From: a virus
Length of the DNA stretch: 49,846 nucleotides
Virus record (IMG/VR): IMGVR_UViG_3300034064_001188
Coordinates: 1-49,846 of that record
Direction: 5' to 3' (one strand)
Below, piece after piece: positions 1 through 49,846 of the stretch. Made by a program: the position numbers and the translations under genes. The notes beneath the pieces are model-generated. The model ran no database searches and was not told the origin of the DNA. It saw only the letters and a list, made by a program, of their open reading frames with translations. The stretch's first letter is position 1. The number at the start of each line of letters is the position of its first letter.

Positions 1-103
1 ATGATTCCGTTGCGCCAGAGACTTGGGCGTTGCTGCGGGGGTGGCTTTTTCGAGTGAGGCCATTCCGGAACGTGGCATGGCGAAAGGATGGAAAAGAGAA
101 AAA

Positions 104-113
104 TGTCATGACA
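104..113. promoter_or_regulatory. Perfect 10-bp palindrome, possible operator
   Basis: TGTCATGACA is a perfect palindrome lying between the divergent starts at 78 (-) and 154 (+), just upstream of the -35 hexamer at 118. The only other perfect copy I found is at 31356-31365, again overlapping a TTGACA promoter-like element. A repressor site is an inference. Confidence 0.4.
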
Positions 114-117
114 CCGC

Positions 118-146
118 TTGACACTTCGCTAGTGAACGGTTACAAA
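118..146 (+). promoter_or_regulatory. Promoter of leaderless type before the first gene
   Basis: TTGACA (118-123), a 17-bp spacer, then TACAAA (141-146). The GTG start codon at 154 is only 7 nt beyond the -10 hexamer, so transcription should start at or within a base or two of the start codon. There is no Shine-Dalgarno sequence. The three repeat-copy differences fall inside the spacer, leaving both hexamers intact. Confidence 0.7.
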
Positions 147-153
147 CACCGCC

Positions 154-393
154 GTGAACACAAGCTATCTTAAGAATCTCATTGCATCCGGCGCGCCCGT
201 CGTCGGTCCTTCCGCCGATTGGGTCAATACAGCCGTCCGCATCGCTGGCACCGTGGACGCTGGCCGGGTCGTATTTGAGGACGACGCTGGCGGGTTGGAG
301 TTGATCGAATACACGCACAACGAAGACGGCGACCGTACGGACGTGCTGGTTGCGCGGTTGGATCGGGTGACGGGGGAAACGATTGCGGCCTGA
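154..393 (+). CDS. Hypothetical protein, first gene of the early-type block
   Basis: Encodes 79 residues from a GTG start chosen because it lies 7 nt after the -10 hexamer, fitting leaderless translation. The protein is acidic and looks like a small beta-rich fold (residues about 30-70 alternate hydrophobic and polar residues). No family is recognised. It opens the rightward run of small genes, and its first codon lies within the terminal repeat, so it is intact at the left end only. Confidence 0.65.
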   Translation: MNTSYLKNLIASGAPVVGPSADWVNTAVRIAGTVDAGRVVFEDDAGGLELIEYTHNEDGDRTDVLVARLDRVTGETIAA

Positions 394-405
394 ACCAAGC
401 ACACC

Positions 406-723
406 ATGACGAAACAGGAAGAAATCCAAGTGTTGCGCGACGCCGCCGCCCGTCTCGGCGCGTCCAGTTACTGCGGCCCGTGGTTGCTGGAAGTCATCGC
501 CGCCGTCGAACGCGACATCCGCGCGGACTTGCCGCCGATTCCGACCATTGACGCATGGCGGCGGGAATGTGCAGCCATGGAGGCGACGGCAAAGGAGCAG
601 GCGGCGGAGATCGTGACGAGGGCAAACAAGCAGGCTACGAAACGCGAGGAGGAAGCAAGCCGACACGTTGAACACGCATCCAGCACGTTGCGCGACGCGT
701 TGCGGGCGTTGGGTAGCTTCTAA
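406..723 (+). CDS. Hypothetical helical protein
   Basis: Encodes 105 residues. From about residue 50 to the end it is rich in A, E, K and R with heptad-like spacing, predicting a long alpha-helix or coiled coil. No catalytic motif or family is recognised. It follows the first gene after 12 nt and lacks a clear Shine-Dalgarno sequence. Its coding reality rests on strong G/C third-position bias and its place in a tightly packed array. Confidence 0.7.
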   Translation: MTKQEEIQVLRDAAARLGASSYCGPWLLEVIAAVERDIRADLPPIPTIDAWRRECAAMEATAKEQAAEIVTRANKQATKREEEASRHVEHASSTLRDALRALGSF

Positions 724-731
724 CCCCTTCC

Positions 732-790
732 CACTCCCCGCTTCCCGGCGGAGAGTGTGGAGGCGTTGGAAGACGCCGGACACACAGGAG
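732..790 (+). ncRNA. Two-hairpin mRNA leader, copy A
   Basis: The first hairpin pairs 732-741 with 748-757 (10 bp with one C-A mismatch, loop TTCCCG). The second pairs GGCGT 762-766 with ACGCC 773-777. An AGGAG ribosome site (786-790) follows, 9 nt before the ATG at 800. Similar leaders occur at 1504-1579, 3519-3580 and 4326-4383, sharing a CCGC-TTCCGG-type loop core and a second hairpin near the ribosome site. Confidence 0.6.
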
Positions 791-799
791 AAACAGAAC

Positions 800-1201
800 A
801 TGAACCGCAACCGATTGATGACATACACGGCCCGCGCTTGCGCGTTGGGCATCACACTGGACGACGCCCGCGCCTTGCTTCGGGCCTCGCGCACCCTGAG
901 CCGCTGGGCTGAACTGGAATGTGGAACGGACAGGGGCCACATCGAACGGGATGAGACGACGGGGAAGCCGCGATTCATCGCCGCTGGGCATTCCGGGACC
1001 GCATGCCGTGGGTATGCAGTCCGCGACATGGAGGCGGGGGCAATCCGGCGCGTGAACGGGATCTTGAATCGGTACCCGGAATTGATGTGGTACCACCAAA
1101 CCGACCCGCGTGGGTGCGCGGTGTACGTGCTGCGCAAGGCGGATGTGGCCGGGGCTGACGTGCATCAGGTTTACCATCGCGGGCTGGCGGTTTGTTTCTG
1201 A
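800..1201 (+). CDS. Conserved-type phage hypothetical protein
   Basis: Encodes 133 residues. The ATG at 800 is chosen over upstream in-frame starts because AGGAG lies 9 nt before it and the leader hairpins end there. The N-terminus (residues 1-40) is helical. The C-terminus has a pattern I associate with an uncharacterised phage family: a tract near residue 105 (DPRGCAVYVL) followed by YHRGLAV close to the end. Function is unknown. It is the first gene behind structured leader A. Confidence 0.75.
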   Translation: MNRNRLMTYTARACALGITLDDARALLRASRTLSRWAELECGTDRGHIERDETTGKPRFIAAGHSGTACRGYAVRDMEAGAIRRVNGILNRYPELMWYHQTDPRGCAVYVLRKADVAGADVHQVYHRGLAVCF

Positions 1202-1225
1202 TCCGCCCCAAACAAGGAGAACGAC

Positions 1226-1504
1226 ATGCCTAGAATGACAATGATGGGCGACGCCATCGCCCGCGAAGGACTGGCCATCGGTCGCACCGTGAAAGCCGCA
1301 TGCCGGTACATGGTACGATGGGAAGGCGTGAACCTGGATCCGTCCACCGTGCGGGAAATTGAGCCTGCGCGTGGGTGGTGGGATGTATCATGGAGGAGCG
1401 GCCCCGGTGCGCCGACGCAGTGCCGGGCATTCCGTCGCAAGGACGAAGCCGTGTCTTGGGCGCGTCGGTGCGGGTTGAGTGAGTACGGGCTGACGCAGCA
1501 CTGA
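1226..1504 (+). CDS. Hypothetical protein
   Basis: Encodes 92 residues with a clear AAGGAG ribosome site 6-7 nt before the ATG. It is basic and rich in W and R, with WWDVSWRSGPG around residues 51-61. No known domain is recognised. The stop is immediately followed by structured leader B of the next gene. Confidence 0.7.
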   Translation: MPRMTMMGDAIAREGLAIGRTVKAACRYMVRWEGVNLDPSTVREIEPARGWWDVSWRSGPGAPTQCRAFRRKDEAVSWARRCGLSEYGLTQH

Positions 1505-1579
1505 CCCACCCCGCCCCGCGCATCGGCTCCGGTTGGTGCGCGGTGGGGGTTGGTCAGAAGCCAGCCGGACACACAGGAG
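1504..1579 (+). ncRNA. Two-hairpin mRNA leader, copy B
   Basis: CCGCGC 1516-1521 pairs with GCGCGG 1538-1543 around a loop containing CGGCTCCGG. The flanking ACCCACCCC (1504-1512) can extend the stem with GGGGGTTGG. GGTTGG 1548-1553 can instead pair with CCAGCC 1561-1566 (loop TCAGAAG), so the two structures compete for the same bases. AGGAG at 1575-1579 precedes the ATG at 1585. This is a possible switch of ribosome-site access. Confidence 0.6.
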
Positions 1580-1584
1580 CACAT

Positions 1585-1797
1585 ATGGAATACAGCATGG
1601 GCACAGACAGGAACGGCAACCGGGTGTTACGGGTGAAACCGCGACACGGGCGGGGATTCAGCATTCAGACGCTGGGGAATCTCCCGGCGACGCATGCCGA
1701 GGGCGTGACGTGCGACACTGGCGGAGAAGTGGCTTGGTGGGTCGCGAAGTTTGGGACGGAGCGGCAGAAGCAGATCATGGAAGGGGGTGCGCGATGA
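1585..1797 (+). CDS. Hypothetical basic protein
   Basis: Encodes 70 residues. The start is set by AGGAG 5 nt upstream at the end of leader B. Residues 9-25 are basic and glycine-containing, followed by a short helical C-terminus. No family is recognised. The stop overlaps the next start by 4 nt (ATGA), implying translational coupling. Confidence 0.7.
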   Translation: MEYSMGTDRNGNRVLRVKPRHGRGFSIQTLGNLPATHAEGVTCDTGGEVAWWVAKFGTERQKQIMEGGAR

Positions 1798-2075
1798 GTG
1801 CGAAGCATACGCCAGGGCCGTGGACTACAGACCCAGAAGGCCACATCCGAGCACCATACCCGAACCACGCGCCGGGAATCAGCATCGCCCGCATGACGTG
1901 CTTCGGAGCGCATGACGTGCATATGGCGATGGGTGCAAACGCCTCCCTGATCTCCGCCGCGCCTGATCTCCTCGCGGCGCTGGAATACATCATGGCGTGG
2001 GATTCCGATTGGACCGTTGAGCAGGCCCGCACCATGGCCCGCGCAGCAATCGCCAAGGCAAAGGGGGAAGCGTGA
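1794..2075 (+). CDS. HTPGPW-type phage protein
   Basis: Encodes 93 residues. The N-terminal KHTPGPW motif and the C-terminal SLISAAPDLLAALE segment are typical of a widespread but uncharacterised phage and prophage family, in which a short beta unit is followed by a helix. The role is unknown. It overlaps its neighbours by 4 nt on each side. Confidence 0.8.
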   Translation: MSAKHTPGPWTTDPEGHIRAPYPNHAPGISIARMTCFGAHDVHMAMGANASLISAAPDLLAALEYIMAWDSDWTVEQARTMARAAIAKAKGEA

Positions 2076-2401
2076 AAACCGTAAATGAACTACTCACCCA
2101 CCCGCAATGGGATGGGTTCATTAGCGACAAGCTAGGCAATGACCTGTTCATCAATGATCCGGACAGGGCAAGCCGTATCCACGACGCCGCCGAGGATGGT
2201 TGCGACGGCTCGACGCATCAGGAACATATCGACGACTGGCGCGAGTTCGCGGAAATCCTGTACCGTGAAGCGTCGCGGCGTGCGGAAACCGACGAAGAAG
2301 CCATCCGCATTGATGCCGATCACGACGCCTTGGTTGCGGACATTGACCGCGCCGAAAAATGGCACGTGGACAATGGAACCATCAATGAGGAGGTCGGATG
2401 A
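2072..2401 (+). CDS. Hypothetical acidic protein
   Basis: Encodes 109 residues from a GTG overlapping the previous stop, with an AAGGGGGAA ribosome site just upstream. The protein is strongly acidic and predicted mostly helical (several D/E-rich helices after residue 30). No domain is recognised. It overlaps the following membrane-type gene by 4 nt. Confidence 0.7.
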   Translation: MKTVNELLTHPQWDGFISDKLGNDLFINDPDRASRIHDAAEDGCDGSTHQEHIDDWREFAEILYREASRRAETDEEAIRIDADHDALVADIDRAEKWHVDNGTINEEVG

Positions 2402-2664
2402 TCCCTCTACTTCTCACCGGCTCCCTTGTCGCAATGTCGGCACTCTGCGCCCTCCTCGCCCGCGCCTTGCGTGAACGCGACATGGCCCGCGTGTCACTGG
2501 GGATTGCCAGGATGGAGATTCTCGACCTGCGTACGCGTCTCCAGGATACGCATCGAAGGGTGGTGGAGTTGGAACGCACCGTGGATACAGTCCACAGCAA
2601 CGCGGCGGAGTCCCCGGAGTGGATCCGGAACCGCATCGAAGCGGGAAAGGCGGGTGCCCGATGA
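2398..2664 (+). CDS. Small membrane-anchored coiled-coil protein
   Basis: Encodes 88 residues. Residues 3-23 form one hydrophobic membrane segment. Residues 25-70 are a charged, heptad-like helix rich in R, E and L. This topology resembles inner-membrane spanin subunits, but it is not next to the lysis genes, so that identity is speculative. Coupled by 4-nt overlaps on both sides. Confidence 0.65.
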   Translation: MIPLLLTGSLVAMSALCALLARALRERDMARVSLGIARMEILDLRTRLQDTHRRVVELERTVDTVHSNAAESPEWIRNRIEAGKAGAR

Positions 2665-2849
2665 TCCCCACCGACATCCTCAACCGCGCAATCCGCTACG
2701 CCCAGCGGACGAAACAATGGGTGTTCGTCCTCCCTGACCCCGAGGAACCCGACCGCCACGGCATCGCGGACGAATGGACAGCGGCGACGCATTACGCAGG
2801 CCGCGAGAAGTTGGCGACGATTTCGCCGGATGGGGAGGTGGTGGCGTGA
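2661..2849 (+). CDS. Hypothetical protein, paralogue 1 of a tandem pair
   Basis: Encodes 62 residues. It aligns along its whole length with the product of 3073-3261: both begin (M/V)IP and share VFV, EEP, a Y/H-G-A-E stretch and the PDGEV ending. The small fold is probably alpha followed by beta. The two copies flank a zinc-ribbon gene, suggesting local duplication. Function unknown. Confidence 0.75.
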   Translation: MIPTDILNRAIRYAQRTKQWVFVLPDPEEPDRHGIADEWTAATHYAGREKLATISPDGEVVA

Positions 2850-3076
2850 AAACTCAACTCACAGACGCCCAGAAAAGCGCGACGCCGGGAAGATTGTGCG
2901 CGTGCTGCGGCCAAGACAGCATCCGCGTTTTCCTGATCCGAGACCTGGACACGGACAAAACCCGCGTTTCACTGCTTTGCCGCCCGTGCCTGATCGAATA
3001 CAGGGACATGGGCGGGGAATTGAAAGCTGTTCACCTTGTCGGCAATGTGCGGGATGAAGATGGAGGTGCAAAGTGA
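2846..3076 (+). CDS. Small four-cysteine zinc-ribbon-like protein
   Basis: Encodes 76 residues from a GTG that overlaps the preceding stop. Residues 18-21 (CACC) and 50-53 (CRPC) give two CxxC knuckles about 30 residues apart, the spacing of a zinc ribbon. A nucleic-acid-binding role is plausible but not shown. It is bracketed by the two paralogues at 2661 and 3073. Confidence 0.7.
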   Translation: MKTQLTDAQKSATPGRLCACCGQDSIRVFLIRDLDTDKTRVSLLCRPCLIEYRDMGGELKAVHLVGNVRDEDGGAK

Positions 3077-3261
3077 TCCCCGCCTTTGTTTTGAATGACG
3101 CCGCCCGAAAGGCCAAAAAGCGCAACGCGGAAGTTTTCGTTTTCGCTGATGACGAGGAGCCCACGGGCTACGGCCTTGCCACTGAGTTTGACGCGGAAAC
3201 CTATTATTTGGGCCAAACTGCGGTTTGCGTCGTCCAACCTGACGGGGAGGTTGAGACATGA
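3073..3261 (+). CDS. Hypothetical protein, paralogue 2 of a tandem pair
   Basis: Encodes 62 residues from a GTG start inside a 4-nt overlap. Clearly related to the product of 2661-2849, with the same length, the EEP...YG core and the PDGEV C-terminus, but diverged at more than half the positions. Function unknown. Confidence 0.75.
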   Translation: MIPAFVLNDAARKAKKRNAEVFVFADDEEPTGYGLATEFDAETYYLGQTAVCVVQPDGEVET

Positions 3262-3515
3262 ACCCCCAACTAGCCATCCGCCTAGCCTGCAACGCTGGGT
3301 CCGCGCTCGGCTCCCACCCGGTTCCCAGTGCGTTAGTCCGAAACTGCATCGTCACCGCCGCCGCATGCGAGCGGCTGGGCGTCCAGTCGGTGAACGTCGA
3401 GCTTGCGCTTGGTCGTGCGCTGGCCATCCGCCAGGGCGTGATGACGCCGAAGGAAGCCGCCGATTTGGTTCGGTCGTGCGAGGCGGTGTTTGAGGGGGGA
3501 GTGGTGGAGGAGTGA
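3258..3515 (+). CDS. Hypothetical helical protein
   Basis: Encodes 85 residues, mostly small and hydrophobic with several predicted short helices (residues 4-25, 29-55, 62-78). No family is recognised. It overlaps the previous gene by 4 nt, and its stop lies at the edge of leader C. Confidence 0.65.
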   Translation: MNPQLAIRLACNAGSALGSHPVPSALVRNCIVTAAACERLGVQSVNVELALGRALAIRQGVMTPKEAADLVRSCEAVFEGGVVEE

Positions 3516-3518
3516 CAC

Positions 3519-3580
3519 CCGTTCCCCGCTTCCGGCTTAGGTCGGGGGTGGTGGACGGTGGCTAAAAAGCCATCGGAGGA
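3519..3580 (+). ncRNA. Two-hairpin mRNA leader, copy C
   Basis: CCCCG 3524-3528 pairs with CGGGG 3543-3547 around a loop with TTCCGGCTTAGG, and CCGT 3519-3522 can close it with ACGG 3555-3558. The second hairpin, GGTGGCT 3557-3563 with AGCCATC 3568-3574 (loop AAAA), shares two bases with the first closing stem, so the two are mutually exclusive at that point. An AGGAG site and the ATG at 3589 follow. Confidence 0.6.
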
Positions 3581-3588
3581 GAAATAAC

Positions 3589-3900
3589 ATGATCGAAAAC
3601 AACAAGATGACAGAACCGCAAGCAATACGGTGGATTTTGCATCATGGCAGTTTGATTGGCCGGTTTGTTTACACCATCGACGGCCGGCAATGGTTTGTTG
3701 GTGAGGCTTCTGAAGCCGAAGCAGCTACCACAGTAGGGCGTTTTTGGGAGTTAAAGGACCGCAACATGAGGATGTGGGAGCGGCGCGTGTGTAACAAGGC
3801 GCGCATGGGGGAGTGGACTGTCCATGAATGGTGCGACGCCACCGTAACCGCTCACGCCATGGAATCGCTAGGCAAACGGTGCGAGAAGTGCGTTTCCTGA
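3589..3900 (+). CDS. Hypothetical protein
   Basis: Encodes 103 residues with an AGGAG site 7 nt before the ATG. Rich in W, R and M. It ends with a CxxC pair (CEKC) and has another cysteine and a histidine around residues 66-80, so weak metal binding is possible. No family is recognised. It is preceded by structured leader C and followed by a hairpin-rich gap. Confidence 0.65.
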   Translation: MIENNKMTEPQAIRWILHHGSLIGRFVYTIDGRQWFVGEASEAEAATTVGRFWELKDRNMRMWERRVCNKARMGEWTVHEWCDATVTAHAMESLGKRCEKCVS

Positions 3901-3915
3901 ATGTATGAAACACAA

Positions 3916-3981
3916 CCCGCCCCACGTCGGGCGGGTCTTCGTCTGCCGGTAGTTTCCGGCACTGATGAGGCCCAGTAGGCC
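3916..3981 (+). ncRNA. Three-hairpin intergenic element
   Basis: The 98-nt gap carries CCCGCCC 3916-3922 paired with GGGCGGG 3929-3935 (7 bp, followed by TCTTCGTCT), GCCGG 3945-3949 with CCGGC 3956-3960, and GGCC 3969-3972 with GGCC 3978-3981. The first could be a weak terminator or attenuator. The others lie before an AAGGG ribosome site. Confidence 0.45.
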
Positions 3982-3998
3982 GAAACGAAGGGAACAGA

Positions 3999-4313
3999 GT
4001 GAAAACGACCACATACAGCATCACGGGAGCCGACGCGCTACGATTGGCGCAACGCGAAAACCTGACGATTCACTGCTACGCCAACCCGATTGACGACGGC
4101 GGAATCGTCACCCTCGGAGTGGCCCAGCAGATTGCCAAGGATGACCCCAGCCTCATCTACGCCATGGTGGTTCCCGCTGGATGGCGCAACGCCGCAGGAA
4201 ATCACTGCGACAGCGAAGGCCGCACGGTGGAGGCGTATTTCCGCGGCAGTGAGTACCTCGGGCCGGACGACGAAGGCGTGGAACCGTGCTGGAGTGACGC
4301 GAGTCTGGACTGA
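3999..4313 (+). CDS. Hypothetical protein
   Basis: Encodes 104 residues from a GTG with AAGGG 7 nt upstream. Mixed alpha/beta and acidic towards the C-terminus. No domain is recognised. It sits between the three-hairpin element and leader D. Confidence 0.65.
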   Translation: MKTTTYSITGADALRLAQRENLTIHCYANPIDDGGIVTLGVAQQIAKDDPSLIYAMVVPAGWRNAAGNHCDSEGRTVEAYFRGSEYLGPDDEGVEPCWSDASLD

Positions 4314-4325
4314 GAAACCATCCCC

Positions 4326-4383
4326 CTCCCCCGCCTTCCGGCTCCGGTCGGGATGCGTGGGAGCGGTTGGCCAGTAACCAGCC
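4326..4383 (+). ncRNA. Two-hairpin mRNA leader, copy D
   Basis: CTCCC 4326-4330 pairs with GGGAG 4359-4363. Inside it CCCG 4330-4333 pairs with CGGG 4349-4352 around TTCCGGCTCCGG. The second hairpin, GGTTGG 4365-4370 with CCAGCC 4378-4383 (7-nt loop), matches the stem sequence of copy B exactly. The ATG follows at 4398. Confidence 0.6.
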
Positions 4384-4397
4384 CACGAAAGCAGAAC

Positions 4398-4715
4398 ATG
4401 GAAAACATTCCCCCAGGATTCCACCTTGGAGTCAAAGAAGTGCACGGCTCGATTGCCGGCGAAGGCGCGGCCGTGAAGTCGGCGGCGGCGGTTGAGTTGG
4501 GCCGCAGAAACGCAGGCCGTCCCAAGACGGTCACCCCGGAGCGGCTGGAACAACTCCGCGCTCAAGCCGCCGTTGCCCGTGCGGCGAAGGTCGTCGTCGC
4601 CAAGCCTCAAGCTGAGTCGCCGACAGAGAAACCGGCTGAGTCGCCAGCGGAAAAAACCGTCCTCGCCCCGAAGATTGTCGTCGTCCAGGCAAAAAAGGAG
4701 GTGATTCGTCGTTGA
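4398..4715 (+). CDS. Hypothetical low-complexity protein
   Basis: Encodes 105 residues. The start follows leader D. Residues 30-60 form a basic helix, then a repetitive P-A-E-S-K tail (three related ESP(T/A)EKP-like units, residues 75-90) and a basic end. It may be a linker-type nucleic-acid or structural accessory protein. It is the last gene before the block terminator. Confidence 0.6.
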   Translation: MENIPPGFHLGVKEVHGSIAGEGAAVKSAAAVELGRRNAGRPKTVTPERLEQLRAQAAVARAAKVVVAKPQAESPTEKPAESPAEKTVLAPKIVVVQAKKEVIRR

Positions 4716-4720
4716 CGAAT

Positions 4721-4746
4721 GGGGACAACTGGCGCACATTGTCCCC
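4721..4746. repeat. 8-bp perfect inverted repeat
   Basis: GGGGACAA (4721-4728) and TTGTCCCC (4739-4746) form a perfect inverted repeat around a 10-nt loop, between the last gene and the main terminator. No T-run follows. It may be a second 3'-end hairpin. Confidence 0.5.
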
Positions 4747-4793
4747 GTTGGTTGCTTGTGTGTTTGTTCATAGCTGATTGCAGTTCCCCTCCG

Positions 4794-4824
4794 ACCCCCG
4801 GTTCACAGGAACCGGGGGTTTTTT
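4794..4824. terminator. Strong bidirectional terminator between convergent blocks
   Basis: An 11-bp perfect stem, 4794-4804 with 4809-4819 (loop ACAG), is followed by a run of six T. It serves the rightward block ending at 4715. The leftward block ends at 4824, so it may also stop leftward transcription. Confidence 0.9.
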
Positions 4825-4973
4825 CATGCCCGGACGATGCGCCGGGTGAGGGATGGGTCGTCAGCGGTGCGTTCGTCGAGCATGGCTTGGGCTTCGGCGA
4901 GTTGCACTGGGGGCATCGCCCACGGGATCCACTGGGCGGACCATGGGGACCAGAATTGGATGAGGTAGGTCAT
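4824..4973 (-). CDS. Hypothetical small protein
   Basis: Encodes 49 residues if started at the ATG at 4973, which overlaps the upstream stop by 4 nt (ATGA). A longer in-frame start at 5063 is less likely because it overlaps the preceding gene extensively. Tryptophan-rich N-terminus (five W in the first 20 residues), then an acidic helix. Last gene of the leftward recombination operon. Confidence 0.6.
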   Translation of the reverse strand: MTYLIQFWSPWSAQWIPWAMPPVQLAEAQAMLDERTADDPSLTRRIVRA

Positions 4974-5239
4974 TTGAGAGATTTCCACGCTTCGGTTGCC
5001 TGCTCTGCGCGACGGATCCATTTCGTATCCTCGCATGAAGTCCATCCGAGTTGAGACGCGCACTCGAAAAGCTCGTTGCCGGCAATTTCAAGCGTTTGGA
5101 TCCTCGCCTTCAACTGCTCGATCTCGTTGTTGAAGCACACCGGCGATCTGGTGATGCGGCCGGATAGGTTGACGGATTTGCACCTGTATTCAGCGGGCCA
5201 GTCGTCGCGTGCTGGGCTTTTGCAATGTGGGCAGATCAT
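4970..5239 (-). CDS. Zinc-ribbon plus coiled-coil protein, paralogue 2
   Basis: Encodes 89 residues from the ATG at 5239, which overlaps the upstream stop. N-terminal CPHC (residues 3-6) with further cysteines near 22 and 38 looks like a zinc ribbon. Residues 40-60 form a coiled-coil-like helix. Related in architecture and order of motifs to the upstream product of 5236-5532. Possible DNA-binding accessory of the recombination operon. Confidence 0.65.
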   Translation of the reverse strand: MICPHCKSPARDDWPAEYRCKSVNLSGRITRSPVCFNNEIEQLKARIQTLEIAGNELFECASQLGWTSCEDTKWIRRAEQATEAWKSLK

Positions 5240-5532
5240 GGGGTGGCCTTTGCTTTGGTCCACGTGATAACCCTGTCCAGTGGCGCCCAAGTTGCCATGA
5301 TATCCCCCGCCTCCTCCAACCGCTTCACCCGCTCCACAAGCGCGGCGTTGGCAGTGCGGATGGTGGTGAGTTCGCGCCATAGCGGTTCACGCTCGCTGCA
5401 GAACGCGCTTCTTCGCTCGTTGTGCTTAGATCCGCACTCAAACCAGATTCCGCCACCGCTATCCCTGATCTCTTCTGGAAGGCCGCAATGCGGGCACACC
5501 ATTTTCGTGGCGTCAGGAATATGGTTGCTCAT
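5236..5532 (-). CDS. Zinc-ribbon plus coiled-coil protein, paralogue 1
   Basis: Encodes 98 residues. CPHC (13-16), then FEC and FCSE provide a third and fourth cysteine, as in a zinc ribbon, followed by a helical segment (about residues 50-75) of coiled-coil type. The downstream gene encodes a related protein. Context: downstream of the RecE-like nuclease, overlapping its neighbours by 4 nt. Confidence 0.65.
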   Translation of the reverse strand: MSNHIPDATKMVCPHCGLPEEIRDSGGGIWFECGSKHNERRSAFCSEREPLWRELTTIRTANAALVERVKRLEEAGDIMATWAPLDRVITWTKAKATP

Positions 5533-5756
5533 TTCACTTCCTCCCCATCCCTGAACTTCGCAATCAGACTCAACCTGAACCGCTGGTTGTTAGGCCACGA
5601 TCCAAGCATGTTAAACGGCTCCCTGACATAGACGTGGATGAATGCAAGTGGGCAGAGCGATGAAAGCATCGCCGCTGCACCCATGGAATCCACATCGCAC
5701 TGGTGCAACTCGACGTGTGCACCTTCCGGGCTGACTGCTTGTATCGAATACTTCAT
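5529..5756 (-). CDS. Hypothetical small protein
   Basis: Encodes 75 residues from the ATG at 5756, chosen because it sits 4 nt after the stop of the upstream nuclease gene. Alpha/beta composition. No family is recognised. Part of the RecT/RecE-like operon by spacing and strand. Confidence 0.65.
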   Translation of the reverse strand: MKYSIQAVSPEGAHVELHQCDVDSMGAAAMLSSLCPLAFIHVYVREPFNMLGSWPNNQRFRLSLIAKFRDGEEVK

Positions 5757-5760
5757 ATGT

Positions 5761-6651
5761 TCACTCCAAATTCGCCGACCGGAAAACCCATTCATCCGGC
5801 TCCGCCACCACAGGTGACTCCGGATACCCTGACCAGAACCCGGTTGCCTTGCACTCCTCGTACAAGGCCAACCGGCGCAGGTAATCCTCGCGCCCGAGTT
5901 CCATGGTGCGCTCGGAAAGCTGGACCAGCGAAACAAGGTGCGGCGGTTCTTCCTCGACGGTCACGAAGATGACGCCTTGGCGATCCTCTCCGGTCTCGGC
6001 ATTCCATGCGGAAAGGTAGGACCACGCCTGCCGGTGGTATCCCATTTTCACCGCATGCGTCGCGAACCGTCGCGGCTCACCGTTGCCACGGGACACCTTC
6101 TTGATGTCCAGCAGGAACGGGATTGCGTCAGGCGCGAAGTCCGGCCGCGCCTTGGTCAGCGTGCCATTCCGGTCGTGAAACACGGAGAGTTCAGCTTGAC
6201 CCTTGGTGAAGTATTCCCGCGCCACGCGATGATTGAGGATTGCCTGGACGCAACCTTGAACCTTCGCCCAGTCGGCACGCGTCACGACGATCTTGCCGGC
6301 GGATTCCATCTCGGTGCGCCATGACTTGCAGACATTCGCTCCGAACGTCCAGTCCTTGGATTCACCCTTGTCGTTGACGTACTTGTCCGGTGGCACCGCG
6401 ATGGGCGTCGGCGGCTTTCCGGGTTCGAGGATGGCCTCATGGATCAGCGTACCCATGACCATGCTGGCCGTGGGTTCATCCTCCACGTATGCCGCGAGTC
6501 GCGCCGGCGGATCCATGGCGTTCAGCATGGAGTTGCTGACACCTGGCCGGCTGCGGTACTCGGCGGCGGTGAGTTGAAAAACACCCGTGGCAGTTTCCAC
6601 CAAGTCCCCACCACGGGTTCCAACCACACGGTTGGAAAATTGATTACTCAC
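5761..6651 (-). CDS. RecE-like PD-(D/E)xK exonuclease
   Basis: Encodes 296 residues. After an N-terminal segment with the VSNSMLNAM and MGTLIHEAIL motifs (about 38-72), the nuclease core shows an RPDF motif (aspartate near 170) and LLDIKK (near 180-184), the D...DxK arrangement of phage exodeoxyribonuclease VIII-type enzymes. Such 5'-3' exonucleases resect double-strand ends and load the partner annealing protein. Its position in one operon with RecT (6827-7651) strongly supports the call. Confidence 0.85.
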   Translation of the reverse strand: MSNQFSNRVVGTRGGDLVETATGVFQLTAAEYRSRPGVSNSMLNAMDPPARLAAYVEDEPTASMVMGTLIHEAILEPGKPPTPIAVPPDKYVNDKGESKDWTFGANVCKSWRTEMESAGKIVVTRADWAKVQGCVQAILNHRVAREYFTKGQAELSVFHDRNGTLTKARPDFAPDAIPFLLDIKKVSRGNGEPRRFATHAVKMGYHRQAWSYLSAWNAETGEDRQGVIFVTVEEEPPHLVSLVQLSERTMELGREDYLRRLALYEECKATGFWSGYPESPVVAEPDEWVFRSANLE

Positions 6652-6830
6652 CCCATCCTCCTTTCCTGCTCCTCACGCTCCGCATGGAGGCGAACCCGGT
6701 CGGCCATGGTCTTGGCCTCGCGGAGTCGGCGGCGGTTCCAATAGCGGTGGCCGGGTGGGGTGCCGGTCTTGGATGTCTTACCCATCGACGCCTTGGCGAT
6801 GGAATTACGTAGGGACGACAATGCGCTCAC
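6648..6830 (-). CDS. Small basic protein between recT and the exonuclease
   Basis: Encodes 60 residues, very basic (many R and K) and largely helical. It overlaps both neighbours by 4 nt. No family is recognised. An accessory role in recombination or nucleic-acid binding is inferred from context only. Confidence 0.6.
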   Translation of the reverse strand: MSALSSLRNSIAKASMGKTSKTGTPPGHRYWNRRRLREAKTMADRVRLHAEREEQERRMG

Positions 6831-7651
6831 TTGGAACCTCCAAACTCTTCCCTCAACTGAGGAATCATGGTCAACACGAGTTCCGCCTTGTCATCCGCCA
6901 TGTCGCGGACGGTCTGGCCTTCAGTGATGTAGCCGCGACCGATGAGCCACGGCACGATGTCCTTGCCCTTGATGCCGGCGTCCTTGATGGCGTCGCGTAA
7001 CTTCTCCTGCGGAGTCAACACCACGGTCACGGGAATGGCTTGCGAAACCACGTCACCCTTCTCCTGCGACGGCGTAGCCGGCACGTAATCCCGCACCTCG
7101 TCATCCGTGTGCATGCCGAACGAAAGCTCCGGTGCATAGGCGCGTGTCCAGAACGCGGCGGCACGATACTGGAGCATCTGTTCCGCCATGGTCTTCCACT
7201 TGGAACCGTTGCGTGCGTACCACCCTTCGGCCTTGGCCATGGCGATGGTGACACAGGTGCCGACAAGCTCCTCGCCGGTCTCGCGATCCTTTGCCTTCAC
7301 GCGGCAACCGTAGGAGTCTTCACCTGGCTTACCTTCCCACACGTACCGCAGCGGTGTGAACCGGCCGCACGTGTTGACGGTCGCGATCAGAAACGTGGCG
7401 GACCATGCAGGCTTGCCGTGAATCGGTGTCATCGCCTGCATGACGGCCATGACGGACGCGCCAATGCGATTGGACAGTTCCAACGCGATGAGGATGTTCG
7501 CCTCCCCAGCCTCGCCCCGGTACGCCTCCGGAACGATGGTGGAACGGGACAGTTGCTTCGCCATGGCCATCGCGGAATCGAACGCCTGCGATGATGAAAA
7601 CACGGCGACACCTTGGTCGGGTGCGCGTGCTACGGTGAGTTGATTGCTCAT
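6827..7651 (-). CDS. recT: RecT-family single-strand annealing protein
   Basis: Encodes 274 residues. It shows the RecT layout: an N-terminal helical part (AMAMAKQLSRS), an EANILIALELSNRIGASVMAVMQ-type stretch, the PIHGKPAWSATFLIA segment, a W-containing central core and the QMLQYRAAAFWTRAYAPEL motif. RecT proteins anneal complementary single strands for recombination and replication restart. The start at 7651 lies 9 nt after the -10 hexamer of its promoter with no ribosome site, suggesting a leaderless mRNA. First gene of the recombination operon. Confidence 0.88.
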   Translation of the reverse strand: MSNQLTVARAPDQGVAVFSSSQAFDSAMAMAKQLSRSTIVPEAYRGEAGEANILIALELSNRIGASVMAVMQAMTPIHGKPAWSATFLIATVNTCGRFTPLRYVWEGKPGEDSYGCRVKAKDRETGEELVGTCVTIAMAKAEGWYARNGSKWKTMAEQMLQYRAAAFWTRAYAPELSFGMHTDDEVRDYVPATPSQEKGDVVSQAIPVTVVLTPQEKLRDAIKDAGIKGKDIVPWLIGRGYITEGQTVRDMADDKAELVLTMIPQLREEFGGSK

Positions 7652-7660
7652 ACGCCCGCC

Positions 7661-7688
7661 AGCGTATGTCCGTGTGCGCCACTGTCAA
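7661..7688 (-). promoter_or_regulatory. Leaderless-type promoter of the recombination operon
   Basis: On the minus strand: TTGACA (7688-7683), a 16-bp spacer, TACGCT (7666-7661), then 9 nt to the ATG at 7651. It lies at the 3' end of the giant virion gene, so recombination genes can be expressed both alone and by read-through. Confidence 0.7.
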
Positions 7689-10600
7689 TCATTTCTGCGG
7701 CGGATTCGTTCGGTCTGTTTGTCGATGAACTTGACCGCCTCATCCGGTTTCATCTGGAGCAAACGCTGAGAGTTCTCCTCCACAAACTTCCGATAGTCCG
7801 CACCCACCCGCTTCTGGTACGCGTGCTGTTCCTGCGGGGTCATCGGCCGGCGCTTACCGTTCTCCAGCACCTTCACGTTCGCTGACGGCACCGGCAGGAA
7901 CACGCCGCGACTGGCGAGCGTGCCAAGCGTCGTCCACGCCTTGTCCTCGCGGCGGGTCTTGATCCATCGGGACCATGGGTAACGCTCCACCTGGACGGGT
8001 TCGCCGAGGACATTCAGGACCGGGCCAGCGCCGAGTTCCCGCCGCATGTACGGCATTTGCTGGAGGAAGTATTCGTGCCCGGTGTCCGCCTTGTAGATCG
8101 ACGGGTCACTCCACGCGTCGATTTCCTTGGCGATGTTCGGAATGACCGACCCCGCGAGCTTGGCCATGTACTTCGGCATGGTGCGCTCGATGTTGTCGTT
8201 CATATCGTACTTGTACGCGTTGGCAAACCCAAGGAACTCCGTCAGACCTGAGATTGCGGACGAGTCCCGGACAATGAACGCACCTGCCATGCCGGCGTCG
8301 GCGACTTTGCGGGCGAGGGATTCCTTGTTCCACTCCTCGCGGTTGAAGAGTTGCCGGTCACGGAGTTCACCAATGGCACCGAGGACACCGCCGAACGGAA
8401 GCTGGCGGTAGGAGACGTAAGTGTCACCGAACCGGATGGAGTATGGTTGGCGACCTTCGGACATGACCTGCCGACGCTTGTTCGGGTCGAGTGACTTGAA
8501 CGAGCCGGTGATGTCGATGTCGCGGTCCTTCTCCTCATCATCGTCACCAAGGAACAACGCGCCAGCCATGACACCGAGTGCGGACCCGAGCGCGAGCTTG
8601 GCGAGGATCAGTTGCCGCTCCTCCTCGCCCATCTTCAACCCGCCGCGACCGCCCTGGCGACTGGGCGCACTCATGTAGTACCGATACAACGCAACCGGCG
8701 CGACGTAGTTCAGGATCTCGTTCGTATAATTCCCGGCAAACCTGATGAATTGCGTGCCTGAAAGCATCTTGAACCCCGGCGCGGCCTTCTCCATTTCCTG
8801 AATGCCCCGGTACAACCCGCCCATGACACCCTTCGGCTGGTTCGTGAACGTCACCAGTTGCCGCAAGTCGCGGGCGGAAATCAGGATCTCCACCGGGATG
8901 GACTCCTGCACGATCTCGCGGACGCGCTTGTCCATCAGGTCCGGCGTGGTGCCTTCCGCCTGCGCCCGCGCACGCGCCTGACGCAGCACGGTTTCGCTGG
9001 GCGTCATGTACCGATGCAGGTGCTCAATCGGCAGGCGTCGGCTCAACGCCCACGCCATCATCGCCTGCTCGCTGGACAGCGCGTTGATGTGGTCGAGCGC
9101 GCTCATCAGGCGACCGACGTACTTGAACTGCCCGAGTGCCTTGGCAAAGACGTTGCCTGATTTCGATATGGCTTCCAGCGTGTTCGCCGGCTGGTTGGGG
9201 TTGAAGTTGACGTTCCGCCACAACTCGCCGCGCCACAGGATGGGCCAGAAGTCATGCACGGCTTCGGCCAATCCCTTGCCGTACGCCTTGGCGATGGCAC
9301 CCCGCGCCTCGGACTTCGCCATCGTGATCCCCATGGCGGACGTGAGTGCGCCGGTGAGGATGTTCATGGCGTTGTCCACCTGGGTGCGGATGCCGGACAG
9401 GACAGCACCGTACCAGTAGTCACGGAACACGTCGGCAGCGCGGACACCACCTTCCTGCTGCATGACGTTGTACATGTCCATGATGAGGCGATTCCGGTTG
9501 GAACCGCCAACCTTCTGCGCCTCCTGCGCCATGGTGTTCAGCTTCTTCGCTGTCTCGCCGTCGAACTTCGCGACGCCATACTGCGGCGCAATCGCATTCC
9601 TGAACGCCTCATTGTCGAGCAACCCAAGGTTCGCCCACTTGAGGATGTTCGGGATGGCTGTGAACAGCTTGCGCCGGTCGTCCTCCTTGACGGACGGAAG
9701 CGGCACCTGCTTGCGGAACTCAGCTTGGAAGATCCGTGCACGTTCCTTCTCCCACGCTTTGCCTAACAGGTTCGCGATGTCGATGTAGCCCTGACGGGAC
9801 AGGCCCTTGAGTTCGGGAGCCTTGACCAACTCCTCAAGGATCTTCCGACGCATGTTCTCCTGCGACTCCACGCTTGCGGTCATCACGTCGCGCCAGACCA
9901 CGCGCATGTCGCGGACGGTGGACTTCAACTCGCGGGCGAACACCTTATCCGCATCGGTCATCGCGTTTCGCATCTCCTGTACGGCGCGGCGACCGGATTC
10001 AGAGAGCCACGTGCGCACTTCGTCGGCAACCACGTCAGGGAAGGGAAGCCGTTTCTGCGCCTCGCGGATGAGGTTCCGGTAGGTGAGGACCGGGAACATC
10101 CATTTGAGGCGATCCTGCACCAGTGCAGCGGCAGCGAGGGTCTTACCCGCTTCGGCTGCGTCAAACTTCATCGCCTCGGCGATCTCCTTCTGGAGATTCA
10201 GATACCGCAGCATGTCCACGTCGTTGCGTGCCGCGTTCGCCGCGATCTCGGAAAGCTCCAGTAGCTTGCCGAATACGTAGTATTGCGCCGACTGATTCAG
10301 GCCCGTGGTCTGGAAGTCCGTGGAACGTGCGGCCTCGAATGCGCGGCGGAGGTTGCCGTTGAACTGCGCGATCCACTCGTCCGCCTGCGCTTGCCACTGT
10401 GCGTCCGAGTCGATGGTGACATCGCCCTTGAACAGGCCACGGCTTGCGCGCCGAGGACCACCTGGCAGCGGCGAAGCGGGCGTGACCGTCTGCGGCGGCG
10501 GACCTTCGGTGATGCCGTTGTCCACGAGGTTGCTGAATGCCTCTTCGACACGGGGCATGTCGGCAGGAGGAATCGTCCGCTGGCGGCGGCGGATGAGGCG

Positions 10601-13600
10601 CATGCCCTGCTGCTTGGCGCGAACTAGGTTGCGCGTGCGAAGGTACACCCGGCGTGCGAGGCGGAGGGCGGCGTTGAGGACCGGAAGGCCAACGGCGGCG
10701 ATGAGGAACGGGTCGGAGAAGGTGGCGGACTTGGGATCCGTGGCTTTGATGGCGGCGTCGAGGGCGCGTTGGATGATGTCGGGTTGCTTTTCGCCGGTGG
10801 TGAGGGATTGAAGCGTGCTTCCCGGTTCGACGTTTCCAAGCGGCATCAGTATGGCTTGCGCTCCGTCCCACTTGAAAACCAATGGCGTCTTCGCGTCTTG
10901 GGAGTCAATCGCCATCGAAACCGAATCAGACCCAAGGCGACGTGCAGCTTGGATGACATCCAGCAACCGTTCTCCGTCCACTTTGGAAATGTTCTTTGCC
11001 CCTTTCTGGACGTTGTGAACGTAATCCCCGAACTGGCTTTCAGAAAACACCCCGATGGAGCCGTCCGGATTCTGGAGAATGTGGACGTTGCGGCGAACCT
11101 CTTCGGTGCGGCGTTTACCAACGTCGATTTCCTTCGGACCTGCGATGGCCTGCTTGATGATGGAGAACAGCCGCTCGGTGTTCAGCTTCTTGAAGATGAC
11201 ATCGGGATCTTTTGGAATGACACCTTTCCAGTTTGGGATATTGAGTGACTGGTCAGCCTTGACTTCCTTTCCATCCAGACTGAACAGCTTTTGCTCACCC
11301 TTTTTTCCGCCCACGGAATCGTCCCACACCAACATTGAACGGCCATCGGTGGCGGCTGAACGGATGCCATCCGACATGATGTTTTTCAGCACCAAGCGTT
11401 GCGGATCGTCGGAAACGAAATCCTTGGCGACAGCAAGGAATGACTCCTTGGTGTTCTTGCCGATGGCGGCAGGCTTGGATTGACCCTTCGCTGGCAGCGG
11501 TGTGCGCGTCGGTCCTGCGGTATCGGTCGGGAAACTCTTCGCCTTTTCCTTGAACGCCTTGAGGGAGGTTTTGTTGTTCAGGATCTCGAACGTGCCGTCA
11601 CCGGGGACTTCGATGGTGACGGTGCCGTACTTGGCTTTGTCCTCAGCAACCTTCATGGCGAAGGCTTTCTCGCCATCCTTTTCGTTCGGCGGGATCTTGG
11701 CAAATCCATCGGCTTCCGGTGCCCCTGCAATCGCCTCATCAATCTTCTCCAACAGGAACGCCTTCTGCGCCTTCGGAGCCATGGGTGGCTTCGTCTGCTT
11801 GACGACTTCCGGGGTGGAGACTTCGGCAGCTTGGGCGGCGGGAGGTTCGGCGAATCGCTTGTTGGTGAACTCGTCGATGAATCCGGCTTTCATTGCGGAT
11901 TCAGCAAGCTCTTTGGCGCGCTTTGGAGAAATCCGCTTTACGTCAACATCCTCCCTCGCCTTCTGCCAATCGCCGGCGGCAATAGATGCCGCAAACATCC
12001 GCTCTGCGGGGGTCTTGACGTTTCGATCCACCCACTTTCCGCGAGCTTGTCGCTGCTTCAACTGAGCGGCTTCTTCACGGGCTTGGGAGGTAACCTCGCT
12101 GGCGGCGGATTGTGCTGCAATGCGAGCGTCAGCTTCGGCTACAGTCTTCGGGGGAGCCTTGGCCTTCCTCTCCTTTGCGGGTTTGGTCGGCGCTGGCAAG
12201 GGAGTTGTTTCGACAGGCTTCCTCGACCGCATCTCCGCAGCAAGCACGTCACCAAGCCGACGACTGGCAGGTTTCAACCTGTCATCCTCAGACAGTGCAA
12301 CCCGCAAATCTTCAAGGTCCGCATCCGACGCCTGCTTGAACAACCCGCTGTAGTAATCTCCGCCGCGAGTCGGGTTTCCGTTTCCGTCAATCGTGGCAGC
12401 AACAGAATCCCGGAACTTCTTCGGCGCAGGCTCCGCAGTGGGTGCGGGGGTGATGGGTTTGGCTGGATCGTACTTCGCCTTCAAAGCCGCACGAACCTTT
12501 TTCAGATTCAAGCCTTTGAACTGCGATGGCTCCAACACATACATGCCATCCTTGTCCTTTTTGAACGGAACACCGGCAGCAATCAGCCTTTCGTAAATCC
12601 GATCCACGTTTCCGCTTCGGATTGTGTCTGAAACCCATCGGGCTTTTTCACGCTTCGCATACTCAAGCGCCTGAACGTAAAGCTCGGTTGCAACCCCGGT
12701 TCCCTTCCTTGGTGCTGGCTGGTCGTCCAGCAACTCAACCGTAAGGTCAGAACTTACTTCATTCCCGCCTTCCGGGTCGCGTCCGGTGGCAATAGTGACT
12801 TCAATCGCACCACCTTCAACGTCAGCCCTGAACACGGCCTTGTTGTTGCCTTTGCGGGAGGAGTATTTGGGCTTTTGCTGAGGCTGTGGTTTTGCAACCA
12901 CCCCCTCCTCCGGAGCCACATTCAAAGCCGCCTCTGCCTGAGTCTGCCCAGCCTGCGCCGTCGCCCGTTCCATCTCCGCATCCGCAGCAACGCGCTCGGC
13001 GATCCCAGCATCGGGAGCCGTGACTGGAGCGGTGGGAGTCTGTGGGATGCGGGCGGTGGCCTGTTCCATGGCCAAGTCGGCAGCGACACGTTCCGCAATG
13101 CCAGCCTCCGGAGCCTCCGCTACAGGTGCGGGTTGCACGTCAACCTGGCGCGATTCAACGTCAATCGCTCGGCTTTCAATTCCAGTCGGCTTCTGTTGAC
13201 CCAGAACCGATTTCAAATCCTCGGCTTGCCCACGCAAAACCTCCGCCTCATCTGGTGACGACGCACTCAGTTCGGAAACCAACTGATCCAAGGACATGCC
13301 TTGGCGTTGAATTTCCTCAATGAGTATTCGCGCTTGAGCGGCAGCTTCGGAGTTTGGATCACGGGCGCGATCTGCAAGTTTTACAAGGTCGTAGAACAAG
13401 TCCGGGGCGTACAACCCCCTTTTACTGCGCCGAAACCGTTCAAGCTGAACCGCCGTAAAAGCATCTTGAGCGGCGGCAAGCTCAGAACGACTCAGTGTTG
13501 GATCTTCGGCGTCATATCGTTTTTCGAGAGATTCGAGTTTCGCATCAGCGGCACGTCGAACTTTTGTGAACTCTGCGTCAGACAAGGATTCGAGTTTAGG

Positions 13601-15535
13601 ATCTACAACTGCCGGACGTTTTACTCCGAGTGGAATTTCAGCTTCGGCTGCCCGCGTTGCGGGGGCGGCGTCATCGGGCGGGATCGTGACTCGCGGTGCT
13701 TCGGCCTGCGGAGGTGTTGCAGGTTCAGGCGCGGGCGTTGCGGGGATGGCAGCTTCGATGGCATTGGGTTTCGGTTTGCGGGTTCGCTTTGGTTTTTGCG
13801 AAGGCTGGTTCAGATACCCCTGCACGCCATCCGGTCCAATGAACAACACGCCGGGATGCTTTGCCTGCAACGCAGGAATCAACTCCGCCGCCCAAGGGCG
13901 ATTCACAACCACCGCGCCAATTCCACCTGAACGAATACTCTGGTCAGGTTTGGACAGAAGAATCAGCGGAGCCCTTGTTTTGGTGTTGAGTCCTGAAATC
14001 GTTCCACCAGCAACCGGTCCTTCATCGCCCTTTTTCAACCCCTTGGCTATGATCTCATCCAGCACGTTTTCCTCAAAGCCTCTCATTCCGTGAGCCGTGA
14101 ACCTGTTTGAAGCAACTGGATCTACGGCGGAAGCCTCCTGCAAATACAGGCCGTCAGCCATTGGATCCATTGCGGACTCGACTGATGCATTCCATTTACT
14201 GAACAGTGCCGAGTCCTGCGCCTTGATGGGTTGGTCTGATTCCGGTGTCAGTTGCGGGGGCGTCTCGACTGGTGCGGCAGCGGTGGGCGTCTCCACCGGC
14301 GCGGGTTCCTCAACAGCGACAGTCTCCTCAACCGCCGCTTGTGGCACCCCCGCAAACACATCCTCCACATCCGCCTCCGTGATGTCCGGCGCGGCAATGT
14401 CTCCAACGTCCTGCGGGATAATCTGCGCCACACGCTTTCCGGCAGCGGCAGCGGTGGAGCGCGGCAGGGGGTTGCGGAGGTCTGAACCACGCGCACCACC
14501 CGCGATGCCACCCGTCAAACCGCCAACCAGCGCGGCCTTACCAAGGTCCTCCATGATCGACCTGTCCGGGTCGTACACCGCCAGAGCGGCAGCGTTACCC
14601 AACGCCTGCTCGGTGGCTTCCTGCGCAGCTTCGGTTGCCCCACCCTCGACAGCACCGCGAACCGCACGCTGGACCATCTGAGGCGCGGACTTCGCAACCA
14701 ACCGTTCGGCCATCCTTTCGCCGATGCCGCCGATGGACGACTTCCCAACCCGCAGTTTCGCCGCCACACCCAACGCACCCTCCGTTGCCGCACCGATGAC
14801 GCGTCCCGCCTGACGCGCCTTGTCCTCCATGTCGAACTTCCGTCGCTCCAGATCGGCAGCGGTGTCGTAGTCGCCATTGGCCAGCGCCTCGGCGATGCGG
14901 TCGTTGACCACGCGTCGGGCGTCTTCGGCAAAGTCTTCGCCTGCGGACAGGCCGTACATGGCACCGCCGACGAATGGAGCGGCGGGACCGGCGACCATGG
15001 CGGGAGCGAGTCCCACGATGGACCCAAGGCCACCCATGACCTGCGATGGAAGCGAGTCGCGAACGCCGGGAAGCGTGGGAAAGATTTCAGGCGCGGCTTC
15101 CTTGACCTCTCGACCAACCGCACGGAGCGGCGACTGCTCGATCTCCTCTGCAACCTGCTGGCGCGTGCGTTGCTGGCGACGAAGGTTCTCCTGCACCACG
15201 CCGGTGCCAACCTCGCCACGCTCGCGGGGAATCGGCGTTTCCGCCAGGTACGCGCCAAGCCCTTCCAGTAGGCCGCCAGCAAACCTCGTCGTTTCTTGCG
15301 GCAGGCTTCGGAGCATGCTTCCGCCCTGCTCCCACGCGGACATCTCCCCCATCGCATACTTCAACGCCTCCTCGCCCTCCGTCTCCGTAGCCATCGACGC
15401 CTGCTTGCGTGCGATCAATCGGCGGCGGAGTTCGTCGCCTTTCTCTGCGACGTATGCCTCAACCTGCTCTGGACCCATGTAGTCCGGAAACTCGACGGGA
15501 TCCAGTTCAGGACTCAGTTCGCGGACGATGCCCAT
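7685..15535 (-). CDS. Giant virion protein with LPD38-type C-terminus
   Basis: Encodes 2616 residues. Residues about 160-200 and 330-350 are glycine/alanine-rich hydrophobic stretches. 400-720 is P/A-rich. 808-860 holds two tandem copies of an AGIAERVAAD unit. 885-1000 looks like a GNAT-type fold. 1355-1565 has sliding-clamp-like motifs (AATDGRSMLVW, PLVFKWDG-AQAILMPL). There is a hydrophobic segment near 1605-1625. The last ~500 residues, with a membrane-like segment near 2320, resemble the large polyvalent-protein-associated domain LPD38. Such giants are carried in podovirus virions and delivered into the cell with DNA. The role here is inferred. Last of the leftward virion genes. Confidence 0.75.
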   Translation of the reverse strand: MGIVRELSPELDPVEFPDYMGPEQVEAYVAEKGDELRRRLIARKQASMATETEGEEALKYAMGEMSAWEQGGSMLRSLPQETTRFAGGLLEGLGAYLAETPIPRERGEVGTGVVQENLRRQQRTRQQVAEEIEQSPLRAVGREVKEAAPEIFPTLPGVRDSLPSQVMGGLGSIVGLAPAMVAGPAAPFVGGAMYGLSAGEDFAEDARRVVNDRIAEALANGDYDTAADLERRKFDMEDKARQAGRVIGAATEGALGVAAKLRVGKSSIGGIGERMAERLVAKSAPQMVQRAVRGAVEGGATEAAQEATEQALGNAAALAVYDPDRSIMEDLGKAALVGGLTGGIAGGARGSDLRNPLPRSTAAAAGKRVAQIIPQDVGDIAAPDITEADVEDVFAGVPQAAVEETVAVEEPAPVETPTAAAPVETPPQLTPESDQPIKAQDSALFSKWNASVESAMDPMADGLYLQEASAVDPVASNRFTAHGMRGFEENVLDEIIAKGLKKGDEGPVAGGTISGLNTKTRAPLILLSKPDQSIRSGGIGAVVVNRPWAAELIPALQAKHPGVLFIGPDGVQGYLNQPSQKPKRTRKPKPNAIEAAIPATPAPEPATPPQAEAPRVTIPPDDAAPATRAAEAEIPLGVKRPAVVDPKLESLSDAEFTKVRRAADAKLESLEKRYDAEDPTLSRSELAAAQDAFTAVQLERFRRSKRGLYAPDLFYDLVKLADRARDPNSEAAAQARILIEEIQRQGMSLDQLVSELSASSPDEAEVLRGQAEDLKSVLGQQKPTGIESRAIDVESRQVDVQPAPVAEAPEAGIAERVAADLAMEQATARIPQTPTAPVTAPDAGIAERVAADAEMERATAQAGQTQAEAALNVAPEEGVVAKPQPQQKPKYSSRKGNNKAVFRADVEGGAIEVTIATGRDPEGGNEVSSDLTVELLDDQPAPRKGTGVATELYVQALEYAKREKARWVSDTIRSGNVDRIYERLIAAGVPFKKDKDGMYVLEPSQFKGLNLKKVRAALKAKYDPAKPITPAPTAEPAPKKFRDSVAATIDGNGNPTRGGDYYSGLFKQASDADLEDLRVALSEDDRLKPASRRLGDVLAAEMRSRKPVETTPLPAPTKPAKERKAKAPPKTVAEADARIAAQSAASEVTSQAREEAAQLKQRQARGKWVDRNVKTPAERMFAASIAAGDWQKAREDVDVKRISPKRAKELAESAMKAGFIDEFTNKRFAEPPAAQAAEVSTPEVVKQTKPPMAPKAQKAFLLEKIDEAIAGAPEADGFAKIPPNEKDGEKAFAMKVAEDKAKYGTVTIEVPGDGTFEILNNKTSLKAFKEKAKSFPTDTAGPTRTPLPAKGQSKPAAIGKNTKESFLAVAKDFVSDDPQRLVLKNIMSDGIRSAATDGRSMLVWDDSVGGKKGEQKLFSLDGKEVKADQSLNIPNWKGVIPKDPDVIFKKLNTERLFSIIKQAIAGPKEIDVGKRRTEEVRRNVHILQNPDGSIGVFSESQFGDYVHNVQKGAKNISKVDGERLLDVIQAARRLGSDSVSMAIDSQDAKTPLVFKWDGAQAILMPLGNVEPGSTLQSLTTGEKQPDIIQRALDAAIKATDPKSATFSDPFLIAAVGLPVLNAALRLARRVYLRTRNLVRAKQQGMRLIRRRQRTIPPADMPRVEEAFSNLVDNGITEGPPPQTVTPASPLPGGPRRASRGLFKGDVTIDSDAQWQAQADEWIAQFNGNLRRAFEAARSTDFQTTGLNQSAQYYVFGKLLELSEIAANAARNDVDMLRYLNLQKEIAEAMKFDAAEAGKTLAAAALVQDRLKWMFPVLTYRNLIREAQKRLPFPDVVADEVRTWLSESGRRAVQEMRNAMTDADKVFARELKSTVRDMRVVWRDVMTASVESQENMRRKILEELVKAPELKGLSRQGYIDIANLLGKAWEKERARIFQAEFRKQVPLPSVKEDDRRKLFTAIPNILKWANLGLLDNEAFRNAIAPQYGVAKFDGETAKKLNTMAQEAQKVGGSNRNRLIMDMYNVMQQEGGVRAADVFRDYWYGAVLSGIRTQVDNAMNILTGALTSAMGITMAKSEARGAIAKAYGKGLAEAVHDFWPILWRGELWRNVNFNPNQPANTLEAISKSGNVFAKALGQFKYVGRLMSALDHINALSSEQAMMAWALSRRLPIEHLHRYMTPSETVLRQARARAQAEGTTPDLMDKRVREIVQESIPVEILISARDLRQLVTFTNQPKGVMGGLYRGIQEMEKAAPGFKMLSGTQFIRFAGNYTNEILNYVAPVALYRYYMSAPSRQGGRGGLKMGEEERQLILAKLALGSALGVMAGALFLGDDDEEKDRDIDITGSFKSLDPNKRRQVMSEGRQPYSIRFGDTYVSYRQLPFGGVLGAIGELRDRQLFNREEWNKESLARKVADAGMAGAFIVRDSSAISGLTEFLGFANAYKYDMNDNIERTMPKYMAKLAGSVIPNIAKEIDAWSDPSIYKADTGHEYFLQQMPYMRRELGAGPVLNVLGEPVQVERYPWSRWIKTRREDKAWTTLGTLASRGVFLPVPSANVKVLENGKRRPMTPQEQHAYQKRVGADYRKFVEENSQRLLQMKPDEAVKFIDKQTERIRRRND

Positions 15536-15544
15536 GGGGATGGG

Positions 15545-16483
15545 TTATGGCACAAGGACACCCAAAGGTACAGGGGCGTTTGTCTTCCCGCGACCGCGTG
15601 AGCGCCGGCGCAAGGCTTCGATGACTTCGGGTGTTGCGGTATCCCAAAACGAGGACTCCGTGATGACCGGGTTTCCGGAGGCGTCCGTTTCGATGTCCGC
15701 ACCCTTGCCGAGGGACTTCAACTCGTCGTACTTCCGCAAGGCTTCGAGGATCGGCGCGTCCGCTTTGTCCAACGCGGCAGCATCGGCGGCTTCCTTCTGG
15801 CGATTTTGGTAGGCTTCCAACTCTTCTGGCGTGAAATCGTACTGAACACGCGGCTTGCCAGTGTCGCCTCCACCCTCCGTGACGCGGATTGGTTTACGGG
15901 GTATCGAAGCCGCACTCCTCGGCGTCAGCAACGTACGCAGCAAATCTCCCGACCGCTCATCCGCAGCCATCCTCTCGCGGCTCTCGTTCTCCGCCTTCTG
16001 CACCTGCAACTGACGATCCAACATCGCCCTCTCCCGCGCATCCGTGCGCTCCATCTGCATCTCGTCGGCACGCATCTTCATCGCCCCACGTGCCGCACCC
16101 GCCTTGAACTGCGGAAGCTCCATGATTTCCGGAGTCAACCCGTCCGGCGCAAACCCCATGCCGTAACTCTCACCGGCAGCGGCGGCGATCTCGCCAAGCT
16201 GACGACGTTTGCCGGAAGCCGCAACGTCCACGGTTCCGCTCTCGGGATCCAGAACGACATCACCTCCGAAGCGTTCCGTCAGTAAAGCCTCACGCTCCGC
16301 CATCCGGTCGGCGCGTGCCTGTCCACGTTCCTTCTCCGCTGTCTTCGCCTCCTTGATACGTGATCCCGCCGCCAGTCCAGCGGTGAACGCGCCCGCAATG
16401 TTCGGACCTTCGCGCATGGCGTAGTCAAACACACCTGGAGCGCGGAGAATCTGAGCCTGAGCAATGGGTGGGATTCGTGCCAT
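15545..16483 (-). CDS. Probable internal virion protein, coiled-coil
   Basis: Encodes 312 residues. The N-terminal PPIAQ and AGAFTAGLAAGSRI stretch suggests a membrane-active or packing helix (residues 1-45). Residues 45-75 and 125-190 are highly charged, coiled-coil-like helices. It lies between the 2616-residue protein and another small virion protein, matching the ejected internal proteins of podoviruses. No family is assigned with certainty. Confidence 0.6.
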   Translation of the reverse strand: MARIPPIAQAQILRAPGVFDYAMREGPNIAGAFTAGLAAGSRIKEAKTAEKERGQARADRMAEREALLTERFGGDVVLDPESGTVDVAASGKRRQLGEIAAAAGESYGMGFAPDGLTPEIMELPQFKAGAARGAMKMRADEMQMERTDARERAMLDRQLQVQKAENESRERMAADERSGDLLRTLLTPRSAASIPRKPIRVTEGGGDTGKPRVQYDFTPEELEAYQNRQKEAADAAALDKADAPILEALRKYDELKSLGKGADIETDASGNPVITESSFWDTATPEVIEALRRRSRGRGKTNAPVPLGVLVP

Positions 16484-16484
16484 A

Positions 16485-17339
16485 TCAGAACAGGGTTCGG
16501 AGCGTTCGCTTCATCCATCCGGTGACAACGCGGCGAGCAACGGGTCGTTTCTCCAACCACGCGGCAATCGCCGGTGCGTGCTCGTTGTACACCTCGCGGA
16601 ACCAATCCGGGGCGAGGAGTTCCTTCCAGAAATAGAACGCTTCCCACTCGTCCGGGATGCAAAGACGGGCGACGTGGCACATCGCACCACCGGCTGCTCC
16701 ACCAACAGACCCCGCAAGTTCCATGAGCGACTTGCCCATCTGCGTTGCCGTCTGACCCCACACGGCGGTCTTGCCCGGTGCGGTGGCGGCATTCGTCCGC
16801 AGCCCAATACGCTCAGACCGCTCGTTGCCGCGCAACCCGATGATGTCCTGCGGGGAGATGTCGTAATCGACACGGCCAGCCTGCGGAGTGCCACCGATGA
16901 TCCCTTGAAACCGGTCTCCGCCCATACGCATCAGGTCCAGCGACGTGCGCCCAAGGTCCCGGCCAACGAGGTTCCGACCTGCTGGCGATCCAGCAAATCC
17001 GCCACCCACCGAACGTGCCGCCGTGGATCGAAGGATTGCCTGCTCCACATCAGGTGGAAGCTCGCCGCGCATCATCGACAACGCGGTGCCGGTGCGCTGA
17101 CGCTGGCCTTCGCGATACCCTGGGATCGACATTTCCATCAGGCGTTCAAGCTCACCTTGATTGAAGGTGTTCCGCTTACCCTCCATCGCTTGGATGTCAC
17201 CGGAATACTGGCCGGCCTCGCGGATGGCGTCGCCGACGTTCAGCCCTGGAGTGTCGGCAATCTGCCGAAGCTCCTTCTTCGCCTTGCTCGCCGCGTTGGC
17301 AGAAAGCAATCCACCGACTCCCATCAGTCCGAGTGACAT
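16485..17339 (-). CDS. Probable internal virion protein
   Basis: Encodes 284 residues. It starts with a hydrophobic GLMGVGGLLSANAASKAKKE segment, followed by a long helical region (50-150), glycine-rich turns and a hydrophobic AGSVGGAAGGAM patch near residue 210-220. Short gaps (1-4 nt) to both neighbours make it part of the tail/ejection operon. The composition fits a small ejected virion protein. This is inference from context. Confidence 0.55.
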   Translation of the reverse strand: MSLGLMGVGGLLSANAASKAKKELRQIADTPGLNVGDAIREAGQYSGDIQAMEGKRNTFNQGELERLMEMSIPGYREGQRQRTGTALSMMRGELPPDVEQAILRSTAARSVGGGFAGSPAGRNLVGRDLGRTSLDLMRMGGDRFQGIIGGTPQAGRVDYDISPQDIIGLRGNERSERIGLRTNAATAPGKTAVWGQTATQMGKSLMELAGSVGGAAGGAMCHVARLCIPDEWEAFYFWKELLAPDWFREVYNEHAPAIAAWLEKRPVARRVVTGWMKRTLRTLF

Positions 17340-17342
17340 AAA

Positions 17343-18398
17343 TCAGATGAATCCACCGGTTACGTACCGAAACTTTGCCGAACCATACGGCAGGACGTTT
17401 ACCGTAGTCCGGTCCTTCGGGGAATACGTTTCCAGTTCCGCCCGCAACTCTCGGATGGCCTTCTGGAAGTTCACTTCCGCCTCTTGGTCTTCGTTGGCAT
17501 CCTCTTTCTGGACGGAGCGCATGGCGTACTTCAACGCCGTGAGGTTCTGGATGAACAGCCAGTCCGAATCGACAACGGCCGGGATCGGCTTTAACCGGAC
17601 GATGGCTTCAATGACGATGTTTGAACAGGACTCGTCCTTGGGCGCGCACCCGTTTCCCCTGTCTTCGCACCCGCCAGAATTGCACGGCCTCGGCAGATGC
17701 GTCAGGAAAGTACGGCGATACTCCGGGTTCTGGACGCTCGGCTCCCAAATGGCGATCTGCGTCTCGGTGCCATCGGTTACGGCAACACTGGTCAGCGTCA
17801 GTGAACCGGACGTAAGCGGTTTCTGGGCACCGGTGAGGCCGGGGATTGCGAACTCGTTGACGGTCTCCACGAACGGCGACGCAAGCGTCACGTACTCGCC
17901 GTCCACGTAATTGCCGGACACCGAATCCAGCGTGCGGATGGGTTGCCCGTTGCCGTCGAGTCCTTGCAGCAACACGCGTTTGCCAACGTCGGCAGCGAGC
18001 GATGGATAAACGCGGACGGTCGAGAGCGCCGTGAAGTCCCGATACTGGTACACGAGTCCACGGTCCAGAAGCTGGCGACCTTCGCACGCGCCTTCGCCAT
18101 CCTCGCAGTGCGTGGCCGGTGCGCGAACGTCTTCCTGAAACTCAAACCACTCGTTGCGGATGACGACGCCATCCTTGCACACCTGCAACGCTTCGACGTT
18201 CAGGACCTCCTGCGGCCACGTGATGCAACCGGCAGTCAGACAAACACGGATGCGCTTATAGGTGCCCCACCACTTGCCTTTGTTCGCCAACCGCTCCTGC
18301 GCCTCGTTGAGGTATTGCAGGAAACGAGGGTCGCACGCGGCGATCCCGAGGGATGCCGGAATGCTGGAGTTCTTGGCTTGGGCAAGGGTCTTTCTCAT
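17343..18398 (-). CDS. Tail tubular protein A-like adaptor
   Basis: Encodes 351 residues. The region around residues 27-60 (LNEAQERLANKGKWWGTYKR) is typical of podovirus gp11/tail tubular protein A-type proteins that connect the portal to the nozzle. It carries an insert with several cysteines (CNSGGCEDRGNGCAP near 242-256), unusual for a cytoplasmically assembled protein. The neighbour upstream is the tail-tubular-B-like gene after the fibre-type gene. Confidence 0.7.
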   Translation of the reverse strand: MRKTLAQAKNSSIPASLGIAACDPRFLQYLNEAQERLANKGKWWGTYKRIRVCLTAGCITWPQEVLNVEALQVCKDGVVIRNEWFEFQEDVRAPATHCEDGEGACEGRQLLDRGLVYQYRDFTALSTVRVYPSLAADVGKRVLLQGLDGNGQPIRTLDSVSGNYVDGEYVTLASPFVETVNEFAIPGLTGAQKPLTSGSLTLTSVAVTDGTETQIAIWEPSVQNPEYRRTFLTHLPRPCNSGGCEDRGNGCAPKDESCSNIVIEAIVRLKPIPAVVDSDWLFIQNLTALKYAMRSVQKEDANEDQEAEVNFQKAIRELRAELETYSPKDRTTVNVLPYGSAKFRYVTGGFI

Positions 18399-18399
18399 T

Positions 18400-19503
18400 T
18401 CACCATTCGATCAGGATTGCACCATCGCCACCTGCGGAAGCGTCGTTGTCGGTGGAGTCTTGGTCTCCGCAACCGCCGCCACCAAGGCGACCCGGTTCCG
18501 GAGTTTGCCCAACGTCTGCTGGCGTGGTGTATCCGCCGTAGGATCCTTGGAACGCGGAGGCTCCACCTTTCCCAGTGCTGACAGTGTAGAAGAAGTTACC
18601 CCGCTGACCATTGATACCATAGTCTGCGCCAGAGAACCCGCCAGCCGCGCCCGTGGTCAAACCGTTGCCGCCACCCTCACCAATCTGCGTGGTGTTGAAC
18701 GACGTGTTACCGCCGTTGGTTGCACCGCCGCCGCCGTAGGAAGACTCGCGTGCTCCACCTGCACCGATAACGTACGGGATGATCTGTCCTGGCGTAACCG
18801 CCCACGTCTTCACGCAGAACCCGCCACCACCACCACCCTTCGATGCGCTGTTGAATCCGCCGCCACCACCAGCGCCAGTCAGAGATACCTTGATGGAGAT
18901 GACACCTGCCGGGACGGTGAAGTTTGCAGCGCCAACCGTGGTGATGAGTTGCTGACCGCTGTTGCTGGACAGGCCGGAAGCGGATATTACCTGAAAATAC
19001 GTGCCGTCATACACCACGGTAAGCATCTGCCCAGAGATGATCTCCCCGGCCGCAACCTGCGATGCACCGCCCAGCTTCCGCAGTTCCTTCGCCCCAAGAC
19101 CATCGACGTTCAACGTCGCATTCCCCGTGTTCGTATGGTTCGCCTTGAACGTAAACGTCGTACCCGTGCGGTACGCCGTTGCCGCCGTCATGACCGGGGC
19201 ATTCGTCAGCGTGTACCCGTTGGCCGCACCTGCCGCCGTTGCGCTGTTGATGACTTCCGAGAATGGACGGATCCACGCGCCGTCAGCGGTACTCCATCGG
19301 AGGTATTCGACGGGGCGACCGTTGGAGTCGATCTTCTGCCACCACAGACTGGTATCCGTTGGCGCAGTCTCGGACGCCTCCCATTGGATGCCGCCGATGA
19401 TCGTGGCAACGATGGCCGCGACATACGCCTCGAACCGCTGCTGCTCGGTCGAGTAGCACGCGGGCGGATACAGTGTGCCGGCAGCAAGTTGGATTTCAGC
19501 CAT
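18400..19503 (-). CDS. Glycine-rich fibre-type tail protein
   Basis: Encodes 367 residues. The N-terminal ~130 residues (with the WEASETAPTDTSLWWQ motif) look like a virion-attachment domain. Residues 120-180 contain a beta-strand region with a VDGLGAKELRK segment. The C-terminal third is dominated by G-runs (GAGGGGG, GGGGGG, SYGGGGAT), as in glycine-rich tips of tail fibres and adhesins that recognise the host surface. Located between tail-tubular A- and B-like genes. Confidence 0.7.
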   Translation of the reverse strand: MAEIQLAAGTLYPPACYSTEQQRFEAYVAAIVATIIGGIQWEASETAPTDTSLWWQKIDSNGRPVEYLRWSTADGAWIRPFSEVINSATAAGAANGYTLTNAPVMTAATAYRTGTTFTFKANHTNTGNATLNVDGLGAKELRKLGGASQVAAGEIISGQMLTVVYDGTYFQVISASGLSSNSGQQLITTVGAANFTVPAGVISIKVSLTGAGGGGGFNSASKGGGGGGFCVKTWAVTPGQIIPYVIGAGGARESSYGGGGATNGGNTSFNTTQIGEGGGNGLTTGAAGGFSGADYGINGQRGNFFYTVSTGKGGASAFQGSYGGYTTPADVGQTPEPGRLGGGGCGDQDSTDNDASAGGDGAILIEW

Positions 19504-19506
19504 GGT

Positions 19507-21375
19507 TCAAATCGTGTACGAGTAATCCGGAGGCGCGGAACAGTACCCGGTGCATTGAATCTCAAGACAACCGGTTTGGCAATCGCCAGTCGGCGGCGTC
19601 GTGCAAACCGCATTCGTCATGTTGCCGTACTGGTTTTCCTGAACAGATTGTGCGACGACGACGAACCGCTTCATTCGGAGACGCCCTGTGATTTCGTACC
19701 GGATCTGGAACTCATACCCCAAACGGGTGAACTGGCCAGTCTGCGGGTCCGGTGTGTCGTGCGGTTGCGGCAACGACATGCGCGACCGTGATGCCGGTTG
19801 CAGGTACTTGATTTCCTGACACGGATACCCCGGCTCGCAGTCCCGGTACTTCGCGCAATCCGTCCACTCTGCCCACGGCGTCCAGCATGCGTTCTCGTTG
19901 GGGCGATACAGGACGTTCGCTGTGATTTCTCCGGCCACCTCATCGTACCACTGGTCAGCGGTCATGAGGCGTTTCTGCGCCAGCGGATCCCCGAAGATCA
20001 CGCTGCGGGTTTCAATGATCCACTGCGTTGCCACGTCGTCGGTGCCGTCGAAATCAAACGCGCCGTCCTTTGTCACCTCGTACAACCCGATGTTGTCGCC
20101 GTCGCCCAGGTTGAAGATGAAGCACCGATCCTGCCGACCGACGCGCAGGGTGATGACCTGCAACACACGCACCCCGGTCCAGACGCCTTCCCATGCGGGC
20201 GGATACTTCCGGCCCATGCCTGAGACGAGATCGAAGTCCAGCACGACAAGCCCGCGATGGTACACCCCGTGATTGTTCACGTTTTGGGGTTGAACCGTCA
20301 TGAGGATGCGGTTGTCGAAGTTGACCGCGCTCCCGGCAAACAGGAGTTGCGACGTGTCGTAATCCAGCGCCCGGTGCACCTGCCGACTGATGGGCGTGTT
20401 GCCCCACTCCGAAAAGTCTCGGCGGGCGTAGATCATGGAGCGCACGCCGTCGATGGAGCGGAAGAACAGGTCGCCGTTGACCGGGACGATGCTGGCTTGG
20501 TTGACGCTGCCGAAGTTCAGCAACGCGAACCGCTGGATGGGGTAGTCGAGATCCTTCCATGTCTCGCGATCCAGAGGAGCGGCGAATGCGTACACGGACA
20601 GTGCGGTGAAGACGAGCAGGTCGCCGTCACCGAGGGATGTGTCGATGTTGGCACCGAACGCAAGGCCGGTGATGGGACCGTTGGCGACAGCAAATGCGCC
20701 ACCCTCGTTCAGGAAGTCGTTTTCCGTGAACTGAATCACGGAATCCCGGCCTGCGGTAGTGGACCACACAAGATCCCCGCCGTAATACTGGGATCCGAAA
20801 GCAACCCACAACCTCCCCTTGCCGTACGCCATGGGACCACCGATGGGGACTTCCTTCGTGCCTCCGTTCAACCCGCCAGTGTTTGCACGCCGGGAAGTCG
20901 TGCCGTCGTACAGGAACGGAAGGTCCGTGCCGTTCTGCACGATGAGCCACCGTTCAGCTTGGCAGAACCACGCGGTCGGGAGGTTGGCCTGCGACGGGTT
21001 GCCGGGAATGGTGATGTCCTGCACCGTGAAACCGGCAGCCACGTTGATGAGGTAGATGCGACCGGAGATCGACACCGCCAAGTACGCGATCCCGGAGTCC
21101 GACGTGTACGTTCCGGCACCTTGGAACAGGCCGTCCTCGAAAGCGTTCTGCAATGGGACGTTGCCGCCGAAGTTCAACAACCGCTTCCACCATCCCGGCC
21201 GCGTCTTCGGGAATCCGCCGCGCACGGTCGCGTTCACCGCCCAAGCGAGTTGGTTCGGCTGGATGAGCGAAGGCGGAAAACCGCTGTCCACACCACCCTC
21301 GGCGGTGAGGAATCCGTCAACCAAGCGGTTGGGATCTTTAACCATGACTTGCCGGAACATGAGGCTTCTGGCCAT
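19507..21375 (-). CDS. Tail tubular protein B-like / tail nozzle protein
   Basis: Encodes 622 residues. Repeated beta motifs with GxLWVAFGS, YYGGDLVWS and similar segments suggest a propeller-like tail protein, as in the podovirus tail tubular B or tail stabilisation family. A cysteine-rich region near residues 520-540 and at the C-terminus is unusual. It starts only 12 bp from the divergent terminase start, so it begins the leftward tail operon. No ribosome site is clear. Confidence 0.65.
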   Translation of the reverse strand: MARSLMFRQVMVKDPNRLVDGFLTAEGGVDSGFPPSLIQPNQLAWAVNATVRGGFPKTRPGWWKRLLNFGGNVPLQNAFEDGLFQGAGTYTSDSGIAYLAVSISGRIYLINVAAGFTVQDITIPGNPSQANLPTAWFCQAERWLIVQNGTDLPFLYDGTTSRRANTGGLNGGTKEVPIGGPMAYGKGRLWVAFGSQYYGGDLVWSTTAGRDSVIQFTENDFLNEGGAFAVANGPITGLAFGANIDTSLGDGDLLVFTALSVYAFAAPLDRETWKDLDYPIQRFALLNFGSVNQASIVPVNGDLFFRSIDGVRSMIYARRDFSEWGNTPISRQVHRALDYDTSQLLFAGSAVNFDNRILMTVQPQNVNNHGVYHRGLVVLDFDLVSGMGRKYPPAWEGVWTGVRVLQVITLRVGRQDRCFIFNLGDGDNIGLYEVTKDGAFDFDGTDDVATQWIIETRSVIFGDPLAQKRLMTADQWYDEVAGEITANVLYRPNENACWTPWAEWTDCAKYRDCEPGYPCQEIKYLQPASRSRMSLPQPHDTPDPQTGQFTRLGYEFQIRYEITGRLRMKRFVVVAQSVQENQYGNMTNAVCTTPPTGDCQTGCLEIQCTGYCSAPPDYSYTI

Positions 21376-21387
21376 CTTCGTGCAAGG

Positions 21388-23160
21388 ATGAACGATTACC
21401 GGACGCTACGGTGGCCAACCACGGACGAGTTCCAGATTCACAAGGCCATGTTCAAGGCGGGCGGGTACATGACGGTCGGCGGCTTGAAGTACGGTGAGGG
21501 CGAGTGGTTTCACTTTCGGGGAATGGTCAAAGCCCTGTGGCCGAAGTTCGACTGGCACGAGTGGTCCGAGTTGCTGTTGAAGACCTTCGTGGAGAACAAG
21601 GAAATCGGGATCATGGGACCCGGTTCCAGCGGCAAGACGTTCTGTTCGGCGGCGTTCGCGCTCACGATGTTCTACTGCTGGCCCGAAGGCACGTCGATCA
21701 TCATGAGTTCGACGACGCGGCAAGGGTTGCAGCTTCGTATCTGGGGCGCGATCAAGGAACTCAACAAGGAGGCGAAGAAGCGGCGGTCGTGGTTGCCGGG
21801 GAAGGTTGTTGAATCGTCGTACATGCTTATCAACGAGGGCGACGACGAAGACATGAAAGTCGGTAATGACCACCGTGACGGAATCATCGGGGTGGCAGCA
21901 AAGGTCGGGGGACAGTTTGTTGGCATCTCCAACTACGTCGGCTTGAAGAACGCCCGCGTCATCCTCATTGCGGACGAAGCCTCCCTGATGGAGCGTGGGT
22001 TCTTGGATTCCGTGTCAAACCTGCGGAAGAACCCGGTGTTCAAGCTCATCGCGATGGGCAACCCGAAGGACCGCACGGATGCCTTGGGAACCGTGTGCGA
22101 GCCGCACCCCAGCATTGGCGGGTGGGACGGCGTGGGTGCCGAAGAGAAGACGCGGACGTGGAAAACGCGGGTGGACGGCGGCATCGCGGTGCAACTGTGT
22201 GGATGGGACACGCCGAACGCGAAGTATCCGAAGGGGGTAAACCCGTACCGGGGCATCATCACGCCAGAGCAGATCCAGAACGATCTGGATTACTACGGTC
22301 GCGATTCCCTCCAGTTTTCCATGATGAACCTTGGCATCATGCCGAGGGACGGTGGAAGCCGGCGCATCATCACGATGTCGCTCTGCGAGCAGAATGGCGC
22401 GTTCGAGGAACCTGTGTGGGCGTCGAGCGAGAAGATCACGCACGTCCTCGGGTTGGACGCCGCGTACTCCGGTGTCGGCGGCGACCGTTGCGTGCTGATC
22501 CATCTGGCGTTTGGACCGGACGTGAGCGGGAAGCAGATCCTCGCGTTCATGGAGGCACCGATCATCGTGCCGGTGACAGCGTTGAAGGATCACCAAGCGG
22601 AGGAGCAGATTGCGACGTTTGTCCGGATGTACGCGGAGAAAGCTGGCATCGACCCGTCTCGCGTTGGGCTGGATTCAACCGGACGCGGCACCTTGATGTC
22701 TGCGCTGGCTCGGCTGTGGAGTCCTGCGGTTGTCCCCGTCGAGTTCGGCGGCAAGCCCACGGACAGGCCGGTGCGTCCAGGTGATCCGAAGACCGAAGCC
22801 GAGGCGTACGGGAAGAACGTGACCGCGCTGTGGTACGCATCGCGTCTCGTCGTCGAAGGCAGGCAGATGCGGAAGCTCCCGCGTGAGGTTGCCGAGGAAG
22901 GCTGCATGCGTGAGTGGGGCATCAATCGGCAGTCGAAGATCGACGTGGAGCCGAAGGACAAGACGAAGGAACGCCTTGGACGCTCTCCTGACTTGTGGGA
23001 CGCGTTGGTGGTAGCCATCGAAATCGCCAGAAAGAACGGTTTTCAGATTGCGTCAGGAAACCGGGTGGGTATTGTCAAGCGCAAGACGCCCTCATGGCTG
23101 ACACGGGCTGACAGTAAGATGAGGCGGCTACGGAAAGAGCACCAACTTAGTTACGCATGA
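21388..23160 (+). CDS. terL: Terminase large subunit
   Basis: Encodes 590 residues. Residues 77-84 (GPGSSGKT) are the Walker A loop and 191-198 (VILIADEA) the Walker B strand of the packaging ATPase. The C-terminal nuclease domain shows the acidic LGLDAAYSG motif (about 353), a VGLDSTG segment (about 430) and PDLWDALVVA near the end. The ATG at 21388 is chosen over in-frame upstream starts, which would run through the divergent tail gene. AAGG lies directly before the ATG, too close for a normal ribosome site. Confidence 0.93.
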   Translation: MNDYRTLRWPTTDEFQIHKAMFKAGGYMTVGGLKYGEGEWFHFRGMVKALWPKFDWHEWSELLLKTFVENKEIGIMGPGSSGKTFCSAAFALTMFYCWPEGTSIIMSSTTRQGLQLRIWGAIKELNKEAKKRRSWLPGKVVESSYMLINEGDDEDMKVGNDHRDGIIGVAAKVGGQFVGISNYVGLKNARVILIADEASLMERGFLDSVSNLRKNPVFKLIAMGNPKDRTDALGTVCEPHPSIGGWDGVGAEEKTRTWKTRVDGGIAVQLCGWDTPNAKYPKGVNPYRGIITPEQIQNDLDYYGRDSLQFSMMNLGIMPRDGGSRRIITMSLCEQNGAFEEPVWASSEKITHVLGLDAAYSGVGGDRCVLIHLAFGPDVSGKQILAFMEAPIIVPVTALKDHQAEEQIATFVRMYAEKAGIDPSRVGLDSTGRGTLMSALARLWSPAVVPVEFGGKPTDRPVRPGDPKTEAEAYGKNVTALWYASRLVVEGRQMRKLPREVAEEGCMREWGINRQSKIDVEPKDKTKERLGRSPDLWDALVVAIEIARKNGFQIASGNRVGIVKRKTPSWLTRADSKMRRLRKEHQLSYA

Positions 23161-23579
23161 GCAATTACAAGGAACTGACATTGCAGGAGGCTGCGCTCGC
23201 TTGGGCGCAGGGCAAGCGGGTGGAGGCGAAGCGCTTCACGGACTCCGATTGGCTTCCGGTCGACTCTCCGGGAGAGTCAAAATCGGATCAGTGGGGGACA
23301 ATGGTATTTGGCTGTAGAATTGGATACGCATTCCGCCTCGCCCCAGAACCGCCCGCGAAGCCTTACCGCCCGTGGACTCCGGAGGAGGTGCCGGTGGGGG
23401 CGCAAGTGAGGTACAAGGGGAACAGCAAATCCATCAGGATGCTCATTGTGTGTGACCGTGAGCCTCACCTTCTTAGCGAATCCAGCCATTGGAAGCTGCA
23501 AGACTTGCTTGTGTCCATGGAACACTCCATGGACGGAGGAAAGACATGGAGTGTTTGCGGAGTGGAGGTTTCAGAATGA
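23157..23579 (+). CDS. Hypothetical protein
   Basis: Encodes 140 residues. It overlaps terL by 4 nt. The N-terminal half resembles short phage proteins with a LTLQEAALAWAQGK-type helix followed by a W-containing beta segment. The C-terminus repeats a W-S-M-D-G-G-K-T-W segment. No assigned function. Translationally coupled to the next gene by ATGA. Confidence 0.7.
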   Translation: MSNYKELTLQEAALAWAQGKRVEAKRFTDSDWLPVDSPGESKSDQWGTMVFGCRIGYAFRLAPEPPAKPYRPWTPEEVPVGAQVRYKGNSKSIRMLIVCDREPHLLSESSHWKLQDLLVSMEHSMDGGKTWSVCGVEVSE

Positions 23580-23875
23580 TCTCAATCCGAATCACCCGCG
23601 AGAAGGTTGCCAAGGAGCACTGCTACCAAGGCAACAAAGGAACCTACTTGGATATGGTCCTGTTCGATAACCGAGAAGGCAAGGATCAGTACGGCAACGA
23701 CGGGTTTGTCGTTCAGTCGGTTTCCAAGGAGGCGCGTCAACAAGGCATCAAGGGGCCGATCATCGGGAATTGGAAGCGGGTCGGTGAGGACGCACCAAAG
23801 CCGAAAGCGGCGACAGCGGCACCGAAGGCTGCAACGGAGAAGCAAGACGACCCGGATTCCGATATACCTTTCTAG
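23576..23875 (+). CDS. Probable single-stranded DNA-binding protein
   Basis: Encodes 99 residues. The N-terminal ~65 residues (YLDMVLFDN, GKDQYGNDGFVVQSVSKE, GPIIGNWKR) match a small phage family I associate with OB-like single-strand binding. A P-A-K linker leads to an acidic DPDSDIPF tail, the C-terminal tip by which bacterial SSBs recruit partner proteins. It would protect ssDNA during replication or recombination, yet it sits in the packaging/head block. Confidence 0.75.
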   Translation: MISIRITREKVAKEHCYQGNKGTYLDMVLFDNREGKDQYGNDGFVVQSVSKEARQQGIKGPIIGNWKRVGEDAPKPKAATAAPKAATEKQDDPDSDIPF

Positions 23876-23879
23876 TGTC

Positions 23880-24167
23880 ATGACCCTCAAACGCAACGAA
23901 ACCCCACCTAGCGGTTGGAAGTACCACCAGCCTGAGACCAACTGGAACATGCCGAACCCTGTGGCCCAGTCATGGGAATCGGCGGTGCAGGAGATCATCA
24001 AGCATCGCGAGGCCAACGCGGTGTTGAAGAAACGCGCCAACGTGTTGCAGGTGGAGAAGGACCTTGAGGCGTTTACGCTGGCGAGGTTCCCGCAGGAAAC
24101 GAAGTCACTCATCGAACCGAATGAACCTCCAAGACGCAAAGGATGCCGTACGTGTGGGAGTAGGTGA
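23880..24167 (+). CDS. Small phage protein with C-terminal CxxC
   Basis: Encodes 95 residues. The N-terminus (NETPPSGWKYHQPET) and a central helix rich in A, K and E resemble a small phage family often found beside SSB or replication genes. It ends with C-R-T-C. Its ATG overlaps a TGTCATGAC sequence (23876-23884), nearly the palindrome seen at 104 and 31356. Function unknown. Confidence 0.65.
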   Translation: MTLKRNETPPSGWKYHQPETNWNMPNPVAQSWESAVQEIIKHREANAVLKKRANVLQVEKDLEAFTLARFPQETKSLIEPNEPPRRKGCRTCGSR

Positions 24168-24369
24168 GCCGAATCCGGATTATGTGAATTCACCGATGGT
24201 GTGCCACGTAATCACGCGGGAAGGTGTTCAAACGATCAGACCAAATCCAAACCCATACCTCGCTTGGGCCGAAAGCCTGAATCAAAGGTTGTGCAATTAC
24301 TACGCTATTACACGGTACGGCACCATCCCGGAAGGCGACTGGTTACTCCCAATCTTTTATGCTCGGTGA
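24121..24369 (+). CDS. Hypothetical protein
   Basis: Encodes 82 residues from the ATG at 24121, overlapping the preceding gene by 47 nt. Residues 1-15 form a helix; the rest is mixed. Rich in N, P and Y. No family is recognised. It overlaps the next gene's start by 11 nt. Lower GC than its neighbours. Confidence 0.55.
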   Translation: MNLQDAKDAVRVGVGEPNPDYVNSPMVCHVITREGVQTIRPNPNPYLAWAESLNQRLCNYYAITRYGTIPEGDWLLPIFYAR

Positions 24370-25669
24370 TCTGATCCAGCGAATCCGTAACGACACCAAC
24401 GGCCTTCGCATCCTCGCCGATTGGGTCGGGAACAACCGCGAGCCTGTGGATCGTGCGCTGGCTCGAAAGCGTGCGGACGTGTGCATCGCGTGTCCGCGCA
24501 ATCAGGTTGGGCCTGCGTTTGAGCGTGCGACTGCGGAGTTGATCCTTGAACAGGAGAACCTTCGCAAGGGCAACGCGCTGACGACGCCGGTGGACAAGCA
24601 GTTACAGTCCTGCAACGTGTGCGGATGCCACCTGAAACTCAAAGTGTGGGTGCCGATCCAGCATATCGCGCCACGGTCGAGGTTGCGGGACTTCCCGGCG
24701 CATTGTTGGATTCAGACGGAGGCGAAGGAGAAGTTGGCGAGGGAGGTGGCGGAGTTGAAGGGCGCACCCGTCCCGGAGATTCCGAAGCCTGTTGCGCCGG
24801 CGATTGTCGGCACGCGCCCGAAGGTGCAGACGTTCGATGTGACCGTGGATCGTCAGGACGCGTTGGGCGATTCGATCCTCGCGAGTGCCGTGTGCTCCAT
24901 GCTTCACGCCGAGGGCTACAAGGTTGGCTTCTGGACCGCGCCAGGTATCCGACCGATCTACGAGAATCACCCGCACCTCATGCCGGTGGACGGATGCAGT
25001 GGTGTTCACGTCAACCTGAACGGGGCGTTTGAGCGCGAGGAAGACCGCCGAGGCGTGAATCGCCGGCAGTCGTACTTTGACCGTGCGGCGTCGGAGTTGG
25101 CCAAGGGTGGAATCGTCCTGTCCGCAAAGAGCCTTCCGAGATCGACGCTTTCTCCAGACCCGACCGAACAGTCGGACGCCATCATCAAACTCATCGGGTT
25201 GCCGCGTCCGTTCGTCGCCATCAGTCCCGGCTCGCACATGTGGGCGAACCGTAAGATCCCGAACTACATCTGGTCGGAAGTTTGCGCTGGCATCGAAGGC
25301 ACACCAATCTGGGTTGGCAAGTGGGACGCTCCGGAAGGCGTTTTCGACGCCAAGGTGCGGACGTTGAAGCAACTCGTCGCGATGCTGTCAGTGTGCGATT
25401 CCTGCATCACGGCGGACACCGGGCCGATGCACGTTGCGCTGGCGCTTGGCGTGCGGACAACCGTTGTCGAAGGACCGTTCCGCGCAGAACTCATGCTGCA
25501 TCCGGACGACCCGTGGAAGAGCGTGTCAGCAAACATCGGATGCATCGGGTGCGCTGAATTCGTTTGCCCGCTGACGGAAGGAAAGAACCTGTGCGTAAGA
25601 CCGAATCCGAAATCAATTATTGAAGCTCATGAACGAAACCAGCAAAGCGATGCGGCGACGGTGGTGTGA
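24359..25669 (+). CDS. Zinc-ribbon plus GT9-type glycosyltransferase fusion
   Basis: Encodes 436 residues. Residues 40-110 hold CIACP and CNVCGC cysteine pairs plus a later cysteine, a small zinc-binding domain. Residues ~165-425 resemble family 9 glycosyltransferases (heptosyltransferase type): a DALGDSILASAVCSMLHAEG nucleotide-binding loop, ISPGSHMWANRKIPNY, and the CITADTGPMHVALALGV signature near 345-362. GT9 enzymes transfer sugars from nucleotide-sugar donors. It heads a cassette with a methyltransferase and another glycosyltransferase. Confidence 0.78.
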   Translation: MLGDLIQRIRNDTNGLRILADWVGNNREPVDRALARKRADVCIACPRNQVGPAFERATAELILEQENLRKGNALTTPVDKQLQSCNVCGCHLKLKVWVPIQHIAPRSRLRDFPAHCWIQTEAKEKLAREVAELKGAPVPEIPKPVAPAIVGTRPKVQTFDVTVDRQDALGDSILASAVCSMLHAEGYKVGFWTAPGIRPIYENHPHLMPVDGCSGVHVNLNGAFEREEDRRGVNRRQSYFDRAASELAKGGIVLSAKSLPRSTLSPDPTEQSDAIIKLIGLPRPFVAISPGSHMWANRKIPNYIWSEVCAGIEGTPIWVGKWDAPEGVFDAKVRTLKQLVAMLSVCDSCITADTGPMHVALALGVRTTVVEGPFRAELMLHPDDPWKSVSANIGCIGCAEFVCPLTEGKNLCVRPNPKSIIEAHERNQQSDAATVV

Positions 25670-26207
25670 GCATGAGCGCGGGCCAATCCTGTGGCGCGAC
25701 ATGTTTCGTGGGCGTGGCATCGACATTGGATGCGGTCCAGACAAGGTGCCGTTCGACGAGTGCATCGGGTTCGACGAAAAGGATGGTGATGCGAACAAGC
25801 TGGAGCAGTTCTTTGAACCGGCGTCGTTTGACTACATCCACTCCTCGCAATCGCTGGAACACATGCACGACCCGAAAGTGCTGTGGAGTTGGATGAAGCT
25901 TTTGAAGCCCGGTGGCCACGCCATTGTGACCGTGCCGTCCTGGGAGTTGTACGAAGGCATGCGTTGGCCAAGCGTGTACAACCCGGACCACAAATCCACG
26001 TGGTCCATGAACCTGCGAGGATCACCGGCGAAGCATCACGTACACGTGCCGACGTTCGTGGCCAGCCAATCGGGGTTTGCGACGCCGATCCTCGCCCGCC
26101 AGTTGGACGTGAACTACGACTACAAGGTGGGCGTCACGCGTGACCAGACGTTTGCCGAGGACGCTGGCGTTGAGCCGTGGATCGAGTTTGTGTTGAGGAA
26201 GCTGTGA
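25629..26207 (+). CDS. SAM-dependent class I methyltransferase
   Basis: Encodes 192 residues. GIDIGCGPDK (motif I, about 30-40), IGFDEKDGDA (acidic end of beta 2), then SLEHMHDPKVLWSWMKLLKPGGHAIVTVP, the hallmark of Methyltransf_11-type small-molecule or sugar methyltransferases. The ATG at 25629 is used; a TTG at 25620 is possible. It overlaps the GT9 gene and sits in the sugar cassette, so a glycan or nucleotide-sugar substrate is likely. Confidence 0.82.
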   Translation: MNETSKAMRRRWCEHERGPILWRDMFRGRGIDIGCGPDKVPFDECIGFDEKDGDANKLEQFFEPASFDYIHSSQSLEHMHDPKVLWSWMKLLKPGGHAIVTVPSWELYEGMRWPSVYNPDHKSTWSMNLRGSPAKHHVHVPTFVASQSGFATPILARQLDVNYDYKVGVTRDQTFAEDAGVEPWIEFVLRKL

Positions 26208-26208
26208 T

Positions 26209-26310
26209 ATGGATACGCTGAAAGTCATCATCGTGCTGAACGTGGCATGGGTCGCGTTGTGCTGCGTGGGTGTTGGAATCGTTCATTTGGTGGAGCATCT
26301 GAGGAAATGA
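26209..26310 (+). CDS. 33-residue single-span membrane protein
   Basis: Encodes 33 residues: a short polar start, one hydrophobic span (about residues 6-24, VIIVLNVAWVALCCVGVGIV) and a basic end. It begins 1 nt after the methyltransferase stop and overlaps the next start (ATGA), so it is in the coupled cassette. It may anchor cassette proteins to the membrane. The small size makes the call moderate. Confidence 0.55.
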   Translation: MDTLKVIIVLNVAWVALCCVGVGIVHLVEHLRK

Positions 26311-27614
26311 TCCCCGCCATCCTCGCCTGTCCGCACGGCCAGCAAAAAGCCGTGGACGCGCTCGTCGAACACTGCCGAAAGCTCGACGGTGTGGTGCCGA
26401 CCGTCATCCCGATTTCCAAGTCGGAAGACGAGGCGTACATGAAGCGCAATCCCGGAGCGTCGTTTCCCAGCTTGCAGGCCAGCGGATTGCGGTACTGCGC
26501 CAATCGGTTCAAGGGGCAACCGTTTTTCTGGATGGAGCCGGATTCGGTGCCGTTGAAACAGGGATGGTTGAAGACGCTGACGGCGGAGTATGAACGCATC
26601 AAGAAGCCGTTCCTGATTTCATCCGACATGCACCAACCGTTTGACTTGGTTGGAGGCATCGGGTTCTACCCCGGAGACACGCATTGGCTTATCCCGGACA
26701 AGTTTGAACGCGACGGCTGGGACCTGTGGATGGTGCGCCACATCCCGGAACTTATCGGCCGCACGCCGCTGATCCAGCACAGCTACGGCGGATACGACAT
26801 TCGAGGCATTGTCCGGCCGCGCCTGTTCCCGGCAGAAGCGGCATTCGTGCGTCCGGAAACGCTGATATTTCACCGGGACAAATTCCTTGGCCTGACTGGC
26901 GCAGTTCCGAAGACGACGTTCCTGCATTCCGGGGACCTTGGAGACATCATCGCTTGCTTGCCGATCATCAGGCAGCTTGGAGGCGGAAAGCTGTTCATTA
27001 CGGATCACAAACCCGGCCTTCTTCCCGCGATGCGCCCAATGAAAAACCGGATGCACCTGATTGAACCGCTCCTCCGCAAGGTTCCGTACCTGACGGATGT
27101 TGAGTTCACGCCGACACCGCCACGCGTGGACGTGAATTTCATGGATTTCCGCAAGCAGTACAAGCCGACCCGCACGCTGACGGAATCCCAAGCCGCGTAC
27201 CTCGGCATCAATCAGGTCGGCATGGATCCATGGTTGTCGGTGACAAGATCGCCGTTGTCGAAAGGCCGCATCGTGTGCTGCCGGTCGCCTCGCTACCAGA
27301 ACCCGGTGTTTCCGTGGTTGAAAATCGTGAACGCGCACAAGTCGCGCATCCTGTTCGCAGGGCTGGACGAGGAGTACGCGGCGTTTACGTCGAACTTTGG
27401 GCGCGTAGAACGGGCGGTAACGAAGAACCTGTTGGAACTTGCTGAACTTATCGCCGGTTCCGACCTTTTCATCGGAAACCAGAGTTCACCCGGTTGGCTG
27501 GCGATGGCGATGGGGCATCCGATCATTCAGGAAAGCCACGTCAACATCCACGACAGCATGGTGCCAAGACGCAACGCGCAGTACGTTGTGGATGGGCGCA
27601 TCCGGCTTGCCTGA
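26307..27614 (+). CDS. Two-domain glycosyltransferase
   Basis: Encodes 435 residues. The N-terminal half looks GT-A-like, with FFWMEPDSVPLKQGWL (about 73-88) placing an acidic donor-binding motif. The C-terminal half, from about 205, resembles GT9/GT-B folds: SGDLGDIIACLPIIRQLGGG and SDLFIGNQSSPGWLAMAMG near 385-403. This suggests two sugar-transfer steps in one chain. Substrates are unknown. It is the last gene of the sugar cassette before the portal. Confidence 0.72.
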   Translation: MIPAILACPHGQQKAVDALVEHCRKLDGVVPTVIPISKSEDEAYMKRNPGASFPSLQASGLRYCANRFKGQPFFWMEPDSVPLKQGWLKTLTAEYERIKKPFLISSDMHQPFDLVGGIGFYPGDTHWLIPDKFERDGWDLWMVRHIPELIGRTPLIQHSYGGYDIRGIVRPRLFPAEAAFVRPETLIFHRDKFLGLTGAVPKTTFLHSGDLGDIIACLPIIRQLGGGKLFITDHKPGLLPAMRPMKNRMHLIEPLLRKVPYLTDVEFTPTPPRVDVNFMDFRKQYKPTRTLTESQAAYLGINQVGMDPWLSVTRSPLSKGRIVCCRSPRYQNPVFPWLKIVNAHKSRILFAGLDEEYAAFTSNFGRVERAVTKNLLELAELIAGSDLFIGNQSSPGWLAMAMGHPIIQESHVNIHDSMVPRRNAQYVVDGRIRLA

Positions 27615-27636
27615 CTCACCCACCCCGAAGTAACCT
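27607..27636 (+). promoter_or_regulatory. Possible weak leaderless-type promoter before the portal
   Basis: TTGCCT (27607-27612), an 18-bp spacer, TAACCT (27631-27636), and 6 nt to the portal ATG at 27643. No ribosome site is visible. The hexamers match the other leaderless-type promoters only partly. Confidence 0.3.
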
Positions 27637-27642
27637 GCCGCC

Positions 27643-29868
27643 ATGGGATTCAAAGACGCCGGTCAAGTCTGGAGAACGGTCAGTATCATGCTCCAGGCGG
27701 AACAGCCGCGCTCCCGCAACCGGGCGCGAATCGACGCCGTGTTCAACGGGAACCCTCCTTACACCGACGAGGAGGCGAACGACAACCGGATCGAGACCAA
27801 CGTCAACTTCCTCGACGGCACCCGGATCATCAATGGTGCGCGACAGGTGTTCACAAACGCGTTCCAGAAGCCGGACAACTACTTTACGGTAACGCTCGAC
27901 ATCGGCCCGAAGCAAAAGCGGCAACAGTGGGGGAAGATCATCACGCGTGAGATGAACCGCGTCATGAAGCGGTCCACAAAGTACGACGCGACGCTTGAAT
28001 CCCAGTTCGCCGGAACGGTGTTGCACGGCATCGGCGTCGTCACGTGGCTTCGTGACCGCGACTGGTGCCCGTCCGCACGCGGCATTGAGGACATCCTTGT
28101 TCCCAGTCGCACGCTCTGTTCGATGGAGAATTGCGACCACTTCGCGATCCTCACGCAGTTCACGGTTGCCGACCTCGCCAGCATGACGAGCGGCAAGGAC
28201 GTGGACAAGGGGTGGAACATGCCTTTCGTCCGCAGCATCATCGAGTACCTGACAGCTCAGAACCAGATGCAGCAGACGAACAACGACTGGACGTATCAGT
28301 ACCTACCGGAGAAGTGGGAGGAGGATTACAAGGAAAACTCTGGGTACTGGGCGTCCGATGCGGTGCCCACGGTGAAGTGCTGGGACTTCTACTTCAAGGG
28401 CAAGGACGGAAGTTGGAACCGGCGCATCGTCGTGGACCAGTACAGCGGGCAGTTGAACGGGATGAACACGGCGGGTCAGTACCTCTTTGATCCAGGTGAC
28501 CGCTGCTACGGGAAGTCCATCAGTCAGATCATGCACGTCCAGTACGCGGACGGCAGCGTGGTGCCTCCGTTCCGGTATCACTCGGTGCGGTCGCTGGGAT
28601 ACCTGCTTTACGCGGTGTGCCATCTGCAAAACCGGCTTCGGTCAAAGTTCACGGATGCCGTGTTTGAGCAGATGCTGTGGTTCTTCCGTTCCAACTCGGA
28701 TGGCGACGAGGAAGCCATGCGGAAGATTGAGATGCACCACATGGGTGTGATCCCGGATGGGATTTCGTGGGTTCCGCAAGCCGAGCGTCACGTCGTGGAC
28801 CGCGAGTTGCTGGCGTCGGCAATGTCGATGAATCGCCAGACCATGGCGGAGTCCGCAGCGCAGTTCACGCAGGACACGAACGACGGCACTCAGAAGGAAA
28901 TGACCGCGACCGAGGTAATGGCGCGGGTGAACTCGTCGAACCAACTGATGGGATCCATGTTGGTACGCGCCTACCGTCAGCAGGCCGTGCAGTACCGGGA
29001 GATTTGCCGCCGTTTCGCGACCATCGACCATCCCGATTGCGTGAAGTTCCGAGCGAAGTGCGAGGCGCAAGGTGTGGATCCTTCCATCTGGGAAAACCTC
29101 GACGAGTGGAACGTCGATCCTGAAAAGGTCATGGGCAGCGGGAACAAGGCACTCGAAATCGCCCAAGCCGACCGCCTCATGAGCGTTCGACCGCTCCTGT
29201 CACCGGAGGCTCAGGCGGAGGTGACGCATATCTTCATCGAAGCGAACACCGACGATCCTTCGCTGGCGGGTCGGTTGGCACCGATGGAAACCGGAAACCA
29301 GAGCCCCGCCGTGGAACGTGCGACGTTTGCGTGGGGCACGCTGATTTCCGGTCAGCCCATCGTCATCGCCACGCCGATCAATCGGCCCGAGTACATACAG
29401 ACGCTCATCCAGATGCTCAGTGCTGAACTGGAACGCATCAATGCGGCGGGCGGCATGCCGGGGCAACGCGAGGTGTACGGACTCGCCAACGTCGTTACGC
29501 ATTGCGAGGAGCAGATCCAGGCGATTGCCGAGGATCCCGGCCAGGAAGAGAACGTGAAGGTGTTCACCGACGCGCTGACGGCGGCAGGAAACTTCATCAA
29601 GGGTTACATCCAGCGGTTGCAGGAACAGGGCGGAGAGCAGGGTCAGGATCCCGCGATCCAGAAGGAACTCATCGCGGCTCAGGCCAAGGCGGACATCGCC
29701 CGCGAGAACGCAGCGCAGAAGCGCGAGCAGAAGGAAATCGCGTTCAAGCAGAACGAAGCCCGCAAGGATCTCGCAGTGGTGGCCGAAGCGCAGCGTGCGG
29801 GTGCCCGTGTGCAGGCCGAGGTGGCCGCGCAGGACATCCGGACGGCGGCGGACATCACGCGGGATTGA
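27643..29868 (+). CDS. Portal protein
   Basis: Encodes 741 residues. Size, position between terminase and scaffold, and the N-terminal part (residues 1-110, with TNVNFLDGTRIINGARQVFTNAF and a KIITREMNRVMKR helix) fit podovirus head-tail connector portals. A long clip/wing region follows. Residues 640-741 are a highly charged coiled coil (repeated A-Q-K-E-R), compatible with the portal barrel. Twelve copies would form the DNA channel at one capsid vertex. No visible ribosome site precedes its ATG. Confidence 0.85.
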   Translation: MGFKDAGQVWRTVSIMLQAEQPRSRNRARIDAVFNGNPPYTDEEANDNRIETNVNFLDGTRIINGARQVFTNAFQKPDNYFTVTLDIGPKQKRQQWGKIITREMNRVMKRSTKYDATLESQFAGTVLHGIGVVTWLRDRDWCPSARGIEDILVPSRTLCSMENCDHFAILTQFTVADLASMTSGKDVDKGWNMPFVRSIIEYLTAQNQMQQTNNDWTYQYLPEKWEEDYKENSGYWASDAVPTVKCWDFYFKGKDGSWNRRIVVDQYSGQLNGMNTAGQYLFDPGDRCYGKSISQIMHVQYADGSVVPPFRYHSVRSLGYLLYAVCHLQNRLRSKFTDAVFEQMLWFFRSNSDGDEEAMRKIEMHHMGVIPDGISWVPQAERHVVDRELLASAMSMNRQTMAESAAQFTQDTNDGTQKEMTATEVMARVNSSNQLMGSMLVRAYRQQAVQYREICRRFATIDHPDCVKFRAKCEAQGVDPSIWENLDEWNVDPEKVMGSGNKALEIAQADRLMSVRPLLSPEAQAEVTHIFIEANTDDPSLAGRLAPMETGNQSPAVERATFAWGTLISGQPIVIATPINRPEYIQTLIQMLSAELERINAAGGMPGQREVYGLANVVTHCEEQIQAIAEDPGQEENVKVFTDALTAAGNFIKGYIQRLQEQGGEQGQDPAIQKELIAAQAKADIARENAAQKREQKEIAFKQNEARKDLAVVAEAQRAGARVQAEVAAQDIRTAADITRD

Positions 29869-29871
29869 ACC

Positions 29872-30150
29872 ATGACCTCGCCAAAGAAACACTTCCAGTC
29901 CGACAAGGCTCGCCTACGGCAAGCCGAGGACATCATCGCATCGGCGCCGTTTCAGGAGATTGTCCGTACGGCGTTCGCGCAGATGATGAACAACCTTCCG
30001 GTGCCGCAAGACGCCACGAAGGCCATCGCCAACGATTACATGCGCGTCGGTGCGTTGCGGCTCATCTCCGAGTTCGACAACATCGTCTCGCAGGCCGCAG
30101 AGAAGAAGCCCCTTTCGACCGCACTTGAACCCGAAGAACCTCGCAAATGA
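29872..30150 (+). CDS. Small head-associated hypothetical protein
   Basis: Encodes 92 residues, mainly helical (residues 15-70), with a proline/glutamate tail. It lies between portal and scaffold and overlaps the scaffold start by 4 nt, implying a head-assembly role. No family is recognised. Confidence 0.65.
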   Translation: MTSPKKHFQSDKARLRQAEDIIASAPFQEIVRTAFAQMMNNLPVPQDATKAIANDYMRVGALRLISEFDNIVSQAAEKKPLSTALEPEEPRK

Positions 30151-31343
30151 ATCCCGAAGTAGCCGAAGCCCCAGAACACGACATCTACGCTGGGTTGGAT
30201 GAAACGCCAGCCGCAGCGCCGACGCCCACACCTGAACCCGCGCCGGCCGCCGCCAACCCGCAACCGGCACCGGAACCTGTCGCCGCCGCGAAACCAGCGC
30301 CGGTTGAAGACGACTTCGGCCTCGCCGACCTGACGAAGAAACCGGAGCCGGTGAAGAAGGTGGAACCGGCGAAGAAGGCGGAACCCGCAAAACCCACCGA
30401 AGCCTCCAAGGGTGGACTCAAGGAGTTTCGCGAGCAGTACGAGACCACGAAGAAGGAGCGCGACGAACTCGCCGGAAAGCTCGCTGCGCTGGAAAAGGCC
30501 CGCGAGGAAGGCACCCGCGCAGAAGTAGCCAAGGCGGCAAAGGAGTACGAAGCCAAACTCTCCGAAGTCAAAAAGCGCAACGAGGAGTTGGAGACGGAGT
30601 TGAAGTACACCAACTACACACGCTCACCGGAGTACAGCGAGAAGTACCAGAAGCCGCTTGAAAACGCGTGGAAGAATGTCCTTCGCGACATCGACGGGTA
30701 CGAGATCGACACCGGCGACGGAAGCACTCGGCCTGCGTCCGTGGACGACATCAAGCAACTCGTCGGCATGACGGCGCTTCGTGCCGCCAAGGTTGCCAAC
30801 GAACTCTTTGGAGACGCCGCACCTGAAATCCTCGCCCATCGCCGTCGCATCGTGGAACTCACCGAGCAGCGACAAGCTGCCATCGAGGAGTACAAGACTA
30901 AGGGTGCCCAGCGCGAACGCGAGATGCAGTCTCGCCAGAGTCAGCAGGTCAGCCAGGTGATGGAGAAGTTCCACACCGGACTGAAAGCGTACGAGGAAAC
31001 ACACCCGGAAATCTTCGGCCGCGACTCGAAGGACGAGGAGATTCAGAAGGCGTTCGACGCCGGCGACCGATTGGTTTCCGTGGCGTTGAAGGGCGACGGG
31101 TTGAACGATAAGAGCCCGGACGAGTACACTGAATTGCTCACGAAGGCGCAGGCCGCGCTTGCCGCCAGGGCGCGTTCATTCGGTCCTGAACGTATCCGCC
31201 GTATCCGCGCCGAGCAGAAGGTTGCGGAGTTGGAGGAGCGGTTGGGCAAGCTTACGAAGTCAGAGCCGGGTCAAGGCTCTGACGCCGCACGTCGCGACGA
31301 GCCGGTGGATGAAGACATTACGGCGGGGATTGACAGGTTGTGA
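30147..31343 (+). CDS. Probable capsid scaffolding protein
   Basis: Encodes 398 residues. Residues 20-100 are P/A/K/E low complexity. 100-165 and 230-330 are long charged coiled coils. It has few aromatic and cysteine residues and an acidic tail. This composition and position after the portal are typical of scaffolding proteins that template procapsid assembly. The probable capsid gene is not adjacent but lies on the other strand at 38576-37023. Confidence 0.75.
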   Translation: MNPEVAEAPEHDIYAGLDETPAAAPTPTPEPAPAAANPQPAPEPVAAAKPAPVEDDFGLADLTKKPEPVKKVEPAKKAEPAKPTEASKGGLKEFREQYETTKKERDELAGKLAALEKAREEGTRAEVAKAAKEYEAKLSEVKKRNEELETELKYTNYTRSPEYSEKYQKPLENAWKNVLRDIDGYEIDTGDGSTRPASVDDIKQLVGMTALRAAKVANELFGDAAPEILAHRRRIVELTEQRQAAIEEYKTKGAQREREMQSRQSQQVSQVMEKFHTGLKAYEETHPEIFGRDSKDEEIQKAFDAGDRLVSVALKGDGLNDKSPDEYTELLTKAQAALAARARSFGPERIRRIRAEQKVAELEERLGKLTKSEPGQGSDAARRDEPVDEDITAGIDRL

Positions 31344-31365
31344 TTTGTGGGGCAGTGTCATGACA
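31330..31365 (+). promoter_or_regulatory. TTGACA promoter-like element with palindrome
   Basis: TTGACA (31330-31335), a 17-bp spacer, CAGTGT (31353-31358), inside the end of the scaffold gene. TGTCATGACA (31356-31365) overlaps the presumed start site, as would suit an operator. Unlike the other sites, no start codon lies 6-10 nt downstream, so the product could be a leadered or noncoding RNA running toward the tRNA-like element. Confidence 0.4.
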
Positions 31366-31408
31366 TCGGAGCGAGCATTCAGCGGAACCCCTAGCCGGTG
31401 CTCGAAAC

Positions 31409-31576
31409 GTGGTGGACAGGGTTTACCGGGAACGGCCCACTACGGCTCCAGTTTTTTGCTCCCGGTGCGCCGGGGTTACTGAGCCAATCCGGACGCGGGT
31501 TGCCATCAGCCGGGACGGCAGCATTCACTTTCCCACCGCGCAGAAAGCCGAGCCGTGCCATCGTCAAAGACTGCCG
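31409..31576 (+). CDS. Possible small CxxC protein
   Basis: A GTG-started frame of about 55 residues with VFCSRCAGVTEP (a CxxC knuckle) and IRTRVAISRDGSIHF, ending PCHRQRLP. Third positions are fairly G/C-rich and it resembles a small zinc-binding protein, but there is no ribosome site and other frames in 31360-31640 are also open. Low-confidence call in an otherwise unexplained stretch. Confidence 0.3.
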
Positions 31577-31648
31577 TAGTGAATCGGCACGTGGTTGGCT
31601 CCAGAACAACGGTAATCGGCCTCACGGCGTGGCGGGATTGATTTTCAC

Positions 31649-31933
31649 ATGTACACCCACTTCGGCCTACCACTCCCAATCGACGCGCCGTCCAGCATCT
31701 CAAAACTCGGACGCGTCATCCCCGGCGTCTGGCGTTGCGCCAATAGACTCCACGCCGAGGTCCGCACCGTGACCGCGCATCACGCAACCGGCGCATCCTC
31801 ACGCTCCACAGAAATGCGATGGGACACGTCCAGCGGCAGGTTGCTCGACGCCGTGGAAACCGGCTGGGATCTCAAGGTGTGGCTTGGGCATCTACCTGCA
31901 CTTTCCACCCCCGGTAACTCAGTGGCAGAGTAA
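31649..31933 (+). CDS. Hypothetical protein ending within the tRNA-like element
   Basis: Encodes 94 residues with clear C/G third-position bias through the first two thirds. H-, R- and W-containing. No domain is recognised. Its last eight codons and its stop (31931-31933) lie within the tRNA-like element at 31909-31960. No good ribosome site; the leader from 31577 to 31648 shows nothing recognisable. Confidence 0.5.
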   Translation: MYTHFGLPLPIDAPSSISKLGRVIPGVWRCANRLHAEVRTVTAHHATGASSRSTEMRWDTSSGRLLDAVETGWDLKVWLGHLPALSTPGNSVAE

Positions 31934-31969
31934 ACGCGTCGGTTCGATTCCGACCTGGGGAAATGGAAA
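31902..31969 (+). ncRNA. tRNA-like element lacking an anticodon arm
   Basis: The acceptor stem CCCCGG 31909-31914 pairs with CTGGGG 31955-31960 (6 bp, one G-U). TA links to a perfect D-arm: ACTC 31917-31920, loop AGTGGCA, GAGT 31928-31931. Only AAACGC (31932-31937) separates it from a perfect T-arm: GTCGG 31938-31942, loop TTCGATT, CCGAC 31950-31954. The anticodon arm is absent and no CCA is encoded. TTTCCA 31902-31907 can pair with TGGAAA 31964-31969, extending the acceptor helix. It could be a tRNA pseudogene, an attachment-site remnant or a functional tRNA mimic. Confidence 0.65.
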
Positions 31970-31970
31970 A

Positions 31971-31998
31971 CCCCGCTCGGTAGCGATACCGAGCGGGG
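31971..31998. terminator. Strong bidirectional terminator between convergent blocks
   Basis: A perfect 12-bp stem, 31971-31982 with 31987-31998, with a GCGA tetraloop, flanked by AAAA on the left and TT-rich sequence on the right. It separates the rightward head block from the leftward capsid/lysis block ending at 32019. Confidence 0.85.
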
Positions 31999-32018
31999 TT
32001 CGTTGTTTCCAGAGAGTT

Positions 32019-32198
32019 TTACTGCGGATCCAGCGACCAGTGATCCTGCTTGAACGCACGCTCCATGGCGGCGTCAAACTCTTGGTCCTGTTCAGGAGTC
32101 CATTCGGTTGTGCGCTTGGACTGGGCGCGGAAGTCGCGGGCGAGTTCAACGACCTTCACGCCGGCGTTAATCATTGCGATTATGGTGAGTGGATCCAT
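32019..32198 (-). CDS. Small hypothetical protein at the end of the lysis group
   Basis: Encodes 59 residues from the ATG at 32198. The N-terminal ~15 residues are mildly hydrophobic (LTIIAMINAGVKVVEL), the rest acidic and helical. A longer upstream start would overlap the lipoprotein gene. Last gene before the terminator. Confidence 0.6.
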   Translation of the reverse strand: MDPLTIIAMINAGVKVVELARDFRAQSKRTTEWTPEQDQEFDAAMERAFKQDHWSLDPQ

Positions 32199-32202
32199 GG
32201 TT

Positions 32203-32586
32203 TCAGTTCTTCGAGGTTTCAGTGGCAACACGGGCAAGCTCCGAGATCGTCGCCAGCCACGTGTCGAGGAGAGCCTTCTGTTCCGGAGTCCGGTTCTGCT
32301 TGTACGCCCGCAGCACGGCGCGAGCGTTGCGGAACGCGTCCGGAGCCTTGCGGCGGATGTCTTGGGCGATGGCGTGGACGGCAGGCGTCACGACGGCCGG
32401 GTTCTCGTGCTCCCATTTCAGGAACGCATCGACGGTCTTGAACGACGCTTCGATGGCCTTCTCTGAGTTGACGACAACCGGGTCGCCTTGGATGACGCCG
32501 GATGGAGCGCAGCCGGTGGTGAGAATGATTGACGGTCCGCCAAGTAGCGCGGCACCGATGAGGATTGATGCGAGGTATCGTTTCAT
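32203..32586 (-). CDS. Probable lipoprotein, outer spanin-like
   Basis: Encodes 127 residues. A basic start, a hydrophobic signal stretch (residues 5-22) and LTTGC (22-26) form a lipobox, so the mature protein would be lipid-anchored at the cysteine. The remainder is helical. Next to holin-like and coiled-coil membrane genes, this suggests a lysis role such as an outer-membrane spanin, although it is longer than most. It overlaps the holin-like gene by 4 nt. Confidence 0.6.
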   Translation of the reverse strand: MKRYLASILIGAALLGGPSIILTTGCAPSGVIQGDPVVVNSEKAIEASFKTVDAFLKWEHENPAVVTPAVHAIAQDIRRKAPDAFRNARAVLRAYKQNRTPEQKALLDTWLATISELARVATETSKN

Positions 32587-32828
32587 TTGGTTTCTTTCGT
32601 GAGCGTCGCCTTGATCGTGCGCGACGCCAATTCGTTAAAGCCAACCGCAGACGCTCCTTCCATGAACCCGGTGAACGCGTAGTTCGGGTTCCATGCGTTC
32701 ATCGCGACTGCGAGAATCGCGCCGGCGAACGGCAGCACCACGGGGATCGTCCAGTTCGGCACCTGCGGAATCTGCTTCATGATGTTGCCGACCACGAAGC
32801 ACATGGCGGGGACGGTGGGGGAAGTCAT
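32583..32828 (-). CDS. Holin-like membrane protein
   Basis: Encodes 81 residues. A hydrophobic segment around 27-43 (WTIPVVLPFAGAILAVAM) follows VGNIMKQIPQVPNW, and a glycine/alanine stretch (54-65) can form a second span. This resembles phage holins of the short two-span type, which permeabilise the inner membrane to start lysis. Immediate neighbours are a lipoprotein and other small membrane genes. Confidence 0.72.
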   Translation of the reverse strand: MTSPTVPAMCFVVGNIMKQIPQVPNWTIPVVLPFAGAILAVAMNAWNPNYAFTGFMEGASAVGFNELASRTIKATLTKETK

Positions 32829-33076
32829 ACGACTGGCCCTCCTCCACCAACGGAAGCAATCTGTTGCACCTGTGTTGGCTCTCCGATGGTGATTGTTGGA
32901 GGCGGTTCGTTGGGCGGCCGAACGGGAGGAGGCCAGCGGCGAATCGGGAGCCGTTTGGAAAGCTCCACGAGTTCGGCTGCTTCCGTGGTCGTAATCCCCG
33001 CTTCCAGGTTGTTCCGTTTGTCCAAGTCAAACAGGCGGACGCGCTCCGTGTTGGTGAGTGGTAAGGCTTGGCTCAT
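32825..33076 (-). CDS. Hypothetical small proline-rich protein
   Basis: Encodes 83 residues. The first 45 residues are helical (TERVRLFDLDKRNNLEAG, EAAELVELSKR), then P-rich (PPPVRPPNEPPPT) and a glycine end. No family is recognised. It overlaps the holin-like gene by 4 nt. Confidence 0.65.
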   Translation of the reverse strand: MSQALPLTNTERVRLFDLDKRNNLEAGITTTEAAELVELSKRLPIRRWPPPVRPPNEPPPTITIGEPTQVQQIASVGGGGPVV

Positions 33077-33080
33077 AGGT

Positions 33081-33362
33081 TCATTTTGCAGCAGTTACGA
33101 CGGGGGCGGAAAAGGTGGCGCTGATCCCCAGCTTGGTCTTGATGCCTTTGATCTCCAGTTCCAACTCATGCTGCTTCTGTTGGGACATCCTCATCTCAAC
33201 ACGTATTTCCTTCACCTCGTACACCACTTGTTCCAAGACTGATTTTGCACCCTTCACGTACCAGACGCAGGTGCAAACGACTAGGAACATTGCCCACCAT
33301 GCAGCCCATGGTGCACTGAAACGCACGTGGTCAACGTCGATGTTCTGTGGTTTCGGTGGCAT
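33081..33362 (-). CDS. Single-span membrane protein with coiled coil, inner spanin-like
   Basis: Encodes 93 residues. A hydrophobic segment at 18-36 (AWWAMFLVVCTCVWYV) is followed by a charged coiled coil (40-75, EQVVYEVKEIRVEM, QQKQHELELEIKGIK). This is the topology of an inner-membrane spanin or similar lysis accessory. Located between a surface-protein gene and the holin group. Confidence 0.6.
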   Translation of the reverse strand: MPPKPQNIDVDHVRFSAPWAAWWAMFLVVCTCVWYVKGAKSVLEQVVYEVKEIRVEMRMSQQKQHELELEIKGIKTKLGISATFSAPVVTAAK

Positions 33363-33364
33363 GG

Positions 33365-33868
33365 TTACGCAGGGATTACGATAATGTTGAACACGTTGTT
33401 GACGAGGTTCAAACCGAGGATGGAACTCATGTTCCGGATGACAATGCTCGCCGTGTTGTCGCTGACGCAGTACCCGGTGGCGATGAAGTCACCCAAGACC
33501 GGAGTGCGCGGCGTGATGAGCACAAAGTCGCCTGCCTTGGCACCTGTGACCGTGACATCAGCGGTGTACAAATCGCCAACGGCGATCAGTTGCGTGATGG
33601 CCGGCGTTGCGGCCCGAAGCGTGGTGAGGTTTTTCAGGAAGCGCATGAGTTGGTTCACGGTGATGGAGGCGACATCTGAGGTTGCCTGATTCCGCCAAGT
33701 CTTGATCTGCTCAAGGTACTGGTCCGTAGTCAGGTCAGGATCACACTGAGTCCCGTTGTTGGTCTGACCCAACGCGACGGCGAGAATCTGTAGGATCGGA
33801 GACAGGCCCTCGAACCGCAGCAACGCTTCGGCTTCGGATCGGAGTTGGGTGACGGTTGGGGTGCTCAT
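33365..33868 (-). CDS. Hypothetical structural-type protein
   Basis: Encodes 167 residues. The ATG at 33868 is chosen because upstream in-frame extension overlaps the previous gene. The first half is helical (EAEALLRFEGL); the C-terminal half is beta-rich and ends SILGLNLVNNVFNIIVIPA. The domain order resembles a short virion surface or tail-tip protein. Unassigned. Confidence 0.6.
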   Translation of the reverse strand: MSTPTVTQLRSEAEALLRFEGLSPILQILAVALGQTNNGTQCDPDLTTDQYLEQIKTWRNQATSDVASITVNQLMRFLKNLTTLRAATPAITQLIAVGDLYTADVTVTGAKAGDFVLITPRTPVLGDFIATGYCVSDNTASIVIRNMSSILGLNLVNNVFNIIVIPA

Positions 33869-33876
33869 TGTGGGAA

Positions 33877-34938
33877 TCAGTTTGTGGCTACGGTCCAGCC
33901 TTTGGAAACAAGATTCGCAGCAGCGGTGATGCCTGCGCCGGTGGGGGCGGCGGATGTTCCGAGGTCGAGGTAAACAGCACCGTTGGAAAGACCGTTGGCG
34001 TCGAGCGCCACAAGGATGGCGTTTACGGAGGCGACGTTGAGGGCGCAGCCTTGGAAGCCGACTGTGGTTGCGGCGGGGAGGGTTGTCAGAGTGACGGTGG
34101 TCAGCGTCGCGGACGGAACGGACAAGGTGGCAAGCGCAGAGCATCCAGACACGTTCAACGATGGGGTCGAAATCTCGTATCCAGCAAAGGTTGAGATTTC
34201 CGTAACCGCAGTGCAGTTCGAGAAGTTGAGTGAAAGGAAGCTGGGAATGGCTGGAGATAGCGAATTGCTGTACAGATTGACAAACTGCAACGCAGTGCAT
34301 CCAGTAATTGAAACATTTCCGTAGGTCGCTGTACTTCCACCAATAGTAACACCAGTCAGTGTTGTCGAGTTTGCCACGGTGATGTCACCGCAACCGATTG
34401 AACCGAATGTTGGAGGACTGTCTGAATTGATGCTGATTGTGTTCAGGTTCGGGCACCCAGTGAACACCATGTTGCCGTACACCCCTTGCAGGATCACCAC
34501 GTTGTAAATCGCGGCCGGCGTAAGCGTCAGCGATGGAATGGTGCAACCAACCAAACTCAACCCGCATTGGTTCTGGATGCCTGAAATGTCAAACGTGGTG
34601 AACGTGCAACCAGAGAAGTACAGGCTGGACAGATTCGCCAACGTCCCAGGCGCAAAGTCCCCATACACGCAATTTGTACTGGAGAACGTCGCCAACGTCG
34701 CCCCAATCGGTGACAGGTCGAAATCCCCATCAAACGTCAACCCCTGCCCCGTCGTAATCGCCGTGGTTCCCGTCGTCGCCCGCACGTCCAACCCAACCTG
34801 CGTCACCCGACCATCCACAATGGTCCACAACGCGGCCTGTGGCGTGACGCTGGCGTTTTCGTAGATCGTGACGTAGGGACCAGTCGATCCTCCACCGCCA
34901 ACAGATGGCGCACTCAGGGTTTGACGGTTCAGGCTCAT
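33877..34938 (-). CDS. Repeat-rich, LRR-like virion surface protein
   Basis: Encodes 353 residues from the ATG at 34938. The N-terminal MSLNRQTLSAPSVGGGGS tag matches the start of the 36251 gene. Beyond it about 12 irregular repeats (e.g. SLYFSGCTFTTFDISGIQN, NTISINSD) alternate L/I/V and N/C positions, as in leucine-rich or BspA-like repeats. The C-terminus (VNAILVALDANGLSNGAVYLDLGT) is a motif seen in many phage surface proteins. A host-binding role is likely. Confidence 0.65.
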   Translation of the reverse strand: MSLNRQTLSAPSVGGGGSTGPYVTIYENASVTPQAALWTIVDGRVTQVGLDVRATTGTTAITTGQGLTFDGDFDLSPIGATLATFSSTNCVYGDFAPGTLANLSSLYFSGCTFTTFDISGIQNQCGLSLVGCTIPSLTLTPAAIYNVVILQGVYGNMVFTGCPNLNTISINSDSPPTFGSIGCGDITVANSTTLTGVTIGGSTATYGNVSITGCTALQFVNLYSNSLSPAIPSFLSLNFSNCTAVTEISTFAGYEISTPSLNVSGCSALATLSVPSATLTTVTLTTLPAATTVGFQGCALNVASVNAILVALDANGLSNGAVYLDLGTSAAPTGAGITAAANLVSKGWTVATN

Positions 34939-34942
34939 GGAT

Positions 34943-34980
34943 AAAGAGAAAGCCCAGCCCCCGCAGAGCGGAGACCGGGC
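34943..34980 (-). terminator. Terminator of the exported-protein gene
   Basis: On the minus strand, 34980-34968 pairs with 34964-34952 as a 13-bp stem including three G-U pairs (loop TCT), followed by TTTCTCTTT (34951-34943). It directly follows the gene ending at 35006 and precedes the start at 34938, isolating the exported-protein gene as its own unit. Confidence 0.7.
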
Positions 34981-35005
34981 GATGTCAGGGATTGGCGGGG
35001 TTGGA

Positions 35006-35626
35006 TCATCGGCAACGCTTCGGAGAACGGCGAGGCTTGCGGCAGTATTCCTCATCGTCCTCACACGGCGGGCAGTTCGGAGTGAAGTCGTAGGTGACGA
35101 CAACCAGAGCGGAAGCGGTCGTATTGACAATGAATCGGTAATCTCCGGGGCCTTCGTACGAAGACGTTGCCGTCGCCCCAGCGGTGACAGGAACGGTTCC
35201 AGTTCCAATGAACGGCGTCAGCACGGATGCAACTTCCGAATCAGAACCGGTGGCGACAGACGTAACAGTGAACCCGGACGTGCCTGCGTAATCCAGCACA
35301 CCATCGTACGCAGTCACGGCCTGCGTGTGCGTGGGGGCAATCGCAGCATCAGCGGTCACTCCGCCGGTTGTTGCCGTTACGTGGGCGTCAGTCGTTGTGG
35401 TAATGACGCCATCGGTCGTGTCTCGGGATTCAGCGCGGAACCGGGAACTGACGTTTCCAGCAACCGTGACGGTGACGGAGTTCAACGTACCGTCGGCGGG
35501 GTTCCACTGGGGAATCGCGTTCGTGACGGACCAGTTCGTCGCAGTCGGAAAAACCGTCAGCGTATGGGTGGACGTTGCCGCAAGCGCGGCAACCGAGGTG
35601 AGGATTAGTGCAATGAGTTTCTTCAT
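35006..35626 (-). CDS. Exported choice-of-anchor-E-like protein (moron)
   Basis: Encodes 206 residues from the ATG at 35626. Residues 1-18 are a signal peptide (KK then LIALILTSVAALA). The mature part begins THTLTVFPTATNWSVTNAIPQ and has SVTVTVAGNVSS and FRAESRDTTDGV, matching the choice-of-anchor E exported beta-domain family of bacteria. Instead of a cell-surface anchor it ends in a cysteine/arginine tail (NCPPCEDDEEYC). It has its own promoter and terminator, indicating independent expression. Alternatively it is a virion component. Confidence 0.75.
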   Translation of the reverse strand: MKKLIALILTSVAALAATSTHTLTVFPTATNWSVTNAIPQWNPADGTLNSVTVTVAGNVSSRFRAESRDTTDGVITTTTDAHVTATTGGVTADAAIAPTHTQAVTAYDGVLDYAGTSGFTVTSVATGSDSEVASVLTPFIGTGTVPVTAGATATSSYEGPGDYRFIVNTTASALVVVTYDFTPNCPPCEDDEEYCRKPRRSPKRCR

Positions 35627-35635
35627 GACGCGCGC

Positions 35636-35665
35636 AGTGTATGGCAATGTGTGCCTCGGTGTCAA
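35636..35665 (-). promoter_or_regulatory. Leaderless-type promoter of the exported-protein gene
   Basis: On the minus strand: TTGACA (35665-35660), an 18-bp spacer, TACACT (35641-35636), then 9 nt to the ATG at 35626. It overlaps the end of the upstream gene by only a few bases. Confidence 0.68.
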
Positions 35666-35666
35666 C

Positions 35667-36251
35667 TCACTCAAAGAGGTAATACACCTTGATGGTGCCG
35701 TCGAGTTGCAGGCTGTTGTACGTGATGCCCTGCGAAATGATGCTGCCCGCGTTGACATCCAAACCAAAATTCGCGCTTCCGACCCGAAGCGTAACGGTTG
35801 GAGTGAATCCCCACGTTGAAATCAAGGCTCCGTCGAACGTGGCGTTTGCATTGAAAACGCGATTCGCTGCACTGGTTGTTTGCCCGGTGCTGGTCGTGGT
35901 GATGTTCAACCCGATTACGGATTGCGTATCCATTCCACCTGCACCTCCGCAGCCAAAGTTGAACTGGAAAGGCACGCGAGCATCGTTGACCGCACCTATA
36001 GACAGGTATGACAGCGTTATGTTGTAATCCACCAACGACTGCGCCACGTACTCAACGGACTGCAAAACGCCACCCGGAAGCACGGTAGCAGGATCCGGCA
36101 ATGTTCCCGTGACGGTGGCGGTGATTTGATTGGTGCGCGTTCCGGGTGCTCCCGTGTACGTCAACGTCGCCGCCAAAATCCGCCGCGATCCACTCCCACC
36201 ACTTCCCCCTCCGCCACCCGGCGCGGTCAGGGCTTGACGGTTGAGTCTCAT
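35667..36251 (-). CDS. Virion surface protein with shared N-terminal tag
   Basis: Encodes 194 residues from the ATG at 36251 (a GTG at 36257 is the alternative). Begins MRLNRQALTAPGGGGGSGGSGS, a tag shared with the 34938 product, then a beta-rich domain with T, N, G and V alternating. It could be a fibre or decoration protein attached through the tag. No family is recognised. Confidence 0.6.
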   Translation of the reverse strand: MRLNRQALTAPGGGGGSGGSGSRRILAATLTYTGAPGTRTNQITATVTGTLPDPATVLPGGVLQSVEYVAQSLVDYNITLSYLSIGAVNDARVPFQFNFGCGGAGGMDTQSVIGLNITTTSTGQTTSAANRVFNANATFDGALISTWGFTPTVTLRVGSANFGLDVNAGSIISQGITYNSLQLDGTIKVYYLFE

Positions 36252-36253
36252 GA

Positions 36254-36670
36254 TCACGCCAGGTCAATCACCGTCACCGACACGTTCGTCGCGCCAGTTG
36301 AAGCGCCGGTCAACAGCCCGATGTACCCCGTGACCGTGTACGTGCCGCCAGTGCCATCGTCAGCAGCGGTTCCAGCTTTCAGGACGAACTCGCCGTTTGC
36401 GCCCGTGTTCGCAGCTCCAGTGCCAAGGCGCACGAATACTTCTTCCGTGCCAAGGTTCTGCAACTGGATCTCCCGGTACTTCACGTCCGACGCCGCAGCA
36501 GCAACCAACGTGTCGTTGTCTCCGTTCACAGCCACCCGCGACTGTGTAACCGCAGACGCCGTGAACGCGCCACCAAGCCGCGCCAGAAGCGAGACAACGG
36601 CAGCGTCCTGCAACGCCTCGGCGGGGCAGGCGTAGCACGGATTGATGATGTCCGACATGGATTCGCTCAT
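36254..36670 (-). CDS. Hypothetical beta-rich structural protein
   Basis: Encodes 138 residues. Starts with a cysteine pair (CYAC), a helical stretch (20-37), then a beta domain with VKYREIQLQNLGTEEVFVRLGTG. This C-terminal part is reminiscent of capsid decoration or tail proteins of phages. It overlaps neighbours by 4 nt. Confidence 0.6.
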   Translation of the reverse strand: MSESMSDIINPCYACPAEALQDAAVVSLLARLGGAFTASAVTQSRVAVNGDNDTLVAAAASDVKYREIQLQNLGTEEVFVRLGTGAANTGANGEFVLKAGTAADDGTGGTYTVTGYIGLLTGASTGATNVSVTVIDLA

Positions 36671-36909
36671 GCTGGCATCTCCTCCTCGCCTTCGACTTCC
36701 TCGACCATTTCCTCGCCATCATCCATCGTGACACCCTCAATGGCCGTGATCCGGAGATTGCCTTCCGGCGTCATCTTCCAGTTCACCATCGCAGTGCCCT
36801 TGTCGCCTTCGAGTTCAAGGCCAGCGGGGGGCGCAAATTCAACCAGCATCTTCTCCTCTGCCCCAAGCCGACCCATCCCGTCCATCTTGCGCTTTCCGTA
36901 TCCGTCCAT
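36667..36909 (-). CDS. Small acidic protein
   Basis: Encodes 80 residues, with a basic N-terminus and a very acidic end (DDGEEMVEEVEGEEEMPA). A GAGAAAGG ribosome site precedes the ATG at 36909. Unknown function. It directly follows the probable capsid gene and its terminator-like hairpin. Confidence 0.6.
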   Translation of the reverse strand: MDGYGKRKMDGMGRLGAEEKMLVEFAPPAGLELEGDKGTAMVNWKMTPEGNLRITAIEGVTMDDGEEMVEEVEGEEEMPA

Positions 36910-36994
36910 GGACTACCTTTCTCAGAAAAAGGGGTGCCCGCCAACAAGTAACCTCGCCTCACCGCCTTGCTGCCGAACACCCCAAAGTGAAAGT

Positions 36995-37016
36995 GCCGGG
37001 GAGGCGAGTCCCCGGC
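36995..37016 (-). terminator. Attenuator-type hairpin after the probable capsid gene
   Basis: GCCGGGG 36995-37001 and CCCCGGC 37010-37016 form a perfect 7-bp stem. The T-run is weak (ACTTTCACTTT), so it probably attenuates rather than stops transcription, giving higher capsid than downstream levels. Confidence 0.55.
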
Positions 37017-37022
37017 ATTGCC

Positions 37023-38576
37023 TTACAGGCTGAACGACAGGTTCACGTCGCCGCACGACGTGTCGTCCAGTTCGATGGTACCCGCAGTCTCGTCCACCAC
37101 AGACCACGTGCCAGTCATGCCAGCCGCAGCCCACTTCGTCTGGAACGCAGTGATGAAGTCGCCGAGGTCCGCGTTGGTAGTCGTGGTGCCGAGCGCCACG
37201 ATGTTGCCGTCGCAGGTCGCACCCGTTGCGCTGATGACGTAGTTGCCGGAACCGTTGGCAACCGCCGTGAACCGCACAACGGTCGGGCAGGTCGCGTTCT
37301 CGGAGTCGTAGCTCTGCGCCGGGTAGCCGTTCGAGGTGTTGCACGGAGCAACGATGGTGATGCAGGGGCGGTCAACCATATGGAAAAGCGCCACCAACCA
37401 CTCGTCGTGCTCAGGCTTCACCGCAAGGCGGAAGTCCGCGTAGAACTTGCCCTTGTTGCCGCGCACGTTGTCAATCGGCTTGCCGTTGCAATCCGCGCCG
37501 AGGTCGTTCGTGCCGAAGCTCCACTGCCCACCGTAATCCCGGACCTTGAACGGCATCCGGGGATCCACAGCCTGCGGACGGAACGGCATGACCCGCAGCG
37601 CACGCTTATTGTTGATGTACGAAATCTGGTACTGCGCCTTGTCGTAGTCGGCGTTGAACTCAGACCGGATGCCCTCGGTGGCGGCGACGTTCTTGTACGG
37701 CAACACGACCTGGTACCGGCCAGCCGACACGCGGTTGAAGCGCAGCGGGAACTGGAGGACCTTGACCATGAAGTCACCGACCATGCCGGTAAACCCATAC
37801 TTGTAGAACTCCTTGGCGGCAGGCCCGAACTCCGCGAAGCGCCAAGCGTCGTACAGCGTCGGGGCGGTCTTGCCGATGTACCGATAAGTGTCCTTGTCGG
37901 TGTGGAGTTCCAGTTTGTCGTACCCTTCCTTGCCGGCCGCGATGGCACCAAGGAAGTATTGCTTCGTGACCTGCGATTGCAGGATGTCCGCCGTGAGCAG
38001 GCCAGTGGGATCCGTGGCAGCACCGCCAGAAGCGGCAGCGACGTTCAAGTACACGTACCCGCCAGCGTCCCACGTGAACGTCACCTCGGGAAGACCCGCA
38101 GCGACGGCAAGCTTCGTGCCCGCCAACTCCATCGCCTTGCGCTGGAGGTAGTAGGTCATGATCCAGTTCGTGGCCGGACGAAGCACGTCGTCAATCCACT
38201 GACGCATGTGCTCCTTGGCCTTCGTCTTGGTCATGATCTGGTCAAAGCACATGATGGGCGACGCCCACGATTGCTCTTCCAGCGAGTAGGTTCGGCGGGT
38301 GTAACCCATGCCGATCTTGTTCTCCTCCGGATCGCAGGGCTGCCCAACGCAGCTTCCGCCTTCAACGCTGTTCCACTCAGTCGTCACGTTCGGGAACACG
38401 CTGTTGAAGCGGTCGTACGTGTGCTGGGTGTTGGTGTACGCGTCGAAGGAACCCGTGATGTAGTACCCGATCATCCCGTCGAACGGGCGGATGTCCTTGA
38501 GGATTTCCTTGTCGTAGTACGGCGTCTGCGTGTCCAGATAGGACGCGAACGCCTTACAAGAGATAACGTCTCCCAT
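37023..38576 (-). CDS. Probable major capsid protein
   Basis: Encodes 517 residues. The N-terminal part (YLDTQTPYYDKEILKDI, PFDGMIGYYITGSFDAYTNT) and a middle region with alternating alpha and beta (QRKAMELAGTKLAV, DKLELHTDKDTYRYIG) fit a HK97-type-fold capsid protein of podovirus class. The C-terminal ~130 residues are T-, G- and N-rich beta sequence with several cysteines, possibly an exposed decoration domain. It has an AAAGG ribosome site and a 217-nt structured leader, and begins the leftward structural block. Confidence 0.7.
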   Translation of the reverse strand: MGDVISCKAFASYLDTQTPYYDKEILKDIRPFDGMIGYYITGSFDAYTNTQHTYDRFNSVFPNVTTEWNSVEGGSCVGQPCDPEENKIGMGYTRRTYSLEEQSWASPIMCFDQIMTKTKAKEHMRQWIDDVLRPATNWIMTYYLQRKAMELAGTKLAVAAGLPEVTFTWDAGGYVYLNVAAASGGAATDPTGLLTADILQSQVTKQYFLGAIAAGKEGYDKLELHTDKDTYRYIGKTAPTLYDAWRFAEFGPAAKEFYKYGFTGMVGDFMVKVLQFPLRFNRVSAGRYQVVLPYKNVAATEGIRSEFNADYDKAQYQISYINNKRALRVMPFRPQAVDPRMPFKVRDYGGQWSFGTNDLGADCNGKPIDNVRGNKGKFYADFRLAVKPEHDEWLVALFHMVDRPCITIVAPCNTSNGYPAQSYDSENATCPTVVRFTAVANGSGNYVISATGATCDGNIVALGTTTTNADLGDFITAFQTKWAAAGMTGTWSVVDETAGTIELDDTSCGDVNLSFSL

Positions 38577-38650
38577 GTCAGTTTCTGCCTTTTCGCCGTG
38601 GGGTTATCTCTTCACCTGCCACGCAAACGACGAAACCGAGGCAGATTGCA

Positions 38651-38773
38651 GGTCCTTGGTAGGACCACAATCCATCCTCGGTGGCGAAACCGAGCCGTGG
38701 AACCGGGATGGCCACCTGGCCATCTTGCCGTGCTGGGGACCGGTCCAGCAACCGCCGTGGAGACGAGCCACGG
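38651..38773 (-). ncRNA. Hairpin-rich leader of the capsid gene
   Basis: The 217-nt gap upstream of 38576 holds several inverted repeats: 38755-38760 with 38768-38773 (6 bp, CCGTGG); GATGGCCA 38707-38714 with TGGCCATC 38717-38724 (8-bp arms, 2-nt centre); GGACCGGTCC 38737-38746; CTCGGT 38677-38682 with ACCGAG 38689-38694; GGTCCT 38651-38656 with AGGACC 38661-38666. GAAACCGAG occurs twice (38632, 38686). RNA processing, mRNA stability or autoregulation are possible. Confidence 0.55.
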
Positions 38774-38793
38774 TATGCGTCGATGGGGGTGCT

Positions 38794-38958
38794 CTACACC
38801 TTCGCAGCCTCCGCGTCAACGGCGAAGAACCCTTCCAGCGCAGACACCACGAGTGTGGTCTGCGTCCACCTGCGGGACTTTGCTTCGGTCTGGATCTTCT
38901 TCACGAGACTAGACGGCAACCGGAAACTCACACGCTTCTTGCTCTTGGTCTTCTTCAC
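38794..38958 (-). CDS. Ribbon-helix-helix DNA-binding protein
   Basis: Encodes 54 residues from the GTG at 38958, which sits 7 nt after a TACACT -10 hexamer. Residues 8-50 (KRVSFRLPSSLVKKIQTEAK ... TLVVSALEGFF) match the RHH (Arc/CopG) fold: a beta strand, helix and helix that dimerises and binds palindromes. Divergently oriented to the helicase gene and overlapping its promoter, it is a good candidate repressor. No ribosome site. Confidence 0.78.
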   Translation of the reverse strand: MKKTKSKKRVSFRLPSSLVKKIQTEAKSRRWTQTTLVVSALEGFFAVDAEAAKV

Positions 38959-38965
38959 GCGAGAA

Positions 38966-38993
38966 AGTGTATGCCATAGGCTTGACACGTCAA
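38966..38993 (-). promoter_or_regulatory. Leaderless-type promoter of the RHH gene
   Basis: On the minus strand: TTGACG (38993-38988), a 16-bp spacer, TACACT (38971-38966), 7 nt to the GTG at 38958. Its -35 abuts the -35 of the helicase promoter on the other strand as the two arms of TTGACACGTCAA (38982-38993). Confidence 0.72.
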
Positions 38994-39010
38994 GCCGCAA
39001 GCTGTACGCC
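38982..39010 (+). promoter_or_regulatory. Leaderless-type promoter of the helicase block
   Basis: TTGACA (38982-38987), a 17-bp spacer, TACGCC (39005-39010), then 10 nt to the GTG at 39021. The weak -10 and shared palindromic -35 region imply mutual interference with the divergent RHH promoter. Confidence 0.6.
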
Positions 39011-39020
39011 TCGTGAAGCT

Positions 39021-40394
39021 GTGAACCTCCGGCCGTATCAAATCACCCTGCGCGACGAATTGCGGGCATGTTTCCGCGAAGGCGCGAAGCGTGTGCTGGC
39101 GGTCAGTCCGACCGGATCCGGGAAGACCACCGTTTTCGCTTTTGTGACCCAAGGAAGCGTCCAGAAGGGCAACCGCACCTACGTCATCGCCCACCGCAGC
39201 GAGATTCTGGACCAGATTTCCGCGACGCTTGGTAAGGTTGGCGTCCACCACGGGTTCATTCAAGCCGGGAAGCCTGCGCGGCAGGAAACGGCGATGGTCG
39301 CGTCCATCCAGACTCTGGCGCGGCGGATTCAGGACGTGCCGGTGCCGGATTTTGTGGTAGTGGACGAAGTGCATCACGGAGTTTCCGCGCAGTACATGTC
39401 CATGTTCGCTGCATGGCCGAAAGCAAACTTCCTCGGCGTCACCGCCACCCCGGAACGCCTCGACGGTCGCGGACTGGGCGCGATCTTCCAGCGCATGGTC
39501 CTCGGGCCACAGGTTCAGTGGCTCATCGACAACCGATTTCTTGCCAAGCCGGTGTACTTCGCGCCCGAAAAGGCCGTGGACATGACCGGCGTGCGGAAGG
39601 TTGCTGGCGATTTTGACCGTTCGCAACTCGCGGACCTGATGGACAAGCCGACGATCACCGGCAATGCGGTCGCGCACTACCGGAAATACTGCCCCGGCAT
39701 GCGGGCGGTCGCGTTCTGCGTGTCGGTCGCGCATGCTGAACACGTCGCGGAGCAGTTTCGGAGTGCCGGAATCACGGCGGCGTCGATTGACGGCAAGCTG
39801 GATCCGGAAACGCGGAAGCAACGCGTGAAGGACTTGGACGCCGGCAAGATTCAGGTGCTCACGTCCTGCGAACTCATCTCCGAAGGCTTCGACCTGCCCG
39901 CCGTGGGTGCAGGGATCCTCCTGCGTCCGACCGCTTCGCTCGCGATGCACCTGCAACAGGTTGGGCGTGCGTTGCGACCGAAGGGACCGGACGGCGGGCA
40001 AGCGATCATCCTGGATCACGTCGGCAACTGCCTGCGTCACGGGCTTGCCGAGGAGGCCCGCGAGTGGAGTCTGGACGGGCGCGAGAAGCGGAAGGCGAAG
40101 GAACAGTCGGTGGAGACCAAGCAGTGCGAGTCCTGCTACGCGATCTTCACCGGAAACCAGTGTCCCCAGTGTGGAACGGAACGGACACCGGCACCACGCG
40201 AGATCGAGGAGACGGATGGGGAACTCCAACAGATCGACGCCGAGGAAATGGCGCGACGGTATCAGCTTCGACGGGAAGAAGGACTTTGCCGTTCACTGGC
40301 GGACCTCGTGGCCTTGGGTAAGGCCAGAGGGTACAAGCCCGGTTGGGCACACCATCGGTGGACGGCGAGGAGTAATGGAAGGAGGGCGGCGTGA
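39021..40394 (+). CDS. SF2 DEAD/DEVH-type helicase
   Basis: Encodes 457 residues from GTG 39021, 10 nt after the -10 hexamer. Motifs: SPTGSGKT (Walker A, 29-36), DEVH (115-118), TATPER (141-146), a SCELISEGFDLP segment and QQVGRALRP (motif VI) near 310. The end has two CxxC pairs (CESC, CPQC, about 369-385), a zinc knob. These enzymes remodel DNA during replication or repair. First gene of the replication block. Confidence 0.88.
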   Translation: MNLRPYQITLRDELRACFREGAKRVLAVSPTGSGKTTVFAFVTQGSVQKGNRTYVIAHRSEILDQISATLGKVGVHHGFIQAGKPARQETAMVASIQTLARRIQDVPVPDFVVVDEVHHGVSAQYMSMFAAWPKANFLGVTATPERLDGRGLGAIFQRMVLGPQVQWLIDNRFLAKPVYFAPEKAVDMTGVRKVAGDFDRSQLADLMDKPTITGNAVAHYRKYCPGMRAVAFCVSVAHAEHVAEQFRSAGITAASIDGKLDPETRKQRVKDLDAGKIQVLTSCELISEGFDLPAVGAGILLRPTASLAMHLQQVGRALRPKGPDGGQAIILDHVGNCLRHGLAEEAREWSLDGREKRKAKEQSVETKQCESCYAIFTGNQCPQCGTERTPAPREIEETDGELQQIDAEEMARRYQLRREEGLCRSLADLVALGKARGYKPGWAHHRWTARSNGRRAA

Positions 40395-40681
40395 CAGATC
40401 AGGAAATCAACAGGGCGGTGGCGGAGAGTTTGTCCGCGTCGTTTGGGTGTTCGGTGGTCATTGAGAAGGACTACTGCAACTCCTACGACGCCATCATGCC
40501 TTTGGTGAAGGCGTTGAAGAAGGGGCGCGAAGGCAGGTTCATGGAGTTTTTGTTTAAGCTCGTGTACCCGCATGAGTACCAAGCCGAATACGTTTACATT
40601 CACTGCATACACGAAATGCTCACCGCAACCCCTCGCCAACTCTGCGAGGCGTACCTTGCCGTTGGAGGGGCTGACGCATGA
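40391..40681 (+). CDS. Phage ABA-sandwich-type hypothetical, paralogue 1
   Basis: Encodes 96 residues. Begins MTDQEINRAVAESL, similar to the start of the product of 42674-43039 (MKDHEINQAIAESL), and ends with CEAYLAVGG. The pattern (conserved helix at the start, aromatic residues in the middle, A..EAYL at the end) fits the phage 'ABA sandwich' family with no known function. Overlaps its neighbours by 4 nt. Confidence 0.72.
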   Translation: MTDQEINRAVAESLSASFGCSVVIEKDYCNSYDAIMPLVKALKKGREGRFMEFLFKLVYPHEYQAEYVYIHCIHEMLTATPRQLCEAYLAVGGADA

Positions 40682-41013
40682 CCCTTCAAGACCTCAAACG
40701 CGCCGAGCGGTACGCCTACGTCGTGCGCGACACCACGAAGGCGATGTACGAAGCCGCGCAGAAAGCGGTGGATGATCTGGAAGAAGCGATCCGGAAGGCG
40801 GAGAGGGAGGAGGAGAGGCGAGTGCCGTGGAACGAGGCTCCTGAGTGGGCAATGTGGACTGCGACGGACTTTGATGGGTTGCGCTTCTGGTACCAATCGG
40901 AACCTTTTTCCAGCGAGGTGCGATGGCGCAATGCTGGAGGCCAATCGGAGTATGCCGACCATCAGAACGGTTGTGCGAACTGGCTGCAATCCAAGCAGAG
41001 GAGACCCCAATGA
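40678..41013 (+). CDS. Hypothetical protein
   Basis: Encodes 111 residues. The first 50 form a long charged coiled-coil helix (RAERYAYVVRDTTKAMYEAA). The rest is W-rich with the PEWAMWTATDFDGLRFWY stretch. No family is known. Overlaps both neighbours by 4 nt. Confidence 0.68.
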   Translation: MTLQDLKRAERYAYVVRDTTKAMYEAAQKAVDDLEEAIRKAEREEERRVPWNEAPEWAMWTATDFDGLRFWYQSEPFSSEVRWRNAGGQSEYADHQNGCANWLQSKQRRPQ

Positions 41014-41558
41014 ACCACCAATCTGGCAACATCCCGCACCACCAATACCTCTTCGTGGACTCGCGGTTTATCACCAAGGACGAGCAAACCACTTGGATCC
41101 CTGCCGTGTGGTTTGGCCTTGTCAGCATCCCCGGCCGTATGTGGGGCCTGAACGTCATGCTGGAATGTGGAGCGGTGTACCGCAACGTGCCGCCGCACGC
41201 GGTGGCGTTTGAGAATCCGCCTGAAATGGGATGCTGGTCGGAAATCGACGCCCAGCGATGGGACTGCTACGGCGCGACGTTTTCAGCGTTTGAGTACACG
41301 TACCTGCGCGGGCTGGACTGCGTGTGCCGTTGTGATTACGTGCTTCTTGAAGGCGCGTACCTATTCACCGCCGTCCCAATCGACGACGGATTTTCCCGCG
41401 ACCCGTCACAGAGCAAGGAGTTCATGTTCGTCCGCCTGTACAACGGACGCCTGACAATCCAGCCGACCGACAAGCTGTTGTTCAACGACAAGAGCTTCAC
41501 GCGCCCAGAGTGGCCCACAAACCTGAAACGCAACGACCGAATCTATTCCTGCGAATGA
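41010..41558 (+). CDS. Conserved phage-type hypothetical protein
   Basis: Encodes 182 residues. The motifs WGLNVMLECGAVYRNVPPHA and a following QRWDCYGATFS are characteristic of a phage-only family of unknown function. Contains several cysteine and tryptophan residues. Overlaps the next start by 4 nt. Confidence 0.72.
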   Translation: MNHQSGNIPHHQYLFVDSRFITKDEQTTWIPAVWFGLVSIPGRMWGLNVMLECGAVYRNVPPHAVAFENPPEMGCWSEIDAQRWDCYGATFSAFEYTYLRGLDCVCRCDYVLLEGAYLFTAVPIDDGFSRDPSQSKEFMFVRLYNGRLTIQPTDKLLFNDKSFTRPEWPTNLKRNDRIYSCE

Positions 41559-41866
41559 GCACTGCAAAGATAACAGCAATTTACCCAATTACAGGCCAAG
41601 TGGTGGTGACGATTGGAGCAAGCTATCGGCGATACGGGCCTGATAGTTGGTTTGTTTCAATAGGTGAAAGCGAGGAACCCGTGTTTGACTGCAATGATTT
41701 AGAGGCAGCTTTTCAAGCTGCGTGTAAAGCACGTGGATATGACCCGGACGGCACCACCTCAAAGCGAATTGCTGAATTGGAACAGCAGTTGACAGACATG
41801 ACAGCACACCGAAATCGCCTTATCGAATCTTCAATGGAAGCGTGGGCACGCATCGACGACCAATGA
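41555..41866 (+). CDS. AT-richer hypothetical protein
   Basis: Encodes 103 residues from the ATG at 41555. A small beta-rich N-terminus (KITAIYPITGQVVVTI) and a C-terminal coiled coil (70-100, RIAELEQQLTDMTAHRN). Visibly more AT-rich (about half A+T by eye) than its neighbours, suggesting later acquisition. No family is recognised. Confidence 0.62.
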   Translation: MSTAKITAIYPITGQVVVTIGASYRRYGPDSWFVSIGESEEPVFDCNDLEAAFQAACKARGYDPDGTTSKRIAELEQQLTDMTAHRNRLIESSMEAWARIDDQ

Positions 41867-42177
41867 GCATCAACGACGACATCATGCAGTTCATCCGTTC
41901 AAGACAGGAGGCGGGTGAACGGAAATACGGGAACACCATCGAACGCGACGATCTTCGGCCTGCGGAATGGGCCAACCATGCACTGGAAGAGATGGCTGAT
42001 GGCATTCAGTACGCGGTGCGGTGTGTGGAGACCGTCGAGCGGTTGGAGTATGCGGCGAATTTGGCGTTGGCGGAGTTCACGGCGCAGATTGCGAAGTTGC
42101 CTGATGGGGCGGAAAAAGAACGCATCGTCGGCATTGCGCGAAAGTTGGTGGTTGCGCTGGATGGGAGGCCCGCATGA
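41863..42177 (+). CDS. Hypothetical helical protein
   Basis: Encodes 104 residues, mostly helical. The N-terminal stretch (MQFIRSRQEAGERKYGNTIERDDLRPAEW) resembles phage proteins with a YG...W-type core of unknown role, reminiscent of the small dATP/dUTP pyrophosphatase-like group, although I cannot identify catalytic residues. Overlaps the nuclease gene. Confidence 0.62.
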   Translation: MSINDDIMQFIRSRQEAGERKYGNTIERDDLRPAEWANHALEEMADGIQYAVRCVETVERLEYAANLALAEFTAQIAKLPDGAEKERIVGIARKLVVALDGRPA

Positions 42178-42677
42178 CCGAATCCAACATCCAATCCCGC
42201 ATCCTCCGAGCCCTCGGCAGCCGCCCAGACATCCGCCTGTTCCGAAACCAAGTCGGAGCCGCCTACGTGGGCCACAAACCCGCCGACCTGACGGACGCGA
42301 GGTTCATCCGCTACGGACTGACGCCAGGATCCGGCGACCTCATCGGATGGAAGTCCGTCACCGTCACTCCGGAAATGGTTGGCCGCAGGCTCGCCGTGTT
42401 CCTGTCCGTCGAAGTCAAGACCGCCACCGGACGCCCGAAACCGGAGCAGGTCACATGGAAGAACAGGGTCAACGAATTTGGCGGCATCGCCGTCATCGCA
42501 CGCAGTGAAGAGGAGGCAATGAACATGATCGAGACGCAGAAACCAACACAGACACGCGAGGCGCAGAGGATTGCGGAACTGGAAGAGTGGATCCGATCCT
42601 CGGAAGCCGACGTGTGCAGTTACGACATACTCAACGGACGCATCTGTGATGGATGCAGGTGTGGGAGGGGGGAATGA
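42174..42677 (+). CDS. VRR-NUC domain nuclease
   Basis: Encodes 167 residues. Residues 40-115 contain RYGLTPGSGDLIGW, FLSVEVKTATGRPKPEQ and the NEFGGIAVIARS segment, the core of VRR-NUC (PD-(D/E)xK family) nucleases with G-D and E-V-K residues. These enzymes act on DNA junctions in replication or repair. The C-terminal 40 residues are a coiled coil plus a cysteine cluster (CDGCRCG), an extra metal-binding or regulatory tail. Confidence 0.85.
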   Translation: MTESNIQSRILRALGSRPDIRLFRNQVGAAYVGHKPADLTDARFIRYGLTPGSGDLIGWKSVTVTPEMVGRRLAVFLSVEVKTATGRPKPEQVTWKNRVNEFGGIAVIARSEEEAMNMIETQKPTQTREAQRIAELEEWIRSSEADVCSYDILNGRICDGCRCGRGE

Positions 42678-43039
42678 AAGACCACGAGATCAATCAGGCG
42701 ATTGCGGAGAGTCTTGGTTGGAGACTTTGTGAGAAGCAGGTCGAAGGCATGAACAACGTGTATTGGCTGCCACCCGGCCAAGAGGATTATCCGGAAGCGG
42801 TGTTCATTTTCTGCGATACAATCCCAGCTGAGTACTGCAACGACCTTAACGCGATGCATGAGGTGGAGAAGACGCTGTTTCGCACAGGATACACAGACAC
42901 GTTGAATCAAAACTACTGGAACACGGTTTGGAATGTCTGCGGCGATCTTTATCGCAAGACAACAACTGTTGCCCACGCCACCGCCCTACAACGCGCTGAA
43001 GCCTACCTCAGGACAATTGGGAAATGGAGGGAATCATGA
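42674..43039 (+). CDS. Phage ABA-sandwich-type hypothetical, paralogue 2
   Basis: Encodes 121 residues. MKDHEINQAIAESLGW, YWLPPG, DLNAMHEVEKTLF and the ALQRAEAYLRTIGKW ending are the standard layout of the phage ABA-sandwich family. A shorter relative lies at 40391. Function unknown. Stop and start overlaps on both sides. Confidence 0.78.
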   Translation: MKDHEINQAIAESLGWRLCEKQVEGMNNVYWLPPGQEDYPEAVFIFCDTIPAEYCNDLNAMHEVEKTLFRTGYTDTLNQNYWNTVWNVCGDLYRKTTTVAHATALQRAEAYLRTIGKWRES

Positions 43040-43251
43040 CCACCCGCCGCTCCAAAGCCAACCTCGGCACCTTCCCGGTTGGTGAATCCCAGTACCGCGC
43101 CTACTTCCACAACGGCGTGCTTTACTTCCGCCGCAAGTACCAGCGCCAGGTGCTTTCTATTCCGCTGGAAGACGTGTTGCCGCATGCGCAGAACGTCCGC
43201 GTGGCGACGGTGGTGGTTGACGAACATCCTTTGCTGCCGGGGATTCAATGA
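43036..43251 (+). CDS. Hypothetical small protein
   Basis: Encodes 71 residues, with a basic N-terminus followed by an SQYRAYFHNGVLYFRRKY beta segment and a LEDVLPHAQNV end. No family is recognised. Overlaps the primase-helicase start by 4 nt. Confidence 0.65.
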   Translation: MTTRRSKANLGTFPVGESQYRAYFHNGVLYFRRKYQRQVLSIPLEDVLPHAQNVRVATVVVDEHPLLPGIQ

Positions 43252-45764
43252 CCCTCCCTCTCCTCGCCGCCGAACTCAGCCTCCACGCCGAGTCCGTGTG
43301 CCAACGCCTCTTACCGGCAGGTAAGCGCGTCGGTAAGACGTGGACCATCGGGAACATTCAAGGTGCAGCGGGTGACTCCTGCATCGTGGAACTCGAAGGC
43401 CCGAAAGCCGGCTTCTGGTACGACCACGCCGAATCCGATGGGGGCGACATGCTCTCCCTCGTCGCGAAGGCGCAGTCCATCACCGTAGGCCAAGCCGCCA
43501 AGTGGGCACGGGACTTTCTCGGCATCCGGGAAGAACCCGAACGTCAGGTGTTCTCCCCACTCCGAAAGGGATTCAAGCGCCAGGACGAAACCGAATGGCG
43601 CTACGGGTCTACAGCTTGGCACTACCCGCATGCCGACGCCTACGTCGTCCGATTCAACCTGCCAAACGGCAAGAAAGACACCCTGCCGCTGCGCTTTCTC
43701 CCACCCGATGGAGTGCCGCCTGACCGCACCAACCCGTCTCACTGGCGCTGGAAGGGTTGGGCGAAACCGCTTCAGCCGCCCATCTACCGCCTCCCGGAAC
43801 TCAAAGCCAAGCCGGACGCACCTGTCCTCATCGTCGAGGGCGAGAAAACCGCCGATGCCGCCGCCAAGCTGTTCCCGGATCACGTCGTCATCTCGTGGGC
43901 AACCGGCGCATCCGCCGTGGACCGCATCGACTGGACTCCACTGACAGGTCGCACGCTCCTCCTGTGGCCGGACAACGACGGTCCAGGCGTCCGCGCCATG
44001 ACGTACCTCAAGGCACGCTTCCCGGAGGCGACGCTGGTAAAACCACCGTCATCGCTTCCCGAAGGCTGGGACCTCGCGGACCCGATTCCGGAGGGCGTGA
44101 CCATCGACGGGATCCTGAATCCTCCTCCCGAGCAACCGAAAGCACCCGAACCGGACATCCCATTCCGCTGCCTTGGCCACGACGAAGCCGGGTTCCACTA
44201 CCTGTCCTATCGCTCCGGTCGCATCGTCACCCTGTCCGCCGCAGAACACACGGAACTCAACCTGCAACTCGTCACCGGAGACGATTTCTGGGGTCGCATG
44301 TCCGCTCGCCTCCGCCCCGAAGCCGAGCACATCGACTACAAAACAATCGCGAAATCCCTCATCGCCGAGCAGTTTGCAGCCGGCCATTACGATCCCGACC
44401 ACGTGCGCGGTCTCGGATGCTGGATCGAGGGTTCCACGGTGGTCTATCACGCCGGGGACAAACTCTACGTCAACGGCAAGCCTACCGCACTGCACGCACA
44501 TCGCTCGCCGTTCATCTACCCGTCCCGCAAGGCCACACGCGTCAACCTGTCGTCGCCAGCGTCAGCCAGCGAATCCGGCAAGCTCGTCGAACTCTCCAAC
44601 CTCCTGCCGTGGGCAGAAGCCTCGTGGCCGTGGGTGCTTCCAGCCGCGTGCTTTATCGCCACGATCTGTGGGGCACTCGACTGGCGTCCACACGGATGGC
44701 TCGTCGGTTCCAAGGGTTCCGGCAAGACGTGGATCTACAGCAACTTCATCTCCCCTATCCTCGGAGATGCCGTCATCAAGGCACTCTCCACGACGACCGA
44801 AGCCGGCATCCGCCAGGTCCTCGGTGCCGATGCGTTGCCGGTGATCTTCGACGAGATCGAATCCAAGGATGAACGGTCCATCGCCCGCATCCGGAACGTC
44901 CTCGAACTCGCCCGCCAGTCGTCCAGCGAGACGGGTGGGTCGATCTTCAAGGGCACCGCATCCGGCGTCGCCAAGCAGTTCCGCATCCGATCCACGTTCA
45001 TCTTCTCGTCCATCGTCTCCGGGGCCACGGAACCCGCCGACGAGTCCCGCATCGCCCGCATGGAACTGCAGAACGTGCGTGCACCTGACGCGCCAGCGAA
45101 GTTTGAGCAACTCGTCGCCATCGCCCGCGAGACGCTCCAAAACCCGGAGTGGTGCGAACGCATCCGTGCCAGGGCGATCCACCTTGCACCTGCCATCCGC
45201 ACGAGCGCCGAGGTTTTTCAACGCGCCATCGCCAAGGCCGCAGGCGACGCCCGCAAGGGGCAGCAGTACGGCGCACTCGCCTCCGGGTACTGGCACCTGA
45301 CGACTGAGAAACCCGCCACACCTGCCGAAGCCGTCGCGTGGGCGTCTGCCGTGGACTGGAAGGACATCGGCGTCAGCGACAACGACAGCGACGAGGTGCG
45401 CGCCATGGACATCCTGTATCAGTCTCGCATACAGATCCAACATCAGGATGGAACCCGATACGACCACACCGTCGAGGAACTGCTTCACATGTACTTTACG
45501 AGCGACACCCGTGGCGAAGCCGCTCGTGACGCACTCGTGCGCATCGGTGTGAATCCGTCGAAGGGGCTCCGCGCCGTGGACATCGCCGTCCGGCACGTCG
45601 AACTCTCGCGCATCTTCCGTGGGACGCACTTCGCTGACCGATGGAAGGATCATTTCATGCGGATACCGGGGGCTGTATCGGCCGTCAGCAGCCCGAAGGG
45701 GATGAAGAGTTTTAGGGCGGTGAGGGTGAAGCACGCGGTTGCCGAGGAGTTGCCGATTGCTTGA
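43248..45764 (+). CDS. Primase-helicase-type protein with TOPRIM and P-loop
   Basis: Encodes 838 residues. The N-terminus has a primase-like FWYDHAESDGGDMLSLV segment. TOPRIM motifs lie at ~194 (LIVEGEKTADAAA) and ~240 (LLLWPDNDGPG). The C-terminal ATPase has Walker A GSKGSGKT (487-494) and Walker B VIFDEIES (~532-539), a DUF927-like arrangement seen in phage and plasmid replication proteins. It probably primes and unwinds at the replication fork. The presence of this gene without a polymerase implies host polymerase use. Confidence 0.82.
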   Translation: MTLPLLAAELSLHAESVCQRLLPAGKRVGKTWTIGNIQGAAGDSCIVELEGPKAGFWYDHAESDGGDMLSLVAKAQSITVGQAAKWARDFLGIREEPERQVFSPLRKGFKRQDETEWRYGSTAWHYPHADAYVVRFNLPNGKKDTLPLRFLPPDGVPPDRTNPSHWRWKGWAKPLQPPIYRLPELKAKPDAPVLIVEGEKTADAAAKLFPDHVVISWATGASAVDRIDWTPLTGRTLLLWPDNDGPGVRAMTYLKARFPEATLVKPPSSLPEGWDLADPIPEGVTIDGILNPPPEQPKAPEPDIPFRCLGHDEAGFHYLSYRSGRIVTLSAAEHTELNLQLVTGDDFWGRMSARLRPEAEHIDYKTIAKSLIAEQFAAGHYDPDHVRGLGCWIEGSTVVYHAGDKLYVNGKPTALHAHRSPFIYPSRKATRVNLSSPASASESGKLVELSNLLPWAEASWPWVLPAACFIATICGALDWRPHGWLVGSKGSGKTWIYSNFISPILGDAVIKALSTTTEAGIRQVLGADALPVIFDEIESKDERSIARIRNVLELARQSSSETGGSIFKGTASGVAKQFRIRSTFIFSSIVSGATEPADESRIARMELQNVRAPDAPAKFEQLVAIARETLQNPEWCERIRARAIHLAPAIRTSAEVFQRAIAKAAGDARKGQQYGALASGYWHLTTEKPATPAEAVAWASAVDWKDIGVSDNDSDEVRAMDILYQSRIQIQHQDGTRYDHTVEELLHMYFTSDTRGEAARDALVRIGVNPSKGLRAVDIAVRHVELSRIFRGTHFADRWKDHFMRIPGAVSAVSSPKGMKSFRAVRVKHAVAEELPIA

Positions 45765-45789
45765 CACCGCCCCACACGTCATGCACGCT
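45761..45789 (+). promoter_or_regulatory. Leaderless-type promoter before the HTH gene
   Basis: TTGACA (45761-45766), a 17-bp spacer, CACGCT (45784-45789), then 9 nt to the ATG at 45799. It overlaps the end of the primase-helicase gene. Confidence 0.62.
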
Positions 45790-45798
45790 GCCGCAGCA

Positions 45799-46080
45799 AT
45801 GAAAAAGCAACTCACACAACAACAATGCGAGGAGATCCGCAGGATGCGCCAATCAGGCGCACCCTTGCGTGTCATCGCTGAAAAGTACAACGCCGTTCCA
45901 AGCACCATCAGCAACATCTGCCACGAGAAGCCGCCGAGGACGCATATGACCAGCAAGCCGGAACAGATCACACGCGACGAACACGTCAGCGCGGCGGAGA
46001 AGGCGGAGATCCTGCGCGATGCGGTGGCCATCGTGGCGCGGGGGCGGAAGACGGGGATGTGCTGGGGAGGTGGGGTGTGA
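45799..46080 (+). CDS. Small helix-turn-helix protein
   Basis: Encodes 93 residues from ATG 45799 (an ATG at 45781 is the alternative but lies inside the promoter). Residues 8-40 (QQCEEIRRMRQSGAPLRVIA, STISNI) form a resolvase/Hin-type HTH DNA-binding unit. The C-terminal part is charged. A regulator or DNA-replication accessory. Begins its own transcription unit. Confidence 0.7.
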   Translation: MKKQLTQQQCEEIRRMRQSGAPLRVIAEKYNAVPSTISNICHEKPPRTHMTSKPEQITRDEHVSAAEKAEILRDAVAIVARGRKTGMCWGGGV

Positions 46081-46337
46081 TCCACTTCACCCCATCCCCA
46101 TTCACCCCATCCGCATCCCGCGCCAGCGACGTTCGACGCATCAAGGCCGCGATGGAGGCCAGCGATTGCACCGCGTCCGAAGCGGACATCGAGTACGCGT
46201 ATCATCGGTACTGTGAGAAGTATTTCGATGTCGAGTGGATCTGGGTGACACCAAGTGCGCACGTGTCTGGCGAGATGGCTGCAAGATGGGTTATCAGGTG
46301 GATGAGGAAGCATGGGTGGAAGGAGACGAATGTATGA
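46077..46337 (+). CDS. Hypothetical protein
   Basis: Encodes 86 residues from GTG 46077, overlapping the HTH stop by 4 nt. The central part (DVRRIKAAMEASDCTASEADIEYAYHRY) is helical; the end is W-rich. No family is recognised. Confidence 0.6.
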   Translation: MIHFTPSPFTPSASRASDVRRIKAAMEASDCTASEADIEYAYHRYCEKYFDVEWIWVTPSAHVSGEMAARWVIRWMRKHGWKETNV

Positions 46338-46537
46338 CCACCTACCACATCCGAGTCATCCTCTCCGCAGTCGGCGGCACCACAACCACCGAAGTCCTTC
46401 CGGATCCATACCCGAACCTGGAAGACGCACTGCGCGACGCCAAGAACGGTTCGCTGCGCATCCAGCACACCGAGTGGATCGTGCGGCAGGGTGAGAAGGT
46501 TGTCGCGGTGTTCTGGAATGGGGGACGGGTCCAATGA
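46334..46537 (+). CDS. Hypothetical small beta protein
   Basis: Encodes 67 residues from the ATG at 46334, a short beta-rich sequence (TYHIRVILSAVGGTTTTEV). Overlaps both neighbours. No family is recognised. Confidence 0.62.
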   Translation: MTTYHIRVILSAVGGTTTTEVLPDPYPNLEDALRDAKNGSLRIQHTEWIVRQGEKVVAVFWNGGRVQ

Positions 46538-46923
46538 CCATCACCCTCACCCTCCCCTCCGAAACCCACACCGCCGTCCAAAACAGAGTCCGCGACCTGG
46601 GTTTCAAATCCATCTCCGCGTACCTGCGCTGGAAGCTGGATGAGGATCTTACTATATCCTCCACCCGTACCACCCAGCGCACCCGCCTGAACCCCCGCAA
46701 CAAAGGCCACAAGACCTACCTGCCAGGTTCCATTCGCTCCCGCGTCGAGGCAATCCCGGCCGGCCAGCCGTTCACCGTGGACGACATCATCACGCCGAAA
46801 GACGACCGCCAGAGCGTCGCGGTCACGCTTCACTATTTGAACCGCACCTCTGTCATCCACCTCCGTCGCTCCGCTGTTCGGACGCGCACGGGGTGGGAGG
46901 CGGCGGTGTTTGTACGGAATTAG
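46534..46923 (+). CDS. RHH plus winged-helix-like DNA-binding protein
   Basis: Encodes 129 residues. Residues 1-38 (ITLTLPSETHTAVQNRVRDL) look like a ribbon-helix-helix unit. Residues 70-129 (GQPFTVDDIITPKDDRQSVA, LHYLNRTSVIHLRR) have the helix-turn-wing pattern of a small winged helix. Probably DNA-binding. It resembles phage transcription or replication accessory proteins. Confidence 0.6.
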   Translation: MTITLTLPSETHTAVQNRVRDLGFKSISAYLRWKLDEDLTISSTRTTQRTRLNPRNKGHKTYLPGSIRSRVEAIPAGQPFTVDDIITPKDDRQSVAVTLHYLNRTSVIHLRRSAVRTRTGWEAAVFVRN

Positions 46924-46925
46924 CA

Positions 46926-47156
46926 ATGAACCCAAGCATCCTACTCCGCGTCGAAGTTTCCACCGGCAGCCCCATCGCCGCCTGCTTCGACGAAGCCGCT
47001 GCCTTGGCAAACCGCATCGGCGTCACGGTCGCGTTCACCTACAACTACGTCGATTGCCACGTCTCCCCCAACGCCGCAGTCGCCAGGGAGAAATTCCTCG
47101 CCGACTACCAGCGGGAGCTTTCCAACGACAATGGGTATCCGTATGTAAGTGTATGA
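46926..47156 (+). CDS. Hypothetical protein
   Basis: Encodes 76 residues, compact alpha/beta (ILLRVEVSTGSPIAACF, AVAREKFLADYQREL). No family is recognised. Overlaps the methyltransferase start by 4 nt. Confidence 0.6.
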   Translation: MNPSILLRVEVSTGSPIAACFDEAAALANRIGVTVAFTYNYVDCHVSPNAAVAREKFLADYQRELSNDNGYPYVSV

Positions 47157-47866
47157 TCTACGAAGACATAACCCTCGGCCCCGTGCGCCTCATCCTTGGC
47201 GACTGCCTCAAGATCGCACCGACGCTGGAAGGCGTGGACGCGGTGATTACGGACCCGCCGTATGAAATTGTGGCTGGCGGTGGCGGTATAGGCGCGACGC
47301 GGGCCGTTTACCAGAAGACCGAAGGCTTCACCGACTGCGGTTTCGATTACGGCATATTGGCCGGGTTTCGAAACTGGGTTTGCTTCGGAACACTCAAGCA
47401 GGTCCCGAAGCTGATTGATGCAGCCGGAAAGCGTCGGCACATGCTCATTACATGGAACAAGCCGAACCCATGCCCGCTCGTCTGCGGGAATTACCTGCCA
47501 GACACCGAGTACATCGTCCACGCGTGGGAAGCTGGGTGCCTGTACGGCTCCACATTGGACAAGGCCCGCTTCATTGTTCATCCGGTGGGAGACAAGGAAG
47601 AAGGGTCGCACCCGAACGAGAAGCCGGTGCGCGTGATGACCAAGGTGGTCAAGACGGCATCGGATAGAGGCCACCTCATCCTCGACCCCTTCATGGGCTC
47701 CGGCACAACCCTCATCGCCGCCATCAGGACAGGCCGCAGGGCCATCGGCATCGAGATTGACCCGACGCACTACCGGACCGCCGTGGAACGCGTCAGGCGC
47801 GAACTGGCGCAGCCAACGCTTCAATTTGAACCCCAACCGCAACCCAAGCAGGAGCCTTTGTTATGA
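47153..47866 (+). CDS. DNA adenine/cytosine-N methyltransferase
   Basis: Encodes 237 residues. TDPPYE (~33-38) is the catalytic motif IV (DPPY), followed after ~140 residues by DPFMGSGTT (~177-185), the SAM-binding motif I. This order defines beta-class amino methyltransferases (N6-adenine or N4-cytosine). No restriction partner is seen, so it is probably an orphan that protects or marks phage DNA. In the replication block. Confidence 0.88.
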   Translation: MIYEDITLGPVRLILGDCLKIAPTLEGVDAVITDPPYEIVAGGGGIGATRAVYQKTEGFTDCGFDYGILAGFRNWVCFGTLKQVPKLIDAAGKRRHMLITWNKPNPCPLVCGNYLPDTEYIVHAWEAGCLYGSTLDKARFIVHPVGDKEEGSHPNEKPVRVMTKVVKTASDRGHLILDPFMGSGTTLIAAIRTGRRAIGIEIDPTHYRTAVERVRRELAQPTLQFEPQPQPKQEPLL

Positions 47867-47958
47867 AATACGACCAAGCCCCCATCCAACTCGCCTTCAT
47901 CGACGAGCACGGCGAACGCATCTACACCGACGAACCGTTTCCACTCCGCTGGGCATGA
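47863..47958 (+). CDS. 31-residue hypothetical protein
   Basis: Encodes 31 residues and overlaps the methyltransferase stop by 4 nt (ATGA). Acidic, with conserved-looking FIDEHGERIYTDEPFPLRW. No family is recognised; its coupling and composition support it. Confidence 0.55.
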   Translation: MKYDQAPIQLAFIDEHGERIYTDEPFPLRWA

Positions 47959-47962
47959 TTTC

Positions 47963-48034
47963 ATGCGCATCTGCCGTGGTTTGCCTGTGGAACGTGACAT
48001 CAAGCCGGATCGGGTGTTCGGATGTGTGTCATGA
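47963..48034 (+). CDS. 23-residue putative peptide
   Basis: Encodes 23 residues, begins 4 nt after the previous stop and overlaps the following gene's ATG. No family is recognised. Chain position is the only support. Confidence 0.35.
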   Translation: MRICRGLPVERDIKPDRVFGCVS

Positions 48035-48153
48035 AACTCTCCCACCTCCAAACCATGGAACCCGACGCCACGGGGACCCACGCCGAGCAGATCGGGGCGG
48101 GGACGCAGGCGGTTGTGAGGCTCGAACCAGAGGATGACCTATGTCTCGACTAA
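48031..48153 (+). CDS. 40-residue hypothetical protein
   Basis: Encodes 40 residues, mostly acidic (LEPEDDLCLD end). Coupled to the previous peptide by ATGA and immediately upstream of the next promoter. No family is recognised. Confidence 0.45.
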   Translation: MKLSHLQTMEPDATGTHAEQIGAGTQAVVRLEPEDDLCLD

Positions 48154-48157
48154 CTCA

Positions 48158-48186
48158 TTGACTAAAACCAAAAACAGCAACACACT
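48158..48186 (+). promoter_or_regulatory. Leaderless-type promoter before the tandem paralogues
   Basis: TTGACT (48158-48163), a 17-bp spacer, CACACT (48181-48186), then 8 nt to the ATG at 48195. The spacer region is A-rich. No ribosome site. Confidence 0.62.
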
Positions 48187-48194
48187 AACAACGC

Positions 48195-48431
48195 ATGATA
48201 ATTGAAGACAATATTCCCATTCCAACCGAACAAACCTATGGTGGTCGGCCTCCGATTCCACTGGCGCAGATGGAAGTTGGCCAGTCCGTGTTTGTTCCTG
48301 AGTCCGTGAAAACGGCTCCGAACGTCCGGTGCTACGCAAACCAAGTCGGTGACCGACTCAAGCGTCGCTTCACGTGCCGCAAGGTCACTGAGAACAGCCA
48401 AGCTGGTCTGCGCGTCTGGAGGATTGCATGA
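48195..48431 (+). CDS. FVP-type hypothetical, paralogue 1
   Basis: Encodes 78 residues from ATG 48195, 8 nt after the -10 hexamer. Related to the next product, with (I/V)QIP/IPIP, EVGQSVFVP and GLRVWRI motifs. Compact small basic beta protein. Function unknown; a phage-specific family. Confidence 0.72.
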   Translation: MIIEDNIPIPTEQTYGGRPPIPLAQMEVGQSVFVPESVKTAPNVRCYANQVGDRLKRRFTCRKVTENSQAGLRVWRIA

Positions 48432-48700
48432 CATTGACCATCGAGTCCGGCGTTCAAATTCCGAAGCGTCGTCACGGTAGGATCAACACCCTGCCATTTG
48501 AACAACTGGAGCCAGGCCAGTCGTTCTTCGTTCCGCTGTCCGTGAAACGCCCAGGCACGGTCCAGGTCGCGACGCACCGAGCGAACCAGAACGCGGATGG
48601 AAAGGAGTTCAAGTGCTCCACCGTCCAGACAAAGCCGGTTACACTCGCAGGCCAGGAGCCGACCATCGTGAACGGTGCCCGCGTCTGGCGAGTGAAGTGA
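48428..48700 (+). CDS. FVP-type hypothetical, paralogue 2
   Basis: Encodes 90 residues. Overlaps paralogue 1 by 4 nt and shares EPGQSFFVP, SVK and ARVWRVK with it. Ends at the terminator of the rightward replication block. Function unknown. Confidence 0.72.
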   Translation: MTLTIESGVQIPKRRHGRINTLPFEQLEPGQSFFVPLSVKRPGTVQVATHRANQNADGKEFKCSTVQTKPVTLAGQEPTIVNGARVWRVK

Positions 48701-48724
48701 CCAGCTCCCACAGCGTAACCCCAC

Positions 48725-48750
48725 GCCCCACCCTCACGGTGGGGCTTTTT
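48725..48750 (+). terminator. Terminator of the replication block
   Basis: GCCCCACC 48725-48732 pairs with GGTGGGGC 48738-48745 (8-bp perfect stem), followed by TTTTT (48746-48750). Confidence 0.88.
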
Positions 48751-49392
48751 CGTGCCCGCCAGTACGTTTCCCAACCGCCGTTGTACGGAACAGGTACGGC
48801 GCGGTAACCCGTGCGCGACAGTGGGTTGCAGATGCGAAATCGGCGTTCCTGACAAACTTACCGGTTCCGGCCCGCAAGACACTCAGAGGAACACCAAAGG
48901 ACCCCTGTGGAGCCTCATGGAGAAATCCCTCTTATTATTATTATCCTTAAAAGAAGTAAGTAGTAAGTAGTAGTGCTTAACACCTTGATTCCCAAGGGTT
49001 TTGGGCACTTACAAGTTCCCTACCGCGTTGTCAGAATTGTACGGAGGGTTTGAAGGGGGGGGTATGTAGCGCGACGACGGGTCGAGTTCCCGACCCCACC
49101 CCGGGCACTCCGCCCCCACGGGTCGCCGGAAAAAGGATTGTTTACCCCACCCCCCCCTATGCCCCACGCCGGGCCGCTACGGTACCGCCACGGCGTCGCA
49201 GCACGCGCCGAGGGTGATGACAGCGGACAGGGGGATTCCGGTCTCTGGCGAGGCGAGCCGCCGAGATCCCCGATTCAGGGTATTTCCAGCACCCTCCAAA
49301 TCCGCCACACTCTCCTCACCCGATAGCCGACGGCTCCCCGTCCAGATGCCCTCCGAGGACAGCCGCGCCGCGTTGCACAACTGTGATTATAT
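48751..49392. other. Gene-poor region, possible replication origin
   Basis: No convincing gene was found in these 642 bp. It has an AT-rich island at 48927-48985 (TTA repeated four times near 48932-48943, then GTAAGTAGTAAGTAGTAGTG at 48956-48975). It also has a 10-bp inverted repeat AGGGGGGGGT (49054-49063) and ACCCCCCCCT (49149-49158) enclosing a GGGTCG/CGACCC hairpin (49079-49096), and one copy of CCCGATTCAGGG (49269-49280). An origin is plausible but unproven. Confidence 0.45.
49054..49158. repeat. G8/C8 inverted repeat
   Basis: AGGGGGGGGT (49054-49063) and ACCCCCCCCT (49149-49158) are exact reverse complements 85 bp apart. A shorter GGGTCG/CGACCC hairpin (49079-49084, 49091-49096) lies between them. 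The G-run could also form quadruplex-type structures. Confidence 0.6.
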
Positions 49393-49767
49393 TCAGATAC
49401 CCGATTCAGGGGATGCAACTTGGGCGTCCTGAATGGGTGCTGGCGTGATGTCCACCGGAGGAGGAAGGCGACCGGGTTTCACTGGCGCGGGAGTTGGGCG
49501 TTTGGGCCAGCCGATGATGTCGAGCAACTGGTTTCTGGCCGTGGTTGCAGCACCAACGAGCGCCACCACGTCGCGGGGGTCTTCCGCCTTCATGATGTCC
49601 TCGTGGAGTTTGGCGACTTCACGCCGCAGCGCGAGCGCCATCTTCCCCGGCATTGTAGCCTTGGTTACACTTAGTACCACATGCTGCCGATGATTCCGTT
49701 GCGCCAGAGACTTGGGCGTTGCTGCGGGGGTGGCTTTTTCGAGTGAGGCCATTCCGGAACGTGGCAT
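49393..49767 (-). CDS. Hypothetical protein across the terminal repeat
   Basis: Encodes 124 residues from the ATG at 49767 within the right terminal repeat. The first 26 codons are repeated at 78-1, where the gene is cut by the contig start. N-terminal half basic and helical, then a P-rich tail (PTPAPVKPGRLPPP). Related function unknown. It is divergent from the 154 gene around the promoter region. A small terminase subunit is conceivable but has no motif support. Confidence 0.6.
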   Translation of the reverse strand: MPRSGMASLEKATPAATPKSLAQRNHRQHVVLSVTKATMPGKMALALRREVAKLHEDIMKAEDPRDVVALVGAATTARNQLLDIIGWPKRPTPAPVKPGRLPPPVDITPAPIQDAQVASPESGI

Positions 49768-49846
49768 GGCGAAAGGATGGAAAAGAGAAAAATGTCATGA
49801 CACCGCTTGACACTTGGTTAGAGAACGGTTACAAACACCGCCGTGA
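49690..49846. repeat. Right copy of 157-bp terminal direct repeat
   Basis: Matches 1-157 with three differences clustered in the promoter spacer (49816, 49818, 49822). It ends at the GTGA of the first gene, so joining the two ends would restore a single divergent promoter region between the 49767 gene and the 154 gene. Confidence 0.95.

Follow-up and report, generated by a model that had tools for sequence, protein, structure and literature searches.

A tRNA-like phage element without an anticodon arm belongs to a recurring class and may mark a site of transcript processing

The usual explanation of phage 'tRNAs' is codon usage, or the replacement of tRNAs cut by host defences. A tRNA-like element that keeps its acceptor stem and elbow and has no anticodon arm raises another question: for what purpose would a virus carry it? 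We examined such an element in IMG/VR virus record IMGVR_UViG_3300034064_001188; below, the window is the whole 49,846-nucleotide stretch of DNA that was analysed. The locus has the following features.

31649-31933, + strand: 94-aa ORF, protein-coding by its substitution pattern, with a divergent tail and a stop codon that run into the element
31902-31907, + strand: TTTCCA, 5' strand of a possible acceptor extension, folding with 31964-31969 and marginal against the null
31908-31962, + strand: anticodon-armless tRNA-like element, tRNA positions 1-73 without 27-43 (sequence; covariance model R1, 52.2 bits, E 6.9e-18)
31908-31914, + strand: 5' strand of the acceptor stem, CCCCCGG, partner of 31955-31961, with a C.A mismatch at 1:72 and G.U at 6:67 (sequence, R1)
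31917-31931, + strand: D arm, ACTC-AGTGGCA-GAGT, including A14, G15, G18 and G19 (sequence, R1)
31932-31937, + strand: 6-nt linker AAACGC in lieu of anticodon arm and variable loop, equal to positions 26 and 44-48 if 27-43 alone are removed (sequence, linker lengths of the class)
31938-31954, + strand: T arm, GTCGG-TTCGATT-CCGAC (sequence, R1)
31955-31962, + strand: 3' strand of the acceptor stem, CTGGGGA, and discriminator A73 (sequence, R1)
31964-31969, + strand: TGGAAA, 3' strand of the possible extension, with an alternative partner TTTCCA at 32006-32011 (folding, null comparison)
31969-32000, + strand: strong terminator-like hairpin directly downstream of the element, found 3' of it

Positions 31902-31969 read TTTCCA-CCCCCGG-TA-ACTC-AGTGGCA-GAGT-AAACGC-GTCGG-TTCGATT-CCGAC-CTGGGGA-A-A-TGGAAA. 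As a preliminary description had reported, the D arm and T arm pair perfectly, and exactly six nucleotides stand where an anticodon arm with its 7-nt loop and a variable loop would be; no such arm is present in the element. The tRNA core residues T8, A14, G15, G18, G19, C48, T54, T55, C56 and A58 are all there. Thus the element has an acceptor stem, a D arm and a T arm with the elbow nucleotides of a tRNA, bar the mismatch at 1:72. The acceptor stem, first described as intact, is present with six of seven pairs, and the word is slightly too strong because 1:72 is C.A and 6:67 is G.U. Likewise, we regard the additional TTTCCA/TGGAAA helix as optional: it can form, but re-pairing the flanks of other elements gives an equally good score in about 3% of cases, and the second TTTCCA at 32006-32011 competes for TGGAAA across the terminator.

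The predicted fold of 76 nt equals the described structure, with an energy that by itself is unremarkable (z -1.55). ARAGORN, which misses elements of this kind, reported no tRNA in the window; a Rfam scan of the window gave no family above threshold, tmRNA, GOLLD and ROOL included, and the Rfam tRNA model RF00005 reported nothing there even with E up to 5. We built covariance model R1 from 59 non-redundant elements with perfect acceptors, leaving the window element out. R1 nevertheless found that element at 52.2 bits as its sole match in 49.8 kb. A chance hairpin is ruled out by this result, which folding energy alone would not have shown, and the mimicry of elbow and acceptor first noticed in the sequence is real, its stems recurring in other phages.

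The order of features, ORF, element and terminator hairpin, bears out the earlier placement of the element at the 3' end of a gene and directly before a strong terminator. The 94-aa ORF is a real gene by its substitutions, third positions being most changed and the first 81 codons free of indels; the TAA stop codon of the ORF (31931-31933) sits inside the element, at the border of D stem and linker. The C-terminal tail, where it enters the element, is not common to the relatives L014 and L015. Relatives of the ORF at 82-83% identity are without the tRNA-like element, which is known at the same site in one other, near-identical contig only. In L014 and L015, a block homologous to window positions 31536-31646 precedes the 94-aa ORF by about 0.5-0.9 kb, and this different placement indicates that the region is mosaic. 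TTTTCCA flanks the terminator hairpin on the - strand, which suggests that the terminator is bidirectional and lies between convergent genes.

Farther upstream (26247-31343) lie three large rightward ORFs (455, 741 and 398 aa), none of which Pfam or PHROG matches convincingly; L215 and L216, two further phage contigs, encode relatives of the 741-aa ORF at 38-39% identity. A giant structured RNA at 31340-31660 was considered and found unsupported (folding z -0.05). Searches of the phage collection in near mode (L086, L019, L005) and distant mode (L119, window region), as well as a protein search, returned no close named relatives, and the query with L185 matched a capsid gene only.

Pattern scans indicate that the window element is one of many. 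A first pattern, which joined its D arm and T arm by a short gap, matched 11 viral contigs; a relaxed pattern matched at least 119 contigs, and a stricter one 94 viral contigs and 39 stretches of bacterial genomes. About half of these 39 contained N-runs inside apparent ordinary tRNAs and were discarded, and many others were the same prophages. The scans yield about 90 distinct elements, most of which belong to unrelated phage contigs or prophages. Between elements, the acceptor stems are almost wholly different in sequence and retain pairing: most pattern matches have 7/7 acceptor pairs, on which the pattern places no demand and which random sequence would give about once in a thousand. Linkers measure 8 or 9 nt in 65 of 83 elements. 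Six nucleotides, the number left (26, 44-48) by removal of tRNA positions 27-43 alone, is near the lower limit (the window element, L114, L149/L230), perfect acceptors being rare below six. A single strong match was found in each of six of 296 Microbacterium genomes; the five genomes examined each held exactly one short match (55-59 nt), every other match having the 71-74 nt of true tRNAs. At L036:11358-11456, two armless-type D/T-arm units stand in tandem, and their outer acceptor strands may pair with each other.

Pairing in the class bears marks of selection. T-stem pairs are paired in 97.6% of cases in the 59-element alignment, with many double changes; T-stem pairing was not filtered for, the search pattern fixing the two inner pairs and leaving the three outer ones free. 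The 100% acceptor pairing of the same alignment was not counted as evidence because the training set had been selected for it. Instead, homologous loci provide compensatory changes in the acceptor: between L172 and L208, whose flanks are nearly identical, 3:70 changes from G-C to A-U and 4:69 from C-G to A-U, and between the Microbacterium phages L025 and L184, 1:72 changes from C-G to G-C. Absence of stems or compensatory changes in related phages had been named at the outset as grounds for rejecting the element; both are present in many other phages. Furthermore, C48, the Levitt partner of G15, is retained in about 90% of elements, as the predicted elbow-preserving fold would require. Together, these comparisons show that a class of phage tRNA mimics without an anticodon arm exists and is, by its pairing, kept by selection.

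Elements of the class lie between phage genes on the coding strand. With a simple ORF caller, the element shares the strand of both flanking ORFs in 35 cases and is opposite to both in 4. Neighbour families vary widely; genes for late activators (ArpU type), terminases and HNH endonucleases are recognised most often, and no single partner gene for the class was found among them. In Microbacterium phages the order is a strong hairpin, AGCACCA, the element, about 20 nt, a Shine-Dalgarno sequence and ATG. On the 3' side of the 83 elements, A73 (p ~1e-5), C74 (~2e-7) and A76 (~2e-6) are enriched and C75 is at background; U-1 is weakly enriched (p 0.02). CCA is encoded in 10 of 83 armless elements versus 137 of 306 true phage tRNAs in the same loci. 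The non-CCA tails of true phage tRNAs likewise favour CAA.

GOLLD is a giant RNA that forms nanocages. In a Streptococcus prophage (L123), the Rfam GOLLD model matches in full at 6773-7161 and an armless element, at 7165-7223, begins 4 nt past it. We compared nine other Streptococcus GOLLD phages, six of which carry a tRNA or tRNA-like RNA starting 7-11 nt past the modelled GOLLD end. Javan565 has a 73-nt tRNA there, Javan584 and Javan577 an expanded form of 113 nt, Javan636 an RNA of 76 nt, and two S. agalactiae phages a tRNA-Ser. In Javan345 and two pneumococcal phages the slot holds only a decayed remnant with a T arm. The flanks of L123 and Javan565 are nearly identical, with a short linker in L123 where Javan565 has an anticodon arm; the L123 form is therefore the same locus minus that arm. 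What the RNAs of the slot have in common is an acceptor and a T arm. To judge from these loci, the armless element is interchangeable with full or expanded tRNAs beside GOLLD in Streptococcus phages, and a slot filled by armless, full, expanded or decayed tRNAs implies that acceptor and elbow are kept while decoding is dispensable. The 113-nt RNAs of Javan584 (L232:1355-1467) and Javan577 (L233:1356-1468) contain a second T-arm-like hairpin.

A GOLLD or ROOL partner was rejected as a general rule. The family covariance models gave no match to either in the window record, and among 50 records GOLLD occurs in one, that of L123, and ROOL in none, so the GOLLD case may be special. GOLLD was absent from the Lacticaseibacillus genomes searched. 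That GOLLD lies near tRNAs, and in places contains tRNAs or pseudo-tRNAs, is already known (PMC12286853, PMC6582537); the literature searched yielded no mention of an armless form in that position.

Lactobacillus phages show a related arrangement, in which tandem tRNA-like domains have only an acceptor and a T arm in common, some being without a D arm. The domains lie in a noncoding stretch downstream of arpU and alternate with a conserved spacer, TTGTCCAGTTTAGCGACCGGACACAGCTTGCGATGACCCCATCTGACACTGGGAGAGCGAGCA. The GOLLD and ROOL models do not match these stretches, which are possibly an undescribed composite phage RNA:

L217:1575-2130, tandem tRNA-like stretch in iLp84
L218:1585-2160, tandem tRNA-like stretch in A2
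L219:1480-1890, tandem tRNA-like stretch in J-1
L208:2470-3000, tandem tRNA-like stretch in a viral contig

We suggest that the most likely purpose of these recurring imitations is that host tRNA-trimming enzymes cut or cap phage transcripts at them. Host RNase P, whose main requirements are an acceptor and a T arm, would recognise the element in cis as a pre-tRNA, and RNase Z or CCA enzymes likewise; a long phage transcript would be cut or capped there, as punctuation or for 3'-end formation, in the way of mascRNA for MALAT1. In the window, the element would define or shield the 3' terminus of the rightward transcript immediately ahead of the terminator. We give this reading, drawn from sequence comparisons, not quite an even chance. 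Bacterial RNase P cleaves substrates that consist of an acceptor with T stem and T loop, and phage M3 RNA, C4 RNA and mRNAs are among the RNAs that it processes (PMC11143913); in MALAT1 and MEN-beta, tRNA-like structures are the sites of processing by RNase P and RNase Z (PMC4919922). Co-directionality with flanking genes, the tRNA-like 3' tail and the slot beside GOLLD make recognition in cis by tRNA-processing enzymes the better supported reading, and we prefer it because that slot dispenses with decoding and keeps the determinants of processing.

Against processing stand three elements with extended acceptors, the lower frequency of encoded CCA than in true tRNAs, and the restriction of the window element to one near-identical contig. 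The extended acceptors, contiguous helices of 7-11 bp of flanking sequence around the elements at L201:5655-5712, L206:4011-4068 and in L207 (- strand element), look designed against cutting. The case is also weaker for the window than for the class. The element there is mismatched at 1:72; a cut at 31907/31908 would take the stop codon, buried in the element, off the 94-aa ORF; and the extension, if formed, would seal the element, sequester the 5' leader and work against RNase P. The wider claim, that armless mimics punctuate transcripts in many phage lineages, with borrowed host enzymes defining the ends of mRNAs and of giant RNAs such as GOLLD, would let any RNA with an acceptor and elbow fit and make decoding optional. 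We find it plausible, though we would sooner bet against it than for it.

The main rival to processing is a decoy or sponge: once excised, the element would accumulate and tie up an enzyme that binds tRNA and works at the elbow or the acceptor end, for example a tRNA-targeting defence nuclease, a toxin that modifies CCA ends or RNase P itself. We consider this possible and on balance unlikely. Its attraction is that elbow and acceptor are retained while the anticodon that many nucleases cut is gone, in elements strongly associated with viruses. Usually, however, the element is a single copy in an intergenic slot rather than the product of a dedicated strong transcription unit; the slot beside GOLLD accepts real tRNAs in its place, and some elements are sealed within a longer helix.

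Somewhat less probable is an uncleaved cis module, a protein-binding or 3'-stability element in which the tRNA elbow would be a docking site in the mRNA and the window copy perhaps sealed by TTTCCA/TGGAAA. The order of ORF, element and terminator fits such a module, as do the possible extension in the window and the strong ones in L201, L206 and L207. An extended acceptor helix was rejected as a trait of the class, with three clear cases in 83, and the enrichment of A73, C74 and A76 points to a 3' end that is free and processed in most members. For the window element itself, a sealed 3' module is a fair alternative to cleavage. Both functions offered in the preliminary description, decoy and 3' module, are possible ones.

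Lower still we rank a remnant without function, either a tRNA gene in decay or part of an attachment site, whose anticodon arm has been deleted. The L123 element is clearly descended from a tRNA-like ancestor that had the arm, the window element has its one mismatch, and tRNA fragments are common at integration sites (PMC9897764). Yet most members pair at 7/7 acceptor positions though the search did not require it, paired positions covary, homologous loci show compensatory changes, and the linker range is narrow; for the class, functionless decay is strongly disfavoured. A trapped attachment-site fragment, also raised at first, is poorly supported. The window record has no match to the tyrosine integrase family PF00589 (the search being limited to the tyrosine type), and the proposed comparison with host tRNA genes, run for one Corynebacterium prophage element (G052) across the genome of its own host, was negative, returning only universal D/T-arm stretches of at most about 20 nt.

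Weakest, and very improbable, is a mini-tRNA that is charged despite having no anticodon, for instance by AlaRS through G3:U70, and that serves a purpose other than decoding: AlaRS does charge acceptor minihelices and G3:U70 occurs in 7 of 83 elements, but 12 of 306 true phage tRNAs have it too (p 0.15, not significant), the window element has none and CCA is seldom encoded. Alanine identity was likewise rejected, an apparent G3:U70 excess in the first 45 elements (8/45) having been lost against true phage tRNAs.

Returning to processing by host enzymes, the class leads to a prediction about the way in which phage transcripts, and the ends of GOLLD, are matured. A conserved class unable to decode also implies that at least some tRNA-shaped RNAs of phages are kept for their shape alone, and it accounts for some of the tRNAs that annotation of phage genomes leaves undetermined or misses. 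tRNA mimicry is already known; the broad armless phage class and its exchange with tRNAs beside GOLLD appear to be new, no description of the class having been found in the literature searched (open-licence full text, with subscription papers and preprints mostly outside its scope).

Several known systems share parts of this design. The tRNA-like domain of tmRNA has an acceptor and T arm and no ordinary anticodon arm, a likeness to the armless element, which in contrast has a complete D arm and no mRNA-like domain; RF00023 has no match in the window. The tRNA-like domain of the bacterial Y RNA YrlA is also tRNA mimicry without decoding, whereas armless elements are about 58 nt long and usually stand alone, and Rfam found no Y RNA match in the window. 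GOLLD with its tRNAs (RF02032) resembles the class through the L123 element 4 nt downstream, yet the window and 49 of 50 records have no GOLLD match and most armless elements are short intergenic units. M3 RNA and C4 RNA, which the review cited above (PMC11143913) names only as non-tRNA substrates, would be alike, if our proposal holds, as phage RNAs matured by host RNase P. Finally, mascRNA and menRNA, from MALAT1 and MEN-beta, belong to eukaryotic nuclear lncRNAs, whereas the phage elements lose the anticodon arm altogether and their cleavage is only proposed. In both, however, a short tRNA-like structure keeps acceptor and elbow and has no need of decoding, and the phage elements too may end a longer transcript on the same strand: the window element lies between ORF and terminator and the class is co-directional with its flanking ORFs. 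A role in setting ends through RNase P and RNase Z is the likeness that we propose.
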